Origin: Armatimonadota bacterium
GTDB taxonomy: Bacteria > Armatimonadota > Fimbriimonadia > Fimbriimonadales > Fimbriimonadaceae
Direction: 5' to 3'
Assembly (NCBI GenBank): GCA_029781035.1
Contig: JAKOXK010000077.1
Span: 1-64,000 of the forward strand
DNA length: 64,000 nt
A program made the position numbers and the translations under genes. Under the pieces are notes generated by a model. That model searched no databases. It was not told the DNA's origin and saw nothing but the letters and a program-made list of their open reading frames with translations. This document shows, piece after piece, positions 1-64,000 of the stretch (its first letter is position 1; each line of letters starts with the position of its first letter).

Positions 1-515
1 ACGAGCTGGCCGATCGCGTCTTGATCACCGAACAACGTTTCCTTGGCGATTTGTCCGAGCACGACGACGTCCTGCGCCGATTCATCGTCCCTGAATGCGC
101 GGCCACTCCGGAACCCGACGGGCCTGATCGAGAACCAATCTGGCGTGCACGCGATCACAAACGGGTAAGCGTCTGTCGTTCCCCGACGGACCCCGCCACC
201 TGCAAAAGTGAGCATCGCTACCTCATCAATTCCTGGCACCTTGGCGAGGGCCTGTGCCTGCTCTTCCTGGAGCCAACTTTGACCGCCCAGGTTCGGATTG
301 AAGCCGCTGGCCATGTTCACATGGCCAGGTACGACGATCAATACGTTGACACCCAACCCCTCGACTTGGCCCCGAATGTCCTTTTGAACACCGAGCCCAA
401 TGCTGACTAGCAGGATGATGGCGATGGACGCGACAGCGACTCCCAACGAGCTCAAAACCGCTCTTTGCCAGTGTTCGGCAATGCTCCGGAAGGCGGCCTG
501 AAGGTTCGAGACCAT
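1..515 (-). CDS. MacB/FtsX-like ABC transporter permease, N-terminal part (truncated by window edge)
   Basis: Not in ORF track because it has no stop in the window. Reverse translation from ATG at 515: MVSNLQAAFRSIAEHWQRAVLSSLGVAVASIAIILLVSIGLGVQKDIRGQVE..., typical MacB N-terminal TM plus periplasmic start. Confidence 0.8.
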   Translation of the reverse strand, partial: MVSNLQAAFRSIAEHWQRAVLSSLGVAVASIAIILLVSIGLGVQKDIRGQVEGLGVNVLIVVPGHVNMASGFNPNLGGQSWLQEEQAQALAKVPGIDEVAMLTFAGGGVRRGTTDAYPFVIACTPDWFSIRPVGFRSGRAFRDDESAQDVVVLGQIAKETLFGDQDAIGQL

Positions 516-559
516 CAAAGAGAGTGATACTGGACAGGCGATGGACGGGTCTGGGCCGT

Positions 560-1861
560 TCAGGCCAACTTGGCCCGGGCCTCGAACTCGGCAACCCTCG
601 GGTTGACGACTATGTCTTCGGCGTGGATCGGCCGGACAAGTGAAAGCCCCTCAATGGTTCGACAGCGGCTCAAGGCGACGTACACCTGCCCATGTGCGAA
701 CGCACGCCGATCCAGGTCGACGACCGCACTGTCGAGAGTCAAGCCTTGCGACTTGTGGATCGTCACGGCCCAGGCGAGCCGTAGCGGGATCTGGCGGTAC
801 TCCCCAACGACCTCCTTGCCGATCCTCTGGGTCATGGAGTCCCATTTGTAACGGGTCTTCTCCCAGTTCTCTGGTTCAACCGACACGACTTCCCCGTCTC
901 CAAGCCGAACCTCGACCCCAGATTCTCCAGTTGATGCGACGACACCGATGGTGCCGTTGGACCACTGACGGCCGTTTTTGACGAACATGACCTGTGCCCC
1001 AGGCTTGAGCTGCAACAAGGGGTCAGCAGGGAAGTCACGCTCGAAACTACCTGTCTTTTCGGCTCTGTAGAACCGGGCAGTGGTGGACAGCTTCGCCAGC
1101 GTCGCCGCATTGATAGCGTCTGCCTTTCCGTTGGTCGCGGTCAAGGTCACGGTGTTGGGACGTTCAAGCCGGGCGGCGACGCGTTCGTTGAAATACGACA
1201 GCTCCGAGGGGTCTCCGATGCGGATCTTCTCAAGCGCCCAGAGGAACTCGGGATCCTGCTGTCGATAAACGGTTTCCAGGTTCCAGATGTCGATCCCCGT
1301 CTCTCGGAGGGCGGGGGCGTCAAAGAAGAAAGGGCTCGCGAACCGGTCGGCGATCATTTCCAGGTCCGCTCCAGCCTGAACGACCGGTTCGAGTTGCCTC
1401 ACATCGCCAAAGGCGACCAGCGTCTTGCCTCCGAACGGCAGGTTCCTGCCTGTGTTCGTCCTCAAGGAGAAGTCGACGGCTTCGAGGACATCTGCCCGGA
1501 CCATGGACACCTCGTCGAGGACCAGGCACTGCACCCGATCCAGGAGTCGCTGTTTTGGGTGCCCCTTGCGGAACACAGTGACGCACTCAGGGTCGTTCGT
1601 CAGTGGGCCGAGACTGAGCCCAAAGAAGCTGTGTAGCGTTTGACCACCCACTTGGATCGCGGCAAGGCCGGTCGGTGCCAGAACGACCGTTTCAAGCCGT
1701 GTACCACTGACGAACTCCCGGAGCAGCGTGGATTTGCCCGTACCCGCTCGACCGGTGACGAAGACAAACCGGCCTTCAGGGCCCTGTTCCAAGTCTCTCA
1801 GCACGGCGGCCTGCTCTGGACCCAAGTTCACAGCCGAATGCGACGGCGTAAGAGAATTCAT
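560..1861 (-). CDS. PIF1/RecD-like ATP-dependent DNA helicase (AAA family)
   Basis: Walker A VTGRAGTGKSTLL, Walker B LVLDEVSMV, C-terminal AWAVTIHKSQGLTLDSAVVDL and YVALSRCR motifs. Confidence 0.88.
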   Translation of the reverse strand: MNSLTPSHSAVNLGPEQAAVLRDLEQGPEGRFVFVTGRAGTGKSTLLREFVSGTRLETVVLAPTGLAAIQVGGQTLHSFFGLSLGPLTNDPECVTVFRKGHPKQRLLDRVQCLVLDEVSMVRADVLEAVDFSLRTNTGRNLPFGGKTLVAFGDVRQLEPVVQAGADLEMIADRFASPFFFDAPALRETGIDIWNLETVYRQQDPEFLWALEKIRIGDPSELSYFNERVAARLERPNTVTLTATNGKADAINAATLAKLSTTARFYRAEKTGSFERDFPADPLLQLKPGAQVMFVKNGRQWSNGTIGVVASTGESGVEVRLGDGEVVSVEPENWEKTRYKWDSMTQRIGKEVVGEYRQIPLRLAWAVTIHKSQGLTLDSAVVDLDRRAFAHGQVYVALSRCRTIEGLSLVRPIHAEDIVVNPRVAEFEARAKLA

Positions 1862-1915
1862 ACCGGTAGAAGCGTCAGTTTACTGCCCACATTGCTGGCC
1901 CGAAGATAAACTTGG

Positions 1916-2638
1916 GTGTTCGCTATGAGGACGATTAAACTGTTTGCGCTCGGAGCACTGGTCAGCACAATGGCCATGGCACCGGCATCGTTGGGAAGGC
2001 CAGCCCGATCCATCGGGCCGCTGATTATGCCAGTCGGCGACTCGATCACGCTGGGCGCAGGCTATGACGGTGGCTATCGGGGAATCCTCGAACACATGTT
2101 GAGGGCACACGGTTACACCTTCAAGTTCATTGGTGGCGTGATCGAGAATTCGAAAGCCCTGCTTTACAAGCGCCATGAAGGGCACGGAGGATGGTCGACG
2201 AACGACCTGCTGAACGGTCGCGACGGTCAACCACAAGCAGGGAAGTTGGCGCTCTGGTTGCACAAGTGGAAGCCGGACACGCTGATCGTTATGACTGGGA
2301 CAAACGACGACTGGTGGATCGGCCGTGATGCATGGGCCCAGAAGTACGATAAGGTTCTCCGGACGATCTTTGCCTACAACGCCAACACGAAGGTCGTCAT
2401 GGTGAGCATCCCGAAGTCCAATGACGCCGTCACGGGGAAAGAGGGGGCTGAAGCTATGTGCTACGACATCGTGAAGTCTGCAGTCACCGCTTGGGCTAGG
2501 AAAGGGTACAAGGTCGCGTTCGCAGACTGCTACACAAGCTTCAATCCGCAAACCGACTTGTCAGACAACTACCATCCGAACGAAGCTGGCTACCAGAAGA
2601 TCGCCAACGCGGTCTACACCGCTCTGATCCACATGTGA
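1916..2638 (+). CDS. SGNH/GDSL-family hydrolase, exported
   Basis: Signal peptide; block I PVGDSITLGAGYDGG, GTND block, C-terminal DNYHPNEAGYQKIA (D..H). Start may be ATG 1925. Confidence 0.85.
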   Translation: MFAMRTIKLFALGALVSTMAMAPASLGRPARSIGPLIMPVGDSITLGAGYDGGYRGILEHMLRAHGYTFKFIGGVIENSKALLYKRHEGHGGWSTNDLLNGRDGQPQAGKLALWLHKWKPDTLIVMTGTNDDWWIGRDAWAQKYDKVLRTIFAYNANTKVVMVSIPKSNDAVTGKEGAEAMCYDIVKSAVTAWARKGYKVAFADCYTSFNPQTDLSDNYHPNEAGYQKIANAVYTALIHM

Positions 2639-2640
2639 CC

Positions 2641-3747
2641 CTACTGGATGCTCTTGGGGAACTTGGCGCTCGCTGCAGCCAGGAGCAAGACGGAAAGCGC
2701 GAACAGGGCAGTGAAGCTGGGCCAAAGCTCACCATATCCTGCGCCACGCACGATGACGCCGCGCAAGATGTTCACTTCGTGGGTGAGAGGGATGACACTG
2801 GACAAGAGTTGCAGGAACCCTGGCATCGTCTCTCTCGGGAAGATGAATCCCGAGATCAGCATGGCGGGCATGAAGGTGACGATGGAAAGTTGCAGTGCCT
2901 GTGCTTGATTTTGGGCTACGGCCGATATGAACAGCCCGAGCGATAGAGATCCTACTATGAACGGGAACGAGAGCAGGAACAGCAGAGCAAAGTTCCCAGC
3001 CACCCTGACATCGAAAAGGAAGTAGCCCAAGCAGAGAATGAGGAGCATCTCGCCAGCTGCGAGAACCAGGAACGGCAACAGCTTCCCGAGTATCAGCCCG
3101 AACTTGCCGACCGGAGACACCATCAGTTGCTCGAGCGATCCTTGTTCTCGCTCGCGAACGATGCTGCTCGATGTCAACGCGGTCAGTACGATCTGAAGCA
3201 CGAGACCGATCAGGCCGGGAATCATGAAGACCGCAGTCCGCGAGTTCGGGTTGAACAAGACTGTGATCCGTGGATCGACCATGCTGGTCGTCGTCACCCG
3301 AACGTCACTGCCAGCTTGGACGCCCAGAAATGCAGTCCGCGCCCTGAGCGACACTTGGCTATCGCTCCCGTCGACGAAGACCCCGATTTGGGCCCGCCGA
3401 CCGGCAGCGACGTTTCTTGCGAAGTCTGGTGGCACCACCACGGCGACACGGGCTCGCCCAGAACGGAGCATGTCCACCGCCTCACCCTCAGTGTCGGCTC
3501 TGGTGTCAAAGTCGATGTACTCTGTCGCGTGAAGCCGCTGAATGTACTCACGGCTCTCCCTGGTTCGGTCAAAGTCTACAACAACTGCAGGGATGTGCCG
3601 GACGTCAAAGTCAATTGCATAGCCATAGAGGCAGACTTGAATCACGGGCATCAACACAGCCATGAACAGACTGGCCCGATCGCGCAAGAGATGCTTGACC
3701 TCCTTGCGGGCGACTGCCGACAGCCCACGGAACGGATTGGCTCTCAT
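2641..3747 (-). CDS. ABC-2 type transporter permease (YbhS/YhhJ-like)
   Basis: ARKEVKHLLRDRASLFMAVLMPVIQVCLYGYAI N-terminus, long periplasmic loop, REREQGSLEQLMVSPV and C-terminal TM helices. Confidence 0.9.
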   Translation of the reverse strand: MRANPFRGLSAVARKEVKHLLRDRASLFMAVLMPVIQVCLYGYAIDFDVRHIPAVVVDFDRTRESREYIQRLHATEYIDFDTRADTEGEAVDMLRSGRARVAVVVPPDFARNVAAGRRAQIGVFVDGSDSQVSLRARTAFLGVQAGSDVRVTTTSMVDPRITVLFNPNSRTAVFMIPGLIGLVLQIVLTALTSSSIVREREQGSLEQLMVSPVGKFGLILGKLLPFLVLAAGEMLLILCLGYFLFDVRVAGNFALLFLLSFPFIVGSLSLGLFISAVAQNQAQALQLSIVTFMPAMLISGFIFPRETMPGFLQLLSSVIPLTHEVNILRGVIVRGAGYGELWPSFTALFALSVLLLAAASAKFPKSIQ

Positions 3748-4694
3748 GGCGAATTGAGGCTCCTGGTGAGGGAGACGAAGACGTCTTCCAACGACGGGGT
3801 CGTTGGCCGTATCGACACGTCGTCGAGCCCGGCGGCTCGGACGGCTTGTAGGATCTCTTCATCGGTCGTGTTGGCGTGTACCAACAAGTGGACCTCGGAT
3901 TCGACCAGTGTGGCGTCCAGGCTAAACGGTTGATCGCGCAATGCAGCGAGCCCAAGGGCTGGCGACGGGCATTCAACGGCCAAGCGACGTGTGCCCTCGG
4001 GTGAGACTTCAGGTAGAGACTTGAGGTCGATAGGGGTCCCTCGAACCATCAGCCTCGACATATGAATGTAGGCGATGTCGTCACAGCGCTCGGCCTCGTC
4101 CATGTAGTGGGTCGTCACGAAGAGGGTCTTCCCTTCTGCGGCGAGTTGGAAGAGCAGGTTCCACAGGTCTCGGCGCGCCACGGGGTCGATGCCCGCGGTC
4201 GGTTCGTCAAGAAAGACGAGGTCCGGTTCATGGAGCAAGGCCGAAGCCAAAGCAAGGCGCTGACGCCAGCCGCCCGAGAGAATGCCCGCGCGTCGATCCA
4301 CGTATGGTTGCATGGCCAGGAGTTCGATGACGTCGTCCTTACGCTTCCGCAGCCGTTCGTTCTTGAGCCCGTACACTTCGCCGAAGAAGTCCAGGTTCTC
4401 CGACACGGACAGGTCCTTATAGAGTGCAAAAGATTGGCTCATGTATCCGATCGTCGATTTGACGCTCTCTGGATCTTTGGCGACGTTGAACCCATTGACG
4501 AACGCTGTCCCCGAAGTGGGCAAGAGCAAGCCGGCAAGCATCCGGATGCAGGTGCTCTTTCCGCTTCCATTAGGTCCCAGGAACCCGAAAATCGACCCAC
4601 GTCTGACGCTGATATCCAAGCTGTCTACGGCGGTGAACTCTCCAAACCTCTTTGTCAGCCCGGTCGTGCGGATTGCTAACGTTTCCTCGTTCAT
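3744..4694 (-). CDS. ABC transporter ATP-binding protein
   Basis: GPNGSGKST, LSGGWRQRLALASALLHEPDLVFLDEPTAG; 4-bp overlap with the permease. Confidence 0.93.
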   Translation of the reverse strand: MNEETLAIRTTGLTKRFGEFTAVDSLDISVRRGSIFGFLGPNGSGKSTCIRMLAGLLLPTSGTAFVNGFNVAKDPESVKSTIGYMSQSFALYKDLSVSENLDFFGEVYGLKNERLRKRKDDVIELLAMQPYVDRRAGILSGGWRQRLALASALLHEPDLVFLDEPTAGIDPVARRDLWNLLFQLAAEGKTLFVTTHYMDEAERCDDIAYIHMSRLMVRGTPIDLKSLPEVSPEGTRRLAVECPSPALGLAALRDQPFSLDATLVESEVHLLVHANTTDEEILQAVRAAGLDDVSIRPTTPSLEDVFVSLTRSLNSP

Positions 4695-6148
4695 GGCCAG
4701 TCGCCAATGCGCCGGACGGTTGCCGCCATGCCAGCTTTGACGCGGGTGTCCTTCTCTTGGAGACGAATCCGCACCGCGAAGACCTGTCTGCCCCTCTCTT
4801 CAGGCGTCTGGAGATTGGCAGGTGTGAACTCACCTTGAGTCGCGATGCTCTCGACGACTCCATCGACGTCTCGCGCCAAACCGTCGATAGCGATCTGCAC
4901 AAAGGCGCCGACTTTTATTCTGGCAAGTGCCATCTCCGGTACATAGACGCGTAGCCATATGTCCATCGGGTCGCTCATCCGCAGCACCGGCGCGCCCGGA
5001 CTGAGTAACTCGCCTTGTCCTACAAGCAGTCGCTCGACAACTCCGTCGAGGGGGGCCACGATGACCCTGTCGGCAACCGTGGCGTTCGCACTCTCAGCCT
5101 GTGAGGCCGCCGCAGCCGCCGCCTCGTTCGCAGCACGCCGCTCTTCGGCGCGACTTCCATTCCTCATGGCTTCTAGGCTCGCTTGGGCTTGCGCCACCCT
5201 GGATCTGGCGGCGGCAATGTCTTCGGGCCGGGGGCCCTCGAGCACAAGTCGCAAGTTCTCCTGAGCCACTTTGAGGCTCGCTTCGGCTTCACGGATCTCC
5301 TCGGGCCGGGAGCCGTTGTGCAGGGATTCGTACTGCGCCCTCGCCCGCTGGTAGGCCTGTCTAGACTGATCGAGTTCGGCTTGGGGAGTGCCCTCCCGGG
5401 CCCGTTTCCAGGCCTCTCCCGCTTCACGAGCCTGCTGGGCGAGCGCCCCAGCCTTCGCCTGTGCCGACTCGAACTCGGAGCGGCTCAAGGCACCTTGCTC
5501 GAACAAGGATCGCGAACGATCCGCGTCCTTTTGGGCTTGGTTGGCTTGGATCGCAGCACTCTTGAACCGCGCTTCAGCCTGAGCCCGCTCTTCCGGAGTC
5601 GGTCCCCTTTCCGCTTGCCTCAACCGGGCATCGGCTTCGTCCATTGCCGCTTTGGCAGCGGCAATATCCTCTTTCCGCGGTCCGTGCACGAGAAGGTCGA
5701 GCCGAGCCTTGGCCTCACTAACTTGGGCTCGGGCGATGGCAGCCTCTTCGGGCCGTGATCCATGGATCAGTTTGGCAAGGTTGGCCTGTAGTTCGGCTAC
5801 AACGGCCACCTGTCGGGCCATGTCCTCCTTGCGAGGGCCGGCAACGACCTCTTGGGCCTGGGCTTGCGCCTGCTTCGCAAGGGCCTCGGTGGCTGCCGCC
5901 TGTGCTTGGGTCGGGTTGGCCTCGAGTTCCACTAAGACCGTTCCTTTCTTGACGAACTGCCCTTCGGTCACCAGGATTCGAGAGACACGTCCTGTCACGC
6001 GGCTCGCGAGGTCGCTTGGTTGGGACTCAAAGACTCCCGAAAGACTCGATCGCTTGGCGGCCCTGGACCGGTCTACCCAAATCCCTCCCGCGGTCAGAGC
6101 GAGGACGACAACGACGGGAATGGCGAGTCGGCGTTCAACGGGCACCAC
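4691..6148 (-). CDS. HlyD-family periplasmic adaptor with long repeat-containing alpha-hairpin
   Basis: N-terminal TM, split lipoyl halves (VTGRVSRILVTEGQFVKKGTVLVELE / ADRVIVAPLDGVVERLLVGQGELLSPG); 4-bp overlap with ATPase gene. Confidence 0.92.
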   Translation of the reverse strand: MVPVERRLAIPVVVVLALTAGGIWVDRSRAAKRSSLSGVFESQPSDLASRVTGRVSRILVTEGQFVKKGTVLVELEANPTQAQAAATEALAKQAQAQAQEVVAGPRKEDMARQVAVVAELQANLAKLIHGSRPEEAAIARAQVSEAKARLDLLVHGPRKEDIAAAKAAMDEADARLRQAERGPTPEERAQAEARFKSAAIQANQAQKDADRSRSLFEQGALSRSEFESAQAKAGALAQQAREAGEAWKRAREGTPQAELDQSRQAYQRARAQYESLHNGSRPEEIREAEASLKVAQENLRLVLEGPRPEDIAAARSRVAQAQASLEAMRNGSRAEERRAANEAAAAAASQAESANATVADRVIVAPLDGVVERLLVGQGELLSPGAPVLRMSDPMDIWLRVYVPEMALARIKVGAFVQIAIDGLARDVDGVVESIATQGEFTPANLQTPEERGRQVFAVRIRLQEKDTRVKAGMAATVRRIGDWP

Positions 6149-6752
6149 CGTCCTCCTCGCCGAAGCATACCGAGAAGAGGACTCTGAGAAAGGCCTCTTC
6201 CGCTTCCTCGCCCACTAGGTTGGTGCCGAACACGGTGCCGTAGAGGTGGCGGAACCGGAACCACCCGTCGATGGCCGACATGACGAGCGCCAGGAACATC
6301 TCTGGATCCACACCCTCCGGGATTCCCAGCGTCTGTCCGTCTCGAATGACGCGCTCACGGATCTTTCTGGCCCTTTCGTTGAACTCGGGCGCCACCTGAC
6401 GGTGCTCTAGAGACATCCACGCCATCAGCCGCGTCAAATCGGAGTCTTTTCGATTGGCTTCGAATTTGGCCCGCATCATGTCGGAGATGTGCACCACGCC
6501 ACCGTCCACAAGCCCTTGGGTCACTTCGAAAAAGGGCCGTGTTTTGGCTTGCATCACGGCTCGCCAAAGCTCGTCCTTAGTCGCAAAGTGATAGAGGATC
6601 AGGCTTTTCGTGACGCCAGCTTCCTTGGCAATGTCCGCCATCGACGTGGCCGCAAATCCGTGTGCGGCAAAGAGCTTCGTGGCCGCGGAAAGAATGGCCC
6701 TTCGGTTTGCAGACGGGTCGGCAGAACTGTCTTGTTCAGTCATCGACCGCAT
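6135..6752 (-). CDS. TetR/AcrR-family transcriptional regulator
   Basis: RRAILSAATKLFAAHGFAATSMADIAKEAGVTKSLILYHFATKDELW HTH; first gene of the efflux operon. Confidence 0.93.
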   Translation of the reverse strand: MRSMTEQDSSADPSANRRAILSAATKLFAAHGFAATSMADIAKEAGVTKSLILYHFATKDELWRAVMQAKTRPFFEVTQGLVDGGVVHISDMMRAKFEANRKDSDLTRLMAWMSLEHRQVAPEFNERARKIRERVIRDGQTLGIPEGVDPEMFLALVMSAIDGWFRFRHLYGTVFGTNLVGEEAEEAFLRVLFSVCFGEEDGGAR

Positions 6753-6762
6753 GACACCAGTT

Positions 6763-6780
6763 TGACTGACCGGTCAGTCA
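6763..6780. promoter_or_regulatory. Putative TetR operator, perfect 18-bp palindrome TGACTGACCGGTCAGTCA
   Basis: Exact inverted repeat 10 bp upstream of the tetR start codon. Confidence 0.8.
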
Positions 6781-6828
6781 GGGCCTAGGCACACGTCGAC
6801 ATGGTGGATTACTTACGAAGGGAAATGG

Positions 6829-6901
6829 CCCGGACGAGAGGATTCGAACCTCCGACTTCCACCTCCGGAGGGTGGCGCTCTATCCACTGAGCTACGTCCG
6901 G
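6829..6901 (-). tRNA. tRNA-Arg (anticodon CCG)
   Basis: Reverse complement folds as CCGGACG-TA-GCTC..GAGC-G-CCACC CTCCGGA GGTGG-..-GGAGG TTCGAAT CCTCT-CGTCCGG-G; CCA not encoded. Confidence 0.95.
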
Positions 6902-6937
6902 AACCTGACACCCATGCTACCCGGAAAGTCGCGAGGA

Positions 6938-7378
6938 TCAGGACGAGACTTTCGGAAAGACCACGACCATGTCCACGTCGTTGTCTGGCAGGGGGCCAAA
7001 AACGCGCGAATCGATGGAGACAGGGCTGTTGTCCCCAAGGAGGTAAACGTGGCGGTACGGCAGATGAATTCCCTTGGGCCAACCGGGCAGCGTCGTGTCC
7101 CCGCCAAGCCCAGCTACTCGCTTGATCAGAGTCTCGTGGTCCCATCGGGCGACAACGACATCGCCGCGAGTGGGTTCGTGGTCGAGCCGCTTTGCCAACA
7201 CCAACTGGAAGTTCTTCAAGGTTGGGAGCATGGACTCTCCAACGATGACGACGGGTCGATACGGTTGGATCAGAAAGAGAAATGCCAAGTCGACCGCGAC
7301 CGCATAGGACACGGCCTTTCTCACCTTGTTGGCTGTGTTGTCACGGCGGCGCCGGTCTACCCTTTCGTGAAATTGCAT
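6938..7378 (-). CDS. lepB: Signal peptidase I (S26 family), short
   Basis: GESMLPTL catalytic Ser, RGDVVVAR, LIKRVAGLGGD catalytic Lys, LLGDN.PVSIDSRVFGPL. Start refined to ATG 7378. Confidence 0.88.
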   Translation of the reverse strand: MQFHERVDRRRRDNTANKVRKAVSYAVAVDLAFLFLIQPYRPVVIVGESMLPTLKNFQLVLAKRLDHEPTRGDVVVARWDHETLIKRVAGLGGDTTLPGWPKGIHLPYRHVYLLGDNSPVSIDSRVFGPLPDNDVDMVVVFPKVSS

Positions 7379-7484
7379 GAGCCGATATGTGCGGGACGTG
7401 CCGCTCTCACCCAATAGTTCGGCGACGAACGGCTGACCCGTTATGGATTGATTACGCCAGTTTTTGTCCGGTAACCCGAGGGTC

Positions 7485-8813
7485 CTAGGAATAGGCCGGT
7501 TGGGCCCACTTGGGCGCCATCGCCCGAGACTCGGCCGAGTCGACCATGGAGCGGCCGTTCTTGATGAAGTACTCGAACTCCTCCGGGAACACGCGTATGG
7601 CTCCCGCAACGGGCCACGCGGCCGCATCGCCAAGACCGCAGAAGGACCGCCCGTCGATCTGCTTGGTGATGTCCACCAGAAGCTCCGCGTCGCCGGGTTG
7701 TCCCTTTCCCCTCACAATGCGGTCGAGGATCTGGAACATCCACTTGGTCCCTTCTCGACATGGAGTGCATTTGCCACAGCTTTCGTTGGCGTAGAACTGG
7801 GCCGTGCGCCAGATGAAACTGACGATACATGTGTGTTCATTAAGGAACATGCAGCCTCCCGATCCGACCATCGACTTCACTTCGGCCATCTCTTCGTAGC
7901 CGATGATCGCCCGTTCGCAGTCGGCCGCGTTGATGATGGGCACGCTGCTTCCACCAGGGACGCATGCTTTGAGCATGCCGCCCTTCATGCCACCTGCCAG
8001 GTCAAGGAGCTCCATGAGGGTGGTACCGAACTCGACCTCGTAGTTTCCCGGTTTGTTGACATGCCCACTCACGGAGAAGATCTTGGTCCCACGTGAGTTC
8101 TTTGTCGAGGCGCCCAGAGTCGCGTACCATTCGCCGCCTCGGTCCAAGATGAAGGGAACGCAGGAGTAGGTCTCAACGTTATTGATGATCGTCGGGCAGT
8201 CCCAGAGTCCGGCAACGGTCGGTAGTGGGGCGTGAGGGAACTTCAGTCGCGGCATTCCGCGTTCACCCATCAGGCTGGACATGAGAGCGCTTTCCTCGCC
8301 GCACTCATAGCTGCCCGCCCCGGTGTGAATGTAGAGGTCGAAATCAACGCCGCTGCCCAGGATGTTCTTGCCGAGGTATCCGTTGGCATACGCTTCGTCT
8401 ATCGCCTTCCGCATCGCACGGCACGCGTCGACGAATTCACCTCGAATATAGATATATCCAACCTTGGACTGGGTCGCGTACCCGCCGATTGTCATGCCCT
8501 CGATGACAAGGAATGGCGTGTTCTCCATCAGTTCCTTGTCCTTGAACGTGCCAGGCTCGCCTTCGTCGGCGTTACAGATCATGTAGTGCGGCTTCGTGAT
8601 CTCCTTTTCAATGCCGTTCCACTTGATCCACGCTGGGAACCCTGCTCCGCCGCGACCCCTGAGACCGCTCGCCTTCACGGAATCGATCACGGCCTGGCGC
8701 TCCATCTTAAGGGCTTTGCCGAGGCCCGTGTACCCGCCCTTGGCCAAATATCCCTTGAGCGTCGCGTACTCGGGGTCGTTCGAGTGTTCGAGAAGGAGCT
8801 TCATCTCGGCCAT
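7485..8813 (-). CDS. nuoF: NADH-quinone oxidoreductase subunit F
   Basis: SGLRGRGGAGFPAWIKW, CNADEGEPGTFKD, FYANESCGKCTPCREGT (Fe-S). Confidence 0.96.
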   Translation of the reverse strand: MAEMKLLLEHSNDPEYATLKGYLAKGGYTGLGKALKMERQAVIDSVKASGLRGRGGAGFPAWIKWNGIEKEITKPHYMICNADEGEPGTFKDKELMENTPFLVIEGMTIGGYATQSKVGYIYIRGEFVDACRAMRKAIDEAYANGYLGKNILGSGVDFDLYIHTGAGSYECGEESALMSSLMGERGMPRLKFPHAPLPTVAGLWDCPTIINNVETYSCVPFILDRGGEWYATLGASTKNSRGTKIFSVSGHVNKPGNYEVEFGTTLMELLDLAGGMKGGMLKACVPGGSSVPIINAADCERAIIGYEEMAEVKSMVGSGGCMFLNEHTCIVSFIWRTAQFYANESCGKCTPCREGTKWMFQILDRIVRGKGQPGDAELLVDITKQIDGRSFCGLGDAAAWPVAGAIRVFPEEFEYFIKNGRSMVDSAESRAMAPKWAQPAYS

Positions 8814-8890
8814 GGTGTTTTTGATTCTACTTAGAGGTCATGTCGTCCATTCGGACTTGGTCAGGGCAGGCAGATGAGCCCGCGGAAAAG

Positions 8891-9499
8891 TCACTTGTCG
8901 CCGTCTCGGAGGTGGACTTTGACGACAGCGTCGGAAAGCTGGACTGCGCTAGGAGTCTCAACTTTTCGCAGGTCATCAAGGATCTTGTCCACCATCTCGG
9001 ACGTGACGGGGCCGACGTACTGGTCTCCAATCTGGAGCACGGGCGCACGGTCACAGGCGTCTAGGCATTCCACTTCATGGATCGTGAACATCCCGTCGGG
9101 CGTCGTCTCCCCCAACTTGACGCCGAGCTTCTCTTCGAGATAATCGACGATCCGATAGGCGCCGCACACGTGGCAGCTCAGGCACGTGCACACTTCGATC
9201 ATGTGCCGTCCGGGCTTGTGGGCGGTGTTGTACATTGTGTAGAAGGTCGCCACTCCTTCGACTTCGGCAAAACTTCGGTTGAGTCGGAAGGCGACTTCGG
9301 CGATCGCTTCCGGGGGCAGCCAACCTCCGTACTCACGCTGAGCGATCCATAGGCCAGGCAGAATGCAGCTCTTGAGATCGGGATAGTGGGTCTTGAGCGC
9401 ATCCAACTCCGCGACGGCACTCTCGCTGAACTTTAGGTCAAGTTCCTCGGGGCGCGGTGCCCGGGGCCGAGGGGTGCCGATGGCGACGGTTTCGCTCAT
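8891..9499 (-). CDS. nuoE: NADH-quinone oxidoreductase subunit E
   Basis: VEGVATFYTMYN, CTCLSCHVCGAYRI, ECLDACDRAPVLQI thioredoxin-like 2Fe-2S. Confidence 0.95.
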   Translation of the reverse strand: MSETVAIGTPRPRAPRPEELDLKFSESAVAELDALKTHYPDLKSCILPGLWIAQREYGGWLPPEAIAEVAFRLNRSFAEVEGVATFYTMYNTAHKPGRHMIEVCTCLSCHVCGAYRIVDYLEEKLGVKLGETTPDGMFTIHEVECLDACDRAPVLQIGDQYVGPVTSEMVDKILDDLRKVETPSAVQLSDAVVKVHLRDGDK

Positions 9500-9543
9500 G
9501 AGGCGATTCTACACGCCGACGATTTTTGGGAGTATGACCAACG

Positions 9544-10761
9544 TTAGCGGTCGATCTCGCCGAGCACAATATCGATCGAACCGATGATCGCGATCAGGTC
9601 TGCGATGAGCCGACCCGTGGCCAGAACCTCGAGCGCCTTGAGGTTCATGAACGAAGAGGGACGCTCATGCCATCGATAGGGTCGGTTCGTGCCGTCTGCG
9701 ACGATATAGAAGCCGAGTTCGCCCTTGGAGCCTTCGACGCCGGCATAAGCTTCTCCTGGGGGCACGCGGTAACCCTCTGTCCAAAGTTTGAAGTGATGGA
9801 TGACGGCTTCCATCGAGTTGTCCAAGTCGGCGCGCTTGGGAGGGACGATCTTTCTGTCGCTGCAGTTCCAGGGGCCCTCGGGCAGACCGTCAATGGCCTG
9901 TCGACAAATCTTGTACGACTCTTTCATCTCCGCGATCCGGACAAGGAAGCGGTCATAAACGTCGCCCTCCTCACCGACCGGTATTTGAAAGTCGAACTCC
10001 TCGTAGTTGCAGTAGGGGTTGCTCTTGCGCAGGTCGAAGGCGACGCCGGACGCACGGGCAATCGGGCCGGAGCAACCGAGTTCAAGGCACTCTTTTCCAG
10101 TCAGCGCACCGACGCCTTGAGTCCGCTCCTTCCAAATCGGGTTCTCAACCAGGAGGTTCTCGACGACCTCAAGCTCTTCCAGGAACCCATCGAGAAAGGC
10201 CCTTAAGCGCTTCTCAAAACCTTCTGGCATGTCGCCACGCAGCCCGCCGGGAACGATCCACGAAGGCATCATTCGAACGCCGCTGAACATCTCGAAAAGG
10301 TCGAGGATGAGTTCCCGTTGCTGGAAGAGGTAGAAGAACGGCGTCATGGCGCCCAGATCAAGGGCGTGGGTGCCCAGCCACACGAGGTGGCTGGCGATGC
10401 GGCTCAGTTCGGCGAGAATGACACGAAGGTAGTTGCCTCGCCGGGGAACTTCAAGGCCCAAAAGCTTCTCGACCGCGAGCGCGTGCGCGAGGTTGTTGCC
10501 GTTGGCGTTCAGATAGTCCATGCGGTCGGTCATGACCACACACTTCTGGTAGGTCTGGCTCTCGGCCTCCTTTTCCATTCCCGTGTGGAGATAGCCGATC
10601 ACACACTTGGCTTGAACGATCGTCTCGCCTTCCAACTCGAGGATCACGCGGAGCACGCCGTGAGTGCTGGGGTGCTGGGGCCCCATGTTCACGATCATCG
10701 TGTTTTCGCCGGTCTTTTGGAAGACCGTCTCGGTGCTGGGGATGAAAGTGTGCGTGCTCAT
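9544..10761 (-). CDS. nuoD: NADH-quinone oxidoreductase subunit D
   Basis: MIVNMGPQHPSTHGVLRVILELEGE, GYLHTGMEKEAE, C-terminal GSIDIVLGEIDR. Start MSTHTF at 10761 (ORF open to 10785). Confidence 0.96.
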   Translation of the reverse strand: MSTHTFIPSTETVFQKTGENTMIVNMGPQHPSTHGVLRVILELEGETIVQAKCVIGYLHTGMEKEAESQTYQKCVVMTDRMDYLNANGNNLAHALAVEKLLGLEVPRRGNYLRVILAELSRIASHLVWLGTHALDLGAMTPFFYLFQQRELILDLFEMFSGVRMMPSWIVPGGLRGDMPEGFEKRLRAFLDGFLEELEVVENLLVENPIWKERTQGVGALTGKECLELGCSGPIARASGVAFDLRKSNPYCNYEEFDFQIPVGEEGDVYDRFLVRIAEMKESYKICRQAIDGLPEGPWNCSDRKIVPPKRADLDNSMEAVIHHFKLWTEGYRVPPGEAYAGVEGSKGELGFYIVADGTNRPYRWHERPSSFMNLKALEVLATGRLIADLIAIIGSIDIVLGEIDR

Positions 10762-10816
10762 GGCTTCCAGAAGCCATCGTACCACGGGGCCAACGGGCTG
10801 CTAGGCGAGTTTGCCG

Positions 10817-11509
10817 CTACTGGAGCCCGCCCTTGGACGGAACCGTTTTGGGGCTGTTCCCGTAGACGACGAGGCGGACCGGTTTAGACGGCACGATGAA
10901 CGCCGTATTGGCGGCCATCGGGTCTCGGACTTCGGCCACGGCCAGCGCCTGACCGCCTTTGTCGAGGGTGATCTTGCCCGACATGGACGCTACGTCCATG
11001 GGCTCGCTCAGGCCGCTTGCTGCCACCTTCACGCTGTGTCCACGGTCGTCCTTGACTACCGCGTCACCGAACGTACCACTAGGGTCAAAAACGACAAGCT
11101 GGGTCGACCCTTTAGGCAGGATTCTGGGTTCGCCTTCGACGTTGACGATCTTCAACTTGCCGGCGTCTTTGAGGACGACAATCGTCGATCCGAGTTCCGA
11201 CTTGGCCGAGATGTTGCCCGTGTACGCGTCGTTGCCGTTGTTCTTGAGGACGATCTTGTGATCTTTGGGAGCGACTCCACAATAACCGCTGGCGTTGTCG
11301 GGCTGAACGTCACCGGTGGAGGACCGTCCGTCGATCCAGAGCTGGAGCGCTTCGTCGGAGAAGTTGACGACCCTCACCCAACCGGGTTTGGGACGGGCCC
11401 TGTTCTTAGCGATGATCTGATCTTGCAGGGATGGCCCGCACCCTGAGAGGGCCAGGAGGCCGACCACTGTAACAGTGGCGGCCTCCAAGCATCGATGTTT
11501 TGTCGTCAC
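10817..11509 (-). CDS. Putative lipoprotein of unknown function
   Basis: Lipobox LLALSGCG after GTG 11509; GTGA overlap with the upstream small lipoprotein stop. Confidence 0.65.
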   Translation of the reverse strand: MTTKHRCLEAATVTVVGLLALSGCGPSLQDQIIAKNRARPKPGWVRVVNFSDEALQLWIDGRSSTGDVQPDNASGYCGVAPKDHKIVLKNNGNDAYTGNISAKSELGSTIVVLKDAGKLKIVNVEGEPRILPKGSTQLVVFDPSGTFGDAVVKDDRGHSVKVAASGLSEPMDVASMSGKITLDKGGQALAVAEVRDPMAANTAFIVPSKPVRLVVYGNSPKTVPSKGGLQ

Positions 11510-11694
11510 TTGGCCTCTACGGTCTTGCCCCCGCCTGCGCCTTCGACAACTCCGGGCGCGTTCGGGGTCTTGGCTTGATACTCGGCTTTGGAGGCGCCCG
11601 ACTTGGAGGCGTCTTCCGCGGTCTTTTGTTCGCAACCAGCGACGAATGCTAACGCTACGATGCCGACGATTGCCAGCAGGATTGTTCTCTTCAT
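11506..11694 (-). CDS. Small lipoprotein (62 aa)
   Basis: MKRTILLAIVGIVALAFVAGC lipobox; SD-like GAAGGAAGA upstream; coupled to the downstream lipoprotein gene. Confidence 0.7.
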   Translation of the reverse strand: MKRTILLAIVGIVALAFVAGCEQKTAEDASKSGASKAEYQAKTPNAPGVVEGAGGGKTVEAK

Positions 11695-11793
11695 GAGTCT
11701 TCCTTCTTTGAAATTCCTTTGTTTTAGAGTCGTGCGAGAAGCAAGTTTAGCCCGGCCATCCGTAGAATGACCGGGCCTATTGCCGACCTTAGC

Positions 11794-12681
11794 CTACTGG
11801 CTGAAGTCGTAGTCGGGGCGGAACAGCCAAGCGTGGCAGCCGTCCCACCAGTAGTAACCGGGGAAGCCATTGGCGTCGTAACCGGTGTACGGGTCGGTCT
11901 TGTAGTCGGTGTCGCCGGGGGTCAAGGTCGAACCGAGGGCTCGATACTTGGCGTGACCGTCGGTGAAGGCCATGTTGGCGCCCTTGCTGTAGGACCAGAT
12001 CGATCCGCTCAGGACGAACATGACGCTCTGCTGACCGTTCTTGCTGGCCGAACAGCCAGATGCAGACGGAACGTAGGTGCAAGGAATGTTCGCTTGCGGG
12101 CACTCAAGGGCCGGGTTCGCAAGGACAGCACCATCGACGTTGGCTTTGCCGCGGCCGCCCCAAACCATGGGGAGCTGCGCCGGGGCAGCGATTCCGCTCG
12201 AACCGTAACCCATCAACAGGCCGTTGTAGGTCATGTTCGAGTTGCCTTTCGGCTTCGTACCGAGCAGCGCGTTGGACGCACCGGTCGTAACGAGCGGGAG
12301 GCCGGGACCGGAAGCCACTTGGATGTTCTTGCAGTAGGGCTGGATCGTGTTGGCCCATGCCACACGAGAGGAGTAGATCCTCACGGAGTAGCCGCCATCA
12401 CCGCCAGCGCCGGCTGGCCAGTCCGCCGGGAAGTACTGGTTGTAGTTCCAAGCGAATCCTTGGTTGTCGCCCAGCAGGCCAAAGGCGAGCGGGAAGACGT
12501 CGTCCGAGTCGGGCAAGTACTGCATGAACGCAAGCGCGATCTGCTTGTGGTTGGAAAGGTCCGCGGACTTCTTAGCGGCGTCTTTCGCCTGGGCGAAGAC
12601 CGGGAACAGAATGGCTGCCAGGATCGCGATGATCGCGATGACAACCAAGAGCTCGATGAGCGTGAACGCTCGCTTTACCAT
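11794..12681 (-). CDS. Type IV prepilin-like protein (DUF1559-style), copy 1
   Basis: [39 protein letters not shown] prepilin N-terminus; FTDGHAKY near C-terminus; SD GAGGAGAAA. Confidence 0.92.
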
Positions 12682-12928
12682 ATGTATTTCTCCTCAGAAG
12701 AGTGCGCTCGGCACCGGCGGCTCACAGCTGCCGCGCCGCTTCTTATATTTACCTCAGAAACCGTGCCACGCGTCAATTTTCTTGAAGAAAAAGCAAGAGG
12801 CCCGCATATTTCCCAGCCCCCCGCTCTCCAGTGAGTTGGATCCGGCTTCTGTCTCTGGTTACCGCGGCCAGAGTCCGCTTTTCATCCCTTCTGAGGTCAG
12901 CTGCCCCGCCGAGGCCCGGGGGCTGGTT

Positions 12929-12955
12929 CGTGGCCCGGTTTGAGACCGGGCCACG
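12929..12955. terminator. Hairpin CGTGGCCCGGT-TTGAG-ACCGGGCCACG downstream of prepilin copy 2
   Basis: Perfect 11-bp stem and 5-nt loop just after the stop (12966); no T-tract on the minus strand, so terminator or 3' stabiliser. Confidence 0.6.
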
Positions 12956-12965
12956 ATGGCTTCAA

Positions 12966-13853
12966 CTAGTAGCTGAAGTCATAGTCGGGGCGGAACAGCC
13001 ATGCATGGCATCCGTCCCACCAATAGCTCGCCGGGAACCCGTTCACGTCGTAGCCGGTGTACGGGTCGTTCTTATAGTCGGTGTCGCCAGGAGTCAGCGT
13101 CGCGCCGAGTGGACGATACTTGGCGTGGCCGTCGACGAACGCCATGTTGACGCCCTTGCTATAGGCCCATGCCGTTCCGCTCAGAACGAACATGACGCTC
13201 GTCTGACCGTTGATGCCTGCCGAGCATCCACTGACGGACGGGACGTACGTGCAGGGGACTTTGGCTTGAGGGCACTGCATTGCCGGGTTCGCTAGGACCG
13301 CGCCGTCCATGTTGGCCTTACCGCGACCGCCCCACACCATCGGGAGCTGGGCAGGAGCAGCCACGCCAGCGGACGAGTAGCCCATCAGCAAGCCGTTGTA
13401 GGTCATGTTTGAGTTGCCCTTTGGAGCTCCGCCAGGAGCCGCGTTGGAGGCGCCTGTCGTTACGAGGGGCAGACCGGGGCCGGAAGCGACCTGGATGTTC
13501 TTGCAATAGGGCTGAATCGTGTTGGCCCATGCCACGCGGGAGGAGTAGATCCTCGACGCATAGCCGCCGTCACTGCCGGCGCCGGACGGCCAGTTCTGCG
13601 GGAAGTACTGGTTGTAGTTCCATGCGTAAGCCTGGTTGTCACCGAGGAGTCCGAACGCCAGCGGGAACATGTCGTCGGAGTCGGGCAGGTACTGCATGAA
13701 GGCCAGGTCGATCTGCTTATGGTTGGACAGGTCCGCGGACTTCTTTGCGGCGTCTTTCGCCTGGGCAAAGACCGGGAACAAGATAGCGGCGAGGATCGCA
13801 ATAATGGCGATAACGACCAAGAGCTCGATGAGCGTGAACGCTCGTTTAACCAT
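12966..13853 (-). CDS. Type IV prepilin-like protein (DUF1559-style), copy 2
   Basis: Same length (295 aa) and highly similar throughout to 11794..12681. Confidence 0.92.
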
Positions 13854-13985
13854 AGAGTTTCTCCGTTGAAGAGTGCGTGGGCAAAGAGTCGTCAGACCCT
13901 TTGTCTACCAACTTATCGACGCCCATGGCCGCAGGATCGTTCGGAGAATCGGAAGAATAGCCTTAAGACCCAAAGAAAGGTGCTG

Positions 13986-14594
13986 TCAACGGCCGCTGAT
14001 GTCCTCAGAGCCGGTCTTCCCTTCCCAACTCTCTCCGGCATGGGGCATCGGAATGTCCTCGATCGCCGGGCCGCGAGTGCCGTGCGGAAACAGGACGTCC
14101 TCGCCTCCCAAAGGGTATTCCTTGCGCAGAGGATATCCGACCCAGTCGTCGGGCAAGAGGAACCTCTGATTGGGCTTGGCTTCGTTCCCCTTGAAGACGA
14201 CGCCGAACAGATCGTTGACCTCGCGCTCGGGATACTCGGCTCCTAGGAACAGGTTGACCAGCGAGGGGACCGTCTGGCCGTCGTCGACGGCGACCTTGAC
14301 GAAGAGCCTCGAGCTGTGGCGGAGCGAATAGAGGTTGTAGACGACCTCGAAGCGCCCTGTGAGGTCTCGCTCGTGCTCCCACTGTCCGTAGTCCACGCCG
14401 ACGCATTCAACGAAATAGTCGTACTGGAGGTCAGGGTCGTCTTTCAGGAAAGCCACGACATCCGCAAGGCTCTCCCGTTCCACACACAAGTAGGTCTCGC
14501 CTCGGTACTCCTTGACCTTAAGGAGCGAGTCGCCGAACTTCTCCCGTACTTTGACGGCCTCCAGCCGCTCGTCACCGACCATGGGATAAGCCAT
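13986..14594 (-). CDS. nuoC: NADH-quinone oxidoreductase subunit C
   Basis: VYNLYSLRHSSRLFVKVAVDD, EYPEREVNDLFGVVFKG..RFLLPDDWVGYPLRKEYP. Confidence 0.94.
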   Translation of the reverse strand: MAYPMVGDERLEAVKVREKFGDSLLKVKEYRGETYLCVERESLADVVAFLKDDPDLQYDYFVECVGVDYGQWEHERDLTGRFEVVYNLYSLRHSSRLFVKVAVDDGQTVPSLVNLFLGAEYPEREVNDLFGVVFKGNEAKPNQRFLLPDDWVGYPLRKEYPLGGEDVLFPHGTRGPAIEDIPMPHAGESWEGKTGSEDISGR

Positions 14595-15049
14595 CAGGCC
14601 AGGGCCTCCTGGTTCGAGGCCTGGGCGGGCACCGCCACCGTTGCCGACGCCTCCAATTTCTCAGGCGCCAGACTCGTCGCTTCGTCCCAGTCAAGGGCCC
14701 CTATCTTAATGATGTATAGGTAACCCACGATCCAAAGGCCGAGGTAGACGGCGACGTCCACACCGCTGAACACCTGGAAATCGGTGGGGGCGTCCTTGAA
14801 GATGGTCAACCAGCTCCAGAGGAAGACGACTTCGATGTCGAACAGGACGAACAGGATCGCGACCAAGTAGAACTTGATGGGGAACCGCTCCGTCGCAGTG
14901 CCGAGAGGCATCACGCCGCACTCGTAAGGCGAGGACTTGTATGGCGTCACTTTCTTGGGTCCAAGAACGTAACTGCCAACAACCATGACGCCACAGATCA
15001 AGGCGGCCAGACAAACCAGCACCAAGATCGGCATGAAGTCGCCGAGCAT
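14594..15049 (-). CDS. nuoA: NADH-quinone oxidoreductase subunit A
   Basis: KVTPYKSSPYECGVMPLGTATERFPIKFYLVAILFVLFDIEVVFLWSW. Start refined to ATG 15049. Confidence 0.94.
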   Translation of the reverse strand: MLGDFMPILVLVCLAALICGVMVVGSYVLGPKKVTPYKSSPYECGVMPLGTATERFPIKFYLVAILFVLFDIEVVFLWSWLTIFKDAPTDFQVFSGVDVAVYLGLWIVGYLYIIKIGALDWDEATSLAPEKLEASATVAVPAQASNQEALA

Positions 15050-15135
15050 GGGTTCAGGATACCTTTCACTGAGAGGGGCCAGGGGGTGTCCGAGGCCCCA
15101 TGTACAACGGAAAAGTGGGTCAGTGCCCGGAGCGG

Positions 15136-16008
15136 TCAGTAGGAGGCATCGGGACGGAACAACCAGGGGTGGCACCCGTCCTGCCAGTAAGTGCTCGGTA
15201 AGCCGTTCGCGTCGTAACCCGTGTACGGGTCGACGTTGAAATCGGTGCCGTCTGGCGTGATCTTGGCTCCAAGTGGGCGGAATGTGGCAGAACCATCGAC
15301 GGTCAGCCAGTCGGCGGTCTTGTCATAGATCCAGGCTGTGGCGATGAGGGTCCTTCCGAAGCTCGTGCCACCGTTACCGGGTGCGCAGGAGGCTCCCGAA
15401 GGTTGATAGGTGCAGGGCAGAGACGGCTGGTCGCATTTGAGCGCCGGGTTTGTATATCCCGCCCCATCGGCTGCCCCTCGCCCAACACCTTGCCAAAGAA
15501 GCGGGAATTTGCCGGGACTTACGACGGCGGAGACAGGATATTGGGTGAGCGTGCCGGGAAACGTGTACGAGACCGGGGCCGGCTCGTGGGGGCCACCCCT
15601 CTGGGCAGAGCTGGCTGCGACTTCGATCACGGGGACTCCGGACGACCTGTAGATAGGGGTGCCACCGAGGTAGGGCAAGATCGAGTTGGCCCAGCAAGAG
15701 GGCGACGACACGATCCTGTGGGCGTATTGGGAGTCGCCGCCAGGTCCGACCGGCCAATCCGCAGGGACGTATTGGAACAGTTGATACTGCCAAGCGCCTA
15801 CACTGTCCTGGCCCGATTGAAGTGGCAGCAAGCCATCGTGGTCGGAAGCGTAGTTGAGCATGCCGTTTGCCGCTCGGCCGAGTTGGGCCAGGTCGTCGGC
15901 CCTGAGTTTCCTGCCAATGGAATCGAAGTACTGCGCGAAGGCCGTCGCGCAGACGAGAACAACGAGAACGGCTCCGGCAAACGAACGAAGCCTAGTTCGG
16001 TCAGTCAT
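15136..16008 (-). CDS. Secreted paralog of the prepilin-like proteins lacking the pilin N-terminus
   Basis: Start ATG 16008 with SD GGGGAGGA; signal-peptide-like N-terminus MTDRTRLRSFAGAVLVVLVCATAFAQ; shares [35 protein letters not shown] with copies 1 and 2. Confidence 0.8.
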   Translation of the reverse strand: MTDRTRLRSFAGAVLVVLVCATAFAQYFDSIGRKLRADDLAQLGRAANGMLNYASDHDGLLPLQSGQDSVGAWQYQLFQYVPADWPVGPGGDSQYAHRIVSSPSCWANSILPYLGGTPIYRSSGVPVIEVAASSAQRGGPHEPAPVSYTFPGTLTQYPVSAVVSPGKFPLLWQGVGRGAADGAGYTNPALKCDQPSLPCTYQPSGASCAPGNGGTSFGRTLIATAWIYDKTADWLTVDGSATFRPLGAKITPDGTDFNVDPYTGYDANGLPSTYWQDGCHPWLFRPDASY

Positions 16009-16140
16009 TAGATCCTCCCCGGTGAAAGCATTGGCTCTCCACCTTGGATGATAAGACGGGCCTCGGGGCCAGGGAGTTCGCGCCGTTTCACGTGCCCTAG
16101 CCGGGCTGAGCCGGAACCGCCATCCAGTACAATCGGAAGG

Positions 16141-17154
16141 GTGCCGCTCACGACAGTCTTGAAGAAGCTGATGGCAGGGCTGGACCTGTCGCGGGCAGAG
16201 GCGCGCTCGCTGATGTCGGTCCTCTCCGAAGGAACCGGCGACCCAATCCAAGTCGGAGCCGTGCTCGTGGCGCTCCAAGTCAAAGGAGTTCGGCCCTCAG
16301 AACTGGCGGGTTTGGCTGAAGGCCTGCGTGAGAGGGCACTGACACTAGCCCACGACCATCCAGCCTTGGTCGATACCTGCGGAACCGGGGGCGGTCGGAC
16401 GACCTTCAACCTGTCCACCGGCGCCGCCCTGATCGCCGCAGCCGCAGGAGCCAAGGTGGCCAAACATGGAAACAGGTCCGTCACGAGCCATTGCGGAAGC
16501 GTTGATGTTCTCGAGGAATTGGGCGTGACGATCCTGGCCGATCCCGAGCGGCTGAGGCACTTGCTCGACCAAGTCGGCATCGTCTTCCTCTTCGCCCAAC
16601 ACCACCATGGTTCGATGAAAGTCCTTGGGCCAGTCCGAAAATCTCTGGGAGTTCGGACGGTGTTCAACCAACTCGGGCCCCTAGCGAATCCAGCCGGAGC
16701 CCGCATGCAGCTAGTGGGAGTCTACGATCTAGGCCTCGTGCGCCCCATGGCGGAGGCGCTGGCACTGTTGGGGGCCGAGCGGGCCTTCGTCGTACACGGC
16801 GAGGACGGCCTTGACGAGGTCTCGCCTTGCGCGCCAACCGCCTATGCAGAAGTGTCGGAGGGACGAGTCAAGGAGGGCCGCTTCGAGCCGCGAGACTTCG
16901 GGTTTGACCCAATACCGGAGTCCGTCCTTTTCCCAGGATCTACGGTGGCAGAAAGTGCTGAGGTGCTGCATGCCGGGTTGACCGGCACAAGCGTGGACCG
17001 AAGCCGAGCCATGGTTCCAAACGCTGCGGTGACGGTCATGCTCGCCGGACTGGCCTCAAGTCCAAGCCAAGCGGCGTCGCTCGCTTGGCAGACGATTGAG
17101 TCTGGGGCTGCGGCAAGGCTCCTCGACAAGGTAGTGGAGGCAACATCCGGTTGA
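16141..17154 (+). CDS. trpD: Anthranilate phosphoribosyltransferase
   Basis: VDTCGTGGGRTTFNLST, AKHGNRSVTSHCGSVDVLEELG, GVRTVFNQLGPLANPA; GTG start. Confidence 0.96.
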   Translation: MPLTTVLKKLMAGLDLSRAEARSLMSVLSEGTGDPIQVGAVLVALQVKGVRPSELAGLAEGLRERALTLAHDHPALVDTCGTGGGRTTFNLSTGAALIAAAAGAKVAKHGNRSVTSHCGSVDVLEELGVTILADPERLRHLLDQVGIVFLFAQHHHGSMKVLGPVRKSLGVRTVFNQLGPLANPAGARMQLVGVYDLGLVRPMAEALALLGAERAFVVHGEDGLDEVSPCAPTAYAEVSEGRVKEGRFEPRDFGFDPIPESVLFPGSTVAESAEVLHAGLTGTSVDRSRAMVPNAAVTVMLAGLASSPSQAASLAWQTIESGAAARLLDKVVEATSG

Positions 17155-17933
17155 ACGTGCTCCAACGGATATTCGAACACAAACGCGCCGAATTGGAGGG
17201 TCGGATGAGCCTCGTCCCTTTGAACGACCTGAAGGCGAGGGCGGCCGGTGCCTCTCCTCCCCGGGGATTTCACCAGTCGCTGGCCTCGTCGGCAAGGCCC
17301 GTATCACTCATTGCAGAAGTCAAAAAGGCGTCTCCGACCAAAGGGGTTATTCGCCCGGACTTCGACCCCGAGTCGATCGCGCGGTCCTACGAAAGAGCGG
17401 GCGCCCAGTGCCTCAGCGTGCTGACAGACGAGGATTTCTTCCAAGGTTCGGAGGAGTTTCTTGTACGTTGCCGCGCCGCGACGTCCCTTCCCGTCATCAG
17501 GAAGGACTTCACGACGTCGGACTATCACGTCTGGGAGGCCAGAGCCATGGCCGCCGACGCCGTGCTTCTAATTGTTAATGGTCTGTCAAGGTCAGAAATT
17601 GTCGATTTTCGCGGACTTGCAGAATCGCTGGGAATGGACGCGCTGGTCGAGGCGGCGAACTTGGAGGAGGCTGAGCTGGCGCTCGAAACGGGCGCGAGCC
17701 TGATCGGTGTGAACAACCGCGACCTCGAAAGCTTTAACGAATCGATCTCAACGTCCTTGGAGGTGCTGCCTCAATTGGTGGGTCGGGCTACATTGGTCAG
17801 TGAAAGCGCTCTCAGGACAAAGGCAGACATCGATGCTGTTGCTGATGCTGGGGCGAGGGCGGTCTTGATCGGTACAACTTTCTGTGCGGCACCGGATCCA
17901 GGCTCCAAGGTGCGTGAGGTGATGGGCTGGTGA
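17151..17933 (+). CDS. trpC: Indole-3-glycerol phosphate synthase
   Basis: LIAEVKKASPTKGVIRPDFDPESIARSYERAGAQCLSVLTDE, VIRKDF, IGVNNRDLESF; TTGA overlap with trpD. Confidence 0.96.
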   Translation: MNVLQRIFEHKRAELEGRMSLVPLNDLKARAAGASPPRGFHQSLASSARPVSLIAEVKKASPTKGVIRPDFDPESIARSYERAGAQCLSVLTDEDFFQGSEEFLVRCRAATSLPVIRKDFTTSDYHVWEARAMAADAVLLIVNGLSRSEIVDFRGLAESLGMDALVEAANLEEAELALETGASLIGVNNRDLESFNESISTSLEVLPQLVGRATLVSESALRTKADIDAVADAGARAVLIGTTFCAAPDPGSKVREVMGW

Positions 17934-18550
17934 CCCGGATCAAGTTCTGTGGGTTCACGCGAACTGAGGACGTTTCTGAAGCCGTGGCCCTTGGCGTCGA
18001 TGCCATTGGCTTTGTCAGGGCTGCCGAGAGCCCCCGGTGCGTCACGCTTGAGAGCGCAGCGCTCATGGGCTGGACGGCCGGCCCTTATGTGGCGAAGTTT
18101 CTCGTCTATCGGCACTGTGACGAAGAGCCTCTGAGTGGATTTGGCATTCAGGCAGCAACGTTCTCAAGTTCTGCCGGACTTCACGAGTGTGTCTATGTCC
18201 CCGTCATTCCTGTCGGCAGTCAGACTGAGGTCGACCGACACTTGGCGGCGTCTGAGGGCTCATGGCCGCCAATTGCCGCTTTCCTGTTGGACAGTGTCAA
18301 GGACCGGAGGATCGGCGGGTCAGGAACGACGTGCGATTGGGAGGTGGCAGGGGATCTTGTGCGGCAGACGAGTGTGCCCGTTATCCTTGCCGGCGGTTTG
18401 ACGCCAGACAACGTGGGTGAAGCTATCCGGCGCGTCAGACCTTATGCCGTCGACGTCAGCAGTGGCATTGAATCGAGCCCCGGCGTCAAAGACCACGGCA
18501 AGATGAAGGCTTTTGTGGAGGCGGTCCGCGCCGCTGACCGTGAGCTTTGA
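17930..18550 (+). CDS. trpF: Phosphoribosylanthranilate isomerase
   Basis: TRIKFCGFTRTEDVSEAVALGVDAIGFV, LAGGLTPDNVGEAIRRVRPYAVDVSSGIESSPGVKD; GTGA overlap with trpC. Confidence 0.95.
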   Translation: MTRIKFCGFTRTEDVSEAVALGVDAIGFVRAAESPRCVTLESAALMGWTAGPYVAKFLVYRHCDEEPLSGFGIQAATFSSSAGLHECVYVPVIPVGSQTEVDRHLAASEGSWPPIAAFLLDSVKDRRIGGSGTTCDWEVAGDLVRQTSVPVILAGGLTPDNVGEAIRRVRPYAVDVSSGIESSPGVKDHGKMKAFVEAVRAADREL

Positions 18551-18598
18551 ACCGCAGACGGGAACGGTTCTCACCCCGAGATTGTCTAGACTCTCAGC

Positions 18599-18751
18599 AT
18601 GGGTCTACCTGCTGGCTCGGCCGGCGCTCCCTCCCGCAAATTGACTAGGTCGACCGCCTGTCTCGGCGCGGCGGGCACGATGCCCGACATCACCGAGGTG
18701 CCAAGGGTAGACTCCGCGCCGCACTCATACCGGAGGCCCATCGTTCCTTGA
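18599..18751 (+). CDS. Candidate 50-aa leader/small ORF upstream of ABC ATPase
   Basis: Hand-translated MGLPAGSAGAPSRKLTRSTACLGAAGTMPDITEVPRVDSAPHSYRRPIVP*; TAGACT 6 nt before ATG; stop overlaps the next start (TTGA). Below ORF-track size limit. Confidence 0.3.
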   Translation: MGLPAGSAGAPSRKLTRSTACLGAAGTMPDITEVPRVDSAPHSYRRPIVP

Positions 18752-19713
18752 GCCTTGCCATCGAAACTCGAGACCTTGTGAAGACCTATAAGTCGCGGAG
18801 CGGTCCGATCAACGTCGTCAGCAATCTGAACCTGCAGGTAGAACCTGGGGAGATTTTTGGCTTTCTCGGCCCGAACGGGGCCGGGAAGACGACGACGATC
18901 AAGATCCTGCTCGGCGTCATCTATCAGACGACTGGCGACGCGTACGTGCTCGGCAAGGAGGCGGGCGACATCGCCATTCACAAGCAGATCAGCTATCTGC
19001 CGGAAAAGCCGTACTACTACGAGCACATGACCGGCTTGGAGATCATGCAGTTCTACGCGAGCTTGTTCGGGATCCACGATCTTAAGAAGTGTAAAGACCT
19101 CTTGGAGCGCGTGAACCTCGGCAACGACATGAACCGACCGATCAGCCAGTACTCAAAGGGCATGCAACAGCGCGTCGGGTTGGCACAAAGCCTGCTCAAC
19201 GACCCCAAACTGCTGTTCCTCGACGAACCGACAGGTGGCCTCGACCCGATCGCGCACATCGAGATCCGGGACTTGATCTTGCAGTTCCGTGACGAGGGCA
19301 AGACCGTCTTCATTTCGTCCCACGAGTTGAGCGACGTCGAGCGCATCTGTGACCGGGTCGCGATCATCAACAAGGGCGAGGTAGTCGCCCAGGGTCGTTT
19401 GGAAGAACTGCTGATTGGTGGCCGGATCGAACTCACTGCCAACGGCTGTCCAGATGATCTTGCCACGAGACTGCGGGACGAGGACACGTTGGTCTCGATC
19501 AACCACGGACGTATGATCGTCGACGTGCCGGACACTCACAACCCTGACCAGATTGCGAAGATGGTCCAGGCTGCCGGCGGCGAGATCGTCAGTATCATCC
19601 CAAGGCGCAAGCGGCTGGAAGACCTCTTCCTTGAAGCGGTGACCGGGGACAACATCGCCAAGGGCCGTCGGCTCGACCGGATTGTGGAGAAGCAGGGCGA
19701 GGAGAAGAACTAA
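18748..19713 (+). CDS. ABC transporter ATP-binding protein (exporter type)
   Basis: GPNGAGKTTTIKILLGV, YSKGMQQRVGLAQSLLNDPKLLFLDEPTGGLDP. Confidence 0.94.
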   Translation: MSLAIETRDLVKTYKSRSGPINVVSNLNLQVEPGEIFGFLGPNGAGKTTTIKILLGVIYQTTGDAYVLGKEAGDIAIHKQISYLPEKPYYYEHMTGLEIMQFYASLFGIHDLKKCKDLLERVNLGNDMNRPISQYSKGMQQRVGLAQSLLNDPKLLFLDEPTGGLDPIAHIEIRDLILQFRDEGKTVFISSHELSDVERICDRVAIINKGEVVAQGRLEELLIGGRIELTANGCPDDLATRLRDEDTLVSINHGRMIVDVPDTHNPDQIAKMVQAAGGEIVSIIPRRKRLEDLFLEAVTGDNIAKGRRLDRIVEKQGEEKN

Positions 19714-20504
19714 TGGGAGTCATCCTTGCCATCGCCAAGACGACGCTCGGCGAAGCCGTGAGGCGACGCGTGTTGCTCGTCATCCTGCTTGTCGGAGTCC
19801 TGTTCCTGGCCATCGCGCCAGCGCTTGAGGCACTGTCTCCCAGGCAGGAACTGACGGTTCTCCGCGCCCTCACATTAGGCATCATCCAACTCACCAGCGC
19901 TGTCATCGCCGTAGTCTTAACGGTGTATTTGATCCCCAACGAGATCGAGCGGAGGACGATTTACACGATCCTCTCGAAACCCGTCCGACGGTGGCAGTTC
20001 CTGATCGGCAAGTACCTGGGCGCAGTGGGCGCGCTTGGTCTGATGATGCTGCTCATGACCACGATCATGCTCCTCGTCTTCCTCATCATGAGGAAGGTGG
20101 AAGGCACGGCAGAGATCGCGAGCCTTGCAAAAGTTCCTTTCGCGTTCTTCATCCAGATGTCCCTCTTGGCTGCGGTTTCGGTTTTCTTCTCGACCTTTGC
20201 GTCTCCGATCGTGAACTTTTTCCTGAGCGGAGGTGTTTACCTGGTCGGGACAGTGTTTGACTCGTTCTTCGATGTACTCAGTAAGAACAGTCAACTGAAC
20301 CCAGCGGTGAAGGGCATGGCCAGCATCGTGCACGTCATCGTCCCGAACTTCCAGTCCTTCAACGTCCAGAACCCGGCGATCAACCAACTGCAGTTCATTC
20401 AGAGCGAAGGGATGTTCTATCTAGGTCTAGGTGTCTACGCTTTCACCTACATCTCGATCCTTCTGATCGCGGGAATCGTCGTGTTCGAGTATCGCGAGGT
20501 ATGA
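19713..20504 (+). CDS. ABC-2 family transporter permease
   Basis: Multi-TM, overlaps the ATPase stop; EIERRTIYTILSKPVRRWQFLIGKYLG. Confidence 0.88.
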   Translation: MGVILAIAKTTLGEAVRRRVLLVILLVGVLFLAIAPALEALSPRQELTVLRALTLGIIQLTSAVIAVVLTVYLIPNEIERRTIYTILSKPVRRWQFLIGKYLGAVGALGLMMLLMTTIMLLVFLIMRKVEGTAEIASLAKVPFAFFIQMSLLAAVSVFFSTFASPIVNFFLSGGVYLVGTVFDSFFDVLSKNSQLNPAVKGMASIVHVIVPNFQSFNVQNPAINQLQFIQSEGMFYLGLGVYAFTYISILLIAGIVVFEYREV

Positions 20505-20508
20505 GAAG

Positions 20509-21879
20509 ATGCGCCTGAAGACAGCCCAGTTGTGGGGTTTGGTGGCTGGGCTCGCCATCGTGCAGGGCCTCGTTCACGAGGCCGTGGTCTTCCCACTGTG
20601 GAAGAAGAACTATGCCGTCCGTACGGACTTGGGCAACGGCGGCCTTTCTCCCGACCAGTTGTTGCTGGCCTTTGCTGGATTCCGCGAACTGATCGCTGGC
20701 ATCCTCTGGGTCAGGGCCGACTCGTTCTTCGACGATGGCAACTTCGACGCGATCTTGCCGATCATCCGCCTTGTGACGATCCTGGACCCGCACCAGATCG
20801 ACGTGTACTCGACGGGCATGTGGCACATCGCCTACAACTTTACGGACGAGGGTTCACGTTCGGACCGACGGTACGTGCCCAGCGCAGTCGCGCTTGGTAT
20901 CGAAGGCGCTAACAACAATCCGAACACCTACGAGCTGTTCTACGAGACCGGTTGGCTGTACTTCCACAAGATTGAGGACGACTATCCTGAGGCCGTGAAG
21001 TGGTTCGAGGAAGCCATGAAGCGTCCGGACGTCATCACCGCCCGTCGGAACATCCTCAATGCGGCGTACCAGCACAACGGGCAGATCGACAAGGCCGCCG
21101 ACTATCTGTATAATCTGCTACAAGAGTCTGAGAAACGCGTGAAGTCAGGAAGAGACTTCATGGCGAGCACCAACCGAGACACGATCGAGAACAATTACGA
21201 CAATTTGCTCGTGCGGATGGCTCAGCGAGGCTATTTCGCCAAGAAGGGTGGTTACTACCAAGACTGGGACTATGACACTAAACCCCCGTTCGACGTTGGC
21301 TTCAGTGCGGAGGTCTCTGTAGTCGAACCCAAAGTCATCCGCGTTGAAGGAACTTGGAACGTGTTGCCGGTCGGCACGCGCATCCGCATTGTTCTGCGCG
21401 ATGAGAACTTCCCCCACGCGGTACCGGCCGGGATGCAGTGGTATCAAGGGCCGGCGATCAACCTCGATCCGCCGAAAGACGAAACGTTCATGCAGGAGCA
21501 GCTTTTCGTAAAGAACCAGCGGTTCGACCGAAAGATCGACATGTCGCGCGACCCTCTGATGTACCCGTTCGCACAAGACAAGTACATCGTCGAGTTCTAT
21601 TACAATCCCCGTCAAGCACCTGCCTACATCCAAGACAAGTTCGGCTGGAGTGGGGAAGGGATGACAGACAGGAACTTCCTGAACAACGATGTCCGGCCCG
21701 GAATGAACGTGATCTACACCACGATGGAGTTCACGCGTGACCAGCTACTGCGTCAGGGAGCCTGGGAGAACAAGGTTCCCGTCGTCAGGACCAAGAACTA
21801 CGTTGGGTTTGGAGCTAGGCAGCTGCAAGATCAAGTGTTCAAGGTACCGGGCATCGAGCCCGAACCAGACAAGAAATAA
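20509..21879 (+). CDS. TPR-like exported/membrane protein of unknown function
   Basis: N-terminal hydrophobic segment, TPR-like NPNTYELFYETGWLYFHKIEDDYPEAVKWFEEAMKRPD; follows ABC genes by 4 nt. Confidence 0.6.
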   Translation: MRLKTAQLWGLVAGLAIVQGLVHEAVVFPLWKKNYAVRTDLGNGGLSPDQLLLAFAGFRELIAGILWVRADSFFDDGNFDAILPIIRLVTILDPHQIDVYSTGMWHIAYNFTDEGSRSDRRYVPSAVALGIEGANNNPNTYELFYETGWLYFHKIEDDYPEAVKWFEEAMKRPDVITARRNILNAAYQHNGQIDKAADYLYNLLQESEKRVKSGRDFMASTNRDTIENNYDNLLVRMAQRGYFAKKGGYYQDWDYDTKPPFDVGFSAEVSVVEPKVIRVEGTWNVLPVGTRIRIVLRDENFPHAVPAGMQWYQGPAINLDPPKDETFMQEQLFVKNQRFDRKIDMSRDPLMYPFAQDKYIVEFYYNPRQAPAYIQDKFGWSGEGMTDRNFLNNDVRPGMNVIYTTMEFTRDQLLRQGAWENKVPVVRTKNYVGFGARQLQDQVFKVPGIEPEPDKK

Positions 21880-21884
21880 GCACC

Positions 21885-22025
21885 GAGGGCGCCGGAACTG
21901 GCGGAGCGCCATGTCAAGTCGCTCCGCCGGGAACTGCGCGGCAGTCGGGCGGCGAACTCCGCCAGGGCCGGAAGGCAGCAACGGTAAGTCGTTTCACTGT
22001 GCGACGCACCCTTCCCGGCGCCCTC
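21885..22025 (+). ncRNA. ffs: Signal recognition particle RNA
   Basis: Apical-domain signature GCGAACTCCGCCAGGGCCGGAAGGCAGCAACGGTAAG; termini GAGGGCGCCGG / CCGGCGCCCTC pair perfectly; located upstream of dnaX. Exact ends inferred from terminal helix. Confidence 0.92.
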
Positions 22026-22155
22026 TGAATATCTGTCATGGGGAGAAACAGCCAAGACTGGCGGGCAGAACTCCATGACGACGGTCCAGAATGACGGGTG
22101 AGGAGTCCGCGACCGCTCAACCTCGTCTAACATTCCTGAAGCTCTCGTCCGACCT

Positions 22156-23787
22156 ATGTCTCACCTAGCCCTCTACCGCAAGTACCGGAGCCAGACCTTT
22201 TCCGACCTGGTGGGGCAAGACCACGTCGTCCGGATCCTGCAGAACGCCATTTCACGGGGCACGATCGGACATGCCTATCTGTTCACAGGTCCCCGTGGAA
22301 CGGGAAAAACGTCGACTGCGCGCCTTCTTGCCAAGGCCCTCAACTGCGAAAAGGGGCCCTTGCCTGAGCCGTGCAACGAATGCCAAGCCTGCCGCGAGAT
22401 CACGATTGGGAACTGCATGGATGTGCTCGAGATGGACGCGGCGAGCGAGAGCGGCGTTGACGACGTGCGTGGGTCCATCGTCGAGGTTGCGGACTATCGC
22501 CCGGCCTATTGCCGCTACAAGGTCTTCATTATCGACGAAGTCCACGACCTGTCGCGACAAGCGTTCGACGCCCTCCTCAAAACGATCGAGGAACCCCCTG
22601 ACCACCTTGTCTTCGTTCTCGCGACGACCGAGTTCAACAAGGTGCCACCGACCATCCGGTCACGTTGCCAGCGGTTCGAGTTCCACCGCGGTACCGTCCA
22701 AGACCTCGTGGCTCGGCTCAAGTACGTCGTCGACGCTGAAGGTGTGGACGCAGAGCCAGCCGCACTGACCGCCATCGCCCGCATGTCAGACGGAGGGTTT
22801 CGAGATTCCCTCACTTTGCTCGAACAGGCTGTCTTGACCACCGAGGGCCAGGTCACCCTTCAGCACATTTACGATCAGTTGGGGCTGGTTGCCGATGAAA
22901 CTGTGGACCAGATCCTCAACGCGATGGCATTGCGCGACGTGCCTCAACTCATGGCCTCGCTCGAAGATGTCTACCGGCTCGGGCGTGATCCACGCGCGCT
23001 CCTTGAGTCCGTCCTCTACCGAATGAGCGACCTTACCCGTGCCGCCTATGGCGTCGACATCGGCGGATTGGGTGACTCCGCCCAAGAAGCGGCGCTGAAG
23101 GCGACGGCCGGTTCGATCGGTCTCGAGAAGGTGCTGGCGTTTCGGGCTGCGATGGCGGAGGCGCACCGGGACATACGGGACGTCAGCATTCCGCGCGTCT
23201 GGCTTGAGGCTGAACTGATCCGGATCGCACATGGTCGTGAAGAGGTCAGAGCGACCCATCGTCAAGAGTCGAAAGAGCCCGATCGTACGACGACCACGCG
23301 CCAAGCGGCGCCTCCTCCGGTGAACATCAAGGCAGAGCCGTCCGCTGTAGCTCGGCCCGCAGACGAGGTTCTGAAGTCCGAACAGGCGCCCGTGCCCGTG
23401 AACAGCGGCGATCCCGAACTTGACCGTATGCGCCAGATTTGGCGGGAGACTTACCGAGAGCTGGCGGGTACAGCGAAAGTCGTCGAAGCTCGGCTTGCGA
23501 ACTGCGACGTTTCCTCGTTCGATGGAAAGGTGGCGACGATCCGCTTCGCTCGTCAAGTCGATCTCGACTACGTGATGGACCGGGTCAAAGCACAAGCCGC
23601 GATCCGGGAGTCATGGGCCCGGCACGGAGGCAACGGTGTGGAACTCCAGTTCGTCATGGCCGTGAAGAGTGGGCCGACAGCCAGGGCTGCGGTCGAGGCG
23701 ACAGCGGTAGAATTGCCCGCCGAAGGCGAACGCTTGGTAGACTTGGTGCACGAGGTGTTCGAGACTCGCGGACGGAACTCAGAATGA
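22156..23787 (+). CDS. dnaX: DNA polymerase III subunit gamma/tau
   Basis: LALYRKYRSQTFSDLVGQDHVVRILQNAI, GPRGTGKTSTARLLAKALNC, C4 zinc site, EVHDLSRQAFDALLKTIEEPP. Confidence 0.97.
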   Translation: MSHLALYRKYRSQTFSDLVGQDHVVRILQNAISRGTIGHAYLFTGPRGTGKTSTARLLAKALNCEKGPLPEPCNECQACREITIGNCMDVLEMDAASESGVDDVRGSIVEVADYRPAYCRYKVFIIDEVHDLSRQAFDALLKTIEEPPDHLVFVLATTEFNKVPPTIRSRCQRFEFHRGTVQDLVARLKYVVDAEGVDAEPAALTAIARMSDGGFRDSLTLLEQAVLTTEGQVTLQHIYDQLGLVADETVDQILNAMALRDVPQLMASLEDVYRLGRDPRALLESVLYRMSDLTRAAYGVDIGGLGDSAQEAALKATAGSIGLEKVLAFRAAMAEAHRDIRDVSIPRVWLEAELIRIAHGREEVRATHRQESKEPDRTTTTRQAAPPPVNIKAEPSAVARPADEVLKSEQAPVPVNSGDPELDRMRQIWRETYRELAGTAKVVEARLANCDVSSFDGKVATIRFARQVDLDYVMDRVKAQAAIRESWARHGGNGVELQFVMAVKSGPTARAAVEATAVELPAEGERLVDLVHEVFETRGRNSE

Positions 23788-24119
23788 AACTCCCTAAAGG
23801 ATTTGGTGGCCAAGGCGTCGGCAACTACATGCAGCAAGCCAAGCAAGCGATGGCTCGAGCCCAAAACCTCGAGAACGAACTGCAGGCCGAACGGATCGAC
23901 GTGGACAAGGGCCCGGTCAAAGCTGTCTTCAACGGCCAGGGAGAGATTGTCTCTATCAAGCTGGACAAGTCGGTCGTTGACCCAGAGGATATTGAAGTCC
24001 TAGAGGATCTGATCGTCGGGTGCTTACGGGACGGCTTTGCCAAATCCGTCGAGTTGCGGAACACGAAGCTCGCCGAGATCATGCCGAATATCCCCGGAAT
24101 CGGCAATCTGGGGCTTTAG
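23784..24119 (+). CDS. YbaB/EbfC-family nucleoid-associated protein
   Basis: MQQAKQAMARAQNLENEL..., IKLDKSVVDPEDIEVLEDLIVGCLRDG; ATGA overlap with dnaX. Confidence 0.93.
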   Translation: MKLPKGFGGQGVGNYMQQAKQAMARAQNLENELQAERIDVDKGPVKAVFNGQGEIVSIKLDKSVVDPEDIEVLEDLIVGCLRDGFAKSVELRNTKLAEIMPNIPGIGNLGL

Positions 24120-24184
24120 CTCGTAACCGACTCACAGGCCGCAGGAGACATTGCGACTGGAGAACGTGGACACCTAGACACTCG

Positions 24185-24778
24185 ATGCAGTTCGCCCGAC
24201 CCCTCTCAGAACTTATTGCGCAGTTGGAGCGCTTGCCTGGTATCGGGCCGAAGTCCGCCCAGCGACTGGCGTTCCACGTACTTCGCATGCCGGTTGATGA
24301 CGTACGGCGTCTGGCCGAGTCCCTGACTCGGGCGCGCGAGTCACTGCGACTGTGTTCGACCTGCCAGAACGTGAGTGAGGGCGAGACCTGCGAGGTCTGC
24401 TCAGACCCGCGTCGTGACGACAGCGTGATTTGTGTCGTGTCTGAGCCTCGAGACATAGCTGCCATGGAGAGGATCCACGAGTATAAGGGCCGGTACCACG
24501 TGCTCCACGGGCTCCTCTCGCCGATGGACGGGATCGGTCCCGAACATCTCAAGGTTCGTGAACTGCTGGAACGCTTGAGGAACGACGTGGCCGAAGTGAT
24601 CGTGGCCACGAACCCGACCGTCGAAGGGGACACCACTGCCCTCTATCTGGCCAGGCTGATCAAGCCCCTTGGTGTCAAGGTGACACGGCTCGCACACGGC
24701 ATGCCTGTCGGTGGAGAACTCGATTACGCCGACACGGCCACCCTTCTGAGTGCGCTCGAGTATCGTCGTGAACTCTGA
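24185..24778 (+). CDS. recR: Recombination protein RecR
   Basis: LIAQLERLPGIGPKSAQRLAFH, CSTCQNVSEGETCEVCSD, ATNPTVEGDTTALYLARL. Confidence 0.96.
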   Translation: MQFARPLSELIAQLERLPGIGPKSAQRLAFHVLRMPVDDVRRLAESLTRARESLRLCSTCQNVSEGETCEVCSDPRRDDSVICVVSEPRDIAAMERIHEYKGRYHVLHGLLSPMDGIGPEHLKVRELLERLRNDVAEVIVATNPTVEGDTTALYLARLIKPLGVKVTRLAHGMPVGGELDYADTATLLSALEYRREL

Positions 24779-24843
24779 CGGTGGAACGCCGCAACCCGCT
24801 TGGCCCAGCAGAGGTCCGCGCTCCCGATGCAGACTAAACCCGC

Positions 24844-26100
24844 ATGAAGGTTTTGGTCGTCGGTTCGGGCGGACGCGAACACGCCCTCGTCTGGAAGCTC
24901 TCTCAAGACGCCCGCGTCCTCTGCGCCCCCGGAAACGCTGGCATTTCCCAGGATTGTGAGACGTTCGACGTCGCCGCGACTGACACCCTGGGAATCTGCA
25001 GCCTGGCCCAGATCCACGACGCGGATCTTGTGGTCGTCGGCCCAGAGGATCCACTGATCGGCGGCCTCGCCGACGCTCTTGCCGAAGTGAACGTCCCTGT
25101 CTTCGGACCTTCGGCCGCCGGAGCACGGCTCGAAGCGAGCAAAGCATGGTCCAAGCAGCAGATGGCCCTTGCCGGCGTACCGACCGCGGAAGCTCAGAGC
25201 TTTACTGAACCGGCCCTTGCCCGAGACTATGTGAGGAGGCAGTTCGCAAGCGGCAGGCAAGTGGCGGTCAAGGCAAGCGGAGCGGCTGTTGGCAAGGGCG
25301 TGATCGTGTGCGACTCCGAGGATCAGGCGCTGGAGGCCGTCGACATGATGTTGGCTCGGGGTGAACTAGGCGAGGCGGGAGAGACCGTCGTGATCGAAGA
25401 GCGGCTGCTTGGGCGGGAGTTCTCGCTCTTGACGGTCGTCAGCGGAACCTCGTATAGGAGCCTCCCCGTGGCCCAGGATTACAAGCGGATCGGTGACGGC
25501 GACGTTGGCCCCAACACCGGTGGCATGGGTTCGTGCAGCCCGGTCGATTGGGTGGCGCCCGCTCTCATCGAGGAGACGGAAGCCGCGATCGTCGAGCCGA
25601 TGGTCCGCCAACTGAGCAGCCAAGGAGTGGACTATCGTGGGATCCTCTTCTCAGGCCTCATGGTCGTGGACGGCAAGCCACTCTGTCTCGAGTACAACGT
25701 GAGGTCAGGCGATCCAGAGACACAAAGCGTCGTCCGGCGGATTGACAACAGCTTTGCTGAACTGCTGCTGGCTGCTGCTATCGGCTCCGAACTGCCTGAA
25801 GTGAAGGTCAAAAGCTCCGCAGTCGTGACCGTGGTGGCAGCTAGCCAGGGCTATCCCGGAGCTTATGAGAAGGGCAAAGAGATCGTCGTCGGACCGATGC
25901 CCGAAGGCGTTGTCTTATTCCACGCAGGCACAAAACTCGATGGGGGGAAGCTCGTCACCAATGGCGGTCGCGTGATCGGCGTGAGCGCTGAATCCGAGAC
26001 GCTTGAAAGAGCCCGGGCCCTCGCCTATCTCGGAATCTCGCACGTTTCCTTCGAGGGCATGTGCTTTCGGTCAGACATTGCCAAGCCTCTCATGCCGTAG
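24844..26100 (+). CDS. purD: Phosphoribosylamine--glycine ligase
   Basis: MKVLVVGSGGREHALVWKL, GPEDPLIGGLADALAE, GGMGSCSPVDW, EYNVRSGDPETQ. Confidence 0.97.
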   Translation: MKVLVVGSGGREHALVWKLSQDARVLCAPGNAGISQDCETFDVAATDTLGICSLAQIHDADLVVVGPEDPLIGGLADALAEVNVPVFGPSAAGARLEASKAWSKQQMALAGVPTAEAQSFTEPALARDYVRRQFASGRQVAVKASGAAVGKGVIVCDSEDQALEAVDMMLARGELGEAGETVVIEERLLGREFSLLTVVSGTSYRSLPVAQDYKRIGDGDVGPNTGGMGSCSPVDWVAPALIEETEAAIVEPMVRQLSSQGVDYRGILFSGLMVVDGKPLCLEYNVRSGDPETQSVVRRIDNSFAELLLAAAIGSELPEVKVKSSAVVTVVAASQGYPGAYEKGKEIVVGPMPEGVVLFHAGTKLDGGKLVTNGGRVIGVSAESETLERARALAYLGISHVSFEGMCFRSDIAKPLMP

Positions 26101-26111
26101 ACTACAGGCGG

Positions 26112-27335
26112 ATGCGCTGGGTCGCCTTAGCCTTGTTCGTGGCGGCGGGCTGCGCCAAAGCGCCTGCTCCCAGGTATCGGGACAGTCTGGCCACGGTCGT
26201 GACGCACCCGACAGGAAAGAACGGGTACGAGGACTTTGTTCGTGCCGCCAAGCTGACGAACAGCCCTGCTTTTCGTCGGAGACTGCAGCTTTGTGCCACT
26301 ACGACGGGCCCACAGGCGAACACCTTGCGACGGGCACTGGTCTCGGACTATGGAGCCGTCTTTAAAGACATTCAAGACGGGCTCTCGAAGCCCGTTATGT
26401 ACACGATCGCAAAGCCGACAGCGATGACGTTGTTCCCTGAACTGTCCGAGTTCAAGGCGATCGCCAAACTCATGATCGTGAAAGCCGAGGTCGAATTCGC
26501 GGAAGGTCAGCAGGACGCGGCGGCGAGCACTCTGGCTCAAGTTCTCGACTTCGCACGGGTCGTCCGACCGACCAACGGCGTCGTCCACTATCTCGTCGCG
26601 ATCTCGATGGAGTCTCTTGGCTGTTCGGCCGTCGCCAACCATCTTGGAGAACTGAGCGTGCGTGGAGCGAAAAGTCTTGAAGCTGCTGCGGACCGCTCGT
26701 TGCACGAAAGTGGTCTGCAGTCGGTGATCGAGACGGAGTTCACCATGCTCGACCGGTCGCTGGCTGCGATTGCCGACCGAATGCGAGGGTTCACGCCACA
26801 AGACCGGGCGAGGAGCACCGAGGAAGAGGATCTTGCCGCCAAGTCGTGGGGTGCAGGCGCATCGTCGGCTCAGGGTGGCTTCAGCACTGTCAGCCGTCAG
26901 AAGTACCGAGAAGCTGCCGACGCCGCCGAGTCACTTCTGAGTCGGCCGGAGTCGGAGTGGTCGGCCGCGATCGGATCATCGCCCACAGAGTATTTGGACG
27001 TCAACAGCGCCGAATCGATGGCGATCGACAAGGCTGGACTGAGCGTCCCCTCGGCTGGGGGTACAGTTCTTGTCGAGCTCAAACATCGGGCGCGAATGCG
27101 GATCCTCCGGCTCATCTGCCGGGTCATCGTCTATCGTGGCGAGCACAAGAAACTGCCTCCTGCACTCGCATCTGTCGCTGACGGGCCGACGCGTTTTGAT
27201 CCCATTACGGGAAGAGACTTCCGATACGAGGTCTTTCCAGACCATTTCGAGTTGTACACTGGAGGAACAGGGGTCACCGGCAGGATCGATCTTGCCAACC
27301 GCAAGGTGAAGGTGGCCATAAAGGCTGCCCAATGA
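26112..27335 (+). CDS. Unknown lipoprotein, tandem paralog 1
   Basis: Lipobox LFVAAGC; THPTGKNGYEDFVRAA; C-terminal KLPPALASV..FDPITGRDFRYEV. Confidence 0.75.
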   Translation: MRWVALALFVAAGCAKAPAPRYRDSLATVVTHPTGKNGYEDFVRAAKLTNSPAFRRRLQLCATTTGPQANTLRRALVSDYGAVFKDIQDGLSKPVMYTIAKPTAMTLFPELSEFKAIAKLMIVKAEVEFAEGQQDAAASTLAQVLDFARVVRPTNGVVHYLVAISMESLGCSAVANHLGELSVRGAKSLEAAADRSLHESGLQSVIETEFTMLDRSLAAIADRMRGFTPQDRARSTEEEDLAAKSWGAGASSAQGGFSTVSRQKYREAADAAESLLSRPESEWSAAIGSSPTEYLDVNSAESMAIDKAGLSVPSAGGTVLVELKHRARMRILRLICRVIVYRGEHKKLPPALASVADGPTRFDPITGRDFRYEVFPDHFELYTGGTGVTGRIDLANRKVKVAIKAAQ

Positions 27336-28591
27336 GCGGGAGATACGGGAAGTTCATCGTGGTCGCGGTCACCGTCTTGTCGCAGACGTGTCTGGGACAA
27401 ACAACGATCACTGCTGACAGTCTGTTCGACACAGTGATCGGCCAGGACTCCGGTAAGAACGGTTATGCCGACTTTGTCCGGGCTGCCGGGTTGGCCCTTG
27501 ACCGAGACTTCCAGGAAACGTTGGCGAGGGTTCCTAATCCAGGTGCTCCTGGGTGGCTCACGGGCCAGAGGAACGCGGTGCAAACGCACCTTGAAATCCT
27601 CGATCGCATCGAGGCGGGCTTGCGCAAGCCAGTGCAGTACCCCAACCTAGCTTTTTCGTTGTCACAACGCTTCCCTGAGCTGCCGTTGTTTCGGGACATC
27701 GGCCATTGGCTCGAGTGCAAGGCGAACGTGGACTTTGCTGACGGGGCGCCCGAGAGCGCCGTCGCCAAACTCGCCATGGCACTGGATCTCGGAACAGCGG
27801 TTGCGGCGACCGGTGGTCTCGACCACTACCGGTGTGGTGTGGCCATTCACATGAACGCCCTCGCCACCATCGACCGGAACCTCAGTCGGATCACTCTGGA
27901 GGGCTCCAAGCGGCTGCAACGGTCAGCAGAGCTCGCGCTACGGGCATCCCAATTGACGAACAACCTCGTGACCGAGCGACAGGCCCTCGACAAGTCAGTG
28001 GCCCTCCTGATGGGTTCAGGGATGAAAGACGAACTGGCAAACTTCGGCCTCAAAACATCAACAGACGGCCCGTCGGTCCCGTCGAGGTGGTCCACTCTCT
28101 CGGCTCAGGAGAGACAGACGGTCATGAGCGCCGTACTCACCGAACAAGGTACACGGTTCGACGGGCTGGCAGCGGCCTTGCGGGAGCCGGAATCGACATG
28201 GATTCTGGGCAAGGGATTCCCTGGCCTCGAACCGGAAACCCCATCTGACGAGAGCCCGCTCGGTTTCCTCGTGATGCGGCTCGGAGCGATCGACAAATCA
28301 CTCCTCAAGGTCGAGGCGATGCACAGAGTTAGGTTGCGGCTCCTCCGTCTCCATGCCAAGATCATTGAGTACCGCTGGCGGACGCTCAAACTTCCCACTG
28401 ACCTGGGTCAGCTCCATGACGAAAACGCGGTTAAGGATCCGCTTACCGTTCTTCCGTTCATCTACAAAGTCGATTCCCGCAAATATGAGTTGTTCTCGGC
28501 TGGCGATCCTCAGTCGGGGCCGATCGGACTGGTCGATGCCGCGGCACCCGGACGCCCCAAAGGCGCAGGCACAAGTGGAGGCCATTCATGA
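27332..28591 (+). CDS. Unknown exported protein, tandem paralog 2
   Basis: GQDSGKNGYADFVRAAGL; KLPTDLGQL..VKDPLTVLPFIYKV; ATGA overlap with paralog 1. Confidence 0.75.
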   Translation: MSGRYGKFIVVAVTVLSQTCLGQTTITADSLFDTVIGQDSGKNGYADFVRAAGLALDRDFQETLARVPNPGAPGWLTGQRNAVQTHLEILDRIEAGLRKPVQYPNLAFSLSQRFPELPLFRDIGHWLECKANVDFADGAPESAVAKLAMALDLGTAVAATGGLDHYRCGVAIHMNALATIDRNLSRITLEGSKRLQRSAELALRASQLTNNLVTERQALDKSVALLMGSGMKDELANFGLKTSTDGPSVPSRWSTLSAQERQTVMSAVLTEQGTRFDGLAAALREPESTWILGKGFPGLEPETPSDESPLGFLVMRLGAIDKSLLKVEAMHRVRLRLLRLHAKIIEYRWRTLKLPTDLGQLHDENAVKDPLTVLPFIYKVDSRKYELFSAGDPQSGPIGLVDAAAPGRPKGAGTSGGHS

Positions 28592-29808
28592 GCCTTGTCG
28601 CGGCTATCGTGCTTTTGGCCTGCTCTCAGACCAAGCCGTCGCGCTTTCAGACGGTCTGCCCGCACCCAACAGGACGGAACGGGTACGAGGAGTACCTTCA
28701 AGCAGCTGACTGTGCGCAGGCTCCCGCCTTTCGCGCAGCGCGCACGGCCTACGATGCGGCCATCGCGGCCGGGAGGCCCTGTCTCGATGAAGCCAGGCAA
28801 ATGGTGCGCCTCTCGGGTTCCATCCAGCAGTTGGTCAAGGTCGGAAACCGGAAGCCGGTGAGTGACCCGCGGGTCGACATGGACAACAGCACCGTTTTCA
28901 CGGAGTACGCAGCGTTCAAAGACATTGCCAAGTACCTCGAAAGTGCGGCGAACGTGGACTTTGCCGAGGGTCGTCCCCGTCAGGGCGCCGAAACGCTGAC
29001 CGACGGAATCGTCTTCGCGGAGCGGCTTATGAACACAGGCGTTCTGATCACTTACCTTGTCGGGGCTGCTGAACAGTCCATACAGTTGCGTGGCTTTGCC
29101 AACCACTTGAGCGAAATCCCCGTTGCCGAGGATCGCTCCATCGCTTCGTTGTGTGACGCGTGGATCGGACAAAACCCCTTGGCGGGAACGTTTGCCAAGG
29201 AGACGAGATACACCAGCAAAGCCCTGGCGGACATGATCCAAAACCCCTCTTCGATCAGCGACTGGGGCGTCGACGAGGATGGATCGCTTTCGGCCTTGAG
29301 CCAGGAAGTTCAGAAGCTGGGGCCAGCCGGTCGAGCCCAACTTCTCAAGGAAATGACCGACAAGATGGCAGATTACAGCCATCGCATCATCGCGGTCCTT
29401 GGTTCACCCGAGCCAGAGTGGCCACAGCTCGTCCCCAAGCTGATCGGCGAGGACCCTGGAAGGGCCGGATCACTCGCGACTCGGCTCTGTCAGCTCGTCC
29501 TGCCAGTCTATGGGCAGGTTTTTGCCGCCGAACTCAAACGGCGCACGCAACTCAGGCTATTACGCCTCCACCTGCTCGTCGAAGCCAAGCGGTTGGAGAC
29601 CGGCGTCTTGCCCACGTCCCTAGCGGAACTCAACGATCAGAACCTCGTCAGGGATCCCGTGAACGGTAGGGAGTTTGTGTACGTGCCTCGTGGCCGCTAC
29701 TACGAGCTCTACAGCCTGGGAAACGGACTCATCAACCGCATGGATCTCGTGTACAAAGCCTCCGCGGCCGCGGATTCTGCTTCCCCGCAGGTCACGATCC
29801 GGCCATAA
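28588..29808 (+). CDS. Unknown lipoprotein, tandem paralog 3
   Basis: Lipobox VLLAC; HPTGRNGYEEYLQAA; VLPTSLAELN..VRDPVNGREFVYV; ATGA overlap with paralog 2. Confidence 0.75.
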   Translation: MSLVAAIVLLACSQTKPSRFQTVCPHPTGRNGYEEYLQAADCAQAPAFRAARTAYDAAIAAGRPCLDEARQMVRLSGSIQQLVKVGNRKPVSDPRVDMDNSTVFTEYAAFKDIAKYLESAANVDFAEGRPRQGAETLTDGIVFAERLMNTGVLITYLVGAAEQSIQLRGFANHLSEIPVAEDRSIASLCDAWIGQNPLAGTFAKETRYTSKALADMIQNPSSISDWGVDEDGSLSALSQEVQKLGPAGRAQLLKEMTDKMADYSHRIIAVLGSPEPEWPQLVPKLIGEDPGRAGSLATRLCQLVLPVYGQVFAAELKRRTQLRLLRLHLLVEAKRLETGVLPTSLAELNDQNLVRDPVNGREFVYVPRGRYYELYSLGNGLINRMDLVYKASAAADSASPQVTIRP

Positions 29809-29913
29809 TCCTGACTGGACTTTCGAGCTTCCTGATCCACCGAGGATGCCAGTGGGAACCAATCTCCTGGAAGGCGCATTCTGATCGGCAGTTGTTTCTG
29901 ACCAACGATCGAC

Positions 29914-30471
29914 ATGATTGCGTTCTCAACGGACTTGGTGCCTCCAGTCCATGACTCGAGGAGCGGTTTTTTGGCGGGCACCCGTCCGACTGACTTTGAG
30001 AAGGCTGTAGTCGGGGAACTGGCCGTCTTGTACCGCGTTGCAAGGCGTATGGGCGCCAGTCCGGAGGAGTCCGAGGATTTGGTCCAGACGACGATGGTGA
30101 AGGCCTTTCGCAAGTGGCATCAATTCGATGGTAGGTTCCTGAGGAGCTGGCTGGTGCGGATCCTTCGCAACGAGCGTATGGCCGGGCTTAGAACCCGAAA
30201 ACCTGAAGTGGACTGGGAGGAAGTCACCGAGGACTCGGTCGTGGAGGAGCCCTTTTGGGGCACGGTCGAGACGAACATGGAAGCAGAGCGCATCCTGGCC
30301 GCATTGGACGGCCTGCCCGAGCCGTATCGCACCATGGTGCAACTGTGCGATGTGGAACAGATGAGCTACGAGGAAGCTGCTGTCGCGATGGAGATTCCGA
30401 TTGGGACGGTAAGGTCTCGGCTGTTTCGGGCGCGGATCGAGCTCCGAAAGAGGTTGGGGGTGAGTCGGTGA
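29914..30471 (+). CDS. ECF RNA polymerase sigma factor
   Basis: ESEDLVQTTMVKAFRKWHQF region 2; LPEPYRTMVQLCDVEQMSYEEAAVAMEIPIGTVRSRLFRARIELRKRL region 4. Confidence 0.93.
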   Translation: MIAFSTDLVPPVHDSRSGFLAGTRPTDFEKAVVGELAVLYRVARRMGASPEESEDLVQTTMVKAFRKWHQFDGRFLRSWLVRILRNERMAGLRTRKPEVDWEEVTEDSVVEEPFWGTVETNMEAERILAALDGLPEPYRTMVQLCDVEQMSYEEAAVAMEIPIGTVRSRLFRARIELRKRLGVSR

Positions 30472-31181
30472 CTCCGATCGACTGGCAGGCCTATTTGGAC
30501 GGAAGCCTCGGCCCTGAGGACACCGCTCGGGCCAATCAACTCCTCGAGGTCGATCCTCGAGCGAAGTCAGAGTTCGAGGGCCTGAAGGCTCTGAGGGACC
30601 ACCTGTCAGGCCTTGCGCACCTGGAGCCCATCCCGTTTGGCCGTCTGGAATCGGGCATGCGCTCGGTTCGCCGCGTGAAGCGGATCCGGTGGACTCTTGG
30701 AACCGCCGCAGCCGCTGTCGCCTTGACGGCGTTTGGTTTGGCTTTTACAGACTACCATCGGAAGCGGCCCGTGAGGTTCGAGACTTCGGCTCCCTTGGCG
30801 ACGTTGTGTGTGACCAACGCCTCGGAAGTCGCCGACTTTGTCGGTTCGCACGCAGGCTTTTCCTGTCGGTCGTTCGATCCACGGCCCGTTGCCACCGTCA
30901 ACACGGTCAGCTACGGCGCTGGTTGGGTCTGCTACCTCCTCGACGCGAACCGGAAATCGGTCGGTCTTTATGTCCGCAAGCATGACGGGAAGTTGGACTG
31001 GCTTCCCCAACTGTCAGCCGGAGGCTACCGGTACTCAGTGTGCGGTTCCGAACAGACACCGGGGATCGGCTGGGAGCAAGGGAGTTTCGAGTTCTTCTTG
31101 ATCGGTGATTCTTCTGAGGCACTAGCCCGACTGGCGAACGAACTCAGGGAGAAGACTGAGGCCATCGTGCGGGACCAGTAG
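30468..31181 (+). CDS. Putative anti-sigma factor (single TM)
   Basis: GTGA overlap with sigma gene; cytosolic segment then TM WTLGTAAAAVALTAFGLAF then exported domain. Confidence 0.75.
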   Translation: MTPIDWQAYLDGSLGPEDTARANQLLEVDPRAKSEFEGLKALRDHLSGLAHLEPIPFGRLESGMRSVRRVKRIRWTLGTAAAAVALTAFGLAFTDYHRKRPVRFETSAPLATLCVTNASEVADFVGSHAGFSCRSFDPRPVATVNTVSYGAGWVCYLLDANRKSVGLYVRKHDGKLDWLPQLSAGGYRYSVCGSEQTPGIGWEQGSFEFFLIGDSSEALARLANELREKTEAIVRDQ

Positions 31182-31194
31182 GTTCTGAATCGGG

Positions 31195-32538
31195 TTGAGC
31201 GAGAGGTACCCTCGCGGAGTGATCGACCGCTATTGCACCCCTGCGATGAGTGCTATCTGGAGCCGCGAAGCCAAGTATCAAAAGTGGCTCGAAGTCGAAC
31301 TGGCGATCTGTGAGGGCTGGGTTTTGGCTGGGGTCATGCCCGAGTCAGACATGGCGGCCGTTCGCGATCGTGCAGGGTTCGACCTGGTGCGGTGCGATGA
31401 GATCGAGCGGGTGACGAGGCATGACCTGATGGCCTTTGTTCGCAACGTCAGCGAGCGCGTGTCCGGAATCGACGGGCTCTCTCCGGAAGCCGAGTTGCGA
31501 ATGGGCGACCCATCTCGGTGGATCCACTTCGGTGTGACGTCGTACGACGTGATCGACACCGCCCTCGGCATGATGCTGCGGGACAGTTGCAGCGTGATTG
31601 AGGAGTCGCTGGGCCGGTTGCAGGGTGCGGTCAAGTCACTTTTCGACCGTCACGGCCAGGTTGCTTGCATCGGCCGTACTCACGGAATCCACGCCGAGCC
31701 CGTCACATTTGGACACAAACTGCAAGGCTGGTGGTTCGAACTAGGACGCAGTGCCGAGCGAATCCGTGCCGCCCAGCGAGAGATCGCAGTTGGCAAGATC
31801 AGCGGCCCAGTCGGCATCCATGCCCACGTGTCGCCGACAATGGAGGTTGGCATCTGTAAGAGCCTCGGGCTCAGGGCCGATCCGAGCAGCACACAGATTA
31901 TCGCTCGCGACCGGCACGCCGCACTCCTGTGCGACCTTGCCGTGCTCGCTGGATCTCTCGAGAGGATCGCGACCGAGCTCCGCAACCTTCAGCGGACTGA
32001 AATCCTGGAAGTTCAGGAGGAGTTTGCCGCCGGCCAGACAGGAAGCAGTGCCATGCCCCACAAGCGCAACCCCTGGAACAGCGAGACAGTCTGTGGCCTT
32101 GCCCGCTTGGTGAGAGGGAACGCCCATGCGATGTTGGAAAGCGTCATGACCTGGCACGAACGCGATCTGACCAACTCGTCCCTGGAAAGGATCGTGTTTC
32201 CTGACACCTTTCAGGTCGTTGACTTCATGATAAACCGACTGACGCGGATCGTCAGCGGCCTTGTCGTGCTTCCTGAGCACATGTCGTCGAACCTGCGGCT
32301 CATGGGCGACCTGGTCTTCAGTGAGCACGTGATGGTCGCCTTGATCCGCCAGGGCATGAGCCGCGAAGGCGCCTATAAGGTTGCACAGCGGAACGCGGCG
32401 AAGGCTTGGGACGGCGAGGACTTCAAGGGATCCGTCGCCAACGATGCCGCCGTCAGGGAGAACTTGAGCCCAGCGCAAGTGGATGAAGCGTTCAGCCTCG
32501 AACACCACTTGCGACACGCTCCGCGTTCCCTAGACTGA
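31195..32538 (+). CDS. purB: Adenylosuccinate lyase
   Basis: TCIGRTHGIHAEPVTFG, signature GSSAMPHKRNPWNSE; start TTG 31195 or GTG 31219. Confidence 0.95.
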   Translation: MSERYPRGVIDRYCTPAMSAIWSREAKYQKWLEVELAICEGWVLAGVMPESDMAAVRDRAGFDLVRCDEIERVTRHDLMAFVRNVSERVSGIDGLSPEAELRMGDPSRWIHFGVTSYDVIDTALGMMLRDSCSVIEESLGRLQGAVKSLFDRHGQVACIGRTHGIHAEPVTFGHKLQGWWFELGRSAERIRAAQREIAVGKISGPVGIHAHVSPTMEVGICKSLGLRADPSSTQIIARDRHAALLCDLAVLAGSLERIATELRNLQRTEILEVQEEFAAGQTGSSAMPHKRNPWNSETVCGLARLVRGNAHAMLESVMTWHERDLTNSSLERIVFPDTFQVVDFMINRLTRIVSGLVVLPEHMSSNLRLMGDLVFSEHVMVALIRQGMSREGAYKVAQRNAAKAWDGEDFKGSVANDAAVRENLSPAQVDEAFSLEHHLRHAPRSLD

Positions 32539-33153
32539 GCGCGTGTCTCCGTCCTCTTCGCCGAAGTCGAACTTCTCACCTAGCATCGATTTCCACTGCT
32601 TGCGCTGGTCGTCGGTCAACAGGACGTCAATCTTCTTCTCAGCCACGTATTGAAGTTCCTTGAGCTTCTTTGTATCGATCTGTACTTGTTCCGATGAGCC
32701 ACCGTGGCTGTCCATGAAGAGGTCGGTTAGTTTCTGGCGGTAGTCGTCGATGATCTTTGTGATTTCCTCTGACTGGTCCTCTGTGACAGTAAGGCGTTTC
32801 GCGACGGCCTCGTCATCCAGGGCCAGAAGTCCAGACTTCTGGAGATAGAGTTGCTCAAACCTTGCGGCTTGTTTGGTGTCGAGACACTTGACTGCCGACT
32901 TGTCTAAATCGGCCATGTCGTCGTTCCCTGTCAATCGGATCATGATTCGACCAGTTCCGTCCTCCTGCACGGAATCGCCCAGGGCGTCGCTTATCATCTT
33001 GTACTGTTCGGCGCCGACCTTCAGGTGCTCGCGCACCTTGGGGTTCATGAGGAGGATGAACCGGGGCTGGTTGACAGGCATCTGGAACTGAGCCGACACA
33101 AGGGCCGCCGGTGCAAAAAGGGTGATGAGGAGCAGCATTCGGCAAGTGTTCAT
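32530..33153 (-). CDS. Exported protein of unknown function
   Basis: Signal peptide MNTCRMLLLITLFAPAALVSA; alpha-helical, LTDDQRKQWKSMLGE C-terminus. Confidence 0.65.
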   Translation of the reverse strand: MNTCRMLLLITLFAPAALVSAQFQMPVNQPRFILLMNPKVREHLKVGAEQYKMISDALGDSVQEDGTGRIMIRLTGNDDMADLDKSAVKCLDTKQAARFEQLYLQKSGLLALDDEAVAKRLTVTEDQSEEITKIIDDYRQKLTDLFMDSHGGSSEQVQIDTKKLKELQYVAEKKIDVLLTDDQRKQWKSMLGEKFDFGEEDGDTRSV

Positions 33154-33244
33154 GAGGTTGATTCTCGAGCCGGTTACGAACCCACTGCGGCGACTTGTTC
33201 CCAAACTCTAGTCTCTTCTTGCGGTTCTCAGGCAGAATGAACCC

Positions 33245-34855
33245 ATGCTGACGACTTGGGCCGCTGTCGCCCTAGCCCTGGGACTCGGAACTGGAACTCG
33301 GACAGCACACTCAGTGTCGTGGCCACAGACACGTGCAGAGTCGACAGACTTCCAGGAGACGTCCCACTACACCGACGTCGTACAATTCCTGGAAGGGCTC
33401 CAGCGTGCCGGTGCACCCGTCCGAATTCAGTACATCGGAACGAGCCCTGAGGGCAGGAGGATTCCTATGGCGATCGCATCGCGTCCCCCGGTCGCCGGCG
33501 CTCTCCAAGCTCGGAAACTCGGTCGCCCTGTTGTCTACATCGAAGCCAACATTCACGCGGGCGAAGTCGAAGGCAAGGAAGCTGCCCTTCACTTGTTGCG
33601 CCGATACTGCCAGGAGAAGTCCGGCGTTTTGGACAAGATCGTCCTTCTCGTCGTGCCGGTGTACAACTGCGACGGCAACGAGAAGTTCGGACCTCAGAAG
33701 TTGAACAGGCCCGGCCAAGGCGGGCCCGAACTCGTCGGACACCGGGAGAACGGACAGGGGCTCGACCTCAACCGAGACTTTATCAAGGCCGAGTCACCCG
33801 AGATGAACGCTGCCCTCCAGTGCATCTACAATGCGTGGGATCCAGACGTCATGATGGATCTTCACACGACGGACGGCACCCGCCACGGCTATCCCCTGAC
33901 TTATTCGCCGCCGCTCAATCCCAACACTCCGCCCGAAGTGCTCGATTACGCGCGCGAAGTCATGATGCCGGCGATTCGACGTCAGTTACAGGGGAAACAG
34001 GGCCTCGAGACGTTTGACTATGGCAACGCCGAGAGGCGGGGGGAGACAACGGCCTGGTACACCTATGGCTGGGAGGGCCGTTACGGCACGAACTACCAAG
34101 GATTGAGGAACCGGATCGGGATCCTCAGTGAAGCTTTGACCTATCTGTCATTTAAGGACAGGATAGAGGCGACTGAGAAGTTCACCGATGCGGTCGTGCA
34201 GTGGGTCGTCAAGAGACCGGCTGAGGTCTTGGCCAAGACCCGCGGGGCCGACAAGACGATCGTGTCTTGGGGCCTCGATCCGAAGTCCTCACCGCCCTTG
34301 GGTGTGCGCTTTGCACCGCGATCTCGCGGCGTTGAGCCCATTACACTCGAAAAAAGGACCGCTACTCACACCGGGGTCCCGACCGACCTGGAGCCCGTCA
34401 AGATGGACGTGTTCGACCGTTACGTTGCCACCAAGCTCGCTGCATATCCGGCCGCGTACTTGATCCCCAACGATCAAGAGCGCACTGTCGGACTCCTACT
34501 GCTGCACGGCGTTCAGGTCGAACGCTTGCTCGCGGGTGCGAGGGTTCCCGTAGAAGTCTTCAAGATCACCGAATTCGGTCGAGACGCCCAACCGTTCCAG
34601 GGCCATCGCCTTCAGCGTCTGGAAGGCAGCTTTGGCCAGGCAGACAGAGACGCTCGTGCAGGAACTTATCTCGTCCGGACGGCTCAGCCGCTCGGAGTGT
34701 TGGCGTTTCATCTCTTGGAGCCCGAAGGCTTGGACGGAGCGATGGCCTGGGGCTTCATGGGTGAGTCGTTCCCGATCGGCTCAGAGTTCCCCGTCTGGAA
34801 GGTGCCTCAACCCGAGAGCTTTGTGGCGGAGAGGATCCGGACGCTCAGTCCTTGA
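33245..34855 (+). CDS. M14-family zinc carboxypeptidase-like protein, exported
   Basis: YIEANIHAGEVEGKEA (HxxE), GLDLNRDFIKAESPE, DVMMDLHTTDGT. Confidence 0.87.
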   Translation: MLTTWAAVALALGLGTGTRTAHSVSWPQTRAESTDFQETSHYTDVVQFLEGLQRAGAPVRIQYIGTSPEGRRIPMAIASRPPVAGALQARKLGRPVVYIEANIHAGEVEGKEAALHLLRRYCQEKSGVLDKIVLLVVPVYNCDGNEKFGPQKLNRPGQGGPELVGHRENGQGLDLNRDFIKAESPEMNAALQCIYNAWDPDVMMDLHTTDGTRHGYPLTYSPPLNPNTPPEVLDYAREVMMPAIRRQLQGKQGLETFDYGNAERRGETTAWYTYGWEGRYGTNYQGLRNRIGILSEALTYLSFKDRIEATEKFTDAVVQWVVKRPAEVLAKTRGADKTIVSWGLDPKSSPPLGVRFAPRSRGVEPITLEKRTATHTGVPTDLEPVKMDVFDRYVATKLAAYPAAYLIPNDQERTVGLLLLHGVQVERLLAGARVPVEVFKITEFGRDAQPFQGHRLQRLEGSFGQADRDARAGTYLVRTAQPLGVLAFHLLEPEGLDGAMAWGFMGESFPIGSEFPVWKVPQPESFVAERIRTLSP

Positions 34856-35534
34856 GCCCCCAAGCCTGTTTCACCATCTGGTAGCCGACGGGATCGTACT
34901 TCTCAAGTTCTGGGCGGGTAAATGGGTAGAAGTCGTTGTAACCGAACAGGGCTTCGGACAGTTCGGCAAAGTACTCCTGCTGGTTGTTCGCAGCATAGGC
35001 ACGCTCCTGTTTGCCACGATAGTACGCCACTTCGTCATACAGGTGCGATGCCATGGCGTGCTGGTACGCCTCAAGGACGTTCTTCCCATCGAAGCCAAAT
35101 CTCAAGTCGTGGTAGCCATGGGCGTACTCGTGCAGGACCATCATGGGCTGATCGATCGACCAGTTGACAAAGTTTTTGAGGTTGGACAGTTCAACCCCCT
35201 TCACTTTGGCCGGGTTGAGCCCGTTGTTCACCAGCCAGTCGGCATTGGGGTGGTAGCACATGCAGGGGACAACTTTGTCGTCCTTCTCGACCCAAATGGG
35301 AATGGTCCGTAACGTTTTGAGAGCCTCGGGGGGCACTCTCCGGACGATTTCGCTGAAACGCAGTCGGAGCAGCGCCATGGCAGGGCCTAGTTCGGCTCGG
35401 TCGAGGACTGCCTCTTTACTGACATGGACCGTAAATCCCTCGATCTTTTCATCGGAATAGGAGCTCGTAGGTTCGAAATGTCGGCCCACTTGGGCCTGCA
35501 TGAGGCAACTGGCAAGGACGAGGATCGGCGTCAC
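34845..35534 (-). CDS. Putative zincin metallopeptidase (HExxH; anthrax-toxin-LF-like fold possible)
   Basis: MMVLHEYAHGYHD HExxH, distal EYFAELSEALFGYNDFYPFTRPELEKYDP. Confidence 0.65.
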   Translation of the reverse strand: MTPILVLASCLMQAQVGRHFEPTSSYSDEKIEGFTVHVSKEAVLDRAELGPAMALLRLRFSEIVRRVPPEALKTLRTIPIWVEKDDKVVPCMCYHPNADWLVNNGLNPAKVKGVELSNLKNFVNWSIDQPMMVLHEYAHGYHDLRFGFDGKNVLEAYQHAMASHLYDEVAYYRGKQERAYAANNQQEYFAELSEALFGYNDFYPFTRPELEKYDPVGYQMVKQAWGLKD

Positions 35535-35578
35535 GGTGACGTTGTACCTGCCCGACCCTTACGTGCCTACCGCATCCA

Positions 35579-37789
35579 GTGTCTCGATATGACGTAAAGT
35601 TAAGCGTGGCCCTTACCTTTGCCTTATCGATCGCCTTGCTGGCTGCGAGGCAGGACACGGCGATCACCTACACGACCGTCGCAGTTCCCTTGTCCAAGGC
35701 CCTCGAGGGGATCTCGAAGGTCTGCGGCCAGAAGCTTGTGGCCAGCCCAGTTGTCGCTAACGACATCGTGATCGTGAATTTCGAGAAGGTCTCGGTCGAA
35801 GAGGCCAAGAAGCGCCTCGCCAGTGCCGTGACGGGTACTTGGCAGACCGATCCAGACGGGACACAGTACCTCACGGCCGACGAGCCGGCGCGCAACGCCG
35901 AGCGGCGGGCAGAACTTGAAGCCAAGACGAAGCAGATCGCCGAAGACCTCAAGAACCTCCAAGCCAGCGCCAAGCGGCCGGCGAAGTCGGACAATACGGA
36001 TCAACCCGACTCGAAGGACCTGCCGTTCGCCTCCTACGACTCGGCCAGCAAACTCATTGCCCAGCTGGCCGCGGGATTGCGAGCCTCAGACTTGGCGGCC
36101 ATTCCCAATGAAGGGCGTGTCGTCTACTCCACGACGCCGAACCAAATGCAGCGGCCGCTGATCGTAAGTGGGCTGTCGGGACTGATCAGCGCGTTCGTGT
36201 CCGCACACAACGAAGAAGTTTCTGCGTACGAGGCAGCCAATCCCACTGGGCAGCCGCTTGACGAAGCCGCTCAGAAGGCGCTCGAGATGTTTGGTGGGTC
36301 GTATGAGGCACCCAAGCGAATCGACAAGCCCGTATCCAAGATCTTGTTGGCTGCTGAGAACCAAGGCATGTTCGGTTTTGGCCCGTCTTCGATCCAACTG
36401 AGCCTCGTCGTTTTCGACTCGGCCGGCAACGTGGTCGCGACGAGCGAGCGACCGTTGATGGGGATGGGAAAGGCGATCTCTGCGATGGGCGTCGATCCTC
36501 AGACAGGTCGGGCGAAAGAGCCCACGGCCAGCACCACCGATCCGTCCCTGAACCTTGACTTTGAACCGAGCAGTCTGACCAAAGAACTCAACGGATTGAT
36601 GAACGTCGTCGGAGGCTTCAATGGCGACCGGAAAGTCAGTCCGGAACTCATGCAGACACTCTTGCACCCGGACGACCACGATCCGCTATCGTTCGGTTTC
36701 TCCGAGGAACTCCTCCAAATCGCTAAGGCTAAGGGACTGAACGTGGTCTGTTGTCCTCCCGACACGGCCGTCCAGCTGATGGGAATGGTCGGTGGCAACC
36801 AGGTCACCAAACTTTCCGTCGCACTCCAGTCGATGCAGGAAAACGCCGATCTGGCTGTCACGATGGCGGACGGATGGCTGACGGTCCGAGCTTCCCGACC
36901 CGTCGAGAGCCGGGAGTCACGGGTTGACCGTGTGTCGTTGGCACGTTTCCTACAGACTGCGTCGAAAGAGACTGTTCCCTCCCTTGACTCACTGGCCGAA
37001 TACGCCATCAAGAACCCACCGCCCTTTGACTCCCCCGCGATCTTGCCGCACTTGATGCTCGTCTGCCCAAACGCCATGAGCGCCGGCATACGGGGCATGC
37101 AGGACTGGAAGATGCTCCGCCTCTATGGACAGTTGGGAGCCTCTGCCCGCAGCGAACTGAGGAGTGGCCGCAGCCTGGCATTCGGAAGTCTCAGCGTCGG
37201 CCAAAGCACGATCGTCCGTCAGATGGTCTATGGTGCAGGGGCCACTTTCGACGTCGGCCCAGTCGACCCGAACAAGAAGAAGGGTCTGTTTGGGCTGTAC
37301 GGCACCACTCTGCCCGGTCAGGTCAAGGACTTTCGCCAAGAGCCCACAGAGCTCCTACCGTCGGGCTTGCCGGCGTTAGGTGGCATCAGCCTGAGCATCA
37401 AGAAAACGAACGTGGTCATACCTGCCAATGCTAAGGGATCGATGCTGGCGATGATGGGAGCGTTGGGCTCTCAAGAGCTCGCCATGTTGTGGGCGTTCTC
37501 GGAAGACCCCAAGATGTCACAACTGAGCACGATGTTCCCAAAACTGGACAAGTTTCAGGTTGGTGACCGTGAAGAACTGACGTTTACTTTGAACCTGGCT
37601 AAGGACGTGCGCCAAGACCACTTCCTGACCGACAGCAAGATCGCAAAGGACGCACCCGTGGTCAGTCGCGACCAACTACCCAAGGCGTTCTTAGACGAGG
37701 TCGCTGACACGATGAAGAAGGTCAAGGAAGGCATCCTGCCGCTCATGAATCCCGGCATGGGTGGACCGCAAGTGCCTCCTCGGTCTTAG
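35579..37789 (+). CDS. Large exported protein of unknown function with N-terminal STN/secretin-like segment
   Basis: Signal peptide; ITYTTVAVPLSKALEGISKVCGQKLVASPVVANDIVIVNFEKVSVEEAKKRLAS resembles STN-type domain; rest unassigned. Confidence 0.5.
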   Translation: MSRYDVKLSVALTFALSIALLAARQDTAITYTTVAVPLSKALEGISKVCGQKLVASPVVANDIVIVNFEKVSVEEAKKRLASAVTGTWQTDPDGTQYLTADEPARNAERRAELEAKTKQIAEDLKNLQASAKRPAKSDNTDQPDSKDLPFASYDSASKLIAQLAAGLRASDLAAIPNEGRVVYSTTPNQMQRPLIVSGLSGLISAFVSAHNEEVSAYEAANPTGQPLDEAAQKALEMFGGSYEAPKRIDKPVSKILLAAENQGMFGFGPSSIQLSLVVFDSAGNVVATSERPLMGMGKAISAMGVDPQTGRAKEPTASTTDPSLNLDFEPSSLTKELNGLMNVVGGFNGDRKVSPELMQTLLHPDDHDPLSFGFSEELLQIAKAKGLNVVCCPPDTAVQLMGMVGGNQVTKLSVALQSMQENADLAVTMADGWLTVRASRPVESRESRVDRVSLARFLQTASKETVPSLDSLAEYAIKNPPPFDSPAILPHLMLVCPNAMSAGIRGMQDWKMLRLYGQLGASARSELRSGRSLAFGSLSVGQSTIVRQMVYGAGATFDVGPVDPNKKKGLFGLYGTTLPGQVKDFRQEPTELLPSGLPALGGISLSIKKTNVVIPANAKGSMLAMMGALGSQELAMLWAFSEDPKMSQLSTMFPKLDKFQVGDREELTFTLNLAKDVRQDHFLTDSKIAKDAPVVSRDQLPKAFLDEVADTMKKVKEGILPLMNPGMGGPQVPPRS

Positions 37790-39255
37790 TACCCAAGGTT
37801 CACCGTGTACTTCAGCTTGAGCTGGCCGGCAGCGGGCACCTGGACTGTCCATTGCGCCATGTTGGAGTCCAGTCGTGTGCTGGGAGAGGTTTCGCTGACG
37901 ACCTTCCACTTGCCGTAGAAGCTCTGAACGAGGCGGAGTTCGATAGACGTTGCTTTCTCGTTGCTCACCGCGACTTCGAAAGTGCGGGCGACGGTACGCT
38001 TATCCACCCTCTTCGTTGCGCTCAGCTTGCACTGGGCATAGACGTCGAACACGTCAGTCAGCGTCGCACTGACCTTGGCGTCGGTTGGGGTGTCGCTCAG
38101 CTGGGCCGCTCCAATGTAGCGCACAGAACCCGAGGGGCCTGGCTCATAGACTCGCAGAACGCCGGCAGGCAAGGGAAGGCCCAATCCCGTGTCCCTGGAG
38201 TTCCTGAAGGCCAGGGCCAACGTCGCACTGATCCTTCCGTTCTGCTGAGGTTCATAGGCGTAGCCCTCGGCAGAAGGCAAGACGATCGAGTAGTCCCGTG
38301 ACACGAGCACCGCGTCTCCGCCCATCATCCGGACACGGTTCATCTGGTCAGGCTTGATGGTGGCGGTCGCTTTGTACGGATAGGCGTAGAGCTCACCGGT
38401 TCGCTGCGGTGCATTGAAGTCCTGGTTGACGCCCGCAGAGGCAGGGGTAGCGGCCATGTTTGATTTTTGTAGGATCGTGTACCCGCTGGAATCCTGTTCC
38501 TTCAGATCGCCGTGGCTGGATACGGCCCGGTTGGGCGATCCCGCGACGAAACTGAGCTTGGCATCGGGGAAGACCGTTCCTGTCTTGTTCGTTACGGTCG
38601 CCCAGCACTCCAAAGACATCTTGTCGGCGTCCGCGGCCAGGTTCGCTGTATAGTCGGCCGACCAACCGAGCCCTCGCGTCAAGTAGCTGACACCCAGCTT
38701 GGCTTTCTGGGACGACGGGCTCTCGACGTCGGCAGAAAGTTGGGGAATGGTCACGACTCCCGCATCGGCAGGCGCTTCGATCGTGGCGCTCGGGTTGACC
38801 ACGAGTCTGTCTCCGACCCTGACGACGATGTTTCCAGGATCTGCCACTTCGAGGGTTCCTCGCTGCCGGTCTCCCTCGTGTCCCGTGTCCGACCGGTAAA
38901 CAAGGTCGACAGGTTGACCCAAGTAGCGCTGGAGGAGGCGGCCGGCATCCTTTGTGCCCAGTTCATAGGTGCTGCTGGCGACCCGCATGTTCTTCGCGTC
39001 GGGCCAGGAGTAGACCACACTGTCTTGGTCCAGTTGGGTGCTGACGCTTTGAATGCCGACCCGGTTTTTGCCTTTCACAAGGTCCACGTCGCGAGTCTCA
39101 TGAACCAGGGCAAAGTCGTCCGCATATACGACGAGTTCAACGTTTCTCGCTGATTCGGGTTCCTTCGACGCCGCGACCGAACGCGAACAGCCCGTCTGGA
39201 GTAGCGACGCTAGCAGGATCACGCCGCAAGGACATGCCAGATAACACTTTCCCAT
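37786..39255 (-). CDS. DUF4139-like lipoprotein
   Basis: Lipobox LLQTGC; VELVVYADDFALVHETRDVDLVKGKNRVGIQSVSTQLDQDSV; YLTRGLGWSADYTANL. Start refined to ATG 39255. Confidence 0.75.
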   Translation of the reverse strand: MGKCYLACPCGVILLASLLQTGCSRSVAASKEPESARNVELVVYADDFALVHETRDVDLVKGKNRVGIQSVSTQLDQDSVVYSWPDAKNMRVASSTYELGTKDAGRLLQRYLGQPVDLVYRSDTGHEGDRQRGTLEVADPGNIVVRVGDRLVVNPSATIEAPADAGVVTIPQLSADVESPSSQKAKLGVSYLTRGLGWSADYTANLAADADKMSLECWATVTNKTGTVFPDAKLSFVAGSPNRAVSSHGDLKEQDSSGYTILQKSNMAATPASAGVNQDFNAPQRTGELYAYPYKATATIKPDQMNRVRMMGGDAVLVSRDYSIVLPSAEGYAYEPQQNGRISATLALAFRNSRDTGLGLPLPAGVLRVYEPGPSGSVRYIGAAQLSDTPTDAKVSATLTDVFDVYAQCKLSATKRVDKRTVARTFEVAVSNEKATSIELRLVQSFYGKWKVVSETSPSTRLDSNMAQWTVQVPAAGQLKLKYTVNLGY

Positions 39256-39324
39256 ACCCCTTAGTGTAGTGTTGAGTCGGCCGCGTTCACCCCGATCTCG
39301 CAAGGACGCGCCGTTCTTTTCGCG

Positions 39325-39834
39325 TCACTTGTCCAGCCGGTACTCCTGCAGAATGCGGTGAGCTTCCTCCTTGTCCTTCCATCCGAGAATCTCGACCTCC
39401 TTGTTCTCAAGGGCTTTGTAGACTTCGAAGAAGTGGACGAGCTCGGCCAAAGTGTGAGGATTCATGTCCGCAATGGTGTGTCTTGGATTGAACCGCGGAT
39501 CGTGGATCGCAACGCAGAGGATCTTTTCGTCGGGTTGTCCGCCGTCGCGCATCTCAAGCACCCCCACGGGCCGGGCATCGACGACGACACCTGGGAATGT
39601 GGGCCGAGAGATCAAGACTAGGGCGTCCACAGGGTCGCCGTCCAAATACTTCGTCTGTGGCACGTAGCCGTAGTCGGCGGGATAGTGGAGGGGTGAGTAC
39701 AGCACTCGATCCAAGCGCATGACACCCAGTTCCGGATCCAGCTCGTACTTATTCTGGCTCAAGCGTGGGATCTCGATAATGACGTTGACCTCTTCGGGGG
39801 CACGCGCTCCGATAGGCACATTGAGCAACGACAT
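39325..39834 (-). CDS. ppa: Inorganic pyrophosphatase
   Basis: VIIEIPRLSQNKYELD, YPADYGYVPQTKYLDGDPVDALVL. Confidence 0.96.
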   Translation of the reverse strand: MSLLNVPIGARAPEEVNVIIEIPRLSQNKYELDPELGVMRLDRVLYSPLHYPADYGYVPQTKYLDGDPVDALVLISRPTFPGVVVDARPVGVLEMRDGGQPDEKILCVAIHDPRFNPRHTIADMNPHTLAELVHFFEVYKALENKEVEILGWKDKEEAHRILQEYRLDK

Positions 39835-39899
39835 GCAGCAGAGGGTACACGGTTCGAGAGCCTGGGTGGGCCGTATAGTTCAGTCGCCATAATCCTCCC

Positions 39900-40847
39900 A
39901 TGCGAGTGCACATCGCTAGAACGACCGAGCCGGCCTCCTTGGCGAACCTGGCCGCAGCACTTCCGGCCAACGTCGTTCTGACCGCTTCGGAAAACGTGCC
40001 ACCTGAGACGGAAGTCTTGGTCGTGGGCTTTGCCAGCCCAGAGATGTTGGCGCCGCTACACCGGCTCAAGACCGTCATCGTGCCCTTTGCCGGTCTTGTG
40101 CCGGTTTCTCGCGACGCTCTACTGACCCGGCCCGATGTGACAACGTACAATCTCCACTTCAACGCTGCAGCGACGGCGGAAAAGGCGCTCGAGCTCCTGT
40201 TCGCTGCGGCCAAAGGCACTGTCCGGGCCGACAGCGGCATGCGATCGAACAGCTGGGCACCTCGGTTCGACGCTTCGAACGCCATCGAGTTGTGCGGCAA
40301 GCGGGCCGTCATCGTCGGCTACGGCGAAATCGGCAGAAGAGTCGCCCAAGCCCTGGAAGCGATGGGTGTTTCAGTCAAGGGAATCCGGAGGAACCCTACA
40401 GTTGGTCCAGTGCCCGTGCTGCCACCCTCCGAACTACCGCAAGTGGCAATCGAAGCCGACCTATTGATCGTGTGTGCACCTCTGACGCCGGAAACAGAGG
40501 GGCTCGTCAGTGCAGAAGTCATCAAGGCCTTGCCGCAGGGCGCGATCGTCGTCAACGTGGGCCGTGGAGCCGTCATTGACGAAGAGGCGCTTTACACGGC
40601 TCTCGAGACCGGCAAGCTCCACGGCGCGGGCCTGGATGTCTGGTGGCAGTACCCTCAGACCGAAGAACCGTGCCCGCCGAGCCGGTTCAATTTCGCAGGC
40701 CTGCCCAACGTTGTCATGAGCCCGCACACCGGGGGGGTCGTGATCGATACCGAGCCCAAGCGCATGGCTGCGCTGGCCGACCTCCTCCGTCGCCTTGCCA
40801 CAGGTCAGGACTTACCGAAGCCGACCAATGTGTCTGCCGGGTACTGA
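39900..40847 (+). CDS. D-isomer specific 2-hydroxyacid dehydrogenase
   Basis: KRAVIVGYGEIGRRVAQALEAMGVSVKGIRR, VNVGRGAVIDEEALYTAL, MSPHTGG. Confidence 0.92.
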   Translation: MRVHIARTTEPASLANLAAALPANVVLTASENVPPETEVLVVGFASPEMLAPLHRLKTVIVPFAGLVPVSRDALLTRPDVTTYNLHFNAAATAEKALELLFAAAKGTVRADSGMRSNSWAPRFDASNAIELCGKRAVIVGYGEIGRRVAQALEAMGVSVKGIRRNPTVGPVPVLPPSELPQVAIEADLLIVCAPLTPETEGLVSAEVIKALPQGAIVVNVGRGAVIDEEALYTALETGKLHGAGLDVWWQYPQTEEPCPPSRFNFAGLPNVVMSPHTGGVVIDTEPKRMAALADLLRRLATGQDLPKPTNVSAGY

Positions 40848-40893
40848 GTGTCGGTCGCGGGCGTTGCGCGGACAGACAAGGAGTCCGATACGG

Positions 40894-40910
40894 TCTTGAT
40901 AGAATCTTGA
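40894..40910. promoter_or_regulatory. Tandem element TCTTGATAGAATCTTGA upstream of kimA-like gene (putative KdpE site)
   Basis: Two TCTTGA copies with 11-bp spacing; 15/17 identical to 43693..43709. Confidence 0.55.
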
Positions 40911-40998
40911 GACTCTGTCCGGTTTTCGGACGCGACCTTGACAGCGCTGCGCGACACCCTTAGTGCATAGGCCGCAGGAAGTTCCTGCCGGCACCACT

Positions 40999-42870
40999 AT
41001 GCAAACAACTCGAGCCGAACCGTTGCCTCAGCGAGTGCGCCGCGTCCTCTTGGGGGCCCCGATTCCCACAGCTCGGGAACACCATGAACGTCTGTCCTTG
41101 TTCCTGGGGCTCCCGGTCTTCGCGTCTGACGCCCTGTCCTCAGCAGCCTATGCGACCGAGGCCATCGTCAGCATTCTTGTCCTTTTTAGTCTCCAGGCCC
41201 TGTCAGTGCAGCCCGCCATCACGCTCGCGATCTGCGCGCTTTATCTGATCGTCGTCGTCTCCTACCAACAGACTGTCCACGCTTATCCGGCTGGCGGCGG
41301 ATCGTACATCGTGGCCGCCGACAACTTGGGTGAGAAGCCTGCGGTCATAGCGGCGTCTGCCCTTCTGATCGACTACGTCTTGACGGTGGCAGTCAGCATC
41401 GCTGCCGGTGTCGCAGCCCTGGTGTCCGCGTTTCCCGGACTCCACCCAGCTCTCATCGAGCTCAACATTGGTTTCATCATTCTGATCATGTGGGCCAACC
41501 TGCGTGGCCTGCGCGAATCGGGGATGATGTTTGCCTTCCCCTCCTACGGTTTTGTGCTGGGCATGTTCCTGATGATCGTGTTCGGCCTCTTCAAAGTCCA
41601 TGCTGCAGCGTTGCCCAGCCAACGAGTGGTCGCCGACCCAGGAGCCATTGGAAGCGAAGCGATGCTTCCTTTCTTCTTCATCCTATTGCGAGCGTTCTCG
41701 GCCGGCTGCGTCGCCTTGACCGGCGTGGAGGCCATCAGCAACGGCGTCCCGGCCTTTAAGCCTCCGGAGTCGAAGAACGCGGCCAAGAGCCTTCGATGGT
41801 TGGCGGCCATGATGATCTGCATGTTCCTGGGGACGGGGTACCTGATCCGGTTTCTGCCCCAGGTTTCGCTGTACGCTACCGCCAACCCGGCTTACCGCAC
41901 GGTCGTCTCTCAGCTCGCGGCTTACGTGTTCGGCCCCAACAGTTTCGGTTTCTTCGCGATCCAACTGGCGACGGCGACGATCCTCATCCTCGCTGCCAAC
42001 ACCGCGTTCGCCGACTTCCCCCGGCTGGCTAGTATCCTCGCCCGCGACGGGTACCTGCCTCGGCCACTGGCCCGCCAAGGTGACCGACTCGTCTACCAAA
42101 ACGGCATCATTGTCCTGGGAGTCTTGGCGATCGCCCTCGTCTCGTATTTCAAAGGCGAGCTTGACCTGTTGTTGCCGCTCTACGCCGTCGGCGTGTTCAC
42201 TGCGTTCACCCTCTCGCAATCCGGCATGGTTCGCCATTGGTTCAAGGAGAAGGGACGGGGCTGGACGACGAGGATCGCGGTCAACGGGACTGGCGCCCTT
42301 TGCACCGGTGTTGTGGCCATTGTCATCCTCACCACGAAGTTCACTGAGGGCGCCTGGATCGTCCTCGTCCTCGTTTCACTGGCTTCCTTTGGGCTGCTGG
42401 CGATCCGGCGGCGGTACCACTCGATCACGGAGCAGCTCTCGATGAACGGCGCAGTTCGAGAACCTGTTGCTGATCAGCGCGCAATCGTTCTGGTTCCCCG
42501 TGTCCACAAGGGCGTCATGAAGGCGATCGAATATGGCAAGTCGCTCCACGCCGAAGTGAGGTGTCTGCACGTGTCGATCGATCGTCGGAGCGTGCCCGCC
42601 ATCAAACGGGACTGGGACATGTATGTCGACGATGTCCCGTTGGTCATCGTGGAGTCACCCTATCGGTCACTACTGGATCCGGTTCTCGAATACATCGACG
42701 AGATGCTGGAGCAGGATCCTGACAAGACCGTCACCGTGATCGTCCCGGAAGCGGTTGTGACCAAGTGGTACCACCTGCCGCTCAAGGAAAACGTGGCCCA
42801 GCAACTGAAGAACGCACTCGGAAAGCGCAGGAACGTCGTCGTTGCCAACGTCCGCTACTTCCTGAACTAG
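40999..42870 (+). CDS. APC-superfamily K+ importer, KimA/YdaO-like, with C-terminal USP-like cytosolic domain
   Basis: HERLSLFLGLPVFASDALSSAAYATEAIVSIL, YPAGGGSYIVAADNLG; C-terminal AIVLVPRVHKGVMKAIEYGKSLHAEVRCLHVSID; adjacent to kdp genes. Confidence 0.82.
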   Translation: MQTTRAEPLPQRVRRVLLGAPIPTAREHHERLSLFLGLPVFASDALSSAAYATEAIVSILVLFSLQALSVQPAITLAICALYLIVVVSYQQTVHAYPAGGGSYIVAADNLGEKPAVIAASALLIDYVLTVAVSIAAGVAALVSAFPGLHPALIELNIGFIILIMWANLRGLRESGMMFAFPSYGFVLGMFLMIVFGLFKVHAAALPSQRVVADPGAIGSEAMLPFFFILLRAFSAGCVALTGVEAISNGVPAFKPPESKNAAKSLRWLAAMMICMFLGTGYLIRFLPQVSLYATANPAYRTVVSQLAAYVFGPNSFGFFAIQLATATILILAANTAFADFPRLASILARDGYLPRPLARQGDRLVYQNGIIVLGVLAIALVSYFKGELDLLLPLYAVGVFTAFTLSQSGMVRHWFKEKGRGWTTRIAVNGTGALCTGVVAIVILTTKFTEGAWIVLVLVSLASFGLLAIRRRYHSITEQLSMNGAVREPVADQRAIVLVPRVHKGVMKAIEYGKSLHAEVRCLHVSIDRRSVPAIKRDWDMYVDDVPLVIVESPYRSLLDPVLEYIDEMLEQDPDKTVTVIVPEAVVTKWYHLPLKENVAQQLKNALGKRRNVVVANVRYFLN

Positions 42871-42958
42871 CCTGACGGATGGAGATGGGATGGTCGCGGA
42901 CCCTGGGCCAAGGTTGGTCATGGTTCACTATCGAGACGATTCGCGAGAGGAGTGGTGG

Positions 42959-43651
42959 ATGCCCCAGCCGATTCGGTTTGTGATCATCGAAGACGAAGCG
43001 CCGATCCGGCGCTTTCTCAAGGCGAGCACCACCCCGGAGGAAGCCGAGTGGCACGAAGCCGAAGACGGGGCTGAGGGTTCTCGGCTGGTCGCCAAGAAGA
43101 ATCCCGACATCGTCTTGTTGGACCTCGGCCTACCGGACCTGGACGGCCTCGACTTGTTGAAGTCGCTGCGAGAATGGACGGACGTTCCCGTCATCGTCGT
43201 CACAGCTCGAGGACAGGAAAGGGACAAGGTCTTGGCGCTGGATGCTGGCGCCGACGACTACGTTACAAAGCCCTTCTCGATCGCTGAACTGATGGCACGA
43301 GTCCGCGTGGCTCTGCGGCACTCGAAGAAGGGGCAGCAACCTACTGAAGCGGCCTTCGATTCCCGGGGCCTCAAGATCGACTTCGAAGCGCGCCTCGTGA
43401 GCCTCGACGGCGAGGAAGTGCGGCTCACGCCGACCGAGTACCGTCTGCTGGCTCTCCTGGCCCGTCACGCAGGCAAGGTGCTGACCCATCGGTACCTTCT
43501 GACTGAGGTCTGGGGCCCAGCCTATGACGACTCCACTCACGTCTTGCGCGTCCACATGGGGTCGATCCGTCAGAAACTCGAAAGAGACCCCTCGCATCCC
43601 CGGTTCATCCGTACAGAGACTGGAGTCGGCTACCGAATGCTCGTGGACTGA
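42959..43651 (+). CDS. kdpE: Response regulator KdpE (OmpR family)
   Basis: RFVIIEDEAPIRRFL, LLDLGLPDLDG, VTARGQERDKVLALDAGADDYVTKPF, winged helix HVLRVHMGSIRQKLE; start refined to ATG 42959. Confidence 0.92.
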   Translation: MPQPIRFVIIEDEAPIRRFLKASTTPEEAEWHEAEDGAEGSRLVAKKNPDIVLLDLGLPDLDGLDLLKSLREWTDVPVIVVTARGQERDKVLALDAGADDYVTKPFSIAELMARVRVALRHSKKGQQPTEAAFDSRGLKIDFEARLVSLDGEEVRLTPTEYRLLALLARHAGKVLTHRYLLTEVWGPAYDDSTHVLRVHMGSIRQKLERDPSHPRFIRTETGVGYRMLVD

Positions 43652-43692
43652 ATCCTGCACAAGGAACCATCAAGATCAGCCTTTTCATAGGA

Positions 43693-43709
43693 TCTTGACA
43701 GCATCTTGA
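43693..43709. promoter_or_regulatory. Tandem element TCTTGACAGCATCTTGA upstream of kdp operon (putative KdpE site)
   Basis: Two TCTTGA copies with 11-bp spacing; inverted copy TCAAGA at 43670..43675. Confidence 0.6.
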
Positions 43710-43835
43710 CGATGTCAGGCCATCCCTTGTCTCGGCATTGACGGTTCCAAGGGACACCATGTTCTCGGTTCAATCCGCAGAGGTGCTTTGGCGAGCCAAG
43801 GCGACGAGGCGGCTTGACCGGAGGGTCGATTGACC

Positions 43836-43940
43836 ATGGACGATGCCTTCTATCTTGCCGTCGCCGCGGCTTTCTTCGCGGTTTCCGCCCTGTACGTGAC
43901 TGGGCTCAAGAGACTTCAGCCCAAGGCAGACGATGAGTGA
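43836..43940 (+). CDS. 34-aa single-TM small protein preceding KdpF
   Basis: Hand-translated MDDAFYLAVAAAFFAVSALYVTGLKRLQPKADDE*; overlaps kdpF start; below ORF-track limit. Confidence 0.75.
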   Translation: MDDAFYLAVAAAFFAVSALYVTGLKRLQPKADDE

Positions 43941-44019
43941 CACCGCTTGGATCGCCGTTTTGTGCGTCGGACTCCTCGGCTACCTGCTCTACGCGCTCTT
44001 GAAGCCGGAGAAGTTTTGA
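43933..44019 (+). CDS. kdpF: K+-transporting ATPase subunit KdpF (28 aa)
   Basis: Hand-translated MSDTAWIAVLCVGLLGYLLYALLKPEKF*, KdpF pattern, directly before kdpA. Confidence 0.88.
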   Translation: MSDTAWIAVLCVGLLGYLLYALLKPEKF

Positions 44020-44020
44020 G

Positions 44021-45808
44021 ATGACACTTTCTGCCGTTCTCCAGGTCTTGATCTTCTTTGGACTCGTACTCCTCGTCACGAAACCGATCGGCGTCTTCAT
44101 GGCGAAGGTCTTTGAAGGCGAGTCCACGTTCCTTCACCCTGCGCTCGGTTGGCTGGAGCGCTCCACACTCCGCTGGCTCCGCGTGAGAAGCGATGACGAC
44201 CAGCCTTGGCACCGGTACGCCTTGTCCCTACTGGGCTTCAGCGCCGTCTCGATGGCGGTGTCGTACGCAATCCTCCGTTTACAGGGCTGGCTGCCTCTCA
44301 ACCCCCAACATATGGGGACAGCCCAAATGCCAGCCCATCTCGCCTTCAACACGTCGGCGAGTTTCACGACCAACACCAATTGGCAGAGCTATTCGCCTGA
44401 GCTGACCCTGAGCTACTTGTCCAACATGGTCGCGCTCGCGATCCACAACTGGGCTTCCGCAGCGGCCGGTATCGCCGTTGCCATCGCGCTTGTCCGAGGC
44501 TTTGCACGCCACAGCGCCAAAGGTATCGGTAGCTTTTGGGTGGATGTCGTCCGTGCTACGGTCTACGTGCTCCTTCCTATCAGCTTCCTGGGCGCGCTTG
44601 TCCTTGTCTGGCAAGGAGTTCCGCAGAACTTCCTCCCTTACCAGACGGTGACAACCCTGGAGGGCGCCAAGCAAACGTTCGCCATGGGCCCGGTCGCGTC
44701 CCAGGAGGTCATAAAGATGCTGGGGACCAACGGCGGCGGGTTCTTCAACGCGAATTCGTCCCACCCGTTTGAAAACCCGAACAACGGTGTGAACCTGCTG
44801 CAGATCGTCATGATCTTCGCGATCCCCGCGGGCTTGACCTACACGTTTGGCAAGATGGTGGGCAACGTTCGCCAAGGGTGGGCCGTTTTTGCCGCTATGT
44901 CGGTGCTCTTTTTGGCCGGGGCACTCATCTGTGTCAGCCAAGAGCAGACCGGCAATCCCCTCTTCACGCGCCTCGGTGTCCAGGCGGGGAACATGGAAGG
45001 AAAAGAAGTCCGATTCGGGATCCCGGCTTCCGCCCTCTTTGCGACCGTCACAACGGACGCGAGTTGCGGTGCGGTCAACTCGATGCACGACAGCTTCACG
45101 CCTCTCGGCGGTCTCGTACCGCTTTTCAACATCGAGACCGGGGAAGTGATCTTTGGAGGAGTCGGCGCTGGACTCTACGGAATGCTCATGTTCGCCATCA
45201 TCGCCGTCTTCATCGGCGGATTGATGGTCGGCCGTACTCCTGAATATCTGGGTAAGAAGATCCAGAAGTACGAAGTTCAAATGGCGATGCTGGCCATCCT
45301 CGTCTTGGCAGCGAGCATCCTCTTGTTCACGGCACTTGCTGCGAACGCGGACTTCGCCAAGTCAGGCGCCGGCGCCGCAATGAACACGTGGCCAGGATCC
45401 GCGTACGGTGGTGCAGACAACGCCTATGGCGCGACGACGGGCAACCTGAACAACGCGGGCGCCCACGGATTCAGTGAAATCCTGTACGCCTACTCATCGG
45501 GCACGGGAAACAACGGCTCCGCCTTTGCCGGCATTACGGCCAACACGCCTTTCTACAACCTGACGATCGGCCTCGCGATGCTGGTCGGACGGTTCTTGAT
45601 GATCCTCCCCTTGCTCGCGATCGCCGGCAACTTGGCGCGCAAGAAGCAAGTGCCCGCCACGGCGGGAACGTTCCCCACCGACGGCGGCACATTCGTCGTC
45701 CTGCTTGTTGGCACAGTGATCCTCGTGGGGGCTCTCACCTTCCTGCCAGCGCTGGCCCTGGGGCCGGTAGTCGAGCACTTCCAAATGACCGGGCTGCAAA
45801 CGAAATGA
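44021..45808 (+). CDS. kdpA: K+-transporting ATPase subunit A
   Basis: [38 protein letters not shown]. Confidence 0.97.
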
Positions 45809-47904
45809 TCAAAACACCCACAACGGATCCGAACACGGGATCACCCAAGGAACACGCGCCGCGGCACCAACCTCCGAAGCTCTTCGAGCCCGCCATTATG
45901 CGTCGGGCTGCGGTCGACGCGTTGCTCAAGCTCAATCCACGTCTGGTTGCCCGCAACCCCGTCATGTTCGTCGTGCTCGTGGGGGCGGCTGTCTCGACCT
46001 ACTTCTTCTTCCACGACCTTGTTGCCAAGGGAGACGCGTTGTTCAGCGGCCAGATCTCCCTTTGGCTCTGGTTCACCGTCTTGTTCGCCAACTTCGCCGA
46101 AGCCATGGCTGAAGGACGTGGGAAGGCCCAGGCAGAGTCGTTGCGAAAGGCCCGGTCCACGATGCAAGCAAGGAAGCTTGGCCCTGACGGTCGAGAGGAA
46201 CGCGTCCCGGCTCCCGCGTTGAACAAAGGCGACCTCGTGGTTTGCGAGGCAGGAGACATGATTCCAGCTGATGGCGACGTCATCGAAGGCATTGCGAGCG
46301 TGGACGAGTCGGCTATCACGGGTGAGTCCGCGCCCGTCATACGTGAGTCGGGTGGCGACCGAAGCGCCGTCACAGGCGGGACACGCGTCCTTAGCGACCG
46401 CATCGTCGTTCGGGTCACCCAGGAACCCGGGACGTCGTTCCTCGACCGCATGATTGCCCTTGTCGAAGGTGCCGAACGACAGAAGACTCCAAACGAGATC
46501 GCCCTCTCGATCCTGCTTTCGGGATTGACGATCGTGTTCATGTTCGCAACGGTGACTCTGCTCCCCTATGCGCAGTACGCAGTGAGTGCTCAGGGCAAAG
46601 GCGCGGTGCCCTCGATCCCAGTGCTCACGTCCTTGCTGGTGTGCCTGATCCCGACCACCATCGGAGGGCTCCTGAGCGCGATCGGCATTGCCGGGATGGA
46701 CCGCGTGATGCAGCAGAACGTTCTCGCGATGAGTGGACGCGCCGTGGAGGCTGCCGGCGACGTTTCTACCTTGCTTCTCGACAAGACCGGCACGATCACC
46801 CTCGGCAACCGGCAGGCAACGGCCTTCGTTCCGGCGCCGGGCGTCACTGAAGCTGAGTTGGCCGATGCTGCTCAATTGTCCTCCCTCGCAGACGAGACCC
46901 CTGAAGGGCGGTCGATCGTCGTGCTGGCCAAGGAGGCGTATGGCATTCGCGAACGCGACGTCGCGTCGCTTCAAGGCGACTTCGTCGAGTTCTCGGCGAC
47001 GACCCGCATGAGCGGTGTCAACGTGGGCGACAGGCAGGTCCGCAAGGGTGCAGCCGACTCGGTGCGGCGATTTGTACAAGACCACGGAGGAACGGTGCCG
47101 AGCCAGGTCCAAGACTCGGTGGACCGGATCGCCCGTGAAGGCGGCACGCCCCTCGTCGTTGCTGAAAACGGCCGCGTGCTGGGGGTAGTCCAACTGAAGG
47201 ACATCGTCAAAGGCGGCATGAAGCAGCGGTTCTCGACTCTGCGGGAGATGGGGATCAAGACCGTCATGATCACGGGAGACAACCCTCTAACGGCCGCTGC
47301 CATTGCCGCTGAAGCCGGAGTCGACGACTTCCTGGCTGAGGCCACTCCCGAGAACAAGCTGGCCTATATCCGGCAAGAGCAGGCCGGCGGGCGGCTGGTC
47401 GCGATGACCGGCGACGGAACGAACGACGCTCCCGCGCTCGCCCAGGCCGACGTCGGCGTGGCCATGAACACCGGCACGCAGGCGGCCAAGGAAGCGGGCA
47501 ACATGGTCGATCTCGACTCCAACCCAACCAAACTGATCGAGGTGGTCGAGATCGGCAAGCAGCTCTTGATCACTCGCGGCGCCCTCACGACCTTTTCGAT
47601 CGCCAACGATGTTGCCAAGTACTTCGCGATCATTCCGGCCATGTTCGTCGTGACCTATCCGGAGCTCCAACGGCTGAACTTCCTGTCGAACCCACGTTCG
47701 GCGGTGCTCGCCGCGGTCATCTTCAACGCGCTCATCATCGTCGCACTCATTCCGCTGGCCTTGCGTGGCGTGCGGTACAGGCCGCAAAGCGCCGCCGCCG
47801 TCCTCCGGAAGAACCTGCTGGTGTACGGGCTCTTTGGCATCCTGATCCCGTTCCCCTGCATCTGGCTCATCGACCGCATCCTCGTCCTTTTGAGGCTCGC
47901 ATGA
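45805..47904 (+). CDS. kdpB: K+-transporting P-type ATPase subunit B
   Basis: [64 protein letters not shown] overlap. Confidence 0.98.
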
Positions 47905-48572
47905 ACACCTCTGAAACACCAAGCACCTCATCTCGTTCCCAGCGTTCGACCGTCCTCTGGCCGGCGTTCGCCATGACGGTTTGGTTCGTCGTCGTCACGG
48001 GCCTCGTTTTCCCGCTGGCAGTCTATGGAATCGCCCAGGTGGCGTTTCCACGACAGGCGAACGGCAGCTTCGTCCACGGTCCATCGGGGCAGATCGTTGG
48101 GTCAGTACTCATTGGGCAGAACTTCACCAAGACGGAGTACTTCCATCCACGGCCATCGGCGGCGGGGAGCGGATACGACGCAGCCAATTCGGGAGGTACG
48201 AACTTGGCCCCGACTAGCGACAAGCTGATCAATGGTCTCCCGGACGATCCGAAGACGAGGAACGTCGATGAGTCATTTGCTGGGGTCAAGCAGCTTGCCG
48301 TTGCCTTCAGGAATGAAAACGGACTGTCGTCAAGCACGATCCTCCCAACAGACGCTGTGACTCGCTCCGCCAGTGGACTCGATCCGCACATATCTGTCGC
48401 AAACGCCATGCTCCAATCCGGCCGTGTGGCCAGGGCCCGCGGAATGTCACGGGACGAAGTCCTGCAGCTTGTCCGAGATTGTACGGATCCCCCCTTCCTC
48501 GGCGTCTTCGGCGACCCTGCCGTCAACGTGCTCAAGCTGAACCTGGCATTAGACCAAACTAAAAAACCATGA
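47901..48572 (+). CDS. kdpC: K+-transporting ATPase subunit C
   Basis: [58 protein letters not shown] overlap. Confidence 0.96.
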
Positions 48573-49675
48573 GGCTCCTCAGTGTCTTCGCATGTTGCAT
48601 CGGCGCTCTGAGCGCTTCGGCCCAGTCCACACCCGACTGGCAAGTCACCGGTTACTCGGATCTCTACTACCAGTTTGATTTTGGACGCCCTGACGCCAGC
48701 GACACCGTCAACGGGCGAGGTTTCGACATCGCCAACCGGCAAGTCCGCATTGCCGTGGCACAGGTGGACTTTCTCAGGGCCCCATCTACGAAGTCCCCGT
48801 TCGGCCTGAACGTGCAGCTCTTTGCGGGCAAGAACGCCGACCTGATCAGCTTGACGGAGCCCGGCGGCAAAGACAAGTACAAGTTCGTCCGCCAAGCTTG
48901 CGTCAGCTATGCGCCGCCCGGCGACCGCAACGGCGTGGAGGTCGATCTGGGCAAGTTCGACACCTGGATTGGATACGAGGGTGTCGACATTCGATACCAA
49001 GACGAGTACAGCCGTTCGTTCAACTGGACATACTCCGAGCCGGTGTACGAGACTGGCCTGCGCGTGACGGGGCGGCTCAGCCCCCAGGTGACAGGCGGGC
49101 TGTTCCTCGTACGGGGCTGGAACGAAGTCGAGGACGGCAACAGCGCCCTATCGGTAGGGGCCGCCCTCTCCTGCGCGCTCGGCCCAAAGACCACGGTGAC
49201 CTTGCAGAACCACTATGGTGACGAAGGATCCGAACACGCCAACGATGCGGGCACCTATGGCGGGATCGCATTCGCCAACCCAGGCACGGCCAAGGTCCAT
49301 CTCCTCGACTTGATCATTACGCATCAGATCGATGCCAAGACCAAAGTCGCGGCCAACGTGGACAGCGCGACCTCGGACGGCGGGGCCAACAGCGGTACCT
49401 GGAACGGCGAGGCGCTCTATGTCCGGACTCAGGTTGCCCCTCGGCACGCGGTCGCGCTTCGGCTGGAGCGCGTGGAGGACAAGGACGGTCTTCGCACCGG
49501 TGTGCCGATTCAGCTCTACTCCCTGACGGCCAGCCACGAATGGACGCTGGACAAGCACGCGACCCTGCGCTTCGAACTGCGTCGCGATCTTGCCAGCCAG
49601 CCGTTCTTCAACGATCGAGACGGCACATCGTCGTCCCGGACGACCCTGGCGCTGGGGGCCGTCTTCCGGTTCTGA
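48569..49675 (+). CDS. BBP2/OmpL-like outer-membrane beta-barrel porin
   Basis: Signal peptide, alternating beta pattern, DLGKFDTWIGYEGVD..YSRSFNWTYSEPVYETGLRVTG, C-terminal LALGAVFRF aromatic end; ATGA overlap with kdpC. Confidence 0.78.
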   Translation: MRLLSVFACCIGALSASAQSTPDWQVTGYSDLYYQFDFGRPDASDTVNGRGFDIANRQVRIAVAQVDFLRAPSTKSPFGLNVQLFAGKNADLISLTEPGGKDKYKFVRQACVSYAPPGDRNGVEVDLGKFDTWIGYEGVDIRYQDEYSRSFNWTYSEPVYETGLRVTGRLSPQVTGGLFLVRGWNEVEDGNSALSVGAALSCALGPKTTVTLQNHYGDEGSEHANDAGTYGGIAFANPGTAKVHLLDLIITHQIDAKTKVAANVDSATSDGGANSGTWNGEALYVRTQVAPRHAVALRLERVEDKDGLRTGVPIQLYSLTASHEWTLDKHATLRFELRRDLASQPFFNDRDGTSSSRTTLALGAVFRF

Positions 49676-49682
49676 GTAACTG

Positions 49683-50117
49683 ATGCTGCCTCTCCTCGAC
49701 CCTGTCCTGATCGCCGTGTTCCCTCGGTGGAACGAGGCGACAGGGGTCGTGTGCGACATGTTGCGCTCGTGGCCCCAAGGCGGTTTCGCCGTGGCTCTGG
49801 CCGAGGACGATAGGCAAGCGAGTCACTTTAGGAACGGATGGCCAGAAGACAGTCTTCATCCGTTGCTCCTGCTCAGGACTCGGGCGGAGCTGTCCCTTTC
49901 GACTGGTCTCGACGCCGTGAGCGAGATCATGTCGCGACAGCCTCGCCGGCCATTGGCGGTCTTGATCGCGGACGGCCCGTCGCTTCCCGATTTTGTCGAA
50001 GCAAAACGATCGGTCTGGAACCGGGAGTTTTCGCGGCTTGTGGCCGGCCACTTCCTCGACGTGCAGGTGTTCGAATATGCGCCGAGTTGGTCCACGGCTC
50101 CGCCCCGCGTAAGATAG
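49683..50117 (+). CDS. 144-aa protein of unknown function between porin and kdpD
   Basis: Open frame in tight operon context (7 nt after porin stop, 21 nt before kdpD GTG); no motif recognised. Confidence 0.55.
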   Translation: MLPLLDPVLIAVFPRWNEATGVVCDMLRSWPQGGFAVALAEDDRQASHFRNGWPEDSLHPLLLLRTRAELSLSTGLDAVSEIMSRQPRRPLAVLIADGPSLPDFVEAKRSVWNREFSRLVAGHFLDVQVFEYAPSWSTAPPRVR

Positions 50118-50138
50118 ACCGGAAGTGAGCAAGAACGT

Positions 50139-52772
50139 GTGAGCCCCGACATGCCAGTGAACGGTTCAGTGCCAGGAAGCGCCCTTCGAAAGCGGGGGCG
50201 CCTGAAGGTGTACCTCGGCATGGCCGCTGGAGTCGGCAAGACGTACTCGATGCTCTCCGACGCCAGAGCCGACAAGGCCCGTGGGCTCGACCTTGTCATC
50301 GGCTACCTGGAAGCACATGGTCGAAGCGAGACGGAGGAGATGGCGGAAGGCATAGAGCGCCTGCCCCTCAAGGCGATCGATCATCGAGGAATCAAGATTT
50401 CCGAGTTCGACATCGATGCGGCCCTCGCCCGCAAGCCAGGTCTCATCTTGGTGGACGAACTGGCGCACACCAACGCCCCCGGCAGTCGCCACATGAAGCG
50501 CTGGCAGGACATTGCCGAGCTGCTGGAAGCGGGAACGGACGTGCGCACGACGGTCAACATCCAGCATGTCGAGAGCTTGCGGGACGTCGTCGCCCAGATC
50601 ACCGGCGTCACCGTCCAGGAAACGGTTCCCGACTCATTCTTCGACCTCGCCGACGAAGTCGAGCTGGTGGACGTGCCGCCAGAGGAACTGCACAAACGGT
50701 TGGAAGAGGGAAAGGTCTACATCCCCGAGAAGGTGGATCAGGCCCTCAGCGGCTTCTTCAAGAGGAGCAACCTCCTGGCATTGCGCGAGCTCGCCCTTCG
50801 GCACACCGCAGAGCGCGTGGACGAGGAAATGCGCCGTTCACGCGAACTGCTGGACGTGCACGAGCCGTGGCACGCCAAAGAAAGGATCTTGGTTTGCCTG
50901 GCCCCGAACCGCATGGCCCCGCGAGTCGTGCGGGCCGCCAAGCGCCTTGCCGCCAACCTTCATGCCGAGCTTCTCGCCGTCTCGGTGGAGAGCCCACGCC
51001 AAAGCGGCGCCTCAGCCCGGGCTCGGGCACAACTGGAAGCAGCCATCGCCTTGGCAGAGAGCCTGGGAGCGAAAACGGCCTCTCTCGCAGGCGAGGATAT
51101 AGTGGCCGAGGTCCTCGCCTACGCCCAGTCGCAGAACGTTACTACCATCGTCGTGGGCAAGCCCGTGCGCAAGCGCTGGCGTGAGATCGTCTTCGGGTCG
51201 GTCGTGGACTCGCTCATCCGCACCAGCGGCGAGATCGACGTGCTCGTCATCACCGGGGCCGAGGAGCAAGGCACCGACCTCCTCGTCCGCCGCAAACCGG
51301 AACCTGCCGGTTGGACCAGCTACGTGGCGACGGTCGTGGTCGTGGCGGTCTCCACTGGCATCGGTTTCCTTATGGAGCAGCGCTTCGCCTTGGCGAACAT
51401 CGTCATGGTCTACCTCTTGGGGGTCGCGTATGTTTCGGTGCGCTATGGCCGGCGTGAGTCGTTCTTGGCCGCCCTCGCCAGTGTGGGCCTCTTCGACGTC
51501 TGTTTCGTCTCGCCTCGCGGCACGTTCGCCGTCAGCGACGCGCAGTACCTCGTCACCTTCGGCATCATGCTAGGCGTCGCACTTCTGATCAGTACGCTGA
51601 CCTCTCGGCTCAAGGAGCAGACCAACGCGGCTTCCGTCCGAGAGCGAGAGACGGCGGCTCTCTTCGAACTCAGCCGCCAGCTGGCGTCCTCGCGCACAGG
51701 GGGGGACATGGCCGTTTTGGCGGCCAAGAAGGCCGCCGAAGTGACGGGCGGTGACGCGACTGTGTTCGTGCGCGGTGTATCGGGTTCGTTGGAGTTGGTG
51801 GCGCCGTCCCGGTCAGGCTTCGAGTCGAGCGCCAACGAGGCGGCCGTTGTGCGGTGGGTGGCCGACAACGCCCGGCCTGCGGGCCACGGCACGGACACCC
51901 TGGCGGGCGCAACCGGCAGCTATGCGCCTCTTGTCGGCTCCACGGGTTGTGTCGGTGTTCTGGGCTTGACTCTGCCCGAGTCGGCGCCTCCTGGATCCGG
52001 AAGCCGCCGGATGGTGGAATCGATCGCCAACCAGTTGGCGCTCGCTCTCGACCGCACCCGCTTGGCCCGCGACTCGCACGAGGCCAGCCTGCGTGTGGAG
52101 AGCGAGAAGATGAGGAGCAACCTGCTCAGCAGCGTGTCGCACGACCTGCGCACGCCGCTGGCCTCCATCGAGGGGGCGGCGAGCGGTTTGGCCTCGTTGC
52201 CCGATGCGAGCCCGCGCGCGCGTGACCTCGCCACCACGGTGATCGAAGAGGCCGAGCGCATGAACCGGCTCATCCGGAACCTTCTCGACATGACCCGGTT
52301 CGAAGGCGGTGGTGTGGAACTGGACCTCGACTGGCAATCGCTCGAGGAGCTCGTCGCGTCGGCCCTGTTGCGCACGGAGAAGCTGTTCTTGAACCCGGTC
52401 GCGACCGAGATCCCCGCCGACCTGCCGCTCATGAAGCTGGACGGTGTGCTCGTCGAGCAGGTGTTTGTCAACCTTTTGGAGAACGCGGCCCGTCATGCGG
52501 GGGCCTCGGCGCAAGTGACCATTTCGGCCCGAACCGTCGAGGGGCAGACCGAGGTCATCGTCCGCGACGACGGGCCGGGCCTGCCAGCGGACGGACAGGA
52601 AGCACTTTTTGAGAAGTTCCGCAAGGGCAGCGGGTCTGGCTTTGGGCTCGGGCTCGCGATCTGTCGGGCGGCGATGACCGCCCACGGCGGGGCGATCACA
52701 GCCCACAACCGCCCTGAGGGCGGGGCCGAGTTCGTGCTTCGGTTTCCGGCCGAGCGGCAAGCGGCAGACTAG
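50139..52772 (+). CDS. kdpD: Sensor histidine kinase KdpD
   Basis: KVYLGMAAGVGKTYSML, DELAHTNAPGSRHMKRWQD, USP-like domain, TM segments, SSVSHDLRTPLASIEGAASG H-box, FGLGLAICRAAMTAHGG. Confidence 0.97.
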   Translation: MSPDMPVNGSVPGSALRKRGRLKVYLGMAAGVGKTYSMLSDARADKARGLDLVIGYLEAHGRSETEEMAEGIERLPLKAIDHRGIKISEFDIDAALARKPGLILVDELAHTNAPGSRHMKRWQDIAELLEAGTDVRTTVNIQHVESLRDVVAQITGVTVQETVPDSFFDLADEVELVDVPPEELHKRLEEGKVYIPEKVDQALSGFFKRSNLLALRELALRHTAERVDEEMRRSRELLDVHEPWHAKERILVCLAPNRMAPRVVRAAKRLAANLHAELLAVSVESPRQSGASARARAQLEAAIALAESLGAKTASLAGEDIVAEVLAYAQSQNVTTIVVGKPVRKRWREIVFGSVVDSLIRTSGEIDVLVITGAEEQGTDLLVRRKPEPAGWTSYVATVVVVAVSTGIGFLMEQRFALANIVMVYLLGVAYVSVRYGRRESFLAALASVGLFDVCFVSPRGTFAVSDAQYLVTFGIMLGVALLISTLTSRLKEQTNAASVRERETAALFELSRQLASSRTGGDMAVLAAKKAAEVTGGDATVFVRGVSGSLELVAPSRSGFESSANEAAVVRWVADNARPAGHGTDTLAGATGSYAPLVGSTGCVGVLGLTLPESAPPGSGSRRMVESIANQLALALDRTRLARDSHEASLRVESEKMRSNLLSSVSHDLRTPLASIEGAASGLASLPDASPRARDLATTVIEEAERMNRLIRNLLDMTRFEGGGVELDLDWQSLEELVASALLRTEKLFLNPVATEIPADLPLMKLDGVLVEQVFVNLLENAARHAGASAQVTISARTVEGQTEVIVRDDGPGLPADGQEALFEKFRKGSGSGFGLGLAICRAAMTAHGGAITAHNRPEGGAEFVLRFPAERQAAD

Positions 52773-52870
52773 CCGCCGCCGCTCCTGCGGTGCCTCCTGG
52801 ACAAGGTCTTTTTGCCACGTCGCTCCACGGGCTGGCCCTTTGTGGCGTAGAAAGGGAAGAGGGTAGAGGG

Positions 52871-53269
52871 TTGAAGGCTGTCTATGCATGCTTAGGCATG
52901 GTTGCCGGAGGGCCGCTCGCGCTGTGGCTCGGATCGGGCCTTGTCTTCTTCACGAGCGGAGCCATGATCCGCATTCCGGCGAACCATCCGGTGAATCTGG
53001 TGGGTCAGTGGCAAGTGTTAGGCTGCTCCTATGGCCGAACGATGATTCTCTCTCCGGCAGGCAGGGGCCGGTGGTGGTTCGAGAACGCCCCTCGCCCGAG
53101 CCTCGTGTGGGGTACCTCCGGCGGCGTGTTCTACGAAAAGCACGTGGCGACGGACTGTTGGGGGCATGACCGGTTCGCGTACAAACTGAGTGAGGACGGG
53201 CAAGTCCTGACCCTCACCAGCCTCGATTCCCCAGAGTGGGGGCAAAAGGTCTTCCAACGAGTGCGTTGA
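52871..53269 (+). CDS. Small membrane/exported protein of unknown function
   Basis: Hydrophobic N-terminus after TTG 52871 (preceded by GGGTAGAGGG); start uncertain. Confidence 0.45.
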   Translation: MKAVYACLGMVAGGPLALWLGSGLVFFTSGAMIRIPANHPVNLVGQWQVLGCSYGRTMILSPAGRGRWWFENAPRPSLVWGTSGGVFYEKHVATDCWGHDRFAYKLSEDGQVLTLTSLDSPEWGQKVFQRVR

Positions 53270-53340
53270 CGCGCACCAACCAGATGGTGAGGGCCGGTGC
53301 CGGTAGAGACGACTGGACAGACCAAGGCACGTGGGTGGGG

Positions 53341-53772
53341 TCAGCTCTGCCAAGCCCAAAAGTAGGAGACGTGCCCTGTGGCGTCATATTCCACCGAAGG
53401 GATGTCGCCATCCATGCGAAAGCCGCTCCAGGAACCGAGTTCATAGTTCCATGTGCGCTGCGTGGCATCGGTTGAGTCGGGCCTCCCCAGCAGTTGCCTG
53501 ACCTCCTGTTCCGACATGCCCTGGCGCAAGTGGTGAAGGAGAAGATCCTGCAACATCATCCCGCGAGCCATTGCGGGTAGTTTGGGATCATCGCCTGGGG
53601 CCAGGGATTTCGTGACCCAGGCATCATGGTCGGAGCGGAGTTCGTCGAATGGCGAGTCCCAGCCGAGAGTGAGCTTGTTCCGCTGGTAGTACGGCAGTGA
53701 GCGGTACCCGAAGAAAGCTCCCGCGCCCACCGTGACTGCCACCAAGGCGCCTATCCAGCAACCCTTGCGCAC
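53341..53772 (-). CDS. BamE/SmpA-like membrane-anchored protein
   Basis: Single N-terminal TM; HLRQGMSEQEVRQLLGRPDSTDATQRTWNYELG motif; GTG start 5 nt after TATAAT. Confidence 0.6.
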   Translation of the reverse strand: MRKGCWIGALVAVTVGAGAFFGYRSLPYYQRNKLTLGWDSPFDELRSDHDAWVTKSLAPGDDPKLPAMARGMMLQDLLLHHLRQGMSEQEVRQLLGRPDSTDATQRTWNYELGSWSGFRMDGDIPSVEYDATGHVSYFWAWQS

Positions 53773-54144
53773 GCATCATTATAGGTCCGGGTTCATTCCG
53801 GCAGACGTCGCCCGACGGACGGCCGCCCCTAGGGATTCCTGTTGCCGCGCACGACCCCTTGCACACCAGGGATCGTCGCATTCGAACCATCATCATGGCC
53901 GCAGCCCGCCGCTGCCACCCGACCGGGAGGTGCGCCTTGGTCTGGCCACCCGCCGGGCGCAGATTGGAGCGCAGGCACAGGCTCACTCTCCGGGCTAAAA
54001 CCATGGAGAGATGGCTTCGCTTTCGGCCAAGACTCGACTCGTGGCTGCACGGAGTTCCTTGTTGGGTGACTGTTTGACCGGTCCCCATTTCGTGACCGCC
54101 CTAGCTCCGTAGTCCGTAGTCCCCAAACCCCCAACACACGAACG

Positions 54145-55527
54145 TCAAACGGTGCCGACGAGGCCCCAGAGGTGGGGTTCGGTGGCGCGGACGGTGACAA
54201 GCGAGCCCTTGAGGCCAGAGTCGCCGGGGAAATGGAGCATGCGGAAGCAGCGCGAATAGCCCTGGAGCAGCGAGGGGTTCTTGGGGGTGGGGCCCTCGAC
54301 CAATACCTCGAACTCCTGCCCTACCAGCGCCTCGTTCTTCTCGAGCTGGATGCGGTGCTGAGTCTCGATGAGCTTTTCCAGCCGGAGGCCGGAGACGCGG
54401 GTGGCGACCTGTGTCATCTCGGCGGCGGGGGTACCGGGGCGCGGGGAGTAGCGGAACATGAAGGCGCCGTCGAAGCGGAAGCGCTCCATCGCCGCGAGGG
54501 TGGCTTGGAACTCGCTGTCGGTCTCGCCGGGAAAGCCGACGATGATGTCGGTCGTGAGGCCGATCCAGGGCACGGCCTCGCGGAGCCCATTGACGATCTG
54601 GGCGAAGGATTCGACAGTGTAGACCCGCTTCATGCGGGAAAGGAGCCCGTCGTCGCCGGCCTGGAGCGGCATGTGGCAGTGCTCCATGACTTGGGGGACG
54701 TCGCGGATGGCCTCGATCAGGTCGTCCTTGAAGTCGCGCGGGTAGGGCGAGGTGTAGCGCAGGCGCTCGATGCCTGGGACGCCCGCGAGCAGGCGCAAGA
54801 GCTGCGAGAACGGTACGCGTCCTTCGGCGAGGTTTTTGCCGTAAGAGTTGACTGTTTGCCCGAGGAGCGTGACCTCCTTCGTGCCCAGTTCGGCGAGGCG
54901 GCGCACCTCCTCGACGATGTGCTCCGTCGGGCGGGAGCGCTCGCGGCCGCGGGTGGTGGGGACGATGCAGAAGGTGCAGAATTTGTCGCATCCGTACTGG
55001 ATCGGCACAAACGCTTTGAGTTTGCCGCCCCGCTCGACATGACGCTGCGGAACCTCGGTGACGACTGCGCCCTTGCGCTCGGGTAGCTCCATGCGCTTGA
55101 TAAAGCGACGTTTTTGCAGCACTTCCTCGACCAATCCTGGGATCGAGGCCACTTGGGCCGTGCCCACCACGAAATCGACGTGGGGGTTGCGGCGCTTGAT
55201 CTCGTCGGCGCGGAGCTGGGCCATGCATCCTGCCACGCCGATGACCATGTCGGGGCGGGCGGCCTTGAAGGGGCGGAGCTCGCCGAGGAAGGAGAAGGCC
55301 TTGTCCTCCGGCTTCTTGCGGACGGAGCAGGTGTTGAGGAGCACGACGTGCGCTTCGAACGGCGAGGACGCTTTGACAAAGCCTAAAGACTGCAGATAGA
55401 GGCCCATCTGCTCGCTGTCTTCTTCGTTCATCTGGCACCCCCAGGTTTGCACGAAGTAGGTGCCTCGAACGGTCTTGGTGCCGCTCAAGTTGGGGAGAGA
55501 ACCGGGGCGCAAAAGGGACGAGGCCAT
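54145..55527 (-). CDS. miaB: tRNA (N6-isopentenyl adenosine-37-C2) methylthiotransferase
   Basis: YFVQTWGCQMNEEDSEQMG, radical SAM GCDKFCTFCIVPTTRGRERSRP, LLGQTVNSYG, TRAM-like C-terminus. Confidence 0.96.
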   Translation of the reverse strand: MASSLLRPGSLPNLSGTKTVRGTYFVQTWGCQMNEEDSEQMGLYLQSLGFVKASSPFEAHVVLLNTCSVRKKPEDKAFSFLGELRPFKAARPDMVIGVAGCMAQLRADEIKRRNPHVDFVVGTAQVASIPGLVEEVLQKRRFIKRMELPERKGAVVTEVPQRHVERGGKLKAFVPIQYGCDKFCTFCIVPTTRGRERSRPTEHIVEEVRRLAELGTKEVTLLGQTVNSYGKNLAEGRVPFSQLLRLLAGVPGIERLRYTSPYPRDFKDDLIEAIRDVPQVMEHCHMPLQAGDDGLLSRMKRVYTVESFAQIVNGLREAVPWIGLTTDIIVGFPGETDSEFQATLAAMERFRFDGAFMFRYSPRPGTPAAEMTQVATRVSGLRLEKLIETQHRIQLEKNEALVGQEFEVLVEGPTPKNPSLLQGYSRCFRMLHFPGDSGLKGSLVTVRATEPHLWGLVGTV

Positions 55528-55585
55528 TCCGCTCGGAACTGTGAGGATACCTGCCTGGTTCCAATTGGACGTGCCTCAGCCCATC

Positions 55586-55591
55586 TATAAT
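55586..55591 (+). promoter_or_regulatory. -10 element TATAAT, 6 nt upstream of GTG start (leaderless candidate)
   Basis: TATAATgccggaGTG. Confidence 0.6.
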
Positions 55592-55597
55592 GCCGGA

Positions 55598-56764
55598 GTG
55601 AGCGTTGCAGCCGAACCTGCGAAGAGCCCCGCAGTGAAGTCGATGGCTCCGGTCGTGAACCGCATGGCCGGCCTCCTGGCCTGGGCCGGGGTCTTTGTCG
55701 CTGGCGCCTTGACCTACTCCCACATCGCGGACAAGTCGATGCCCTGTGGTCCGAGCCACGGGTGCGACACCGTTGCCACCAGCGCCTACTCGACTGTCTT
55801 GGGAGTCCCCGTCGCACTGATCGGACTGATCGGTTACCTGATCTTGGCCGGCCTCTCGGCGGCACGCCCGGTGATGGGCAAGTCCAAGTGGCGGCTCCTG
55901 ACAAACCTCAGCTTGGGTGGCGCTGTGTTCGGGTTCCTGGCAAGCATCTACTTCGTGTACACGTCGCTGGCCGTGATCAAGGCCACCTGCGAGTGGTGCA
56001 TGGCCTCGGCGGCCATCATGTTGGTCACGTTGATCGTGACGATCTGGCTGTGGTCGTTGGAGGATCCCGAACCGGTCGCGACCCGAGCCGACGCCGTGCT
56101 CCAGGGGTCGTCCTTGATCCTTGTGCTGGGTGCGATGGGCGGGTTCGTGAAGTCGATGGACAATGCGGCTGAGCGGGGTATGCCTCCCATTGCGCCGGGA
56201 CTGACGCTCCAAGAGCTGTTGCCAGACAAAGCGAAGATGCGGGGCAACGACGATGCGCCGGTGACCGTGGTGGAGTTCGCCGACTTCAATTGCCCGGCCT
56301 GCCGGAGTTCCGCAAAGGAAATGTCTAAGCTTTTTGAGGAAGGACATGGTCGGATTCGGTGGGCGTTCCGAAACCTGCCCTTGGTCAACCTCAAGGGCCA
56401 CGAGACGAGCATGCACGCCGCGACGTTGTCGGAGCTGGCGGCGGAGAAGGGCAAGTTCTGGACGTTCTTCGAAGCAGCCTACAAGCCTGAAAACACCGAG
56501 CGGGTCAAGTCCATCGACGGACTCAAGCAGATCGCGGTCGAGTGCGGCCTGAAGATCGACGACGTTGTGGCTGCGTTGCAGCCAGACTCCGAGGCGGCCA
56601 AGAGCGTCTTGCGTGACGACGACCTGTCGCTGAAACTCGGTGTCCTCTCGACTCCCGCTTACATCGTTGTGGCCAACGGCGTCGATCCGCGCGCGGTTTC
56701 GGCGAAGCGCTTGCCCGACGTGTTGCACGGTGATCCGTACAAGAACCTGATCTGGGGGCAGTAG
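55598..56764 (+). CDS. Vitamin K epoxide reductase-DsbA-like thioredoxin fusion
   Basis: [41 protein letters not shown]-terminal thioredoxin [26 protein letters not shown]. Confidence 0.9.
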
Positions 56765-56771
56765 TCGAGAC

Positions 56772-57848
56772 TTGCGGAAGACGGTCTGTGTGGCGATGTC
56801 GGGCGGTGTTGACAGCGCGGTCGTCGCTGCCATTCTCAAGCGGCGTGGCCATGACGTCGTCGGTGTGACGATGCAGATCTGGCAGGAGAGCCAGCGCGAC
56901 CCCCGACACTCGGGCTGTTGTTCGCTTGGAGCGGTCGAGGACGCCCGTCGCTGTGCGGCACGCCTGGGGATCCCACATTACGTCGTCAACTTCAAGGACG
57001 CCTTTCGACAGACCGTCATCGACGAGTTCATTGACGAATATGCCCGCGGCAGGACGCCGAACCCCTGTGTGACCTGCAACAAAAAGGTGAAGTTCGAAGC
57101 CTTGCTCGAAAAGGCCTCTGAACTGGGATGCGACTACTTGGCGACCGGGCACTACGCGCGGGTCCGAAGGCGGGGCGGACAGTTCCACCTGCTCCGGGCC
57201 CAGGGTGGACACAAGGATCAGAGCTACGTGCTTTACATGCTCAGTCAAGAACAACTGGCGCGGGTGTGGTTTCCGCTCGGCGATCTTGGCGACAAGGCTG
57301 AGACCCGGCGGATCGCCCGCGAAATGGGCCTCCCGGTGGCGGACAAGCCCGACAGCCAGGAAGTCTGTTTCGTGAGCGAGGCTGGCGGCTATCGAGAGTT
57401 CCTCCGGCGGGTGCGTCCCGAAGCCTTCAAGCCGGGCGATGTTGTGGACAGCACCGGACGGACGATTGGACACCATGGCGGGGTGGCCGACTTCACGGTG
57501 GGGCAAAGGCGCGGTGTCGGTGTGGCCGTAGGGACTCCGCTGTACGTGCTGGGTGTCGAACCGGACTCAGGCCGGGTCACCGTCGGATCTGACGAGGAGT
57601 TGCTCAAGACGGTCGTGCACCTCGAAGACGTTGTATGGCACGATGGACTGGGCGGCGCAAGTGCCATCGAGGGGCTGCCGGTGATGGCGAAAATCCGCTA
57701 CAACATGGAGGCTAGGCGCGCCGTCCTCTGGGGGGGAAGGGAACCCCGATTGGTGTTCGCGGATCCCGTGCGGGCCGTGACGCCCGGTCAGGTCGCTGTC
57801 GCTTACCGAGGGGAAACGGTGATGGCGGGCGGAAAGATCGCCCGCTGA
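56772..57848 (+). CDS. mnmA: tRNA-specific 2-thiouridylase
   Basis: [70 protein letters not shown] start. Confidence 0.95.
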
Positions 57849-57942
57849 GTAGGGCTAAGGCTCTGCCCGATCCCAAAGGTGGGCCTACGATTGCCTTGAA
57901 GCGACGCCGGACCGCTGCGCCCCGGTACAATTGACGCCGCAG

Positions 57943-58296
57943 ATGGAGTTCCTCCTTATCCTGGAGATCCTGCTCTTGGCAGGTGCAGCGATTGGGGTCT
58001 TCGCAATGTTGCACATTGTGAAGGGGCTCCGGACGACCGTGCGGCAACTCGAGGGCAAGGTGGACAAACTCCAGACGGACTTGGCCCGCCAGGAAGCGAA
58101 CCTCGAAGCCGTTCGGGCCGTTATACAAAGTAAGCCGACGGATCCGTTCATGACGGTCTTGGAAACGGTGGAGCGCTACCGCTCGCGCGGTGTCGCGGCT
58201 GCCGTCGCCTTGGTCGGGGTGCGGTTCGTCCGGTCATACTTGGGTCGGAGGGCACGTCAGAAGGCGTTGCCACTGTTGGATAAGAGTACGGAGTGA
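57943..58296 (+). CDS. Small membrane protein, DUF948-like
   Basis: N-terminal TM MEFLLILEILLLAGAAIGVFAM then coiled coil QLEGKVDKLQTDLARQEANLEAV; adjacent to a YtxH-like gene. Confidence 0.6.
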   Translation: MEFLLILEILLLAGAAIGVFAMLHIVKGLRTTVRQLEGKVDKLQTDLARQEANLEAVRAVIQSKPTDPFMTVLETVERYRSRGVAAAVALVGVRFVRSYLGRRARQKALPLLDKSTE

Positions 58297-58300
58297 ACGA

Positions 58301-58531
58301 ATGAACAATAACGACGACAAGAACGCATTGGTGTACCTGTTGGCGGGTTTTGGGCTCGGTGCTTTGGTCGGCGCACTTGCTGGCCTGCTCTTTGCCCCCA
58401 AAGCAGGCAATGAGATGCGAGAAGACCTCGGCGGCAGGTTGAAAGACCTGAAGGGCAAGACTGAGGATTGGATCGCCGAGCAAAGGGCCAAGCGGGTCAG
58501 CGTGAAGAACCCGGAAGAAGTCGGCGCCTGA
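58301..58531 (+). CDS. YtxH-domain protein
   Basis: LAGFGLGALVGALAGLLFAPKAGNEMREDLGGRLKDL. Confidence 0.85.
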   Translation: MNNNDDKNALVYLLAGFGLGALVGALAGLLFAPKAGNEMREDLGGRLKDLKGKTEDWIAEQRAKRVSVKNPEEVGA

Positions 58532-58553
58532 CGGCGCAGCCCCATCGGAACTG

Positions 58554-58586
58554 AACAGGGCCCGATCCACAGATCCGGGCCCTGTT
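58554..58586 (+). terminator. Strong hairpin AACAGGGCCCGATC-CACA-GATCCGGGCCCTGTT after ytxH-like gene
   Basis: Near-perfect inverted repeat with one bulge, 22 nt after stop; no clear T-tract. Confidence 0.6.
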
Positions 58587-58638
58587 GCCGTCTGTGGCTC
58601 TAGGGCCGACGGTGACGGGGCGGGGTATGGTCGGTCCT

Positions 58639-59799
58639 GTGAACGCTTGGCGGATTGCGTTATGGATCGCCATAGTCCTGGCCCTTCTTGGGTTCCTCTG
58701 GCTCGTCCGCGGTGTCCTGGGGCCATTTGTGTTGGCGTTGTTCATTGCTGGCCTGTGCGAGCCGATGATCCGCAAACTCCGCAAGCGTGGAATGCCGCGG
58801 CCCGCCGCCGTGATGGTCGTTCTGCTGCTGTTCTTTGGGTCGATCGCCGCCATCATCGTGGCGTCGACGCCGTACATCGGCCATCAGTACAACGAAGCGA
58901 AAAACCAGATCCAGACACTCTACGAGAAGATCGCCTCCACCAATCCAGACCAAGCGATCTCTGAAATCGACCAAACCCTGGCCAAGAACAAGGAGCTGCT
59001 CCAGCGCCTCAACCTCCCGACCACACGAGAGGAATTAGTCGCCAAGTACATTGATCCGAACCGTGTCCAAATCCAACGTCAGGTCCAGGGGTTCTTGACG
59101 GGCGGAGTCGTGAGCATCCTGTCCGTGGCTGGCCAAGTCTTCATGTTCCTGCTCACGCCGATCTTCGTCTTCGGCTTTCTCATCGACCTTGAGAGCATGC
59201 GGAGGGCCGCCGCCCGGTTCATACCTCCCAGTATCCGGAAGGGCACGCTTTCGATGCTTGGAGACATCGGGACAGTCTTCGAGAGCTACCTGCGGGGCCT
59301 CGCGTTGACGGTCCTCTTCTACACAGCCATGATGGGGACGATCCTCGGGGTGTTGGGAGCTCCCTATTGGACGGTCCTCGCCCTCGTCGCCGGCCTCCTC
59401 TACTTGATCCCGGTCGTTGGTGGCATCGTCAGCTCGGTCGTCGTCTTCACGGTCATTGCCCTGAGCGGTGTCTCGCATTCAAACCTGATCAGCGCAGAGA
59501 ACTCATGGGTCTTTGCTCTTTACTGCGTGGGCGCCATGTTCGTCTTCGGACTCCTCTACGACTCGATCGTGAACCCACGTATCGTCGGCCGGGCGGTCAA
59601 GCTGAATCCGTTCGTCAGCGCATTCGTGGTGTTCTCCGCTGCCGCTTTGTTCGGACTGCCGGGCATGCTTTGCGCGTACCCCGTCGCTGGGGCGATCAAA
59701 GTCGTGTTGGACCGCCTCGTGAAGTTCACTGGCTCGACGGAAGGAACGGTCAAACTGCCCGCTGTTCCTCTCCGGCACCGGAGCCACGCAGAAGCTTGA
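58639..59799 (+). CDS. AI-2E family transporter
   Basis: ALFIAGLCEPMIRKLRKRGMPRPAAVMVVLLLF, multiple TMs; GTG 58639 7 nt after TATGGT. Confidence 0.9.
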   Translation: MNAWRIALWIAIVLALLGFLWLVRGVLGPFVLALFIAGLCEPMIRKLRKRGMPRPAAVMVVLLLFFGSIAAIIVASTPYIGHQYNEAKNQIQTLYEKIASTNPDQAISEIDQTLAKNKELLQRLNLPTTREELVAKYIDPNRVQIQRQVQGFLTGGVVSILSVAGQVFMFLLTPIFVFGFLIDLESMRRAAARFIPPSIRKGTLSMLGDIGTVFESYLRGLALTVLFYTAMMGTILGVLGAPYWTVLALVAGLLYLIPVVGGIVSSVVVFTVIALSGVSHSNLISAENSWVFALYCVGAMFVFGLLYDSIVNPRIVGRAVKLNPFVSAFVVFSAAALFGLPGMLCAYPVAGAIKVVLDRLVKFTGSTEGTVKLPAVPLRHRSHAEA

Positions 59800-59842
59800 A
59801 CGTCCCTGGCGCGTCCAATCGCATGGAGACACAATCCCCGGT

Positions 59843-60835
59843 ATGACTTTGTTGATGCTGGCAGTATTGGCCCCGGTCGCCTATGGTTTTGGCCCCGCGA
59901 CCCGCCTTGACTACGACGTCACCGTGAACTTCAACGGGTTTCTCCCCCTTCTCGGAGGCAACGAAGGCAAGGTTGAGGTCAAGATGGGCGTCGGCGTCAC
60001 AGGACTCGAGCCCAAGGACACCAACCAACGAGCCACCAGCGAGATCAAGCAGTTCGAGGTGAGCTTCAACGGCGCCAAACTGCCGCTGACGGTGGACAAC
60101 GTCACTGACTACTTTCCGAAAACGACGATCGACCTGGCGCCGACAGGGAAGATCTTGAAGACCGACGCTCCGGACAGGAGCCTGCCGGTTCGGCTACCTG
60201 GACTCGATGTCAAACACTTTCCTGACATCACATATGTCCCGATCGAGCTGCCTCCCGACGGGCTCGATGTCGGCACGGCGTGGCAATTCCAGCGCGACTT
60301 CGGCGGGGCACCGATCACTTACGACTGTAGAGCCGAGTCGCAGGAAGGCGATTCGTGGAAGATCCACGTCGATGTGAAGCAGGCGTATACGGTGCTCGAA
60401 AACAGCGTCTATGAAGTCGTCAAGGACAAGGCGGACGCTGAGAGCGAAGTGACAACGACCATGGCGGGTTCAGGCGTGGTGGTGTTTGACTCGAAAGAAG
60501 GGCGCGTGTCATCTGCTGACATGAAGAACATTGCCCTGAGCGACTTCAGGAATATATCGACAGGGGAAAAGACGCAACGGAAGCTGGAGACGGTCTATGC
60601 GATCAAGCTCAAGACAGCGCCGACTCAAGCCCGGAAACAGCCTCGTGCCGAAACAGGCGAGTGGTGGGACCGAGCGGTCTCGTGGGGGAGTCAGGCGGTT
60701 CAGTCGGGGCGAGGTTTCTTGGCTTGGGTGCAGACGGCCAGCCTATTCGGACTGAAGGCCCTTCCTGGCGAATTCCAGCGCTGGCTCTCGCCTGTCCTTC
60801 CGCTCGTAAAGAAGTGGGCTCCCTGGCTGTCTTAG
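59843..60835 (+). CDS. Exported protein of unknown function
   Basis: Signal peptide MTLLMLAVLAPVAYG; soluble beta-rich domain; C-terminal hydrophobic/amphipathic segment. Confidence 0.6.
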   Translation: MTLLMLAVLAPVAYGFGPATRLDYDVTVNFNGFLPLLGGNEGKVEVKMGVGVTGLEPKDTNQRATSEIKQFEVSFNGAKLPLTVDNVTDYFPKTTIDLAPTGKILKTDAPDRSLPVRLPGLDVKHFPDITYVPIELPPDGLDVGTAWQFQRDFGGAPITYDCRAESQEGDSWKIHVDVKQAYTVLENSVYEVVKDKADAESEVTTTMAGSGVVVFDSKEGRVSSADMKNIALSDFRNISTGEKTQRKLETVYAIKLKTAPTQARKQPRAETGEWWDRAVSWGSQAVQSGRGFLAWVQTASLFGLKALPGEFQRWLSPVLPLVKKWAPWLS

Positions 60836-61797
60836 TCGCTGTGCCGGTCACGGTTCCTCAGATTGATGGTAGCGTTGCGTCGCAACCCTTTGTAGCCCGC
60901 TCGCCTCACTGGCGATCCCTGAGTTCCTAGATCCCATTCCTTCTCACTCCAGTTTCTTAGCTCCTCGAGGTGGGGCCAGGCTCTGACGGCCAAAAAGTCC
61001 GGTTCTGTCGTCTGAGGAGACCGTTGTGGTTGGCTGGGGCGGGCTCCGTTGAAGGGACAGACTTCCTGACACACGTCACACCCGAACGTCCAATCGCCAA
61101 TACCGGCCTCGTACTGCTCGGCAATGGCGCCCTTGTGTTCAATGGTCAAGTAGCTGACGCATCGTCTCGAATCAATCTGCCAGCGCCCGTCCTCTAGAAC
61201 GATCGCTCCCGTCGGGCAGGCATCAACGCAGCGTCGGCAGGTTCCACACCCTCCCATGGCGGCTGAGCTCGGCGTAAGCGGAACCGTGGTCAAGAGAAGC
61301 CCAATCACAAACCAACTGCCTCGGTGTGAGTCGATCAGGCAAGTGTTCTTCCCAAACCAGCCCAATCCGGCTCTTTGCGCGTATTCTCGTTCCAAGACCG
61401 GCGCCGAGTCGACGCAAGCGCGGCACTGCGCATCCGGCACGGATTGCAGGAGAAAGCGTTCCAACTGGCGGAGTTTGCCGCGCAGGACCTTGTGGTAGTC
61501 GCGTCCGAGGGCGTACCTGGCGATCCGAGGATCGCCCGGACTGCGGTGAACTGCTTGGTTGTAGAACAACCCGACGGCGATGACGGACTGGGTGCCAGGA
61601 AGGATCGAATCAAGGCTCGACCTCAGATCAACCGACCGGGCGAGATAGCCCATGGAGGCGTGGTGACCGCGGCCGATCCATTGGCGATAATGTTCGATCG
61701 TCTCGGGCGGTGTGCCCGAACACACGCCGGCGAGTTCGAACCCCAGTGCCAGCGCGTAGCCGGTGAGGCTTTCTGTCAGGCCCTCAGTCGACACCAC
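60832..61797 (-). CDS. queG: Epoxyqueuosine reductase
   Basis: 4Fe-4S sites CGTCRRCVDACPTGAI and CDVCQEVCPFN; GLGWFGKNTCLI. Confidence 0.94.
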   Translation of the reverse strand: MVSTEGLTESLTGYALALGFELAGVCSGTPPETIEHYRQWIGRGHHASMGYLARSVDLRSSLDSILPGTQSVIAVGLFYNQAVHRSPGDPRIARYALGRDYHKVLRGKLRQLERFLLQSVPDAQCRACVDSAPVLEREYAQRAGLGWFGKNTCLIDSHRGSWFVIGLLLTTVPLTPSSAAMGGCGTCRRCVDACPTGAIVLEDGRWQIDSRRCVSYLTIEHKGAIAEQYEAGIGDWTFGCDVCQEVCPFNGARPSQPQRSPQTTEPDFLAVRAWPHLEELRNWSEKEWDLGTQGSPVRRAGYKGLRRNATINLRNRDRHSD

Positions 61798-62537
61798 ATC
61801 TCCCAGGTCAGTTCATGGGCCCGGATGCTTGGAGACATCCCGGCGTCTTCGATCCTCGACTTTGCCCCGTTGCCCAGTATCGCCGCCAAGTTGTTCGCCA
61901 AGGTCTTTCTAGGTTGGGTAAATCCGGCTCGGACGAGCGCGAGCACGGCTTCAGTGCCCGGCTGCTCCGGTTTCGGAATCAGCTCAAGGACCGTGCTTTC
62001 AACTTTCGGCGGGGGCGAGAACGCCCCCGGAGGTACATGGCACACCTTGTGAACGTCGAACAGAGCCTGGATGGTGACGGAGAGGGCCCCTCGCCTTCTG
62101 TCGTTGGCTTGTGCGAGGATCTTCTCTGCGACCTCGCGCTGCATCATCAGAACCGCCTTGGCGATCCATCCCCGACTGTGACAGACACGATCGAGAAGCG
62201 GTCCTGTGATGTTGTAAGGCATGTTGGACACGATGCCTCGCGGTCGGGGGCTGTCGGCCATGAGTTGGCCCCAGTCGGCGTCCAGGGCGTCACACGGGAC
62301 GATACGTGCGTTCGGCGCTGTCTCGACCAAGACCCCCACCATCCTGGCATCGAGTTCGATCGCAACGACGGGAAGGAGGTCGGACAACGGGCCTGTGAGG
62401 GCCCCTGGGCCGGGGCCGATCTCCAACACACTTCCAAGGCCCTCACACCGCGCCACAATTTCCGACACGACCTTCTGTGAGACCAAGAAGTGCTGGCCAA
62501 GTGCTTTGTCGGCCCGCAATCCTTGGCGGGCCAGCAC
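61776..62537 (-). CDS. rsmA/ksgA: 16S rRNA dimethyladenosine transferase
   Basis: KALGQHFLVSQKVVSEIV, VLEIGPGPGALTGPL, VSNMPYNITGPLL; GTG 62537 proposed (ORF open to 62639). Confidence 0.93.
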   Translation of the reverse strand: MLARQGLRADKALGQHFLVSQKVVSEIVARCEGLGSVLEIGPGPGALTGPLSDLLPVVAIELDARMVGVLVETAPNARIVPCDALDADWGQLMADSPRPRGIVSNMPYNITGPLLDRVCHSRGWIAKAVLMMQREVAEKILAQANDRRRGALSVTIQALFDVHKVCHVPPGAFSPPPKVESTVLELIPKPEQPGTEAVLALVRAGFTQPRKTLANNLAAILGNGAKSRIEDAGMSPSIRAHELTWEMWCRLRA

Positions 62538-62548
62538 GTCGCGCAGGT

Positions 62549-63199
62549 CTACTCTCCCCGACCGACTTTCTCTTTGAACACGTGAATCGTGACCTTCCTT
62601 CGACCCCACGCGCTCACTTCCCGGCGAGTTTGGAAGCACACGTCGATTCTATTGCCTTTGATAGCCCCGCCTGTGTCCGCGGCCACCGCAAACCCGTATC
62701 CCTCAACGTAAACAAGCGAGTTCAAAGGGATGATCTTAGGATCGACTGCCACGACGCCGAAATTGGCACGGCGCCCGGTCGCGGTCCTACCCGTCCCTGA
62801 GCCGTCACGAGGCGTGTACGCCGTCGCAACGACATCCATGAGCTTGGCCCTGGTGAACGAGCCTCGGCTCGTCGAGAACCCCGTCCGCCCCATCGCGATC
62901 ACGATGGGCTTGGCTTCAACAATGGTCTTGACGGTCTCTTGGCGTCCGACGGTTTTGTTACCGACCCGGACTTCGTAGACCGTTTTGCAGAGCTCTCCGT
63001 CTGCGCCGTCTGATATTCTCCTCGTCCTGCCTGCTCCAAGATCGCGGTCGAACACATATTCGACCTCTTTTGGGATCGGTGCGGACACCGACCTCTTGAC
63101 CAAGCGGACACCGGCTAGGTTCGTCACAGGGCCTGCAAACACCGGTCGCACGAAGAAGAGCAGGCCAAGCGACGTCACCGTCGTCAACAGTTTTCGCAT
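62549..63199 (-). CDS. G5-like plus 3D-domain exported cell-wall protein (YabE/RpfB-like)
   Basis: ATAYTPRDGSGTGRTATGRRANFGVVAVDPKIIPLNSLVYVEGYGFAVAADTGGAIKGNRIDVCF (3D domain); upstream of ksgA as in several Gram-positives. Confidence 0.88.
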   Translation of the reverse strand: MRKLLTTVTSLGLLFFVRPVFAGPVTNLAGVRLVKRSVSAPIPKEVEYVFDRDLGAGRTRRISDGADGELCKTVYEVRVGNKTVGRQETVKTIVEAKPIVIAMGRTGFSTSRGSFTRAKLMDVVATAYTPRDGSGTGRTATGRRANFGVVAVDPKIIPLNSLVYVEGYGFAVAADTGGAIKGNRIDVCFQTRREVSAWGRRKVTIHVFKEKVGRGE

Positions 63200-63407
63200 A
63201 CAGTGGAATCACCAATTGCGTGCTGTGGCGAACGTGTCGCGTCAACCGTTATACCGATGCATTTGTTGCAATAACATTGTAATAAGGCCGCAAACGTGCT
63301 CTAAGGCCCGGGCCTTATGACCTGTTTTCCCTCCTGTTTTCCCCAGCAGATGTGCCGGAAGTAGACGTTCGCGCGAGTTCAAACGCCCAATTCGGAATTC
63401 CGCACCT

Positions 63408-64000
63408 TTAGTTTTTTGGCGGGATTAAGTGGACTGCGGACGGGTTTCCCTCGGTGGTCGTCAGGAGGAAACGCCCGTCGCGGCTATAGCAGATCCCCTC
63501 TCCCTGAGGGTCGAGTGGCATGCCGACACGCTGGGGCGAGCCCTTCCACCAGTCCTTGAATTCCCCCTTGACGGGAAACTCGAGAGCACCTGTGTAGGTT
63601 CGGAGCACCACGTGTCGGCCATCGGGGTCTGCGTCACCCGCCGTCACGAGCCGGCCGTACTTCCCCATGCCGGTGTCTGGGTGGAACACGCCCAACCGTT
63701 CGGCAGCATAGTTTCCCGTTCCCCTCGGCCTGGCAACCCGAAACACGATGGCTTCCTTTTCACCTTTGGTCACAAGGTAGAGGTCGCCGGATCTGGGATC
63801 CACGATGAGGCACTCGCAGTTGTGTGGCCCGTCGGGATAGCGGATGGTGTACGTGTCAAACCGGGTCACTCGGCCCCCACCGGGTCGGGGTTCCTCGGTC
63901 CTGTAAACCTCGACCGACTTCCTCCTCTCGCCGTTGTCACCGATGTCACCGAGGTAGATCCAGTCCTTTCCTCCCATCGATGCAGAGGCCATGTCTTCCC
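63408..64000 (-). CDS. Uncharacterised protein (C-terminal part), probably continues past window edge
   Basis: ORF 63408..63992; no SD seen at the only ATG; LGDIGDN, DPRSGDLYLVTKGE, GICYSRDGRFLLTTTEG suggest a beta-propeller-like exported protein. Confidence 0.5.
   Translation of the reverse strand, partial: EDMASASMGGKDWIYLGDIGDNGERRKSVEVYRTEEPRPGGGRVTRFDTYTIRYPDGPHNCECLIVDPRSGDLYLVTKGEKEAIVFRVARPRGTGNYAAERLGVFHPDTGMGKYGRLVTAGDADPDGRHVVLRTYTGALEFPVKGEFKDWWKGSPQRVGMPLDPQGEGICYSRDGRFLLTTTEGNPSAVHLIPPKN

Follow-up and report, generated by a model that had tools for sequence, protein, structure and literature searches.

Tandem copies of an exported helical protein with a GspG-like C-terminal module in an Armatimonadota genome

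The window, a 64,000-nucleotide stretch of an Armatimonadota genome (assembly GCA_029781035.1, contig JAKOXK010000077.1), carries three similar genes in a row on the plus strand. Copy A (26112..27335) encodes 407 aa from the ATG at 26112, and the purD stop codon lies 11 bp upstream. Copy B (27332..28591, 419 aa) shares an ATGA with copy A at 27332-27335, and copy C (28588..29808, 406 aa) shares another with copy B at 28588-28591. In BLASTP comparisons all three pairs aligned over nearly their full length, with identities of 31% (E 8e-36), 30% (E 4e-35) and 26% (E 3e-26). This similarity is far beyond chance, and the copies are paralogs, as the initial annotation of this DNA had proposed; its coordinates, its ATGA junctions and its reading of the genes as translationally coupled and exported are likewise supported. 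The motifs that it listed near the N-terminus, in the middle and near the C-terminus of each protein are real in the A/B/C alignments. The first of these, at the start of the helical domain described below, reads PTGKNGYED in copy A (26208..26234), DSGKNGYAD in copy B (27446..27472) and PTGRNGYEE in copy C (28666..28692), where Asn31 belongs to a position at least 90% conserved in the wider family. About 105 bp downstream of copy C lies a gene for an ECF-type sigma factor (29914..30471, plus strand), recognized by the Pfam domains Sigma70_r2 and r4. It overlaps by 4 bp with a plus-strand gene at 30468..31181, whose product has no Pfam match, is conserved in two genomes of the same genus (G001 and G003) and, from its position and one hydrophobic segment, is probably a membrane anti-sigma factor. 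Scans for promoters and terminators gave signals near chance level.

Two other features of the window were recorded. On the minus strand, tandem pilin-like genes at 11794-12681 and 12966-13853 encode proteins of 295 aa each that are 87% identical; the pair is a recent duplication, and the N_methyl motif was detected in the first of them. A 736-aa exported protein encoded at 35579-37789 belongs to a multi-copy family with no Pfam assignment. We considered its co-location with the triplet and set it aside, because proximity says little for a family with 9 matches in this genome and as many as 20 in a relative.

Each of the three proteins begins with a segment that resembles an export signal when the sequence is read directly. 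Copy A has a signal segment with the lipobox-like end VAAGC (26112..26153), copy C has one with the lipobox-like end LLAC (28588..28623), and the signal-peptide-like segment of copy B (27332..27400) lacks an acceptable lipobox. The earlier view of two lipoproteins and one ordinary secreted protein therefore agrees with what is seen by eye in these copies, but lipoboxes are not a family trait: in alignments the short hydrophobic start of most close relatives lacks a cysteine at the lipobox position, and it is the N-terminal hydrophobic segment itself that is near-universal in the wider family. The prepilin N-terminus (GFTLIEL type) is absent from A, B and C and present in the genome's own GspG; copies A, B and C should thus not assemble as ordinary pilus subunits.

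Searches of the window proteins against Pfam, NCBIfam, PADLOC and PHROGs returned no significant match. A weak NCBIfam match to copy C (E 0.014) and a weak PADLOC match to copy B (E 0.01) were dismissed, and at E up to 10 the window copies matched no Pfam family, TPR families included. The AlphaFold2 model of copy C (mean pLDDT 86.8, pTM 0.86) is all-helical over residues 32-301 (28681..29490, plus strand), with a hairpin at the VDFAEG motif. Past this domain the model predicts one long helix (residues 306-338) followed by three strands, and the tail modelled alone gave a long helix and the same strands. The whole copy C model had no significant Foldseek match in the PDB. The helical-hairpin architecture and weak structural matches to TPR proteins recall TPR and other helical repeat proteins, whereas the window copies have neither a significant Foldseek match nor a TPR family match; 'TPR-like' is accordingly an impression drawn from the predicted model.

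The tail proved more informative. The GspG-like module spans residues 306-392 in copy C (29503..29763), where it rests on the models and a profile match, and is placed at 27075..27293 in copy A and 28313..28531 in copy B, all on the plus strand, from homology to the copy C module and the match of the family profile to GspG. Profile-profile comparison (hhalign) of three family alignments, two of them with members in common, against an alignment of 15 GspG proteins from relatives gave P values of 7.2e-10, 5.1e-9 and 1.1e-6. For each, 40 controls with shuffled columns gave best P values of 0.006, 0.026 and 0.024, and reversed controls failed. When profiles of the wider family were searched against the sequences of the PDB, GspG chains came top, with 2kep at E 1.4e-4 for the whole protein and 5.8e-6 for the tail. 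The T2SSG model matched 36 of 65 aligned members and TIGR01710 matched 42 of the 65, both at E up to 0.1; the Pfam T2SSG cut-off was reached by two relatives and by no window copy. The window-type profile alone did not find GspG by hmmsearch, and the relationship emerged only in profile-profile comparison. Judged from these profiles, the C-terminal module is in all probability homologous to the head of GspG, the major pseudopilin of the type II secretion system (T2SS).

A chance likeness, in which the tail converged on a GspG-like form in a family unrelated to pilins, was weighed against this conclusion. The module is short, and it had no significant Foldseek match in the PDB; E values were above 1, and the highest query TM-scores among the matches listed, 0.44, belonged to two type IV pilins. 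Yet the profile comparisons were controlled, the PDB hits were specific, and an S-x-G-x-D-G loop is common to the wider family and GspG, which makes convergence highly improbable. We therefore retain homology of the tail to the GspG head. The description of the triplet as an unknown family holds insofar as neither Pfam nor NCBIfam places the window copies in a family, and fails for the C-terminal module, which is very probably homologous to the head of GspG/T2SSG.

The loop itself divides the family. The E. coli GspG loop PGPDGVPNTEDD binds calcium (PMC3396595). Many relatives carry SVGPDGKDDGG at the corresponding position, where the window copies have YTGGTGVTG, FSAGDPQSG and YSLGNGLIN. The motif was found in 1 of 29 window-type members versus 58 of 62 wider relatives, a frequency biased upward in the latter by their having been selected with the calcium-loop peptide. 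The calcium loop has been lost in the window copies and its motif kept by most wider relatives sampled; the loss suggests that the head of the window copies has become independent of calcium. Like GspG/PulG (PF08334, TIGR01710), the module has a helix, [YL]P-x-x-L-x-x-L, D-P and then Y-S-x-G, and most wider relatives sampled share the loop motif S-x-G-x-D-G. Unlike GspG/PulG, the family has no prepilin motif or adjacent membrane helix, its module lies behind about 270 helical residues, and the window copies have neither the calcium loop nor a match to the Pfam model. The tail is therefore probably GspG-related, and the proteins themselves are not GspG. An anatomy in which a signal segment or membrane anchor at the N-terminus is followed by about 270 helical residues and a C-terminal module homologous to the GspG head is very probably correct for these proteins, and it appears to be new: the literature searched, which lay mostly outside subscription journals, holds no description of an anchored helical protein that ends in a GspG-related module.

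One function that such a tail could suggest is that of an accessory to type II secretion or type IV pili, with the anchored GspG-like head binding the pseudopilus or the assembly platform. Besides the homology of the head to GspG, several gene neighbourhoods fit this proposal: in L118 and L119 PilC lies about 100 bp and PilD about 1.4 kb from the family gene, PilB or PilQ is found within 1.7 kb of it in L116 and L048, and PilB-type ATPases were found in 12 of 12 genomes tested. Such neighbours, however, occur at 6 of 122 loci (about 4 independent cases) and not at the window locus; near-complete genomes, G005, G010, G013 and G041 among them, carry the family with no GspG above the Pfam cut-off; and the calcium loop has been lost in the window copies. 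On balance we regard an accessory role as somewhat unlikely.

Of 291 Armatimonadota genomes, 242 were matched by a profile built from 29 window-type proteins. When named genomes were scanned with the wider subtype as query and the calcium-loop peptide as pattern, full-length relatives turned up in Armatimonadota, Planctomycetota, Verrucomicrobiota and Elusimicrobia, and matches to the C-terminal module extended to Sumerlaeota and Acidobacteria. The same kind of scan with copy C alone gave no matches, and the mixed 29-row alignment was too diverse to serve as its query, where the wider subtype succeeded. Copies A, B and C are thus diverged tandem members of a large uncharacterized exported family. 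At 117 loci we counted 24 tandem arrays versus 105 single genes, and a 4-bp overlap in 15 of 39 adjacent pairs. Tandem coupling is therefore a habit of the whole family and not peculiar to the window locus, and members at most loci are nonetheless single-copy and unlinked, the situation that the initial annotation had held to speak against its reading. The window's own genome contains a second family triplet, on contig C71 (L006: 6953-8275, 8335-9711 and 9728-11089), whose products have an N-terminal membrane segment, a longer C-terminus with S-[VT]-G-P-[ND] and most of the calcium-loop motif; further, weaker matches occur beyond both triplets. L151:1-6428 contains four consecutive long family ORFs and, after them, three shorter ORFs that may be fragments; 4-bp overlaps recur along this stretch. 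A further context that recurs for family genes is near an SMC-type gene, in L046, L051, L125 and L126, with an RluD-type gene in three of them (names assigned by eye). A small opposite-strand gene adjoins the family gene in L037:9713-10138, L038:9162-9593 and L036:11240-11698; none was called in the window.

We then compared the locus with those of relatives. The order dnaX, recR, purD, family gene, sigma, anti-sigma, purB is common to the window and G001, and G003 has the same order outside the recR stretch, where gene calling is unreliable. Both of these genomes have one family gene between purD and purB; the G002 contig ends before copies can be counted. In G007, from another genus of the same taxonomic family, purD and purB flank three copies and there is no sigma pair; in G036 a single copy adjoins purD and lies not far from purB, and in G033 four copies lie near purB. 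Copy number thus ranges from one to four across relatives, and it is therefore labile at this locus. Within the genus the triplet is a local variant in a largely preserved gene order.

The initial annotation had suggested that the three copies form a heteromeric surface complex. Translational coupling often accompanies complexes, and other arrays are similarly coupled; but there are one to four copies beside purD or purB, and the copies of other arrays are not one-to-one orthologous. A copy number that varies at one and the same locus speaks against a conserved complex of three fixed parts, and we consider a complex of A, B and C very unlikely.

Between copy C and its syntenic counterparts in G001 and G003 identity is 32-34%, compared with 77-80% for purB, 59-60% for purD and 91% for recR (in G001). 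The family diverges far faster than its neighbours. It does not follow, as had been argued, that the triplication is old because the copies are so different: syntenic genes at 32-34% identity lie beside purB genes at 77-80%, and low identity is no clock in a family that evolves fast. In the tree the single-copy genes of G001 and G003 group with copy C (support 86/88), and copy A groups with copy B (91/89), near the copies of G007 and G036 (90/88). The AU test speaks weakly against a clade of A, B and C (p 0.033), in a tree with long branches, and an old split of the A/B lineage from C, with loss elsewhere, is possible. High divergence should not be read as great age in a fast-diverging family.

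Rapid divergence could also mean that these are fast-evolving, tandem-duplicated surface proteins with no fixed partner, in which the copies provide variety and not a complex. Syntenic genes only 32-34% identical between neighbours at 77-91%, the 24 tandem arrays with up to seven genes or fragments (in L151), and the frequent clustering of copies of one array would all be expected of such proteins. A family gene is nevertheless kept adjoining purD in two genera and the core motifs have been conserved; both indicate that a function is being maintained, and we judge surface variety as the main explanation to be unlikely.

The most suggestive clue to a function came from sigma factor genes. An ECF sigma gene lies directly upstream of 7 of 82 family genes versus 3 of 237 other genes (Fisher p 0.0036), and the two genes overlap in L145, L162, L206 and L209. 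Most members of the family lack a neighbouring sigma gene. The L145 and L162 proteins have about 75-85 N-terminal residues, a hydrophobic segment and the full family domain, and L209 combines an anti-sigma zinc finger (zf-HC2), FecR and a GspG-like tail in one protein. Among ten relatives scanned, zf-HC2 occurred only in L209. The L206:791-3712 and L209:1322-4288 genes, which overlap ECF sigma genes, are large, with FecR, a DUF3352-like stretch and a family-like tail. The match in L209 is to the tail only and the L206 protein is a much larger multi-domain protein, so that both support the tail more than the whole protein. These four proteins resemble membrane anti-sigma and FecR-type ECF regulators in their overlap with an ECF sigma gene and in their layout, in which about 75-95 N-terminal residues are followed by a hydrophobic segment and an outer part, with zf-HC2 and FecR in L209 and FecR in L206. 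The window copies differ: their N-terminus is a signal segment, they have no cytoplasmic sigma-binding N-terminal domain, and the sigma and anti-sigma genes downstream of them form a pair of their own. This arrangement, with the pair after the family gene, is found in the window, G001 and G003, whereas the genes beside purD and/or purB in three genomes of other genera (G007, G036 and G033) have no sigma gene nearby. The ECF link of the window copies is thus one of position and is not kept in other genera.

We tentatively propose that the family senses or relays the state of the envelope. The proteins would be anchored envelope proteins whose helical domain binds a partner or ligand and whose GspG-derived head serves as a docking module. 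A sensing or relay role, though by itself less likely than not, is favoured over its rivals because in several lineages proteins encoded directly behind an ECF sigma gene have these domains as their outer part. Taken jointly, the anatomy and a sensing or relay role make a plausible account that falls a little short of probable. A stronger version, in which recruitment of the pseudopilin head gave rise to a new class of envelope sensor, with GspG-tailed anchored helical proteins controlling ECF sigma factors across Armatimonadota, Planctomycetota and neighbouring phyla and expanding by tandem duplication in the window's lineage, is quite unlikely.

These results give a first domain anatomy for an exported family present in most sampled Armatimonadota and in several phyla mostly known from metagenomes. 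They place what is probably a GspG head in a setting where the ordinary role of filament subunit is unlikely, and the link of some members to ECF sigma factors makes a function testable.
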